In this document: positions 1 to 29,169 of the stretch, one piece after another
Layout: each line of letters opens with the position of its first letter
Numbering within the stretch: position 1 is the stretch's first letter
Source of the DNA: a virus
Reading direction: 5' to 3' (one strand)
Length of the DNA stretch: 29,169 nucleotides
Virus record (IMG/VR): IMGVR_UViG_3300045003_000248
Span: 1-29,169 of that record
The notes under the pieces: generated by a model
Databases searched by the model: none
The model's input: only the letters and a program-made list of their open reading frames with translations
Told to the model about the DNA's origin: nothing
Made by a program: the position numbers and the translations under genes

Positions 1-273
1 TCAGTCGCCTGCGGCCGATGCGCGGCGCGCGGGGACGACCTTGCCGGTCAGCAGGTTCTTGATGTCGTGGCCGAGCTCTTTGACGAGCTCTTCCATCGCC
101 GCGAAGCGGGTGTTGAGCACCGCCAGCTCCTTGCGGCAGTCGCCCCCGTCCGACTGCTCGCGCAGCAGCTTCACATCGCGGAACAGGCCGCCCAGCACGA
201 AGGCGATGGCGCCGGCCTGCACGAAGATTACGAAGGCAAGCGAAGCCAGCGCGATCCAGGCGGATGCGTTCAT
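1..273 (-). CDS. Holin-like small membrane protein
   Basis: A 90-aa protein with one N-terminal hydrophobic segment (about residues 5-30) followed by a charged, probably coiled-coil tail (about residues 36-80). This layout is seen in XhlA-like holin partners and other phage lysis membrane proteins. It would sit in the inner membrane with the tail in the cytoplasm. The start at 273 is preceded by GAGGAG about 8 bases upstream; an earlier in-frame start has no such site. It follows the tail-tip gene at the end of the visible operon, where lysis genes are common. The assignment rests on topology and position only. Confidence 0.55.
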   Translation of the reverse strand: MNASAWIALASLAFVIFVQAGAIAFVLGGLFRDVKLLREQSDGGDCRKELAVLNTRFAAMEELVKELGHDIKNLLTGKVVPARRASAAGD

Positions 274-313
274 GCGCGTGTCTCCTCGCGGGTTTTGACG
301 CACTTGGTCTCGG

Positions 314-1336
314 TCAAGTGATCCCAAATTGTCGGCCCAGCAGGCCGCCAAGCGTGTAGTTCGTGGCCCCGCCGAACGGGACGCCCATCAAAGAGCTCAA
401 CCCGGTCGCCAACGAGCTCACGGCCCCTATCGGATTGTAGGTCGAAGTCGTCGTCGTGCCGCTGCTGGTGCCATCCTGGGTTTCGCCATGGAAGAGGCTG
501 AGCGGCAGCGAGTTCAGCAGCCCCGTCTGGCTCGACAGCAGCGAAATTGGCGCGACATTGTACGCCGCCTGGATCTGCCGCAGCTGATCGCCAAGGCTCG
601 CCTGCGCGCTCGCATCCGCCAGCGCCTGCTGGTTCTGCGCGCCGGCGGTGTTCACCAGATCCTCCCCCGACAGGCGCTGGCGATTGAGCGCCGTCTCCAC
701 CTGCTGGGCGTTGAACTGCTGCGCCTGGTTCTGCGCCGCCATGTTGGCGAGCCTCATCTGCTGCACGCGGTCGGCGTCCTGGTTGGCGAGGTTGGCCCCG
801 GTGTCGAAGCCCTGGTTCAGCAGCTGCGACGCCAGCGTCGCGCGGCCGCGGGTGATCGCGTCGTTGCTCATCGCCGTCTGAATCGCCCCGCCCGACCCGC
901 CGAAGGTGTCGTCGTTGGCGAGCGCCAGCTGGTTCTGCGCCCGCGTCTGGCCGGCGCCGAAGTCGTAGTCGGCCAGCGCCGAGTTCACCACGCTGTTCAG
1001 ATATGGGCTGATGTAGGACTGCAGATTCGGCAGCAGGCTCGACGCCGTCCCGGTCACCGCCGTCGTCTGCGGCGTGCTGGTGTTCATCAGCGCCTGGAAC
1101 AGGCCGCTCGCGCTGCTGTAGGCTGGGTTGTTGTTCGCCGACAGACCGGACAGCGTCCCCGCCGCCTGGGTCTGCAGCGCGTTCGGTCCAGCCACCAGGC
1201 TGTACGGGTCGAGGTTCGACAGATTGCCGATCTGGCCCGCCAGGCTCTGCACCGGCTGGGTGACCCAGTCCGGATTGGTGGGCGTCGCGACGTTGTGGGT
1301 CGTCTGGTTGCTCGTCGACGTGCTCTGGCTGCCCAT
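314..1336 (-). CDS. Phage internal or tail-tip structural protein
   Basis: A 340-aa protein rich in Gln, Asn, Ala, Ser and Thr. The N-terminal stretch is low-complexity, the middle (about residues 130-260) is a long Gln/Ala-rich helical region and the C-terminus is Gly/Leu-rich. This is typical of podoviral internal or DNA-ejection proteins and tail-tip proteins. I do not recognise a named family. The start at 1336 lies one base after the stop of the upstream gene and has an AAAGG-like ribosome site, so the two are probably translationally coupled. A longer open frame reaches 1432 but overlaps the upstream gene. The function is inferred from composition and position. Confidence 0.6.
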   Translation of the reverse strand: MGSQSTSTSNQTTHNVATPTNPDWVTQPVQSLAGQIGNLSNLDPYSLVAGPNALQTQAAGTLSGLSANNNPAYSSASGLFQALMNTSTPQTTAVTGTASSLLPNLQSYISPYLNSVVNSALADYDFGAGQTRAQNQLALANDDTFGGSGGAIQTAMSNDAITRGRATLASQLLNQGFDTGANLANQDADRVQQMRLANMAAQNQAQQFNAQQVETALNRQRLSGEDLVNTAGAQNQQALADASAQASLGDQLRQIQAAYNVAPISLLSSQTGLLNSLPLSLFHGETQDGTSSGTTTTSTYNPIGAVSSLATGLSSLMGVPFGGATNYTLGGLLGRQFGIT

Positions 1337-1337
1337 C

Positions 1338-1697
1338 TCACAAAACCTTTCGCAATTCGCCGTCGCAGCGGGCGAAGCCTGCACCGCGCAGCGCCCGCGC
1401 CCAGCCGCGACGTCCATTGATCCGCGCCGCACGCGCGCCCTGCGCCCGCGCCCACGCCTCCACCCCCGGCCGCAGCGCCATCAGCTCGTCGAGCTCTCCG
1501 CCGCCCAGCCAGACCAGGATGTACGGCTCGGGCGCGGCCACCAGCTGGGTCAGCATCGCCGAGCGCTCGCCGCGCCACAGCTGCACGCGGCCGGCGCGCA
1601 GCTCCTCCAGGATCTCGGCCTCGGTGACGTCCTCCAGCGCCGGGACCAGCCACCGACGGCAGCGCCGCCACTCGGCGGCGGCCCCCTCGCGGCTCAC
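1338..1697 (-). CDS. Acetyltransferase-like phage protein
   Basis: A 119-aa protein with GTG start at 1697, giving a GTGA overlap with the stop of the large tail gene (1694-1696). The sequence runs from an ALEDVT helix through a Gly-Gly turn (LVWLGGGELDEL) to a WARAQGA...GRRGWARAL...GF end. This resembles the C-terminal acyl-CoA-binding half of GNAT-type proteins often placed beside podoviral tail genes. Such proteins are known from phage genomes but their substrate is unclear. No catalytic residue can be assigned. It could modify a virion or host protein, or be purely structural. Confidence 0.55.
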   Translation of the reverse strand: MSREGAAAEWRRCRRWLVPALEDVTEAEILEELRAGRVQLWRGERSAMLTQLVAAPEPYILVWLGGGELDELMALRPGVEAWARAQGARAARINGRRGWARALRGAGFARCDGELRKVL

Positions 1698-3754
1698 CCC
1701 TTGCGGCCCCTGGGGCTCGCGTCCACCACGAGCCGCCCGATGCGGGCATAGCTCGGCAGCGAGAACCCCGAATAGGTCAGCTGGAACAGTCGCCCAGAGG
1801 CCTTGAAGTCCACCGTCTCCTGCCCCGGCATCAGGGTGTAGGGGCCGAAGGCGGTCTGCGGCCCCTGCGGGTGCAGGCGGCTCGTGACGCCCAGCTGCAC
1901 CGGCCCGAGCTGGTCTTCGGCGAGGTCCGGCCAGGCCTGGCGCACCAGCGCGCCGTTGTTCTCGTCCAGATAGACGTCGGCGCTCTGGATGAACCAGGGC
2001 AGCGCCTGGCCGTCGGCGCTGTGGCCGAGCTCGTGCCAGTAGACGCGGCCCTCCACGCTCACCCCGATCGGGTTCTGCGCGGGGCCGGCGTCGAACATCG
2101 CCGGCCGCGCCGAGACCACCCCGTTCAGCGGCCGGCCGCGACACCACGAGCCCGCGTCCGCGCCGTCGGCGGCGAGCGCGATGTAGCGGCTCACCTCATA
2201 GCCGTCGCGCGTATCCGGATAGTCCCAGCGCACCTCGCTGAACTCGCCGATCGTCGAGGCGGTGATCTTGTCCGCCTGGCTGGCGGCGAGGTTGTCGGCG
2301 AAATCCTGGCGGATCGGACAGGCCACCGGCGCGACCACTCCGCCCACGGAATAGCTGTGGAACTGCAGGTCCGGACTGATCCAGAAGGCGGTCGAGCCCA
2401 GCACCGCAGCGGCGTTCGGCCCGATCAGGCCGCACTTGTCGCCGACCTTGTCGAAGCGCCAGACCTGCGAGATCTGTCCGACATAGGTCCCAAGGAACAG
2501 GCCCTGGGTCGTCCAGACCAGCAGATAGCGCCCGAGGACCTTTCCGCCGACGATCCGGCCGCCGCCCGGCAGCACGTACTCGCGCGCGGTCGAGGACGAA
2601 GTCGCGTCCGTCGACCACTGCGTCTCGTCCCCGATGCCGGAATGCCGCAGGCACAGCGGGTTCCACAGCCCGTTCTCCTGAGTGCAGCCCAGCGCGAACA
2701 CCTGCCGTTGCGGCGAGACCAGCATCTGGGTGATGCGGGTCGGCGCCGTCGTCACCGCGACCGCCGTCTGGCTGGTCACGTTCGACCACTCGTAGAGGCC
2801 GCCATTGCGCGGGCTCGCCAGCAGCTTCTGCCCCCAGGCCGCGAGCGACCAGGTGCGCGGAAAATAGTCCGCCGCCGACGGCTGCCCCCAGCCGCCGGTG
2901 CCATAGGCGCCGGTGCCGTAGCCCGAGGTTCCGGTGCCGTCCGCGGCGCCCGGCGGCAACAGCTGCTGCGGCGTCGCCACAACGCCCGCCCCGCCGCCGC
3001 TCGTCGGCACGGTGGCGACCACCGCCGAGCCGCCGCCGCTCGCCGTCGAGCTCGCGCTCGCCGTGAAGCTGAAGCTGTAGGTGTTCGCGTCCAGCACCGT
3101 GACCGCGAACGTCCCGTTCGGCGTGATCCCGCCCACCGCCGCAGCGCCGGAGAACGTCACGCTAGCGCCGCTCGTGATGTTGTGGCCCGTTTCGGTGACC
3201 GTCACCACCGGCGAGCCCAGCAGCACGCTGAACGGGTTCGCCCCCAAGGTCTTCGAGACCGCCGCCGCCGAGCTGAACGTGACCGCGTAGGTGTTCGCGT
3301 CCATCACGGTGATCGGGAAGGTCCCGTTGGGCGTGATCCGTCCGACCGAAGCCGCCCCGGCGATCGCCACCTGCGCTCCGCTCGAAAGCCCGTGCGCCGG
3401 ATGCCTCACCGTCACCACCGCCGAGCCGTTCGCCACCGTCAGCGGATCGGCCGGCAGCGCCGTCACCGGCCCGAACGGGGTGATGTCGTAGAACCCGCCG
3501 CCCTGCCAGAGCTGCAGATTGGTGTGCGTGCCGAAGGCGATGTTCAGGGTGGCGCTGTTGTTGTCGGTCCACGCCAGCACCGCCCGGCAGACGCCGGACA
3601 GCGCCTGCGTCATCAGGCTCTCCCAGCCGCCGATGGTCTGCGCCCGGCCCAGCCGGAACCGCACGTTGGAGCCGTCCACCCAGCCAGGCGAGGCCGCATA
3701 GGCGGTGTCGTCGCTCTTCAGGCCGGGGGGAAGGTCGATGGGAGTGCGCGGCAT
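1694..3754 (-). CDS. Large tail/connector structural protein with internal repeats
   Basis: A 686-aa protein. The N-terminal region (residues 1-90, including NVRFRLGRAQTIGGW) resembles large podoviral tail-tube or stabilisation proteins. Residues about 110-162 and 180-232 are two copies of a roughly 53-residue beta-rich repeat sharing the core ITPNGTF then DANTY. A Gly/Ser/Thr-rich linker follows (about 233-300), then a long beta-propeller-like region with aromatic motifs. The start overlaps the preceding stop as ATGA. It most likely forms part of the tail hub or nozzle; that role is inferred from size, order and composition. Confidence 0.65.
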   Translation of the reverse strand: MPRTPIDLPPGLKSDDTAYAASPGWVDGSNVRFRLGRAQTIGGWESLMTQALSGVCRAVLAWTDNNSATLNIAFGTHTNLQLWQGGGFYDITPFGPVTALPADPLTVANGSAVVTVRHPAHGLSSGAQVAIAGAASVGRITPNGTFPITVMDANTYAVTFSSAAAVSKTLGANPFSVLLGSPVVTVTETGHNITSGASVTFSGAAAVGGITPNGTFAVTVLDANTYSFSFTASASSTASGGGSAVVATVPTSGGGAGVVATPQQLLPPGAADGTGTSGYGTGAYGTGGWGQPSAADYFPRTWSLAAWGQKLLASPRNGGLYEWSNVTSQTAVAVTTAPTRITQMLVSPQRQVFALGCTQENGLWNPLCLRHSGIGDETQWSTDATSSSTAREYVLPGGGRIVGGKVLGRYLLVWTTQGLFLGTYVGQISQVWRFDKVGDKCGLIGPNAAAVLGSTAFWISPDLQFHSYSVGGVVAPVACPIRQDFADNLAASQADKITASTIGEFSEVRWDYPDTRDGYEVSRYIALAADGADAGSWCRGRPLNGVVSARPAMFDAGPAQNPIGVSVEGRVYWHELGHSADGQALPWFIQSADVYLDENNGALVRQAWPDLAEDQLGPVQLGVTSRLHPQGPQTAFGPYTLMPGQETVDFKASGRLFQLTYSGFSLPSYARIGRLVVDASPRGRKG

Positions 3755-4038
3755 CAGCTCAGCTCGGCCGTCTTGCCGGCGCTCGTCGGCGATGCTTCGG
3801 ACCGAGGCTCAAGCTGAGCCTGCATTCGGGAGATACTTGCCCGCAATGGCGGGTCCGCCTCCGCGGTTGCGCGAATGCCGAAGCGCATCAGATCGGCCGG
3901 CGTGTAGACGTCGAGCGCGATCCAGGGGTGGTGGTTGATCGCGCAAGAGTTGCCGTCCAGCGGATGGGTCCAGAACGGAAAACAAGCGTCGAGCGTCACC
4001 GTCCGCCCCTCGGTGTCGAGGATGGTGTAAAGGATCAT
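3754..4038 (-). CDS. Hypothetical 94-aa protein in tail operon
   Basis: A 94-aa protein of unknown family. The N-terminal part is compact and rich in aromatic residues and His (WTHPLDG and INHHPW around residues 23-39), and the C-terminal third is polar and probably flexible. It ends in an ATGA overlap with the large tail gene, so it is translated with the structural operon. The ribosome site at 4038 is weak. It follows a 54-base gap holding a small hairpin and looks like an accessory gene inserted with the glycosyltransferase next to it. No function can be assigned. Confidence 0.6.
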   Translation of the reverse strand: MILYTILDTEGRTVTLDACFPFWTHPLDGNSCAINHHPWIALDVYTPADLMRFGIRATAEADPPLRASISRMQAQLEPRSEASPTSAGKTAELS

Positions 4039-4063
4039 TTTGGTTCGAAGGCCTTTAGCCTAG

Positions 4064-4079
4064 AGCGGTATCTACCGCT
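4064..4079. other. Short perfect hairpin
   Basis: The arms AGCGGTA and TACCGCT are separated by two bases, in the 54-base gap after the glycosyltransferase gene. There is no T-run, so intrinsic termination is doubtful. It could be an RNA-processing or attenuation hairpin. The core GGTA...TACC resembles the arms of the repressor operators near 28440, but the spacing differs. Confidence 0.35.
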
Positions 4080-4092
4080 GGCAGGTTAGGAG

Positions 4093-5025
4093 CTATCGCA
4101 GTGACGCCAGCACCCGATCGACAACATTGGCCCAAGAGTCGCCTGGTGTCCCGCGGAATAGGCGCGCGGTCGGATACCAAGGACTGTCCTCACGATGGCG
4201 CATCCAACGCCAGTCAACCCCGTGTGATGGCAGAAGAACCCATACTGGCTTTCCGAGCGCGCCCGCGAGATGCGCAACTGCCGTGTCGATGGTCACCACG
4301 AGCGACATGTGCTGGATGATACTGGCCGTCTCAGCAAAATCCTTCGCGCCGGTGTCCTCGGGCTGCAGGCTAACCAAGCCGTAGGACAACAGCCGCTGCG
4401 CCTCCGTGGCAGGCAGGCTTCGGCCTTCATCCCCGGTGCGCCAGAAAAGACCGATGCCGCCGCGCCCCGCCCCCCCTTCAGCGGTGCCGAGATACGGAGC
4501 ACTCGGCAGCGTCGCAAGCGAGACGCCAAGCCGCTCTGGGAGCGTGAAGAAGTGGGTCCAGTAGTCGTAGGGCGGCGTCGCAACACGTTGGCCGAGTTCG
4601 ATCGGCACCACGCAATCGGCCAGGGGCGCGAGCAAGTTGACGAGCGGCGGCCGGATTGTGAGCATCACAGTCGCACCCGCCGCGCGAATCTGCGGCAGGA
4701 AGCGCGCCATCATGATCTGGTCGCCGAAGCCCTGTTCATAGACGACGGCGAGGGTCTTTCCGGCTAGCGGTTGGCCCTCCCACTCTGGGAGCACAGCGGA
4801 AGCGGGCTTTACCTCTCCGCGCGCTACCACGAAGCGCGACCGCAGCAACGGCCACCCTTCGGCGTATCGCCCCATCCCGAGGAGCGCATGTGCCAAGCCC
4901 CACCGTGCGCGCGCATGGCCGGGCGAATTTGCGAGGGCTGCCTTAAACGCGGCTTCAGCTTGCTCGTACAGCTGAGCCGCAACGAGCCTAACGCCCGCCT
5001 TGTAGTATCGCTCGGCGAGATCCAT
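4093..5025 (-). CDS. TPR-linked GT9-like glycosyltransferase
   Basis: A 310-aa protein. Residues 1-70 form about two tetratricopeptide-like helical repeats (LYEQAEAAFKAAL then ARARWGLAHALLGMGRYAEGW). Residues 90-310 resemble the glycosyltransferase family 9 GT-B fold, with a glycine/acidic motif (EQGFGDQIMMARFL, about 98-110) and the C-terminal sugar-nucleotide motif DTAVAHLAGALGKPVWVLLP (247-266). It probably transfers a sugar to a phage fibre or a host surface glycan. I chose ATG at 5025 because the TPR starts there; a GTG at 5061, four bases past the upstream stop, is also possible. Its GC content looks lower than its neighbours, suggesting recent acquisition. Confidence 0.7.
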   Translation of the reverse strand: MDLAERYYKAGVRLVAAQLYEQAEAAFKAALANSPGHARARWGLAHALLGMGRYAEGWPLLRSRFVVARGEVKPASAVLPEWEGQPLAGKTLAVVYEQGFGDQIMMARFLPQIRAAGATVMLTIRPPLVNLLAPLADCVVPIELGQRVATPPYDYWTHFFTLPERLGVSLATLPSAPYLGTAEGGAGRGGIGLFWRTGDEGRSLPATEAQRLLSYGLVSLQPEDTGAKDFAETASIIQHMSLVVTIDTAVAHLAGALGKPVWVLLPSHGVDWRWMRHREDSPWYPTARLFRGTPGDSWANVVDRVLASLR

Positions 5026-5065
5026 GCAGTCCGAGTACCATGCGAGGCGGCCGAGGCACACCCGA

Positions 5066-5815
5066 TCAGGAATTCACCTTGAGACTGCCCGAGGTAGTAA
5101 AGGTGTGGACCGTGTAGGTGAAGCCGGCTGATGTGATCGTCGTCACCGTGCCGCCCGTGGCGCGCTGCGAACCAGCGTAACGGATTACCACAATCCCGGA
5201 GCCTCCGTTGCCTCCCGATCCCGTACTTCCCGCGCCCGCTCCACCGCCGCCGCCACGATTTGAAGATGCATTGCCCCCGCCGCCCGCGCCTGCGCTGGAA
5301 TCGCCCGCAACGTGCCCGTAAGCCCCACCGCCAGCCGCGTAGACAGTCGCAGTTCCGTTGATTGAAGATACGATCCCCGGGCCGCCCACGCCTGAGCTTT
5401 GACCAACGCCGCCAGCTCCGCCGCCAGCCCCGCCCGCCGCGCCCGCATAGCCCTGGCCCGGGGTGCCAGATCCCGGCGTGGTCCCAACGCCTCCGCCCCC
5501 GGAACCGCCACTATTGCCGGCATTGGGAGTGGTCGCGCCACCGCCGCCGCCAACTGCCGTCGCGATCCCGACAATGCTCGAGTTGCCACCGTTGTTGCCG
5601 TTTCCCGCGACCTGGTGAGAGCCTCCCGCGCCGACAGTCACCGCGTAGGACGCTCCGACCCCGAGCACTGCGGTTCCGGCAAGGAGGCCGCCTGCGCCCC
5701 CGCCGCCGCCATACAGATTGCCGGCCGCGCCGCCGGAGCCTCCTCCGCCGCCGCCCGCAACCACTAGATAATCGACCTGCACGCCGCCACTGATCAAAAA
5801 CCCACGCCCGAGCAT
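5066..5815 (-). CDS. Glycine-rich tail fibre/adhesin
   Basis: A 249-aa protein. After a short N-terminal beta segment (VQVDYLVVAGGGGGG, about residues 12-26) it is dominated by Gly, Ser, Ala and Asn with many poly-Gly runs. It ends in a beta-rich tail that includes a SGIVVIRY motif and a TYTVHTFTTSGSLKV stretch. This is the typical glycine-rich receptor-binding fibre-tip architecture, forming polyglycine-II-like or beta structures on the virion surface. The ATGA overlap with the preceding fibre gene indicates joint translation. The host receptor cannot be inferred. Confidence 0.8.
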   Translation of the reverse strand: MLGRGFLISGGVQVDYLVVAGGGGGGSGGAAGNLYGGGGGAGGLLAGTAVLGVGASYAVTVGAGGSHQVAGNGNNGGNSSIVGIATAVGGGGGATTPNAGNSGGSGGGGVGTTPGSGTPGQGYAGAAGGAGGGAGGVGQSSGVGGPGIVSSINGTATVYAAGGGAYGHVAGDSSAGAGGGGNASSNRGGGGGAGAGSTGSGGNGGSGIVVIRYAGSQRATGGTVTTITSAGFTYTVHTFTTSGSLKVNS

Positions 5816-6861
5816 CAGGAGGGGTTCGCCTTGATATCGTAGAGCACGAACGTCGGCGTGATCACCTCGTAGACCAGGATGTCCGTCGCGTTCGCCGCCG
5901 TGCTGAGCGCGCCAGGGCCTCCCTGGCGTTTCCAGTTGGAGCCATAGGCCATCGTACGCCCCCCAGCGGCGTCCTGGGTGAGGCGGATCCATCCGGTCTG
6001 CCCGACCTTCGGGTTGATCGGGTTGGGCAGACTGACGTTCGCCGCCAGCGTGACCTCTGCGTTCAGGAAGGTGCTCATGTCGAGCAACGTGCCCGCCGCG
6101 CCGCCCGTGACCAGCTGATTGGAGCTGTTGGTGTAGAGTTGCGCCTCGGCGAAGGCGTTGTAGGTGTCGCCTGGCGTCATCGCCTTTGTGGTGGTTGTGC
6201 CCGCAAGGACGTCCGCCGCCTGCGCGTCGGCGACCGTTACGACACCCTCCGCAACCGTCGCGAGACCGACGCCCTGGGTCACCGCGTATCCCCACATCGG
6301 CGAGGCGCCATCGTTCGTGAGAAACCGACCGCTATCTCCCGGGACGACCGGCACGCCGAACTTGCCCATCGAGAAGGCTGCCGTGGAGACGGCCGTGTTC
6401 ATCTGGGAGTAGTTCACCGCGTCGCCAGCGTTGACCGCGGCCCCAACGCCCGTGATCCGCTGGCCGCCGAAGTCCGTCGGCTGGACGCGGGCGAAGTTCG
6501 CGGCGCCGTCGGTGACGACGTCGACCACCTCGCCCGGCTGCAGGGTCGTACGGCTGGAGCCGTTGGTGACGGTCAGCACGCCCGAGCAGGCGTTCCAGAT
6601 GCGGTAGGCCTTCGAGACCGCCGGGACGGTGACGGTGAACGCGCCGGTTCCGGTGAACTTCAGCATCGCCACCGAGGCCTCGTCGGCCGCGTAGTTCGCG
6701 GTCGTGAGCGCGTAGTCGCCGCTCAGCGGCTTGGTCAGCCAGCCGGCGACGGCGGCGTCGATCTTGTCCAGCGTCTGGTCGAGCTTGTCGCCCCAGAGGT
6801 TGGTGTTCTCGCCGTCGGCCTGTTTCTCCAGGCGCAGCGAGCTTGTCGGCGAGGATGGCAT
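5815..6861 (-). CDS. Tail fibre protein
   Basis: A 348-aa protein. The N-terminus (LRLEKQADGENTNLWGDKLD, residues about 9-28) is a recurrent start of phage tail-fibre proteins, probably the particle-binding part. A beta-rich shaft follows, including GGQRITGVGAAVNAGDAVNY (about 150-170), a motif common in trimeric fibres. The C-terminal third carries GQTGWIRLTQDAAGGRTM and GSNWK, typical of phage fibre domains. It overlaps both neighbours by ATGA, so the fibre genes form one translation unit. It is likely the shaft to which the glycine-rich protein adds the tip. Confidence 0.82.
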   Translation of the reverse strand: MPSSPTSSLRLEKQADGENTNLWGDKLDQTLDKIDAAVAGWLTKPLSGDYALTTANYAADEASVAMLKFTGTGAFTVTVPAVSKAYRIWNACSGVLTVTNGSSRTTLQPGEVVDVVTDGAANFARVQPTDFGGQRITGVGAAVNAGDAVNYSQMNTAVSTAAFSMGKFGVPVVPGDSGRFLTNDGASPMWGYAVTQGVGLATVAEGVVTVADAQAADVLAGTTTTKAMTPGDTYNAFAEAQLYTNSSNQLVTGGAAGTLLDMSTFLNAEVTLAANVSLPNPINPKVGQTGWIRLTQDAAGGRTMAYGSNWKRQGGPGALSTAANATDILVYEVITPTFVLYDIKANPS

Positions 6862-7106
6862 CAGACGATCACGGCTCCGGTGTCGGCGCGGCGCCAGTGG
6901 ACGCCGTCGGACCAGACCAAGGTCTTCAGGTCCGTGGCGATCCCTAAGCGCGCGCCCTGGGCCGCGGCGTTGGCCGCGGTCAGACGGGTGGACAGGGTGA
7001 GGAAGGCGGGCGTGAAGCCCGGCGGGGTCTCCAGCGCGGCGATGCGGCCCTCCAGTTCCTCGAGGTAGGCCTGCAGCGCAGGCGCAAGACCGGAAGGAAC
7101 CGGCAT
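6861..7106 (-). CDS. Small tail-fibre-associated protein
   Basis: An 81-aa protein with a short predicted helical/coiled N-terminus (LQAYLEELEGRIAALE, about 11-26) and a C-terminal VWSDGVHWRRADTGAVI segment. The latter occurs at the end of many small fibre-linked phage proteins. It lies between the adaptor and the fibre gene and overlaps both by ATGA. A role in fibre attachment or trimerisation is plausible but is inferred from position and the coiled coil. Confidence 0.6.
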   Translation of the reverse strand: MPVPSGLAPALQAYLEELEGRIAALETPPGFTPAFLTLSTRLTAANAAAQGARLGIATDLKTLVWSDGVHWRRADTGAVIV

Positions 7107-7732
7107 CAGACCACCGCGCCCGAGGCCGCCGGCGCGGCCAGCGGTCCGCGCAGCGCATCGGCCGCCTCTTCGGCGTTGACGCTCTCGATCAGGGCGGCGA
7201 ACAGCCCCGCATAGCGATCGCAGTTCGCGTCGTCCTCGAGGTAGCGGTAGAGCGCCTCCAGCCCGCCCCACAGATAGAGGAACGGGTACTTCGCCAGCAC
7301 GACGTTGCTGTCGGTGTCGGCGACGAGCGGATCGGGCGCCTGGTAGTAGAGGAGCTTGCCGGCGGCGGACCCGCTGAACAGCGGCGCGAAGACCAGGGTG
7401 TCGGTCCCCTCGGCGGCGAACTGGCTGGGGTAGTCGCAGAGGCTGAGGCTCGCAGTGAGCTCGACGAGCCGCGCCGCATCGGTCTGGCGCAGGATCCGCC
7501 GCGGCGTGATGTCGAGATAGAGCCGCCGCGCCGCCAGGAAGCCCGTGGGCGCCGGCGCGGTCTCGGCGCTGACCGCCAAGTCGGCGCGGGCGTAGAGCAC
7601 CGGCGCGCGCAACCTGCGGCAGATCTCCTGGTGCGCCCAGCCGACGAAGTCGCCCATCCGGGCGTCCAGGTCGGCGCGGGTGGCCCAGGCGGCGAGCGCG
7701 GCCTTCAGGTCGCCGAGCGTGGCGATGGTCAT
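7106..7732 (-). CDS. Head-tail adaptor protein (SU10-adaptor-like)
   Basis: A 208-aa protein. The start (MTIATLGDLKAALAAWATR) and the following DFVGWAHQEICRRLR helix (about residues 28-42) match the pattern of phage adaptor proteins that sit under the portal ring. The rest is mixed alpha/beta with a characteristic YYQAPDPL segment (about 126-133) and an aromatic LYLWGGLEALYRYL helix (about 150-163). The start at 7732 overlaps the upstream stop (ATGA); a longer open frame upstream lies inside the preceding gene. It follows the capsid and connector-completion genes, as expected. Confidence 0.75.
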   Translation of the reverse strand: MTIATLGDLKAALAAWATRADLDARMGDFVGWAHQEICRRLRAPVLYARADLAVSAETAPAPTGFLAARRLYLDITPRRILRQTDAARLVELTASLSLCDYPSQFAAEGTDTLVFAPLFSGSAAGKLLYYQAPDPLVADTDSNVVLAKYPFLYLWGGLEALYRYLEDDANCDRYAGLFAALIESVNAEEAADALRGPLAAPAASGAVV

Positions 7733-8085
7733 CGCAGCACTCCGTTGGAAAGGCCGACCCGGCCCGGCGCCGTGCGCAGATAGCGCCACTCCGGATCGTT
7801 CAGCTTGGCGGCCAGCCGGTCGGCGTAGAGGTCGGGGCGATAGGCGTCCCACCCCTCCTCGTTCAGCCACTTCAGCCGGATGATGTTCGGGATGAAGGCC
7901 ACCCGGCGCAGCTCGCGCGAGGGGCTGTAGCCGTCGTTGTGGGCGGCCAGCGCCTTGTTGCGCTCGAGGACGGGCGCCACGTCCTGCACCGAGTGGATCA
8001 GCAGGCCGCCCTGCCCGTCGTCATCGGCCCAGTGGGCGACGTCGCCCGGGAAGTCCGGGCCGATCAGCAGCTCACGCCGGGCCAA
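7729..8085 (-). CDS. Head-completion/connector protein
   Basis: A 118-aa protein, probably from TTG at 8085 (overlapping the previous gene by 14 bases); no ATG or GTG is available near the conserved-looking N-terminus. Visible blocks are GDVAHWADDDGQGGLLIHSVQDV (interrupted helices, residues 14-36), ERNKALAAHNDGYSP (41-55) and a C-terminal WDAYRPDLYADRLAAKLND segment. Its position between capsid and adaptor suggests a small structural protein of the connector. I do not recognise a named family with confidence. Confidence 0.6.
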   Translation of the reverse strand: MARRELLIGPDFPGDVAHWADDDGQGGLLIHSVQDVAPVLERNKALAAHNDGYSPSRELRRVAFIPNIIRLKWLNEEGWDAYRPDLYADRLAAKLNDPEWRYLRTAPGRVGLSNGVLR

Positions 8086-8320
8086 GGACTTCCACCAGGC
8101 CGCGGTCTTCCAGTTCGCCGGCGATGGCGGGATCGACGCCCGCCACCACCGCCCCCTTGTCGAAGGTGGCGGGCTCGCCGCTCTGGGCGTCGTGCTCGCC
8201 GGTGTAGATCAGCCCCGCCCCCTTCGGCAGGACGCGATAGCTGACGAGGGTGGCGTCCGACGTGGACGCAAGCGAAGGCGCGGCCCCGGCGTCCGCCGGG
8301 ACCGTTGTGGTCTTGGGCAA
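8072..8320 (-). CDS. Small phage structural protein, TTG start
   Basis: An 82-aa protein. The start is TTG at 8320, supported by an AAGGAG ribosome site seven bases upstream. The C-terminal half (VLPKGAGLIYTGEHD then KGAVVAGVDPAIAGELEDRG) looks like a small winged helix/beta domain. Similar short proteins sit beside head-completion genes in other podovirus-like phages. It overlaps the next gene by 14 bases. Exact function unknown. Confidence 0.6.
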   Translation of the reverse strand: MPKTTTVPADAGAAPSLASTSDATLVSYRVLPKGAGLIYTGEHDAQSGEPATFDKGAVVAGVDPAIAGELEDRGLVEVLGPA

Positions 8321-8409
8321 GGAAAGTCTCCTTCAGAAAGGATTAGGGGCGCCGCGATGCAGGACGGCGGCGATAAGTTTCACAGATCTGTTCAGGCCCG
8401 TTCTGCGCG

Positions 8410-8796
8410 TCAGAACGGATACGGCGCAACGTCGAGGAGATCGGATGTCGCCGGGAAGAACATGGACCCGCCGGTATCTCCGCCGATCAATTTCCGCTGG
8501 TACGCGGACGAGGTGTAGAGCGCACGCGACACCCCGCGCATCGCCTCCACCAGAGCCTGGAGACTGGTCGGGCCGACGCCCCGCCCCTTCACCGACACAG
8601 GCGCGTCGATCGAATAGGCGCAGCTCCAGCGCTCGCCGACCGCTTCGGGCACGGGCGCATAGATCCGGATCCACATCACCCGCTCTGAGAAGCGAACCTC
8701 GCGATAGTCTTCCGCGATCAGCCGCCGCCGGTCCCATCGCGAGCGCCGTGGGGCGGAAGGCAGAGAACGCCGGTCAGAATGGATACGGCGCGTCAT
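8410..8796 (-). CDS. Paralogue 3 of small accessory family (APYPF end)
   Basis: A 128-aa protein from ATG 8796 (a GTG at 8808 is also possible), overlapping the end of the upstream paralogue. It matches that paralogue across its length: LIAEDYREVRFSE, IYAPVPE, WSC, GPTSLQAL, LYTSSAYQRK, a GGSMFFP block and the identical C-terminus APYPF. The Arg-rich N-terminus (residues 1-25) is absent from the paralogue and may be an artefact of a start inside the overlap. Function unknown. Tandem copies beside a protein with a toxin-like C-terminus could be immunity proteins (inference). Confidence 0.55.
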   Translation of the reverse strand: MTRRIHSDRRSLPSAPRRSRWDRRRLIAEDYREVRFSERVMWIRIYAPVPEAVGERWSCAYSIDAPVSVKGRGVGPTSLQALVEAMRGVSRALYTSSAYQRKLIGGDTGGSMFFPATSDLLDVAPYPF

Positions 8797-9094
8797 TGAG
8801 GAAGACACTCACCGCAGGCACACCGAGGTCCCCACCAAACTGCCCGTTCCACCCGAGCTCCTTTCGACGATAGACGGTCGAAGCGTAGAGGATGATCGAA
8901 AGCATCTTCAGCCCAAGCTCCAGAGCCTGAAGACTCGTGGCGCCATAAGCCTTCGGCGGCCCGGCAAAACGCTCGTCGAGCTCGACCCGGCAACTCCAGG
9001 TGCAGCCGTCCGGCTCAAGCACCGGCTCATAGAGGCGAGCGCAGACCTTCTCGTCCGAGAAGGAAAGATCGAAGACCTGTTCCGCGACGACCCG
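8774..9094 (-). CDS. Paralogue 2 of small accessory family
   Basis: A 106-aa protein from GTG 9094, chosen for an AGAGG site five bases upstream; the frame is open to GTG 9142. It begins RVVAEQVFDLSFSDEKVCARLYEP, has a central WSCRVELDE, then YGATSLQALELGL, LYASTVYRRK and ends APYPF. It shares this order with the next gene and its N-terminal third with the 68-aa gene upstream. A perfect LexA box lies 68 bases before this start. I recognise no catalytic motif. An antitoxin or immunity role is a hypothesis from context. Confidence 0.6.
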   Translation of the reverse strand, partial: RVVAEQVFDLSFSDEKVCARLYEPVLEPDGCTWSCRVELDERFAGPPKAYGATSLQALELGLKMLSIILYASTVYRRKELGWNGQFGGDLGVPAVSVFLNDAPYPF

Positions 9095-9161
9095 CACCGA
9101 AGCCTCTGAACACCTCACACTCGACACCGGGATACTCAACACACCCGCGCGGAAAGATCAA

Positions 9162-9176
9162 GAACAAATAGCGAAC
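9162..9176 (-). promoter_or_regulatory. LexA (SOS) box, perfect direct repeat
   Basis: The plus strand reads GAAC-AAATAGC-GAAC, i.e. GTTC-N7-GTTC on the minus strand, the established alphaproteobacterial LexA operator. It lies 68 bases upstream of the chosen start of the paralogue-2 gene, in a 105-base gap of lower GC. Damage-inducible control of paralogues 2 and 3 is the likely meaning. Confidence 0.7.
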
Positions 9177-9199
9177 ACACTACCCCCAGGAGGCAGGCT

Positions 9200-9406
9200 T
9201 CAGAGCGAGGGCTCATTTCGCAACTGCTGGCAGAGAGCGCCCAAGCTCGAAAGAATGTCGGCGACCACATCAGCGTCGCCTGCCTGGTCCCCGGTCAGCG
9301 TGCCACGTCGCGCAGGCTGGTAGATGCACGCCCGCACCTTCTCATCCGACTGCGGCAGCTCAAACGCGAAGCACCGTAAATCAAGAACATAAGGGAAGAT
9401 ACTCAA
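9200..9406 (-). CDS. Truncated paralogue 1 of small accessory family
   Basis: A 68-aa protein from TTG 9406, immediately after the stop of the Cys-rich mosaic gene. Residues about 7-33 (LDLRCFAFELPQSDEKV then IYQPA) align with the N-terminal part of paralogue 2 (FDLSFSDEKV then LYEP). The TSLQAL region is only faintly recognisable (ILSSLGALCQQL) and the LY.S..Y to APYPF end is missing. It is therefore a shortened or decayed copy. The ribosome site is weak and coupling to the upstream stop is likely if it is translated. Confidence 0.45.
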   Translation of the reverse strand: MSIFPYVLDLRCFAFELPQSDEKVRACIYQPARRGTLTGDQAGDADVVADILSSLGALCQQLRNEPSL

Positions 9407-9407
9407 G

Positions 9408-10193
9408 TCACCACTCGGGGTAACAACTCGCGGCGACAGGATCCCACTGGGTATTCAGGCGAGGATAAGCGACCTCGCCGTCGCTACTGGTACAGTGGGC
9501 GTAGCGGTTATTCCGACTTTCCCAACAACAGCGGCGCGAGTCCAGATCGTAGGGCGATATTGCGTCGCAAATTATCTCATCGTTAGCAGATTGAATATCG
9601 CACTGCCTGAACTCCCTATGCGCCCGGCGCGACCCGGATCCGATGTTCGGCGCTTGCGCAGCCTGAGGTCCCGAAAGGACACCGGCGCCGCGTGCAGCGT
9701 TGACAAGCATAGAAAGCGGAGGCGGGAGCAGCAACGCGTCCATGCCGGGCGGCACAGGAATGCGCGGCGCTGGACTGGTCGCGCCCGGCGTTACGGCCGG
9801 GGGCAGCTTCGAATGGCAGGTCGGGCAGGACAGTTCGTTGGCGGCGACCTGAATAGGCGGTGAAGCCCCCCGAGAGCCCGTCGGCGCGGACATCGCGCGG
9901 ACAGCGGGCGCCCAGTCGAAATCGCCGCCTAAGTCCGCTTGAGCCACCGCCGGCGGTAATCCTGCGGCGGCCGCGGCGGTGTCGCTGCCGGTTGCCTGCC
10001 CGCCGGCCGCAGCCATCTGCCCCGGCGCCTGCCGCGCCATGAACGCGCGGTAGCCGCTGCCGAACAGGCCCGCGGGCTGGCCGGAACCGCCATAGGGCGA
10101 GGCCGAGCCGCCCGCGCCGGATTGCGCCAAAAGCTGGATCAGATCGTCGAGGGACGGGCGCGCGCCGGCTGATCCCGACGGCATGAGTGTCAT
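9408..10193 (-). CDS. Mosaic virion protein with Cys-rich toxin-like C-terminus
   Basis: A 261-aa protein. An N-terminal helix (DDLIQLLAQ, 16-24) is followed by GLFGSGYRAFMARQAP (42-57), which matches the module in the lysozyme and transglycosylase genes upstream. A Pro/Ala/Gly-rich linker holds SCPTCHSK (C123, C126). The C-terminal domain (about 194-261) has cysteines 198, 209, 222, 223, 234 and 257 in the order C..Q..D...C....RRCCW......RYAHC....P.LNT. That pattern recalls cysteine modules at the ends of Rhs-type polymorphic toxins (from memory). It follows the capsid gene and precedes small tandem paralogues. A packaged effector is inference. Confidence 0.6.
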   Translation of the reverse strand: MTLMPSGSAGARPSLDDLIQLLAQSGAGGSASPYGGSGQPAGLFGSGYRAFMARQAPGQMAAAGGQATGSDTAAAAAGLPPAVAQADLGGDFDWAPAVRAMSAPTGSRGASPPIQVAANELSCPTCHSKLPPAVTPGATSPAPRIPVPPGMDALLLPPPLSMLVNAARGAGVLSGPQAAQAPNIGSGSRRAHREFRQCDIQSANDEIICDAISPYDLDSRRCCWESRNNRYAHCTSSDGEVAYPRLNTQWDPVAASCYPEW

Positions 10194-10275
10194 CGGGTTG
10201 ATTTTCCTGATTGTCGGGATCAGGCCCGGGGGGCGACCTCGCGCAGCAACCGGGCGAGAACTTCAGCGCATCACC

Positions 10276-10300
10276 CCGCCCGGCCGCTCAGGCCGGGCGG
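10276..10300 (-). terminator. Strong hairpin after the capsid gene
   Basis: A perfect 10-bp GC stem (CCGCCCGGCC / GGCCGGGCGG) with a 5-base loop begins about 12 bases after the capsid stop codon on the minus strand. No U-tract follows, so it may slow or partly stop transcription, or protect the 3' end of the abundant capsid mRNA. Such hairpins after major capsid genes are common in phage operons. Confidence 0.6.
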
Positions 10301-10311
10301 AGCACACGCCG

Positions 10312-11268
10312 CTACTGAAGGTCGGCGATGACGAAGTGGGCCTTCTCGTTGGCGCACTCGAAGGCGGCTTCGTGGGTCATGATCTGCTTCTGGCTGTCGC
10401 CGGTCTTGGCCAGGTCATCGGTCTTGAAGCCGTCGAGGGTGGCGACCGCCGCATACTCCGGGTCCACCGCCACCATGTCGCGGGTCAGGCCGTATGGGTG
10501 CGGCACCAGCATCAGCTGGCCGAAGTCGCCGACGTAGACCTCGGCGCCGGCGATGATCGTCGCCTGCTCGCGGCCCTTCACGTCGGCGCGGATCCCGGCG
10601 ATGCCGGTGAAGGCCGAGAACTCCTGCTTCTGCACCGGGCCCATGAAGGCGATCGAGGGATTGGCGCCGTTGGAGAAGGCGTTGGCCCAGGCCGCCTTCA
10701 GCAGCGCCTCGGTGAAGGTCCGCGGCGTGCCGTTGGTGGCTGCATTGACCACGCCGGTGGCGAAGCCGCCGCTGGCGCCGGAGGTCCCACGCGAGACGTT
10801 GCTGGTCAGCCAGGCCAGGATCCCCGCCGTGCCGCGGGCGGTCGCGCCGGACTCCGCCCCCGAGGCGAAGTTGCCGATCATCCTGGCCTCCATGTCGCGG
10901 CGCAGCTCGATGCCCTTGCGCACCTTCTGGCGGTTGACCTCCGACTTGCGGCCGGCCTTGTCGACCACCTCCTGGGTGCGCGAGACGCCCAGGGTCTTGC
11001 GGAAGATCTGGCAGTAGTTGCCGACGCGCGTGGTGTTGTTCGGCGCGTCCAGCGTGGCGACGTCGTCGCCCTCCAGCTGGGCGTTGTTGGGGTTGGGCGT
11101 GGCCAGGGTCTCGGTCTGCCATTCGTGATAGCGGGCCGAGGCCTTCTTCTTGCCGATCGCCGAGATGAACGGCGTCTTCTCCGGCGCCACGCGATAGATG
11201 GTGTCCTCCAGGTCCTCGCGGTCGCCTGTGGCGTTCAGCGTGGTGGAGAGATTGGTCGGAGCCGTCAT
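10312..11268 (-). CDS. Major capsid protein (DUF5309/SU10-like)
   Basis: A 318-aa protein. It starts TNLSTTLNATGDREDLEDTIYRVAPEKTPFISAIG (read in pieces, residues 5-39), a hallmark of the DUF5309 capsid family, continues with HEWQTETLATPNPNNA (48-63), and has a C-terminal VYVGDFGQLMLVPH strand region. The family adopts the HK97 fold and builds the icosahedral head. The start has GAGGAG ten bases upstream and lies five bases after the scaffold stop. Order scaffold-capsid-hairpin is standard. This is one of the most secure calls in the window. Confidence 0.92.
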   Translation of the reverse strand: MTAPTNLSTTLNATGDREDLEDTIYRVAPEKTPFISAIGKKKASARYHEWQTETLATPNPNNAQLEGDDVATLDAPNNTTRVGNYCQIFRKTLGVSRTQEVVDKAGRKSEVNRQKVRKGIELRRDMEARMIGNFASGAESGATARGTAGILAWLTSNVSRGTSGASGGFATGVVNAATNGTPRTFTEALLKAAWANAFSNGANPSIAFMGPVQKQEFSAFTGIAGIRADVKGREQATIIAGAEVYVGDFGQLMLVPHPYGLTRDMVAVDPEYAAVATLDGFKTDDLAKTGDSQKQIMTHEAAFECANEKAHFVIADLQ

Positions 11269-11273
11269 GGGCT

Positions 11274-12266
11274 CTAGTCTCCTCGGGCGTTGAGCAGGGC
11301 GACGGCGTCCTCGATCGATCGCGACTTGGCGAAGCGGCTCTTGGCCTGCGCCGCCCTGCGGGCTTTGGGATCGACCGGTCCGGCCGACGCCCCGCCCCTG
11401 GCGAGGGGCCGGGTCGCGGCCGGAGCCGATCTTGGGGTGGAGGCGGACGCCTTGGCCTTGGCCTGGGCCTGGTCCCAGAGCATCGCCTTGCGCGCGAGGC
11501 TCATCTCGAGCGCCGAGATCGCCAGCAGGGCGTCGGGCGGAACGCCGTGGCCGTGCAGGTAGCGGGTGACCTCGGTGCGCCGCTCGGCCCCGCTCTGGGG
11601 GTGGGCGAGCTCCGGGTCGAGCCCCCTCAGCTTCTCGAATTCGGCGGCGACATAGGCGTTGTGGCTCGCCTGCCGCGCCGCGAGCGCCGCCTGCGAAGCG
11701 CGATGCAGCCTGGCCTTGTCGGCCTCGTGCTGCGCGCGCGCCGCCTGGGCGGCCTCGGGGCCATGCGCCTGGGCGAAAGCCGCCCAGTCCGGCTCGCCTC
11801 GCCAGCGGGCCTGGAACTGGGCGAGCGCCTCGGGCAGCAGGTCGGCGAGTTCGCGGGCAAGCCCACGCGCCTCCGTCGCTTCCTTCAGGGCCGCCTCGCG
11901 CACGGCGTGCGCCTCGGCCTTGGTCCTGGCTGCGGCTTCCTCCCTCGGCCCCTCCTGCGACAGCACGACGGCCTGCAGGTCGGGATCGAGCTCGGCGAAC
12001 CGGGCCTTGGCGTCCTTCGACCAGTACTTCGGCGGCTCCAGGCGATCGACGTCGCCCTCCTCCGCCTCGGTTTCATCCTCTCCGTCGGCCGGGTCTTCGG
12101 CCCAGTCGCCGGTCTCCTCGGGCGCACTGGCCGCGCCCTCGAAATCGTCATCGGCTGCAGGGACCTCGTCCCCCTGCCCGCGCTCGGAACAGCGCCGGTT
12201 CAACAGCGCCACGGCCTCGTCTAGCGACAGCGCGCCGCCCTGCGGCGCCTCAGCGGCCTCAGCCAT
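11274..12266 (-). CDS. Capsid scaffolding protein
   Basis: A 330-aa protein directly before the capsid gene. The first 90 residues are strongly acidic (for example GDWAEDPADGEDETEAEEGD), then comes EPPKYWSKDAKARFAELDPD (about 77-96), a motif frequent in podoviral scaffolds, and a long Ala/Glu/Arg-rich coiled coil (about 100-230). The C-terminus is basic and helical. The element AVALLN occurs near both ends (LDEAVALLNRR around 15-25 and IEDAVALLNARG at the C-terminus). The first residues (AEAAEAPQGGALS) resemble those of the phage GH24 protein at 13835-14875. Confidence 0.85.
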   Translation of the reverse strand: MAEAAEAPQGGALSLDEAVALLNRRCSERGQGDEVPAADDDFEGAASAPEETGDWAEDPADGEDETEAEEGDVDRLEPPKYWSKDAKARFAELDPDLQAVVLSQEGPREEAAARTKAEAHAVREAALKEATEARGLARELADLLPEALAQFQARWRGEPDWAAFAQAHGPEAAQAARAQHEADKARLHRASQAALAARQASHNAYVAAEFEKLRGLDPELAHPQSGAERRTEVTRYLHGHGVPPDALLAISALEMSLARKAMLWDQAQAKAKASASTPRSAPAATRPLARGGASAGPVDPKARRAAQAKSRFAKSRSIEDAVALLNARGD

Positions 12267-12451
12267 TCATCACCTTGTGTGTTGGAGCGCGGGCGAGCAG
12301 CTGCGCGCGCTCGCCGCACGCCGAAAGCCCGCGAAATGTGCCGATCGGCGGCCGCGCCTCGGCGCGGTCAGCGCCCTGGCGCCACCCGGCGCTCAACCTG
12401 GTTAGTTCAGGAACAAATCGCCAATGGCGGCGCCTTTCGGACGTTCCGCGG

Positions 12452-13207
12452 CTAATCTTGGTTGATCGCCGTCAGGTTCCCCGCGCCGTCGAACCAAAGC
12501 TCGCCGTTGCTGACCATCGCCAGACCCTCGTGTACGAACATCTCGTGAGGAACGGCCTCCCGGATCTTCGTCATCACCGCGGGTGTGAAGATGCTGGGCC
12601 AGCGGGCAAGAAACGACTGCTTGTCGCGGATCATCCGGCGTCCATGGCCATTGACGGCCAGCGGAAAGGATACGAATCGCGCCGCGGCGTTGCGGTCGCC
12701 GCTCATGACGGCTTGAAGGAACTGGCGAACCCTCGCCTCATAAGCCGCGTCGGTCAGGTCAGGTGCGTCGTACAGACGACCCGCATCCATTTTGTACCAG
12801 TCAAGATCGAACTTGACCGTCGCGGTCTCGTCGCCCTTTGTCGCGCGCCCAACGAAGCTGCTCGCCGTGAAGAAGGTCGGAGGCTCGAGCCCGTCACGCG
12901 CGGGCGGCAAGTCATCGGTGGCGTGAAGCGTGAACATGCGTCCGTCCGCGCCTTCTAGAACCAGCTGCGCGCCGTCGAAGTGTCCTCTGAGCGGATGGTC
13001 GACGAGGTCGTTCACCAGGAAGTAGTGGGCCGCCTCGACCGTCTCGTCATCGCGCAGGGTGATCTGCAGGCCCGCACGAGCCGCGCCGACCACACCGAAC
13101 AGTTCGTAGACGCCGCCCCTCCCCTCGGCGCAGGCGCCCAACGCCGCGCCTGTCGCGAGCAAAAAGGCCGCTCCGGCGAATATGCTTCGTCGTCCGCACA
13201 GCGACAT
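12452..13207 (-). CDS. Exported (possibly lipo-) protein with NTF2-like C-terminus
   Basis: A 251-aa protein from ATG 13207, chosen for TGAGGA five bases upstream and for the signal sequence it begins (residues 1-26). The signal ends LGAC, a possible lipobox with C26. Residues about 30-150 are beta-rich. The C-terminal part (about 155-250: RQFLQAVMSGDRNAAARFVS, then SFLARWPSIFT and VHEGLAMVSNGELWF) resembles NTF2-like periplasmic domains of unknown function. An alternative ATG at 13252 would overlap the upstream gene by 13 bases. It sits in the capsid-operon cassette; a cell-envelope or superinfection role is possible but unproven. Confidence 0.65.
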   Translation of the reverse strand: MSLCGRRSIFAGAAFLLATGAALGACAEGRGGVYELFGVVGAARAGLQITLRDDETVEAAHYFLVNDLVDHPLRGHFDGAQLVLEGADGRMFTLHATDDLPPARDGLEPPTFFTASSFVGRATKGDETATVKFDLDWYKMDAGRLYDAPDLTDAAYEARVRQFLQAVMSGDRNAAARFVSFPLAVNGHGRRMIRDKQSFLARWPSIFTPAVMTKIREAVPHEMFVHEGLAMVSNGELWFDGAGNLTAINQD

Positions 13208-13239
13208 CGCCGTCCTCAGGCCTGCTGAAGCCGCCCTGC

Positions 13240-13722
13240 TCACCAGTCGCATTTCGGGCCGAGGCCCGTTTCGTACAGGTCCTTCGGATCACTCGGCGAG
13301 GGCCCCGCGTAGGCGCTCGCAGGGAAGTGCACGACACCAACTGCTGCACCGGCGCCTTGGCCGCCGTCGCATGCGTCGACCGGTGCTGGAACAACGTCGG
13401 CGCCGTGCGGGGTGACACGGATATGAGCGACGCACGGCCGTCCCGGCGCTGATGAAAAGTCCATCGACCGGTAGATCCATTCATGTCCACGTCGCTGGGC
13501 GACGCCGACGAGACCGGCGTTGTCGCCATCCGGCATCCAGTGGGAGAGGCCAAAATCCAGATCGCCGTCCGCCCGCTCCTTGGCGGCAAAGAGCACGGAT
13601 CCGCCGCCTTCCAGCTTCCTGCAGTAGCTCACGCTCAGTCTTCCCGCCGAGGCGCCGGGCGTGGGAATTAACGCGCAGCACAGGGCGGCGGCGCTCGATG
13701 CAAGCACAATGATCCTGTTCAC
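13240..13722 (-). CDS. Secreted 160-aa protein of unknown function
   Basis: A 160-aa protein with a clear signal peptide: a short basic start, hydrophobic core (residues 4-19) and ASA-G cleavage site near residue 26. The mature part is beta-rich with cysteines at about 34, 97, 118 and 158 that could form two disulfides in the periplasm. No enzyme motif is evident. It lies just before the possible lipoprotein gene and has a degenerate LexA-like box 24 bases upstream. It is probably an accessory gene of the prophage rather than a virion component. Confidence 0.65.
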   Translation of the reverse strand: MNRIIVLASSAAALCCALIPTPGASAGRLSVSYCRKLEGGGSVLFAAKERADGDLDFGLSHWMPDGDNAGLVGVAQRRGHEWIYRSMDFSSAPGRPCVAHIRVTPHGADVVPAPVDACDGGQGAGAAVGVVHFPASAYAGPSPSDPKDLYETGLGPKCDW

Positions 13723-13745
13723 GGCCCAGCCCCGAGATTCGACCG

Positions 13746-13760
13746 GAACAAAATGAAAAC
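13746..13760 (-). promoter_or_regulatory. Degenerate LexA-like box
   Basis: The plus strand reads GAAC-AAAATGA-AAAC, one base from a perfect GAAC-N7-GAAC LexA operator. It lies 24 bases before the start of the secreted 160-aa gene, where a repressor site would be effective. The single mismatch makes binding uncertain. Confidence 0.35.
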
Positions 13761-13834
13761 TTCAGACCGAAGCTTGTCAACAGGGTTGCGACGAAGCGTG
13801 AGCCACGCCAGGCGGGCGGGGCTCGCTGGCGGTC

Positions 13835-14875
13835 TCACCGCTCGGGCGGCAGCCCTCGCAGCGCCTGCTGAAACGCCACCACACGTTTCGGCGTCTGCTT
13901 GTACCAATCCGACGGCTGGCCGGGCTTACTGGCCTTGGCGATTTCGTCCGCCGCGCCGGCGTAGTCGCCGGTCTTGATCATGCCCCAGGCCTTCGGGAAC
14001 TTTGCCCGCCACCCCGGGCCCAGCTGGAAATTGACCGACGCCAGGTGCTGGATGAAGTTCGGATCCGCGATCCCCGCCTCTGCCGCCTGGGCGTGGGCCG
14101 CCTGCAGGGCGGCCGCTCCGTCTTGCTGAAAGAACTGGTCGATCTGCGGGGCGCCAATCTCCTGCCCCGGGCTCAGATGATCTGAATCCACGACCTTGTG
14201 ACCGATGCCGACCGTAAGGTGCTGCTGACTGTCCTTGTAGACCTTCGAGTGGCTTCCCTCCTCGTGGATCAGGAGCGCCTTCAGTCGAGCGAGTTCTCGC
14301 GGATCAGCGCCGGGCCACGGCGCCACGGCGGGCGGGCTCGTCGCGGCTGCAGGCGCTCTTGTGCTCACCGGCTCCGCTTGCGGGAGCAGATCGGGCGGGC
14401 CGGCGACTGGAGGATTGATTTGCGGGCGAGTCCCGTCCGAGGTGACCGGCGTCGCTTGAACGCCCGAGCCCGTCGGCGCGCCCCCCGCCTGCATCGGCGC
14501 AGGCTCCGTCGCCGACGGCAAGTCGCCGGTCGCGGCGCCTGCTCCATTATCGGCAACGTTCTGGCCGCTCGCTGTGAAGCGAGCGAGCCAGAGCGCCGGA
14601 TCGCCTGCGCTCAAGACATTGAGCGCATCGGGGGTCGGCATGGGCGGGGCGTTGTCGGCCATGTAAGCGGCGTAACCCGAGCCGAACAGGCCGCCGCTCG
14701 GCGGCAGGCGCGCATCCTGCGCACGGGCGGCCAGATACTGCGCGATCGGGTCATCCGCAGGCTGTGGGCCGAGCTTCATGTGGCGCACGAGGGCGAGCAG
14801 GTCGGGGATCGACCAGCCGGCATCGCCTCCGGACGAGAGCGCGCCGCCGAGCGGCGCGTCAGCGGCCTCAGACAT
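13835..14875 (-). CDS. Virion-type GH24 lysozyme with shared N-terminal module
   Basis: A 346-aa protein. Residues 21-103 are the module shared with the 290-aa gene (DPIAQYLAARA, then GLFGSGYAAYMADNAPPMP, then LSAGDP..WLARFT). A Pro/Ala/Ser-rich linker covers about 104-190. Residues 194-346 form a T4-type (GH24) lysozyme with catalytic Glu206, Asp215 and Thr221 in exact E-x8-D-x5-T spacing, a following VGIGH motif and the C-terminal QTPKRVVAF helix. It would cleave the MurNAc-GlcNAc bond of peptidoglycan. It has no signal peptide, so it may be packaged as an ejection lysin or act as the endolysin. Confidence 0.85.
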   Translation of the reverse strand: MSEAADAPLGGALSSGGDAGWSIPDLLALVRHMKLGPQPADDPIAQYLAARAQDARLPPSGGLFGSGYAAYMADNAPPMPTPDALNVLSAGDPALWLARFTASGQNVADNGAGAATGDLPSATEPAPMQAGGAPTGSGVQATPVTSDGTRPQINPPVAGPPDLLPQAEPVSTRAPAAATSPPAVAPWPGADPRELARLKALLIHEEGSHSKVYKDSQQHLTVGIGHKVVDSDHLSPGQEIGAPQIDQFFQQDGAAALQAAHAQAAEAGIADPNFIQHLASVNFQLGPGWRAKFPKAWGMIKTGDYAGAADEIAKASKPGQPSDWYKQTPKRVVAFQQALRGLPPER

Positions 14876-15039
14876 TCACCACACCTTGGCTTGTTCGTTG
14901 CGAAATGAGCGCCCGACGGCGGCGCGAACCGAAAGCCGGCCCGCGTGGTCGTCGCCCTCAGGCGTATGGCGGCCGCACGGTTGCTTTGATGCTCTCGACA
15001 GACGAGGTCCCGGGCGACCGTCGCGTTCTGCGCCGCGCC

Positions 15040-15531
15040 CTATTTGTCGAAGCCGACGATTTCGCCGTCGAGCCAGGCGGTGCTCGGCGGACTGGCGCCC
15101 GCCAGGTGGATGCGGTCGCCCCACTGCGGCGTGAGGTCGAACACCACGTCGGAGCCGACGATCCGCAGGTGCTGCCCGCGCTGCATGTAATAGTGGCCGA
15201 GATAGTTCCGGTGCGCGTCGAAGATCAGGATCCGGTCCCCGCCGTGCGCGACGCCCCAGCCATGGGTTCGGGTGCGGTACGACAGCTGATAGACGTAGTA
15301 CGAAGGGCCCGTCTGCGGCTTCGTCCGCCCTATGTAGTTGATGACGAGCTCGAGCTCGCTGCAATCCATGCTGGGGCCATAGCCGCCGCGCTCCAGCGCC
15401 CCGCGCAGGCCGGCGAAGCAATCCTTAGCCGCGACGGCCGGGTGGACGTTGAAAACGCCGGCGAGCGCCAGCGTCGTCGCCAGCACCAGCATCCGCAGCT
15501 TCCGCTTCGCGCCTGCCCTCGTCGCCCTCAT
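15040..15531 (-). CDS. Secreted 163-aa protein of unknown function
   Basis: A 163-aa protein from ATG 15531, supported by GGAGGGG four bases upstream. A basic start and hydrophobic core (residues 10-28) lead to a predicted AVA-A cleavage near residue 34. The mature protein has cysteines at 38 and 57, a beta-rich region with LSYRTRTHGWGVAHGGDRIL and GHYYMQRGQHLRIV, and ends DGEIVGFDK. I do not recognise a family. It lies between the exported SLT-like gene and the GH24 gene, so a role at the cell wall or envelope is a reasonable guess. Confidence 0.6.
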   Translation of the reverse strand: MRATRAGAKRKLRMLVLATTLALAGVFNVHPAVAAKDCFAGLRGALERGGYGPSMDCSELELVINYIGRTKPQTGPSYYVYQLSYRTRTHGWGVAHGGDRILIFDAHRNYLGHYYMQRGQHLRIVGSDVVFDLTPQWGDRIHLAGASPPSTAWLDGEIVGFDK

Positions 15532-15557
15532 CCGTCCCCTCCGCGGAGCATGGCCGA

Positions 15558-15998
15558 TCAGCGGCCGCTCTTGATGTCCTGGTAGGCCTTCTCGACCTTC
15601 TCCAGGTATTGCGCATCGCCGCCGCCGTTGTAGCGCCGGATCGCTTCCTGCCAGCCGAGGAAGCGCACACGCTCGCCGTTGGCGTCGACCTGGAACGCGT
15701 GCGCCTTCAGGCACTTGAGCCCGGCCTGAATGCTCAGTTCCTGGCCCGGCGGAGCGCCTTTCGTCAGACCGGCCTCGCGCTTCAGCGCGCTCCAGTCCGC
15801 GGGATTGTTCACCTGCATCGGATCGCTGTCGTACGCCGCCTGATTGTACTCAGCCTCGACGCGGATCATCGCCCGGATCCAGTCGGGATCGAGATAAAGG
15901 TTCTCGGCGCAGGCCTGATGCCCGGCCAAGAGGACGCAGAGCGCGCCGCCGAGGACAAGTCCCCGCTCCAGCGCCCGCCGCTTCAGGTTCGGATTCAT
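15558..15998 (-). CDS. Exported SLT-like transglycosylase
   Basis: A 146-aa protein. Residues 1-31 form a signal peptide (basic RR, hydrophobic core, cleavage near QACA-E). The rest matches the C-terminal domain of the 290-aa gene just upstream: DPDWIRAMIRVE (catalytic Glu48 by alignment), DPMQVN (59-64), GWQEAIRRYNGGG and AYQDIKSGR. The E...MQ...YNGG order is that of lytic transglycosylases of the lysozyme superfamily. It would act in the periplasm on peptidoglycan. The usual ESG is EAE here, so activity needs testing. It is a duplicate in which the virion module is replaced by a signal peptide. Confidence 0.72.
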   Translation of the reverse strand: MNPNLKRRALERGLVLGGALCVLLAGHQACAENLYLDPDWIRAMIRVEAEYNQAAYDSDPMQVNNPADWSALKREAGLTKGAPPGQELSIQAGLKCLKAHAFQVDANGERVRFLGWQEAIRRYNGGGDAQYLEKVEKAYQDIKSGR

Positions 15999-16158
15999 TG
16001 CGCGAAACCGCAGTTTGCCGAAGCAGCCGCGGCCGAAGCGTTCGTCCGGGTTAGCGTCGCGGCGAGCAGTCCGCACGCCAGCAGCTCCACGCCGCGCCCC
16101 ATCTTCCCGCCCCCGCGACAGACAACCGACGGTAGACCGAAGGGGCGCAGTTGGTCAA

Positions 16159-16173
16159 GAACAAAACGGAAAC
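16159..16173 (-). promoter_or_regulatory. Degenerate LexA-like box
   Basis: The plus strand reads GAAC-AAAACGG-AAAC, one mismatch from the LexA operator. It lies in the 193-base gap between the two SLT-like genes, 161 bases before the start of the exported copy. The flanking TCAAGAACAAA matches the sequence around the perfect box at 9162. Confidence 0.3.
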
Positions 16174-16191
16174 CGCGCCTGCGATTTCCGC

Positions 16192-17064
16192 TCACCGACC
16201 GGCCTTGATGTCCTGGTAGGCCTTCTGAACGTCTTGCAGATAGTGCGGATTGCCACCGCCATTGTACCGCCGCGTCGCCTCCGGCCAGCCAAGAAACCTC
16301 GTGGGATTTCCACGCTTGTCGTAGTGGTAGGCCTTGGAATCCAGCCAGTCGAGCCCAGCCCGAACGCCAAGATCCGGCCCCGGAGGCACGCCCTTGCTGA
16401 GGCCGATGTCGGACTTGTAGTCATCCCAATCGCCGGCCTTGTTGACCTGCATCGGGTCGGACGCCGAAGCGCGAGGATTGTACCCGGACTCGGTGCGCAC
16501 CATGGCCCGAACCCAGTCGGGATCAAGATAGACGTCGTCCCCCGGGTTCGCCTGGTTCATCTTGTTGAAGGCGGCGACCTTCTCGTCGATCGTGCGGTCC
16601 AGGGCGGGCGCATACGGCTGGGCCTTCGCAGGACCGGCAACCTCATAGTCCTGCGTCGGATCGATCTCCGGCTCATTTGTGTCGACGCCCGAAGCCTCGG
16701 GCCCGAAGGCCACCCCCGTACCGGTCGGCGGCGCCGCAGCCGGATCGCCGGCTCCGGGCGCTTCACCGTCCTGCCGCCCGGGCGACGTGAACCGCGCTAG
16801 CCACACGGACGGATCGCCGGCGCTCAAAGCGTTCGGCGCGCCCGACGTCGGCATGGGTGGGGCGTTGTCGGCCATGTAGGCCGCATAGCCCGAACCGAAG
16901 AGGCCGCCGGTCGGCGGCAGGCGCGCGTCCCGCGCCCGCGCCGCCAGATACTGGGCGATGGGGTCGTTCGCCGTCGGCGGCCCGCTTTTCAGGTTGCGGA
17001 GCAGGCCCAGCAGGCCGGCAATCGACCAGCCGCCGTCGCCCTCGCCGCTCGCGTCGAGGCTCAT
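16192..17064 (-). CDS. Virion-type SLT-like transglycosylase with shared N-terminal module
   Basis: A 290-aa protein. Residues 13-94 are the module shared with the GH24 gene, including GLFGSGYAAYMADNAPPMP (54-72). A Pro/Asp-rich linker (95-160) leads to an SLT-like domain (178-290) with candidate catalytic Glu192 in RTESGYNP, MQVN (205-208) and RRYNGGG (265-271). It would cut peptidoglycan with formation of anhydro-MurNAc. There is no signal peptide, so delivery within the virion is likely. The start has GGAG about six bases upstream. It is the first gene of the cassette after the portal group. Confidence 0.78.
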   Translation of the reverse strand: MSLDASGEGDGGWSIAGLLGLLRNLKSGPPTANDPIAQYLAARARDARLPPTGGLFGSGYAAYMADNAPPMPTSGAPNALSAGDPSVWLARFTSPGRQDGEAPGAGDPAAAPPTGTGVAFGPEASGVDTNEPEIDPTQDYEVAGPAKAQPYAPALDRTIDEKVAAFNKMNQANPGDDVYLDPDWVRAMVRTESGYNPRASASDPMQVNKAGDWDDYKSDIGLSKGVPPGPDLGVRAGLDWLDSKAYHYDKRGNPTRFLGWPEATRRYNGGGNPHYLQDVQKAYQDIKAGR

Positions 17065-17147
17065 GGAAACTCCGGGATATTTTTTGGAAGGCGGCTGCCG
17101 CCGGGGTCGGTCACAGCCACATGGCGGCGCCGGAACTAGCGCGAGAG

Positions 17148-17169
17148 TTGCAATTCTTGCCTATTGCAA
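17148..17169. promoter_or_regulatory. Perfect inverted repeat, candidate operator
   Basis: The arms TTGCAAT and ATTGCAA are separated by eight bases (AT-rich for this DNA). It sits in the 160-base divergent region between the minus-strand transglycosylase gene (17064) and the plus-strand 64-aa gene (17225), where a dyad operator could control either. No clear -35/-10 pair was found. Confidence 0.45.
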
Positions 17170-17224
17170 AAGACAGGCGAGCCGACCTGTGGCTGAATGC
17201 CACCGTCGGAGAGGGGAGCGTCGG

Positions 17225-17419
17225 ATGCCGCATTACAAACTCAACTACCTCGACCCCCATGGACGGGTGGTCGGGCGGTTCGAGTTCCACTGCACAAATG
17301 ACCGGGAAGCCGAGGAGGCCTGCGAGGACCTGCCGGATCCCCGGCCGAAGGAGCTGTGGTGCGGCGCCCGCTGGATTCGCGCCTGGCCAGCGCCGCTGCT
17401 GGAGCTGCGCCAAGCCTGA
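17225..17419 (+). CDS. Small plus-strand gene inside the late operon
   Basis: A 64-aa protein with a GGGGAG ribosome site six bases before ATG 17225. It starts HYKLNYLDPHGRVVGRFEF (residues 3-21), then an acidic DREAEEACEDL helix (26-36) and PKELWCGARWIRAWP (42-56). Short proteins of this build are frequent in Caulobacterales, but their function is unknown to me. Running against the structural operon with its own dyad-containing upstream region, it behaves like a moron: an independently expressed gene inserted in a prophage. Confidence 0.65.
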   Translation: MPHYKLNYLDPHGRVVGRFEFHCTNDREAEEACEDLPDPRPKELWCGARWIRAWPAPLLELRQA

Positions 17420-17423
17420 GCCT

Positions 17424-17708
17424 TTACGCTCGGGTCAGCCCCGCCTCAGCGATGGCGTCCTCGGCGGCGCGCGCATGACCTGCGTGTTCGCCGGCGGCGA
17501 CCGTCTTCGCCAGCGCCTCGCGCACCGCCGCCAGGTTCTGCAGCGACATGTGCAGCTTCAGCACCTTGGCGTCGGCCCCCACGGGCGTCTGAGCCAGCGC
17601 GGCGAGCAGCGCCGTGCGCACCGCCTCGAAGGCGGCGGCGGTCTCGGCGAGCTCGGCCTCGGCCTTGACGCCGCGCAGGATGTCCGCGGCCAGATCGCGC
17701 CCGCTCAT
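17424..17708 (-). CDS. Small helical phage protein after the portal
   Basis: A 94-aa, Ala/Glu-rich, almost wholly helical protein. Its ATG overlaps the portal stop (ATGA), so the two are co-translated. Similar short helical proteins between portal and scaffold in podovirus-like phages are thought to be structural or assembly accessories. No family name can be given. Its stop at 17424 is four bases from the end of the convergent 64-aa gene. Confidence 0.65.
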   Translation of the reverse strand: MSGRDLAADILRGVKAEAELAETAAAFEAVRTALLAALAQTPVGADAKVLKLHMSLQNLAAVREALAKTVAAGEHAGHARAAEDAIAEAGLTRA

Positions 17709-19837
17709 CCGTTCACCCCGCCCGGCAGGTCGCGCACCTCGCCGGCGACGCTGGCCGACGCCGAGGCGCCGGCCGCCATGGCCTGGCGTTTCAGGGCGAT
17801 CGTCGCCATCAGCTCCTCCTGCTTCAGCCGCAGAGCCTCGGCCGCCTGCTCGCGCTCCAGCCGCAGTTTCTGCAGCATCTCCTCGCGCTTCAGCGTCACG
17901 TCCGCCGCCAGCCGCTCGCGGGCGATCTGCAGCGCGTTCTGCGCCTGCTGGCGCTCCGCGGCGTTGCGCCTCGCCGCTTCGAGCTGCGCCTCCGCCTGAG
18001 CCCTCGCCGCCGCGGGGTCGGCGTGCGGGGGCGCCGGCGCCGGAGCCTGCGCCGGATCGGTCCAGTAGAGCTCGGGGCTCTTCTCGCCCATCGCCCGGCT
18101 GAAGGCGCGCAGGCGGTTGTAGACGTTCTGGGCGGTGACGAACGGCCCCTGCAGCCCGCCCTGCAGCTGGATCACCTTCTCGGTCAGCCCGATCGCCTGC
18201 GCCTGGACGGCAAGATGGCGGTCGCGCTCGGACGAGCCCACGCCCACCTGGACGCTCAGCGCCTCGCGCCCGGGCCAGCGCTCGGGGCGCACCTCGCGCC
18301 AGACCTGGCCGACCTTCATCCGCGTCGGCGCATGCTGCGGGGTGAACTGCTCGCGAAGCATTTGGTGCACGCCCAGGAACAGGTCCTTCACCCCGGTCTC
18401 GGCGAAGACGCGGCAGATCATCCGCACCCGCTTCTGCGCGGCGGCGATCAGCTGCATGGCGCCGCTCGCCGTCTCGTGCAGGGTGTCGGGATTGAGCCCC
18501 TGGGCGTTGCGCACCACGCCCGAGCGCTGCTCGGCGACGGTGGCCATGAACTCCATCGCCGAGAAGACGTCGAAGCCCAAGCCCCCCGCCGAGATCGGCC
18601 GCACCGCCTGGCCGGTCTTCGAGCGCACCGGCACGTTCGGGGCGTTGTTCAGCAGGTCCGAGATGGTGAACTCCGAGGCGTCGTTCTCCGAGACCTCCAT
18701 CCGCTGGTTCAGCGCGAAGTAGCCGCTGTCCAGCAGCATGCGCAGCAGCACCGTCTTGATGCGCATCACCTCGAACAGCTTGTCCGCCAGGCTCTCGCCG
18801 TAGAAGCGGTGCGCCGAGAGGTACGGCGTCAGCGCCCCGAACGGGATCTGGCTCACCACCTCCTTCTGCAGCAGCTTGGTCTGCTCGCTATCCGTCTCGA
18901 TGCGCCAGATCTCCACCTCGCCGTCCTCGTCGGCGTCGACGCGCAGATAGTGGGTGCGCACCTCGACCAGGCGCAGGTCGTCGATCCCGCACTCGCCGGC
19001 GCGCTCGTTCTCGCCGGCCTCGTCGCGGGCGTTCTCCATCTCGTCCTGGCGGGTGATCGCCTGGGGCAGGCTGCGCGCCAGCGCCTTGCCGACGCCGCGG
19101 GCGATCAGGTCCTGCACGCGCGGCCGGTCGCGCAGCGCGCAATAGGCCGTGTCCCTCAGCGTGATCGTGTCGGCGGCGACGGTGAAATCCTCCGATGGCA
19201 CGGCCTTGATGCAGACTCGGCCGCGCAGCTCCGAAAGCCGCACCGCTACGGTCCCATCGTCGCGCGTCTCGATCGCCGCCCGCGCCCAGGGCGTCGCGAG
19301 CTGCCCGAGCGCCGCCAGCGCCGCGGCCTCCTCCGGCCCGCCCGCCTCATGCAGCGCAAACGCCCGCTCGTCCTCCTCCCACCACCAGTGGAACAGGCCG
19401 GTCCGGTTCAGCAGCGCGTCCTGGATCGCGTCGTGGAAGGCGCGGAAGGCGTCGTTCTGGTGAAAGACCGCGTGGGTGACCGCATCGGTCTCCTCGCGCG
19501 CCTGCGCCTCGTCGGCCGGGCCGTCCGCCTGGAAGGTCACCACGTCGTCGCCGCCGAAGAACACCTCCATCACGTCGGGCATCAGGGTGTCGACCGCGTC
19601 CGACAGGGTGGAGTCCACCGCCGTCGAGCGGCCGCGCAGCACCGGCAGGTCGACGATCCTGCCCTGGCGATACTCCTGGGCCCTGATCCGCACCCGCGCC
19701 AGTTCGCCGGTGTCGCCCTCGCCGAAGCCCACCGAGCGGCGGCACTCGTCATCGACGAGGCGCAGGAAGTCGGCGTCGGAATAACGCAACTGGCGCCGCA
19801 TCGCGCCGTCGCCCTCGCCTTGCAAAGACTCCGCCAT
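17705..19837 (-). CDS. Portal protein
   Basis: A 710-aa protein, the usual size for podoviral portals. Key regions: N-terminal YSDADFLRLVDDECRRSVGF (19-38), the SDAVDTLMPDVMEVFFGG motif (79-96), and HWWWEEDERAF (147-157). The VLLRMLLDSGYFALNQR region near the middle is typical of the portal stem and wing. The last 110 residues form a long coiled coil rich in Arg, Gln and Glu. It would form the twelve-fold ring at one capsid vertex through which DNA is packaged. ATGA overlaps join it to both neighbours. An upstream longer frame lies inside the spike and terminase genes. Confidence 0.88.
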   Translation of the reverse strand: MAESLQGEGDGAMRRQLRYSDADFLRLVDDECRRSVGFGEGDTGELARVRIRAQEYRQGRIVDLPVLRGRSTAVDSTLSDAVDTLMPDVMEVFFGGDDVVTFQADGPADEAQAREETDAVTHAVFHQNDAFRAFHDAIQDALLNRTGLFHWWWEEDERAFALHEAGGPEEAAALAALGQLATPWARAAIETRDDGTVAVRLSELRGRVCIKAVPSEDFTVAADTITLRDTAYCALRDRPRVQDLIARGVGKALARSLPQAITRQDEMENARDEAGENERAGECGIDDLRLVEVRTHYLRVDADEDGEVEIWRIETDSEQTKLLQKEVVSQIPFGALTPYLSAHRFYGESLADKLFEVMRIKTVLLRMLLDSGYFALNQRMEVSENDASEFTISDLLNNAPNVPVRSKTGQAVRPISAGGLGFDVFSAMEFMATVAEQRSGVVRNAQGLNPDTLHETASGAMQLIAAAQKRVRMICRVFAETGVKDLFLGVHQMLREQFTPQHAPTRMKVGQVWREVRPERWPGREALSVQVGVGSSERDRHLAVQAQAIGLTEKVIQLQGGLQGPFVTAQNVYNRLRAFSRAMGEKSPELYWTDPAQAPAPAPPHADPAAARAQAEAQLEAARRNAAERQQAQNALQIARERLAADVTLKREEMLQKLRLEREQAAEALRLKQEELMATIALKRQAMAAGASASASVAGEVRDLPGGVNG

Positions 19838-20073
19838 CAGGCCTTCAGCCCGACAAGGCTGGTCGCGGTCGTGCCGGTGGCCTTCACCTGCACGATGCGC
19901 GCGTGGATGGTCTGGCCGGCGACGGCCGTGACTTGCGTGGTCACGCCCAGCGAGTCCACCACCGCCACATCGCCCGCGCCGCCGACGATCAGCCCGACCA
20001 GGTCGACGAAGGCGCTGTCGGAAGGCGTCACGGCGGCCAGGCCGCTCGCGACGAAATCGGAACGTAGAGTCAT
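19837..20073 (-). CDS. Spike-base-like protein (Rcc01079 type)
   Basis: A 78-aa beta-rich protein. The sequence ASGLAAVTPSD...VDLVGLIVGGAGDVAVVDS...VQVKATGTTATSLVGL has the layout I know from the RCAP_Rcc01079 spike-base family, described with head spikes of a gene transfer agent. The TPSD start and ATGTTAT end are the marker blocks. It overlaps the terminase stop and the portal start by ATGA at both ends. It probably decorates or anchors spikes on the head. The family link is from memory and should be confirmed by profile search. Confidence 0.68.
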   Translation of the reverse strand: MTLRSDFVASGLAAVTPSDSAFVDLVGLIVGGAGDVAVVDSLGVTTQVTAVAGQTIHARIVQVKATGTTATSLVGLKA

Positions 20074-21383
20074 CAGACGATCCCCAGGTTCGGCATGACG
20101 AGCTCGCGCCGCGCCCGCGTGACGGGCCTGGCCAGCGCGCCATAGCGGAAGGCGTCGGCCGCGTGGCTCGCCCAGTTGTGCAAGGGCCGCTCGCGCCACA
20201 CCTGGCGTTTCGCGTCCCACTCTCTTCGGTATTGCTTCAGCGCCTCGAGCCCGCGCGCGCAGCGCTCGGCGTCGAACCAGCAGCGCGCCAGCATCAGCCG
20301 CACCGCGTTGATCCCGTCCGCCACGGTCTGCTGCGGCACGACCTCGATGTCGCGTAAGCCCAGCGCCTGCAGGGTCTCCACGCGGGAAACGCCGGTGCCC
20401 AGCTCGCGCGCCTCGGCGTCGTGCGGCAGCACGTGGCGGCCATAGCGGTAGTCGCGAGCCTCGAGCCGGCGGACGATCTGCGGCAGGCCCTCGCCCGAGA
20501 CCTCGAGGTAATCGATCACCCGCCGCTCGGGGCCCACGTCCTGCACGAACCAGATGGCGGTGGCGTCGTCGATGCCGAGGTCCCACCAGGTGTCGACCTT
20601 GACGGTGGGCTCGACCGGCGCGCGGCGCAGCCGGCCGTCGGCTTCCGCCTTGGCCAGCTCGGCGGCGTAGTAGGCGCCCTCGACCGCGGCGTCGAAGCTG
20701 CACTCGTACTCTCGCGCATACGCCGCCTGATCCATGCTGGCCCTCGCGTCCTCCAGCTCGGCAGGGGTGAGCAGCCCGGTCTGCGAGGCTTTCAGCTCCC
20801 ACAGCGCCCAGCCCGGCTCGCCGCGGGCGGCGCGCTCGCGCAGCTCCCAGAAGCTGTTCCGCCCGCGGGGCGTGCCGGTGAAGGTGGCCCGGCCGCGCCG
20901 GTCCGACAGCGCCGGCCGGATCACCTCGGCGAACGCCCTCGGATCCCAGTCGCCGAACTCGTCGCAATCGACGTCGTCGAGATAGAGCCCGCGCAGCGCG
21001 TCGGCGTTGTCCGCCCCGAACAGGCGGATGCGGCCGCCGTTCGGCAGGTCGCAGCGCAGCTCCGACTCGTTCCAGCTGGCCCCCGGGATCGGCGCGGTGA
21101 AGCGTTTCAGATGATCCCAGGCCACCGCCTTGGCCTGGCCCAGGTAAGGCGCGACATAGGCGCAGCGCGGATTGGGCTTGTCGCAGGTCAGCGCCGTGCG
21201 GATCAGCCCGTTCAGCGCCGCCACCGTCTTGCCCGCCCGCCGGTGCGCGACCACCACGCGCCAGCGCGCCGGACTCGCGTGGTAGGGCAGCCAGACCGTC
21301 CGCGGCCGGTAGGGGATTACGACTTCGCAGCGCTGGCGACCGCGGCCGGATCGGGCGAGCCTTCCGCTTCCGTCAGCGCCCAT
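20073..21383 (-). CDS. Terminase large subunit
   Basis: A 436-aa protein from ATG 21383; no better start lies closer to VVIPYRPRTVWLPYH (21-35), so it overlaps the small subunit by 67 bases. The ATPase has a Walker A-like AHRRAGKT (46-53), Walker B YLDDVDCDEF with catalytic Glu142, and the coupling motif FTGTPRG (168-174). The nuclease part includes TWWDLGIDDATAIWF, an HDAEARELGTG block and SHAADAFRYG. It cuts concatemeric DNA and drives it through the portal. The family is secure; the exact start is not. Confidence 0.9.
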   Translation of the reverse strand: MGADGSGRLARSGRGRQRCEVVIPYRPRTVWLPYHASPARWRVVVAHRRAGKTVAALNGLIRTALTCDKPNPRCAYVAPYLGQAKAVAWDHLKRFTAPIPGASWNESELRCDLPNGGRIRLFGADNADALRGLYLDDVDCDEFGDWDPRAFAEVIRPALSDRRGRATFTGTPRGRNSFWELRERAARGEPGWALWELKASQTGLLTPAELEDARASMDQAAYAREYECSFDAAVEGAYYAAELAKAEADGRLRRAPVEPTVKVDTWWDLGIDDATAIWFVQDVGPERRVIDYLEVSGEGLPQIVRRLEARDYRYGRHVLPHDAEARELGTGVSRVETLQALGLRDIEVVPQQTVADGINAVRLMLARCWFDAERCARGLEALKQYRREWDAKRQVWRERPLHNWASHAADAFRYGALARPVTRARRELVMPNLGIV

Positions 21384-21637
21384 CGGATCACCTGCTCGAA
21401 AGGTTTGTCGTCCTGATTGCCCACGGCCACGCTGGCCAGCCTGGGGTGCACGTAGGGCGCCGCGGCCTTGGCGGCGTCCAGCCGCTTGGCCGGCTCCACG
21501 CTCTCGTCGCGCATCACCCGCAGCATGTAGTCGAGCGGCGTGATCCCGCCCTGCTTCACCTGCGCCAGCGCCACGGCCGCGGCGGCCGGCGTCAGCGTCG
21601 AGCTCTTCTTCGTCTGGCGCGGCACGCCCAGCCTCAC
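21317..21637 (-). CDS. Terminase small subunit
   Basis: A 106-aa protein from GTG 21637. The core GGITPLDYMLRVMRD (30-44) then RLDAAKAAAPYVHPRLA (52-68) is characteristic of small terminase subunits of podovirus-like phages, which recognise packaging DNA and hand it to the large subunit. The order small-large-portal is standard. Neither this GTG nor the out-of-frame ATG at 21677 has a good ribosome site. The ATG overlaps the preceding gene and encodes a plausible N-terminus in the other frame, so a frame change near 21640 is conceivable. Confidence 0.8.
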   Translation of the reverse strand: MRLGVPRQTKKSSTLTPAAAAVALAQVKQGGITPLDYMLRVMRDESVEPAKRLDAAKAAAPYVHPRLASVAVGNQDDKPFEQVIRWALTEAEGSPDPAAVASAAKS

Positions 21638-21666
21638 TTCCAGTTGGAAACTGTAGTTCGGTCTGT

Positions 21667-21852
21667 TCAGCGGTCATGCTGCGCGAGCTTGCCGACCAGA
21701 TAGTCTTCGGCGTCGGCGTGCGTGGCGAAGTCCGCGTTCCAGACCCAGCCGGTCGGCGAAAGCCGCCAGACCGTCCAGCCCTTCGCCGAGCGCCGCGCGG
21801 CGAAGCCCAGCCCCGACGCGGCCCGCGCCGCCTTCTCGATCAGGCCGTGCAT
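21667..21852 (-). CDS. Small protein at the head of the late operon
   Basis: A 61-aa protein from ATG 21852, preceded by an excellent AGGAGG seven bases upstream. It has an N-terminal amphipathic helix (LIEKAARAASGLGF), a beta segment (GWTVWRLSPTGWVWNADFAT) and a final helix. It is the first gene of the packaging block. It may be a small DNA-binding or regulatory protein, but no family is recognised. An extended open frame to 21966 lacks a comparable start. Confidence 0.65.
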   Translation of the reverse strand: MHGLIEKAARAASGLGFAARRSAKGWTVWRLSPTGWVWNADFATHADAEDYLVGKLAQHDR

Positions 21853-21955
21853 CGGCAAGCCTCCTGGAAGAACCGGCGGCGATGACTTACGAAAACCGCG
21901 AGGCGCGAGCATTCTGGCGCGATCACAAGGGCCCGGACACTCCAGGTCGGTATCG

Positions 21956-22450
21956 ATGCTCAACATGCTCTTGGCTGTCGCAGCAGCCAGCCAGATCGCC
22001 TGCCCGGTTCTGGACGCGCGTTACAGCTTGCGTGAGACGCCGAGCGTGACCGCCTGGTTCCAGCCCAGGCAACCCACCGCCGAACTGCCCAGCCCTGTGT
22101 CACTGATGGTTCACTCCGATCAGACCGGCGCGACCTACACCTTCGTGCCTACGGCCTTCGGAAACGTGGTCGGCGTTCGCGACCGTCTGGTCCTCGCGCC
22201 GACGCGAGATCAGCCGCAGAGCGCCGTCGACCGGCTCGAGCCGATCTTCAAGCGCACGGATTTCTACTTCGTCGCCCGCGGCGACTACTCGTTCTACGCT
22301 TCCTTCGCACCCGATCGGACGACCGAAGCCCCGGCCCACATCCTCATCCCCGGCCTGCCGGAGCTCATGTGGTACGGCGACTTCAACAACCGCCAGGCCG
22401 TCCCGCGCGCCTTCTTCGACCTGGCGAGCTGCCGCGCTCGGCCCCGCTGA
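21956..22450 (+). CDS. Exported 164-aa protein, probably chromosomal
   Basis: A 164-aa plus-strand protein with a short signal-like N-terminus (MLNMLLAVAAASQIACP, residues 1-17) whose Cys16 could also be a lipid site. The mature part is beta-rich with aromatic blocks (DFYFVARGDYSFYASF, about 101-116; LPELMWYGDFNN, about 136-147). No family is recognised. It is divergent from the phage late operon and followed by a strong terminator, so it is an independent unit at the edge of the prophage. A second in-frame ATG lies three codons later. Confidence 0.65.
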   Translation: MLNMLLAVAAASQIACPVLDARYSLRETPSVTAWFQPRQPTAELPSPVSLMVHSDQTGATYTFVPTAFGNVVGVRDRLVLAPTRDQPQSAVDRLEPIFKRTDFYFVARGDYSFYASFAPDRTTEAPAHILIPGLPELMWYGDFNNRQAVPRAFFDLASCRARPR

Positions 22451-22457
22451 AGACAAA

Positions 22458-22483
22458 GGCCCCGCAGGTCCCTGCGGGGGCCC
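22458..22483 (+). terminator. Intrinsic-type terminator hairpin
   Basis: GGCCCCGCAGG and CCTGCGGGG(G)CC form an 11-bp GC stem with a two-base loop and one bulge, starting seven bases after the stop codon of the exported 164-aa gene. On the opposite strand the stem is followed by CCTTTGTCT. No strong U-tract is present on the plus strand, but position and stability favour a terminator, possibly bidirectional. Confidence 0.7.
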
Positions 22484-22510
22484 TTAACCGCCAGTTCGGC
22501 GATCATCTCA

Positions 22511-22548
22511 TTTCGTGAATTCCGCGGTGATTTGGAGCAGGAGGCAAG
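22511..22548 (+). repeat. Dispersed intergenic repeat, copy A (partial)
   Basis: It matches copies B and C over TTTC.TGAA..CGCGGTGATTTG, then diverges before regaining GCAAG. It lies between the terminator at 22458 and copy B, in a 224-base stretch without genes (22451-22674). That stretch otherwise shows nothing recognisable. Confidence 0.6.
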
Positions 22549-22623
22549 ACCTCAAGCCCCACCGGTCCAGCGGGTCGGGCCCGCAAGCAGATCCCTGCCG
22601 GAGACACCGCTCCGACCCTGCTG

Positions 22624-22660
22624 TTTCATGAAAACGCGGTGATTTGCCAGCCGACGCAAG
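22624..22660 (+). repeat. Dispersed intergenic repeat, copy B
   Basis: A 37-base element identical to copy C at 32 positions, with the invariant core CGCGGTGATTTG and the tail GCCGACGCAAG. It lies 14 bases beyond the stop of the 162-aa gene. It has no open frame of its own. A palindromic REP type is not evident. Confidence 0.65.
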
Positions 22661-22674
22661 CCCCGCCGTCAGTC

Positions 22675-23163
22675 TCACGCGATCGGAACGAACTCCTCGC
22701 GGATGTACTCGATCCGGCTCAGCAGCATCTCGGCGTGCTCGCGGGTCGGCGCGACCGCGATCGGGTAGCACTCCGCAAGATCGCCGCCGCTGACGACCGT
22801 CTCCGCCCAGTCCTGGGCGATGGCGCAGTAGAGCCGCAGGGCGTCGGCGGGCGTGGGCGTCGGCTCGGTCTCGAAGACCATCGACGGCAGGTCGCCGACC
22901 ACCACCCACATCTCCGTCTCGCCGGTCAGCTCGCCGCGCTCGATCGGCCGCGCGAAGCGCACCAGGAACAGCCCGAGGATCGGCGGGACCGCGAACGCCA
23001 GCGGCATGTCCGCGATCGGAACCGCAGAACGGAAGCTCGCCACACACGCCCGCGCCTCCGCCTCGAGTTTCTCGAGTTCGCGCTGCTCCTCCGGATCGTA
23101 GTCATAGTCGATCGCAGGCGCGCCGGTCGGAAAACGGGAGGTATCGACGGGCGGGGTCGGCAT
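22675..23163 (-). CDS. Unknown 162-aa protein under a LexA box
   Basis: A 162-aa soluble protein. An acidic helical N-terminus (YDPEEQRELEKLEAEAR, about 22-38) precedes a region with MPLAFAVPPILGLFLVRFA (53-71), an EMWVVVGDLPSMVFE strand block (83-97), a LRLYCAIAQDWAETV helix (108-122) and YPIAVAPTREHAEMLL (132-147). I do not recognise a family. A perfect LexA operator lies 68 bases upstream and intergenic repeats flank both sides. A DNA-damage-inducible role follows from the box and is not supported by the protein itself. Confidence 0.7.
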   Translation of the reverse strand: MPTPPVDTSRFPTGAPAIDYDYDPEEQRELEKLEAEARACVASFRSAVPIADMPLAFAVPPILGLFLVRFARPIERGELTGETEMWVVVGDLPSMVFETEPTPTPADALRLYCAIAQDWAETVVSGGDLAECYPIAVAPTREHAEMLLSRIEYIREEFVPIA

Positions 23164-23230
23164 GGCTCATCTCCGGCGCACGGCCTGCGCCGCGCCTGGA
23201 AAGCCTGCCTGAAGGCCGAGCTCGAATCAA

Positions 23231-23245
23231 GAACAGAATGAGAAC
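23231..23245 (-). promoter_or_regulatory. LexA (SOS) box, perfect direct repeat
   Basis: The plus strand reads GAAC-AGAATGA-GAAC (GTTC-N7-GTTC on the minus strand). It lies 68 bases upstream of the 162-aa gene, the same distance as the box at 9162 from its gene. The flanking ATCAAGAACA is also shared with that box. Confidence 0.7.
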
Positions 23246-23279
23246 TCGGAAGCGAGCCGCCACCCCTGCGACCCTGGCG

Positions 23280-23316
23280 TTTCCTGAATCCGCGGTGATT
23301 TGTCGGCCGACGCAAG
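23280..23316 (+). repeat. Dispersed intergenic repeat, copy C
   Basis: A 37-base element matching copy B at 32 positions, in the same orientation, just after the stop of the 48-aa membrane gene. Copies B and C flank the 162-aa gene with its LexA box. No target-site duplication was noticed. Confidence 0.65.
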
Positions 23317-23322
23317 GCCCGG

Positions 23323-23469
23323 TCAGCCGCGCCTTCGGCGAAAGGCCAGCGGCCCCACCAGGATCAACGGCAGGCCGAAGAAGAGCATCCGGCCGCCGCT
23401 CAGATAATAGAGCCCGACGCTGAGCGCGACCGCCGCGGCCAGGACGACGAGGAAGATCAGGAGGCGCAT
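23323..23469 (-). CDS. 48-aa membrane protein coupled to the MFS transporter
   Basis: A 48-aa protein too short for most gene finders. It has two hydrophobic stretches (residues 3-24 and 28-43) separated by SGGR, and a basic RRRR tail. This pattern fits one or two inner-membrane helices with the C-terminus in the cytoplasm. The ribosome site GAGGAG lies inside the end of the transporter gene, nine bases before ATG 23469, and the genes are six bases apart, so translation is probably coupled. It may assist or regulate the transporter; this is inference. Confidence 0.65.
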   Translation of the reverse strand: MRLLIFLVVLAAAVALSVGLYYLSGGRMLFFGLPLILVGPLAFRRRRG

Positions 23470-23475
23470 CCCAAC

Positions 23476-24720
23476 CTACTCCTCGCACCCCTTCCCCGTT
23501 CCCGCCGCAACGAACGACGCCCCCTTCGCCTCGGGGCCGAGCGCGGTGACGATCGCCAGCAGCACCGCCACCACGCCGCAGACGATCGCCAGCGCCAGGC
23601 CGAAGTTGTTGCCGTGGGCCTCGGCGATGCGCGCCTGGATGAAGGCGTTGCCGGCGGCGAACAGGTTGCCGAGCTGGTAGGCGAAGCCCGGGAGGGTGCC
23701 GCGCGCCTCCGGCGGCGACAGCTCGTTCAGGTGCGCCGGCACCACGCCCCAAGCGCCCTGCACCGCCACCTGGATCAGGAAGGCGCCGAGCGCCAGTACG
23801 GCCGGGGCGCTGGCTAGGCTCCACAGCGGAATGATCGGCAGCGCCAGCAGCGAGGCGATGATGATCGCGCGCCTGCGGCCGATCTTCTCCGACAGCGGCC
23901 CGAAGATCACCCCGCCCGCGACCGCGCCCAGGTTCAGCACCACGGTCAGGGTCGTGACCAGCCAGGGCGGGAAGCCGTGCTGCACGCGCAGGAAGGTCGG
24001 ATAAAGGTCCTGGGTGCCATGGCTGAAGTAATTGAAGCAGGTCATCAGCACGACGAGATAGATCAGCCGCTTGCCCTGCCCCTTCAGCGCCCGGCGCAGG
24101 CTTGGGGTCTTGTCGCCGGCGGCGCGCTGGGCTTCCCAGGCCGGGCTCTCCTTCACGTGCCGGCGCACGAACAGGATGACCAGCGCCGGCGCGACCCCCA
24201 GCGCCATCATCCCGCGCCAGCCGATCGCGGGCAGCAGCAGGTTGGCGAGCGCGGCCAGGAAGTAGCCGAAGGGATAGCCCTCCTGCAGGATGCCGGAGAC
24301 CACGCCGCGGCTCGACGGCGGCACGGTCTCGAGCGCCAGCGAGGCGCCGATGCCCCACTCCCCGCCCATGGCGACGCCGAACAGGAAGCGCAGGACAAGT
24401 AAGACCGTCAGATTTGGCGAGAACGCCGACGCCAGCGCCAGTGCCGAATAGATGAGCACGTCGGCCATCAGCACCGGCCGCCGGCCATAGCGGTCGGCGA
24501 GCCGGCCGAACAGGAACGCCCCGATCGGCCGGGCGACGAGCGTCAGCGTCAGCGCCAGGCTGACCTCGGCCACCGACGCCTTGAAGTCAGCGGCGATGTC
24601 CTTGATCACGAAAGTCAGCAGAAAGTAGTCGAAAGCGTCGAGCGCCCATCCCAGGAAGCTCGCCACGAACGCCGAACGCTGGTTTTTGTCTAGCGCGCGC
24701 AGCTCATCGACGATCACCAT
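23476..24720 (-). CDS. MFS transporter, sialate/carboxylate:H+ symporter type
   Basis: A 414-aa protein, the typical length for a twelve-helix major facilitator. TM1 carries GWALDAFDYFLLTF (24-37), with the two acidic residues common in SHS/AAHS-type proton symporters. The loop signature GRLADRYGRRP (72-82) is exact motif A. A second signature-like loop, GPLSEKIGRRRAI, follows TM8. GGEWGIGASLALE in TM4-TM5 is shared with lactate, pyruvate and aromatic-acid carriers. It would import an organic acid with protons across the inner membrane. The substrate cannot be fixed from sequence. This looks like host DNA. Confidence 0.85.
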   Translation of the reverse strand: MVIVDELRALDKNQRSAFVASFLGWALDAFDYFLLTFVIKDIAADFKASVAEVSLALTLTLVARPIGAFLFGRLADRYGRRPVLMADVLIYSALALASAFSPNLTVLLVLRFLFGVAMGGEWGIGASLALETVPPSSRGVVSGILQEGYPFGYFLAALANLLLPAIGWRGMMALGVAPALVILFVRRHVKESPAWEAQRAAGDKTPSLRRALKGQGKRLIYLVVLMTCFNYFSHGTQDLYPTFLRVQHGFPPWLVTTLTVVLNLGAVAGGVIFGPLSEKIGRRRAIIIASLLALPIIPLWSLASAPAVLALGAFLIQVAVQGAWGVVPAHLNELSPPEARGTLPGFAYQLGNLFAAGNAFIQARIAEAHGNNFGLALAIVCGVVAVLLAIVTALGPEAKGASFVAAGTGKGCEE

Positions 24721-24932
24721 CCGCCTGTCTCACCTCGGATCTCGCCCGCGCCCCACGCGCAGGTCCCGGGCGCGGTCATCCGGCAGCCGCAACCTGCCGA
24801 CCGGCGACGAGGTCTCAGAGCCTGCTGGCGCCCCAGGGTGTCATACGGCCAACGACCAGGGGCCGCCAGCCTCCGGGCCTTGCAGGAGACAGGTCGGTGG
24901 TGACGCGCGCCGACTGCCGAGGCGGGACGGCG

Positions 24933-25127
24933 CTAGTGCAGCGGCGTCGCCGGGTGAGCCGCGCCGACCTCCGGGAACGCGGCGACCGGCCCGAACCCCG
25001 CGAGATCCAGGGTCTCGACGATCTGCTCCAGAGCTTCGGCGAGCGTGATCGGAGAGTTCTCAGATGAGGCGATGGTCACCACGCGCTGGATCTGCTTGAG
25101 CGCGGTCTCGCAATGGGTCTCGGTCAT
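24933..25127 (-). CDS. Possible small helical protein downstream of response regulator
   Basis: A 64-aa frame from ATG 25127 with a Gln/Ala/Glu-rich helical middle (TLAEALEQIVETLDLAG, about 28-44) and a short ALKQIQRVV segment. It follows the response regulator by 124 bases on the same strand. The ribosome site is poor and the frame continues open upstream, so it could be a chance ORF in GC-rich DNA. The region 24721-24932 between it and the transporter contains no recognisable gene. Confidence 0.4.
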   Translation of the reverse strand: MTETHCETALKQIQRVVTIASSENSPITLAEALEQIVETLDLAGFGPVAAFPEVGAAHPATPLH

Positions 25128-25251
25128 TTGGTCAACCGGCTGTTCGGGAAGATCAGTGCAAACGACCTGCAAAGAAGAGGGTTGCGCGGCCAAGCCGCCG
25201 CGCAGAGCCAAAATCACTCCGTTACGCCAGGACCGCCAGCCGAGCTTCCAC

Positions 25252-25698
25252 TCAGCGGGCGGCCGAGGCGGCCGAGGCCTGGTCACCGTCTCCGGCGCGC
25301 ACGCTCGAAGGCAGCAGTTGCAGCAGCATCTCACAAAGCGGGCGCAAGGTGACAGGTTTCGGCACGAAGCCGTCAAACCCGAGCTCGCGATACTGGGCCG
25401 CGTCGCGCGTCAGGTCGGCGGTCAGCGCCACCACGGGCGCGCCGCGGTTCGGCCCTTTCAGCTGGCGCAGCTCGCGCAGCACGTCGAAGCCGCTCATTTG
25501 CGGCATATGGATGTCGGTGAAGACGATGTGGAACGGCTCCCGCGCCAGTAGATCGAGGCCGTCCGCGGGCGAATTGCAGCAGGTGACGCCGATGTCCAGG
25601 GCCTCCAGCATCGCCGCCACGACCATGAGATTCACGTCGTTGTCGTCGATATAGAGAACACGTGGAGCGGCGCGCTGATCGCGTGCGCTCGGAAACAT
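25252..25698 (-). CDS. Single-domain response regulator (CheY-like)
   Basis: A 148-aa receiver domain. Asp18/Asp19 (YIDDND) form the acidic pocket, Asp62 (FTDIHMPQMSG) is the phosphate acceptor, Thr93 (ALTA) and Lys114 (VPKPV) complete the switch. After about residue 130 there is only a short Ser/Ala-rich tail, with no DNA-binding or enzymatic output. It would receive phosphate from a hybrid histidine kinase or phosphotransfer protein and act by protein binding. The SPADGLDLLAREPFHIVFTD layout resembles receiver domains detached from hybrid kinases. No kinase gene is in view. Confidence 0.88.
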   Translation of the reverse strand: MFPSARDQRAAPRVLYIDDNDVNLMVVAAMLEALDIGVTCCNSPADGLDLLAREPFHIVFTDIHMPQMSGFDVLRELRQLKGPNRGAPVVALTADLTRDAAQYRELGFDGFVPKPVTLRPLCEMLLQLLPSSVRAGDGDQASAASAAR

Positions 25699-25760
25699 GC
25701 CTCAGGCCCCCACCCGCAACACGGATATTGACCTTATTTCGACATGCACGTGCTTAATAC

Positions 25761-25789
25761 GTTACAAACGGAGCGCGCACGGTTGTAAA
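25761..25789 (-). promoter_or_regulatory. Candidate housekeeping promoter of the response regulator
   Basis: On the minus strand TTTACA (-35) and TGTAAC (-10) are separated by 17 bases, about 60 bases before the response-regulator start. Five and four of six bases match the sigma-70 consensus. It lies in an AT-rich patch unlike the rest of the region. Confidence 0.45.
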
Positions 25790-25987
25790 ATATAGCGCCC
25801 AAGTTGAGCCTTGCGACCCATTTTGGGCGCCACACGAACATCGCCGCAGCGTGCCGCGGCCGCGGCAAGATCACTTTGATCGTGCGCGGCAGCCCGCCGG
25901 CGCGCCGGCTGCCGCTGCCCGCGCCCGGCGTTAGCCTCCATGCAACCGGGCGCCGCGCCGACAGCGCCGCGCCGCGCGAGGTGGTCG

Positions 25988-26485
25988 ATGCAGGAGCGAC
26001 GTCCGTTCTCCGGTCCGGTGTCCACGGCGGCGGCCGGACTCTCGCTGTTGGCGCTGTCGATCGGAAGCTTCACGTCCGGGCTGACCCGCGAGATGCGGAT
26101 GTGGCGCGCGGACGCCACGCCGCCGCCGGCCGCCGCAGCGGCCAAACCGCCGCCGGCCCCGCCTTCCACGCCTGGCTCGCGCGCCGACATGGCGGCCCTT
26201 GAAGCCCCGCAGACCGCGCCGCCGGCGCCCGCACCACCGCCGCGTCACCACCGCCGCGCGCCACCGGTCCTGCCCAACCTTCCGCCGATCGGCGCACCTT
26301 CCGACGAGACCGCGCCGGCGGCGGCCGCCGCCGACGAAGCGCCCCCGAATACGGGGCCGCCGGAGGCCACGGCGGCGGACGCGCAGGCGGCCGACGCCGA
26401 CGCCCAGGTTGCGCCGGGCCAGCCGCCGGTGGAGCAGCCGCCCGCCAGCCCGCCGCCGAGCGCCGATCCGGCGTCACCGCCCTGA
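25988..26485 (+). CDS. Membrane-anchored Pro/Ala-rich protein
   Basis: A 165-aa protein from ATG 25988, supported by GAGG six bases upstream. Residues about 11-31 form one membrane segment or uncleaved signal (STAAAGLSLLALSIGSF), followed by a short linker and about 120 residues of Pro/Ala-rich low-complexity sequence. This resembles periplasm-spanning linkers of envelope proteins. It overlaps the end of the convergent 211-aa gene by 12 bases. The long Pro-rich tail could partly reflect GC-driven sequence, so the call is moderate. Confidence 0.55.
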   Translation: MQERRPFSGPVSTAAAGLSLLALSIGSFTSGLTREMRMWRADATPPPAAAAAKPPPAPPSTPGSRADMAALEAPQTAPPAPAPPPRHHRRAPPVLPNLPPIGAPSDETAPAAAAADEAPPNTGPPEATAADAQAADADAQVAPGQPPVEQPPASPPPSADPASPP

Positions 26486-27109
26486 GATGGCCGCCAGGCG
26501 CGGCCGCGGCCGGATCGCCGCGAGCGTCGCGAGGCCGCTGACCAACAGCCGGTGCTTGCGCTCCCACGGGGTGCCGAAGCGGCCGGCGCAGCGCTGCACC
26601 ACCCACTGCGGCCATGAGCCGAGGCAAAAGCAGAGAAACACCTCGCTCTGCTCGGCCGCGGTCATCGCCCGGCTGAGGCTGTTGTAGCGCGCCCGCGCCT
26701 CCGCTTGCTCCGCCTCGGTGGGCGGACCGCTCGCGGCCTCGCGCGAGAACACCGTGTCGAAGGCCGCGGCGATTTCCGCATCCGACATCTCGCCGACCCG
26801 CCGCAGATCACGGCTTGCGGACTCGGCGCTCTCGGTCAGGCCGGGGGCGCGCCGCTGCGGGTGAGTGCGGCGCCAAAGACTCGCGTAAGCCACGCCCGCG
26901 CGGTGCTGCGGCTCCGAGATCCACCCCCGGGCGAGCGCCAGCGTCATCGGGTCCTCAGCGTCGGCCAGGGTTGCGCCAGGCGCCGCGCCCAGCATCGCGC
27001 GGCGCAGTTCAACCACCTTGGCGTTCGGCTCGACCTTCTGCACCAGCTGACCGGAGGGATGGCGCGGGCCCGGCTTGCGCGGACGGCCGCCCTTGCATCG
27101 GTGCGACAT
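26474..27109 (-). CDS. AT-hook-bearing phage-type hypothetical protein
   Basis: A 211-aa protein from ATG 27109. The N-terminus GGRPRKPGPRHPSG (residues 7-20) contains a GRP core flanked by basic residues, like an AT-hook. Helical blocks follow: DPMTLALARGWISEPQHRAGVAYASLWR (read in two parts, about 53-80) and a SRAMTAAEQSEVFLCFCLGSWPQWV region (about 143-167). Such proteins occur in Caulobacterales prophages and phages beside regulators, but their role is unknown. A minor-groove DNA contact is suggested by the hook only. It follows the GcrA-like gene on the same strand. Confidence 0.65.
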   Translation of the reverse strand: MSHRCKGGRPRKPGPRHPSGQLVQKVEPNAKVVELRRAMLGAAPGATLADAEDPMTLALARGWISEPQHRAGVAYASLWRRTHPQRRAPGLTESAESASRDLRRVGEMSDAEIAAAFDTVFSREAASGPPTEAEQAEARARYNSLSRAMTAAEQSEVFLCFCLGSWPQWVVQRCAGRFGTPWERKHRLLVSGLATLAAIRPRPRLAAISGR

Positions 27110-27150
27110 GCGAGACTCCTTCTCAGTGAATACTTTGAAACGACGACCGC

Positions 27151-27696
27151 CTAGGCGGCCCAGCGCTCGGCGGCGTCCTCGCCGCGCCGCGCCCCGGCCG
27201 CAGTCGCCGGCCAGGCCGGGGTCCGGAAGACGATCGCGTGGTGCGCCGCGCAGTAGGCGCTCCGCGGCCGCACGCGGGCGCAGCACGACAGGAGCGCCGC
27301 GCCGTCGCCGCCGACCGGGAATGCGCACTCGCCGAAGTCGCGCGTCAGCCACGGCCGTGGCGCGGTCGCCGCAAGCGGGGCGAACACCGCCTCGCGCCAG
27401 GGCGAGCGCGGTGGCGTCGGCGGCGTCGGCGGCGAGGCGGCGGCCTGAGCCGGCGCCGCCGCCGGGCGAAATAGCGGCGCGGCCGCGGTCGGCGCCGACG
27501 CCCACGCCCGGGTCGGACCGTCGAAGCGCCGCGGCGGCGCCGCCGGCAGGCGGCTGCCGAGCAGGTCCAGGCGATGCAGCTTGCCCAGCACCGCGCTGCG
27601 GCTGACGTCGCCAAGCGCCTTGGCGATGCCGCTCGCTGAGACGCCTTCCGCCCACAGGCGGGTCAGAAGCTTGGTGCGCGCGTCGGTCCAGGTCAT
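27151..27696 (-). CDS. gcrA: GcrA-family transcription regulator
   Basis: A 181-aa protein. Residues 1-46 (MTWTDARTKLLTRLW, EGVSASGIAKALG, SRSAVLGKLHRL) match the GcrA DNA-binding helix-turn-helix. An Ala/Pro-rich linker follows, then the C-terminal cysteine/His module (DFGECAFPVGG, about 116-126, and RSAYCAAHHA, about 144-153) that in GcrA contacts sigma-70. GcrA stimulates promoters methylated at GANTC by CcrM. The linker is unusual in composition and this may be a prophage homologue rather than the cell-cycle copy. The symbol marks the family, not orthology. Confidence 0.82.
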   Translation of the reverse strand: MTWTDARTKLLTRLWAEGVSASGIAKALGDVSRSAVLGKLHRLDLLGSRLPAAPPRRFDGPTRAWASAPTAAAPLFRPAAAPAQAAASPPTPPTPPRSPWREAVFAPLAATAPRPWLTRDFGECAFPVGGDGAALLSCCARVRPRSAYCAAHHAIVFRTPAWPATAAGARRGEDAAERWAA

Positions 27697-27767
27697 GGCA
27701 GGCTCCGATGAAGACGGCGGCTGGGGCGCCGCGCCGGCTCCTCGCGAGCGCGGCGGTAACCCTTCCC

Positions 27768-27782
27768 GTTCGATTTCTGTTC
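27768..27782 (+). promoter_or_regulatory. LexA (SOS) box, perfect direct repeat
   Basis: GTTC-GATTTCT-GTTC lies in the 111-base divergent region, 26 bases before the plus-strand 91-aa gene and 72 bases before the minus-strand GcrA-like gene. Its orientation fits the plus-strand gene, but either or both could be LexA-controlled. Confidence 0.7.
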
Positions 27783-27807
27783 ACCTTGGCGAGGAAATGC
27801 TGGGCGG

Positions 27808-28083
27808 ATGGACGACGCCCAGCGGAATACGGCTGCGCTGCGGATGCTGGCGTTCGCCGAGATCGCGACGCTGCCGCGCCGGCGAAGGGCGGCGCGCGTC
27901 TGCCGGGCGACCCTCTCAAGGGCGCGCGATTTCCTGATGCATGCGCCGGCGCGCGACGCCCTGATGGGGACCGCGATCAGCGCCGCGGAGTTCGAGTCTC
28001 TGCGCGGTCCTGCGCTGGCCGAGCTGCGCGCCCGCTGCCGCGCCTGCGGACTCTGCGCCGCGACAGGACTCACTCCGCCGTGA
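27808..28083 (+). CDS. Small CxxCxxC protein behind a LexA box
   Basis: A 91-aa, Arg/Ala-rich helical protein. Near the C-terminus Cys77, Cys80 and Cys83 form C-x2-C-x2-C (CRACGLC), a possible metal or iron-sulfur site; an additional Cys lies at 32. It recalls the small DUF6455-type proteins of alphaproteobacteria, though I am not certain of this family. Its proximity to a perfect LexA operator suggests SOS-induced expression. No strong ribosome site is visible, so a leader effect or a different start is possible. Confidence 0.6.
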   Translation: MDDAQRNTAALRMLAFAEIATLPRRRRAARVCRATLSRARDFLMHAPARDALMGTAISAAEFESLRGPALAELRARCRACGLCAATGLTPP

Positions 28084-28101
28084 TTTGCCAGCTGATTGAC
28101 A
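28079..28101 (+). promoter_or_regulatory. Partial repeat copy D with a TTGACA element
   Basis: CGTGATTTGCCAGC matches the core of repeats A-C, and the next bases contain a consensus -35 hexamer TTGACA (28096-28101). A TATACG lies 22 bases further on, too far for a standard promoter, and GAGTC (a GANTC site) lies between. It may be part of the promoter of the 85-aa gene; the -10 is unresolved. Confidence 0.4.
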
Positions 28102-28164
28102 AAGCTCGGCAATCGAGTCGCCATATACGCGTGGAGATCGTAGACCACACGGAGAGGTCGAGTC

Positions 28165-28422
28165 ATGACCCCAGATTCGTGGGAGATCGCCCGGCGCCGC
28201 TGCGCGGCGCGGATCCGCGCCGAACTCTTCTCGTATCGGCCCCCGCGTCCGCTCGCCCTGCGTGACGAACTGCGGCTGCGCGGCATGGCCGCGCGCTGCG
28301 CCACCTGCCGGGCCTGCCCGGCGACCGTCCGCATCCTCGCCGCCATGGCGCCTGCTGCGTCCGGAACTGACGTCGTCGCCACCGACGCTCCGGTCCGGCA
28401 GGTGCTGAGGCTTGCGAGCTGA
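28165..28422 (+). CDS. Small CxxCxxC protein upstream of the repressor
   Basis: An 85-aa protein with GGAGAGG before ATG 28165. It is Arg-rich with Cys45, Cys48 and Cys51 in C-x2-C-x2-C (CATCRAC), the same spacing as the preceding small gene. Amphipathic basic helices flank the cluster, so a small DNA- or protein-binding metal protein is possible. A GAGTC site ends three bases before the ATG region (28160-28164), where CcrM methylation could matter. The family is unknown. It is followed by the repressor operator region. Confidence 0.62.
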   Translation: MTPDSWEIARRRCAARIRAELFSYRPPRPLALRDELRLRGMAARCATCRACPATVRILAAMAPAASGTDVVATDAPVRQVLRLAS

Positions 28423-28437
28423 GCGGGCATGGATGGA

Positions 28438-28454
28438 CGGTATGTTTGATACCG
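28438..28454. promoter_or_regulatory. Repressor operator 1 (perfect dyad)
   Basis: CGGTAT-GTTTG-ATACCG is a 17-base perfect dyad with six-base arms. It lies about 60 bases before the repressor gene. A second copy follows 19 bases later, an arrangement typical of autoregulated phage repressors. Confidence 0.72.
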
Positions 28455-28472
28455 TTTTCGAGTCAAGCGATT

Positions 28473-28489
28473 TGGTAGTTTTAATACCG
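28473..28489. promoter_or_regulatory. Repressor operator 2
   Basis: TGGTAGTTTTAATACCG matches operator 1 with the arms GGTA/TACC intact. Its AT-rich centre (TTTAAT) may double as the -10 of the repressor promoter. A half-site, GGTATGTTT (28498-28506), lies just before the start codon. Confidence 0.65.
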
Positions 28490-28512
28490 TCCTCCATGGT
28501 ATGTTTCCCGCC

Positions 28513-29169
28513 ATGGATGGACGTCACGACCGGTTGCGGCAGGCGCGCATCGCCGCGGGCTTCGAGCGCGCGAGCGATGCCGCGGCGCGCTTCGGCTGGA
28601 ACGAGAACACCTACAAGTCGAACGAGAACGGCAACGCGCCCTTCTCCTTCCGCAAGGCCAAGGAATACGCCGAGGCGTTCGGCGTGCGCGCCGAGTGGCT
28701 CTACGACGAGACCGGCCCAATGCAGCTTGCGGCCGAGCCGATGGTGCGGATCATCGGCCGCGTCGGCGCCGACACGGAGGGCACGGTGATCCAGACCACC
28801 GGCCAGGAGGGATACGATACCGCCCCCGTTCCGCCCGGCGGCACCTCCGCGGCGGTGGCGCTGGAGGTGGTCGGCCACTCGATGCGAGCCATCGCCGAGG
28901 ACGGTTCGCTCATCTATTTCGAGGATCAGCGCAATCCGCCGACGCCCGACATGCTGGGCTATTACTGCATCGTCGAGACCGAGGACGGTCGGGTGCTGTT
29001 CAAGCGCCTGCTCCGCGGCTCCTCGCCGGGCCTCTACATGCTGGAGAGCCAGGTGGGCCCGCCGATCGAGGACGTCCGCCTGCGCTGGGCCGCCGAGCCC
29101 ACCGCCATCATCCCCCCCAAGCAGGCCCGCCGCATTATTCGCCGCGCGGGCGAGCGGCAGGTCGCCTAA
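28513..29169 (+). CDS. Phage-type XRE/S24 repressor
   Basis: A 218-aa protein. Residues about 5-60 form an XRE helix-turn-helix (LRQARIAAGFERASDAAARF, then WNENTYKSNENG). The C-terminal S24 domain has nucleophile Ser123 (GHSMR) and Lys164 (FKRLL). It would hold lytic genes off by binding the dyad operators upstream. The expected self-cleavage dipeptide Ala-Gly is not obvious; the equivalent region reads GRVGADTEG (82-90). ATG 28513 is favoured over 28501 because it begins the conserved part, but neither has a ribosome site. The gene ends exactly at the window edge. Confidence 0.85.
   Translation: MDGRHDRLRQARIAAGFERASDAAARFGWNENTYKSNENGNAPFSFRKAKEYAEAFGVRAEWLYDETGPMQLAAEPMVRIIGRVGADTEGTVIQTTGQEGYDTAPVPPGGTSAAVALEVVGHSMRAIAEDGSLIYFEDQRNPPTPDMLGYYCIVETEDGRVLFKRLLRGSSPGLYMLESQVGPPIEDVRLRWAAEPTAIIPPKQARRIIRRAGERQVA

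Follow-up and report, generated by a model that had tools for sequence, protein, structure and literature searches.

A very probable LexA-type operator beside a phage-type gcrA gene in a prophage with a probable Caulobacteraceae host

The window, by which we mean the whole stretch of 29,169 nucleotides that was analysed (positions 1 to 29,169 of IMG/VR virus record IMGVR_UViG_3300045003_000248), is a stand-alone virus contig that encodes a portal protein, a terminase and a major head protein, and near its end has a gene for a GcrA homologue, two genes for small CxxC proteins and the gene for a CI repressor. The features of interest are as follows.

9162-9176, minus strand: second LexA-type operator, GTTCGCTATTTGTTC, with TTGA directly after it, upstream of the DUF6968 gene at 8774-9142
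23231-23245, minus strand: third LexA-type operator, GTTCTCATTCTGTTC, then TTGATTCG, upstream of the gene at 22675-23163
27151-27696, minus strand: phage-type GcrA homologue of 181 aa, with matches to PF07750 and PDB 7ye1
27768-27782, plus strand: LexA-type operator, GTTCGATTTCTGTTC, an exact motif match with a matrix score
27808-28083, plus strand: cxxc1, 91 aa, with a C-terminal C-x2-C-x2-C; the orthologue in phage L149 is at 44%
27994-28464, no strand: cluster of seven GANTC sites, at 27994, 28049, 28067, 28115, 28160, 28174 and 28460
28096-28127, plus strand: candidate cxxc2 promoter, from TTGACA (28096) to CATATA with a spacer of 20
28165-28422, plus strand: cxxc2, 85 aa, with an RCATCRACP motif; the L149 orthologue is at 51%
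28439-28488, no strand: two CI-type operators, GGTATGTTTGATACC and GGTAGTTTTAATACC, upstream of cI
28501-29169, plus strand: cI, a repressor with HTH and S24 parts, catalytic Ser and Lys present, running to the end of the record

The host is probably a member of the Caulobacteraceae, because relatives of CI, TerL and the MFS protein are found there. Of 299 genomes from this family about 60 contain CI relatives that are 59-68% identical, and four prophage loci (Phenylobacterium or alphaproteobacterial MAGs) with CI relatives at 60-61% also carry a TerL relative. A Caulobacterales MAG likewise contains a TerL relative, and for the MFS cargo gene the Caulobacteraceae relatives reach 72%; the portal protein, used as bait in genomes, gave no relatives. 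The MFS transporter gene is host-like and lies with a gene for a CheY-like response regulator amid phage genes (23476-25698, minus strand), in a place that holds replication genes in L149; the two may be cargo, or they may indicate that the prophage is decayed or rearranged. The LexA motif of Caulobacteraceae is GTTCN7GTTC (PMC12700426), and we find it beside 30 of 30 sampled lexA genes and most of the sampled recA genes of the family.

The initial annotation had placed an exact LexA box in a short divergent region between a GcrA homologue and a CxxCxxC gene, and both the box and its neighbours are as described. GTTCGATTTCTGTTC is present on the plus strand at 27768-27782, with two GTTC half-sites in direct repeat and a 7-bp spacer, which is the alphaproteobacterial form of the operator, and it lies in the 111-bp gap between the divergent gcrA and cxxc1 genes, 71 nt from the start codon of gcrA and 25 nt from that of cxxc1. 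Short divergent regulatory regions such as this gap are few in the window. Exact GTTC-N7-GTTC sequences occur three times in the window (9162 and 23231 on the minus strand, 27768 on the plus strand) against 0.61 expected, and at least three were reached in 4 of 100 shuffles of the window; all three are intergenic, and the expectation for the intergenic DNA of the window is 0.17.

The same three boxes are the top sites of the window, at 23.7, 20.5 and 18.1 bits, for a LexA matrix built from 33 distinct lexA/recA operators of Caulobacteraceae (training range 15.5-24.4 bits, median 20.7). The 27768 box has the lowest of the three scores, 18.1 bits, which is within the range of the Caulobacteraceae lexA/recA operators, and like most operators in the training set it has a T-rich spacer ending in TGTTC. 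Of 100 simulated windows none had a third-best site that reached 18.1 bits and three had a best site that did, so the 27768 site taken alone is moderately significant and the set of three is strong. We consider the 27768 box to be very probably a real LexA-type operator, and it is likely to belong to a small prophage SOS regulon.

With regard to the other two boxes, comparison was possible with relatives L019 and L024 (TerL 90% and 86% identical respectively). The 9162 box is kept in both, upstream of the same gene, and the 23231 box is kept in L019. The spacers have changed, the copies of the first box having GCTATTT, TCTTTTC and CCGATAT and those of the second TCATTCT and GCATTAT, and the flanking bases also drift, whereas both GTTC half-sites and the following TTGA are invariant, the first half-site being GTTC in all five copies. 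As half-sites and TTGA are kept and spacers are not, it appears that this phage group really uses LexA-type operators, and to judge from the sequences the pattern is one of selection on a LexA operator overlapping the -35. The two boxes are 64-67 nt from their genes, as measured on the sequence with the g9 start placed by alignment to its relatives.

The gene at 8774-9142 matches DUF6968 at 4e-13, and at 8410-9142 (minus strand) DUF6968 genes lie in tandem, a pair behind a single LexA-type box. The gene at 22675-23163 encodes a 162-aa protein without assigned function, and is accessory like the DUF6968 pair. The TTGATTCG that follows the third box is a -35 overlapped by a GANTC/YGAKTCG site, YGAKTCG being the form proposed for GcrA activation in a study that also noted LexA boxes overlapping GANTC at host SOS genes (PMC7987155). 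On the minus strand at 23218-23245 the -35 of this gene (GTTCTTGATTCG) thus has YGAKTCG adjoining the LexA box, and the GANTC is absent in L019. Near-LexA sites with GTTT as first half are present at 16159-16173 and 13746-13760, both on the minus strand (GTTTCCGTTTTGTTCTTGAC and GTTTTCATTTTGTTC), and sites of this kind are seen again ahead of other genes in L019, L021, L022, L023 and L024; several of the genes behind them have products that resemble secreted small proteins.

The GcrA homologue matches PF07750 at 2.2e-21 over residues 1-160 and the GcrA of PDB 7ye1 at 2e-16 over residues 1-168, so that both the N-terminal methyl-DNA-binding and the C-terminal sigma-binding domains are covered. 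With NF050816, the equivalog model for cell-cycle GcrA, it scores 81 bits, far below the cut-off of 280 bits, and in a tree with long branches it falls among the phage GcrAs, away from the canonical host proteins (100/99 support). We therefore treat it as a member of the GcrA family that is a divergent phage-type paralogue and not the host orthologue. That gcrA genes of phages or hosts generally have a LexA box is ruled out by 18 viral and 27 host upstream regions, in which the best LexA site has 11.7 bits against 18.1 here, and LexA control of gcrA is thus not a general trait.

On the other side of the gap, Cxxc1 ends in RCRACGLC plus a short tail and has no Pfam match. Neither Cxxc1 nor Cxxc2 falls in a recognisable family, the searches gave no relative of tested function for either, their predicted models are helical and of low confidence (pLDDT 67-69), and a fold search with the Cxxc2 model gave no match. 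L149 is the only phage in which we found orthologues of the CxxC genes, and in it cxxc1, cxxc2 and cI have the same order and orientation with another gene upstream, which indicates that these genes form a module; the region upstream of L149 cxxc1 has no LexA-type box. For the gcrA-cxxc1 junction itself there was no usable relative in IMG/VR, phage and plasmid records, or the sampled Caulobacteraceae and wider alphaproteobacterial genomes.

The CI repressor has Ala-Asp in place of the Ala-Gly scissile pair. In an alignment of CI with 36 relatives the S24 Ser and Lys are kept, with Ala-Asp or Ala-Asn in 36 of the 37 proteins and Gly-Asn in one, and it is possible that these are non-self-cleaving repressors, widespread in Caulobacteraceae. 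Absence of the Ala-Gly pair is no proof that CI is uncleavable, but if cleavage is blocked then induction would need another SOS input, as for Gifsy and 186. In line with such an input, 12 of 36 CI-family loci have an exact GTTC-N7-GTTC in the 400 bp before cI against 0.27 expected, a count that reflects few independent events as most of the 12 boxes overlap a CI operator and form one related set. The overlap is seen in L107 (4421), L109 (6198), L112 (6243) and L108 (656), with a like overlap in L132, L139, L140, L142 and L143, and it suggests that in those loci an early promoter may be under dual LexA/CI control. The 27768 box in the window has no CI-operator-like sequence, good CI operators being present only at 28439 and 28474.

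GANTC, the target of CcrM, is about three-fold depleted in the window (37 sites, 120 expected under a first-order model), and 7 of the 37 are within 27994-28464 (clustering P about 0.001). One is between the two CI operators, and another is part of CGAGTCG, a YGAKTCG GcrA/CcrM motif at 28114-28120, between TTGACA and CATATA of the candidate cxxc2 promoter. The cluster is suggestive, having the look expected of a GcrA-responsive immunity region, and this is a statistical pattern that the CI relatives do not share. As a trait of the CI family, GANTC enrichment upstream of cI was unconvincing, at 2.2 per kb against 0.9, and most loci do not show it.

There remains the matter of which gene the 27768 box serves. 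A promoter scan of 27600-28600 gave no sigma-70 promoter, and a relaxed search on both sides of the box gave only weak hexamers and no clear promoter in either direction. The box points toward cxxc1, and relative to gcrA it is oriented as the Caulobacteraceae lexA/recA operators are to their own genes; these mostly point away from the gene controlled, so orientation does not decide the target. At 71 nt, the distance to gcrA is similar to that at the sister boxes (64-67 nt), and a distance of 25 nt, as to cxxc1, is on the short side but could serve. It is plausible that LexA controls gcrA, and control of cxxc1 appears to fit the sequence about as well. The initial annotation had looked to the GcrA-like gene, and for this there is a very probable operator, a two-domain GcrA and LexA-type operators elsewhere in the phage, but neither side has a recognisable promoter and the other viral and host gcrA upstream regions compared have no box.

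The reading that we favour, and think rather probable, is that 27768 is an operator for the host LexA, and that damage releases gcrA, cxxc1 or both together with the other LexA-boxed units. In a lysogen host LexA on the 111-bp divergent region would keep gcrA, cxxc1 or both low; after DNA damage RecA would bring about LexA self-cleavage and gcrA and/or cxxc1 would be released, and the same signal would release at least two further accessory units of the prophage that have a LexA box, those at 9162 and 23231. The phage-encoded GcrA would then act as sigma-70 cofactor at GANTC-methylated promoters, possibly including those of the GANTC-rich cxxc2-cI region. The sequence basis for this is the operator match, the significance of the set, the conservation of the sister operators, the GcrA family membership and the GANTC cluster, and these suggest that DNA damage turns on gcrA, cxxc1 or both; LexA binding at 27768, the responding gene and all of the downstream steps we infer. 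The link from damage to methylation-dependent transcription is a testable hypothesis. An extended form, an epigenetic relay in which LexA cleavage releases phage GcrA and/or cxxc1, phage GcrA activates CcrM-methylated promoters in the GANTC cluster (cxxc2, cI), and these replace self-cleavage of a CI that lacks the Ala-Gly pair, we regard as quite improbable; if true, the lysis decision would depend on both DNA damage and the methylation state of the host cell cycle.

We have considered three other explanations. The box may serve the CxxC side, with LexA controlling cxxc1, and perhaps cxxc2 by read-through, and gcrA a bystander; cxxc1 would then encode a small protein, antirepressor-like or an SOS accessory, with the neighbouring CI as its target, in the way of 186 Tum and the Gifsy antirepressors. 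The box is directed at cxxc1 only 25 nt ahead, the gene is in a module with cxxc2 and cI that is kept in L149, a CI without the Ala-Gly pair may need help for its inactivation, and there is established precedent for non-cleavable repressors paired with antirepressors under LexA control (PMC3121763). However the L149 module has no box, cxxc2 has a candidate promoter of its own, neither CxxC protein has a recognisable fold or family and the loss of Ala-Gly leaves cleavage of CI a possibility, and we think this explanation unlikely. We give a similarly low probability to the 27768 match being a chance or non-functional GTTC-N7-GTTC with only the other two boxes real. In keeping with chance, TTGA abuts both sister boxes but not this one, which also has the lowest score, a score reached in 3% of simulated windows, no clear promoter and no related junction for a conservation comparison; its position in a short divergent regulatory region, its T-rich spacer with the TGTTC ending and the 0.17 exact boxes expected in all of the intergenic DNA argue against it.

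Least likely in our view, and improbable, is that the boxes are not LexA operators but belong to the promoters of the phage, as an extended -35 of the form GTTY-N7-GTTCTTGAC that a phage activator would recognise. Variants with GTTT first and TTTTGTTC(TTGAC) do recur upstream of accessory genes of the group, as at 16159 in the window, 8103 in L019 and 5471 in L022. However the 27768 box has no TTGAC part, the first half-site is GTTC in every copy at 9162 and 23231 as expected for LexA, and it is a matrix trained on host operators that puts these sites first.

If the link from damage to methylation-dependent transcription is true, this would be the first prophage, as far as we know, that wires SOS to a phage-borne GcrA and CcrM methylation, and it would offer a testable AND-gate for induction, requiring both damage and a stage of the cell cycle. 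Should only the LexA part hold, there would still be a further prophage group, probably of Caulobacteraceae, with several accessory genes under host LexA.

The initial annotation had taken the connection to be one not described for a prophage; phage GcrA, a GcrA-dependent prophage operon and LexA-run prophages are all known, and it is the combination that is new. That LexA can govern the induction of prophages is well known (PMC3121763, PMC9437464). In 186 (tum), N15 (antC), Gifsy (antirepressors), CTXphi and GIL01 there are one or more host LexA operators inside the prophage and a damage-responsive unit separate from or beside the repressor, both as proposed here. In contrast to those cases the operator in the window is the alphaproteobacterial direct repeat, it adjoins the gene for a GcrA-type sigma-70 cofactor, and any antirepressor role is putative. 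In the Alphaproteobacteria LexA controls cell-cycle signalling, an example being LexA with cckA and the gene transfer agent of Rhodobacter, where the SOS regulator feeds the CtrA/GcrA network as proposed here; that case is host chromosomal and ours involves a prophage gcrA. The phiCbK-like phages, like this one, are phages of the Caulobacter group that encode a GcrA family protein, and the paper describing them makes no mention of LexA (PMC3556154). PhiCbK is however a large siphophage, whereas here gcrA lies next to a LexA-type box, in a prophage that encodes a CI repressor. In the case of Brevundimonas subvibrioides a prophage operon is GcrA-dependent (PMC7987155), and prophage transcription is thus tied to GcrA as proposed here, but there it is the host GcrA that acts, and in the window there is a phage-encoded GcrA with a GANTC cluster at the immunity region.
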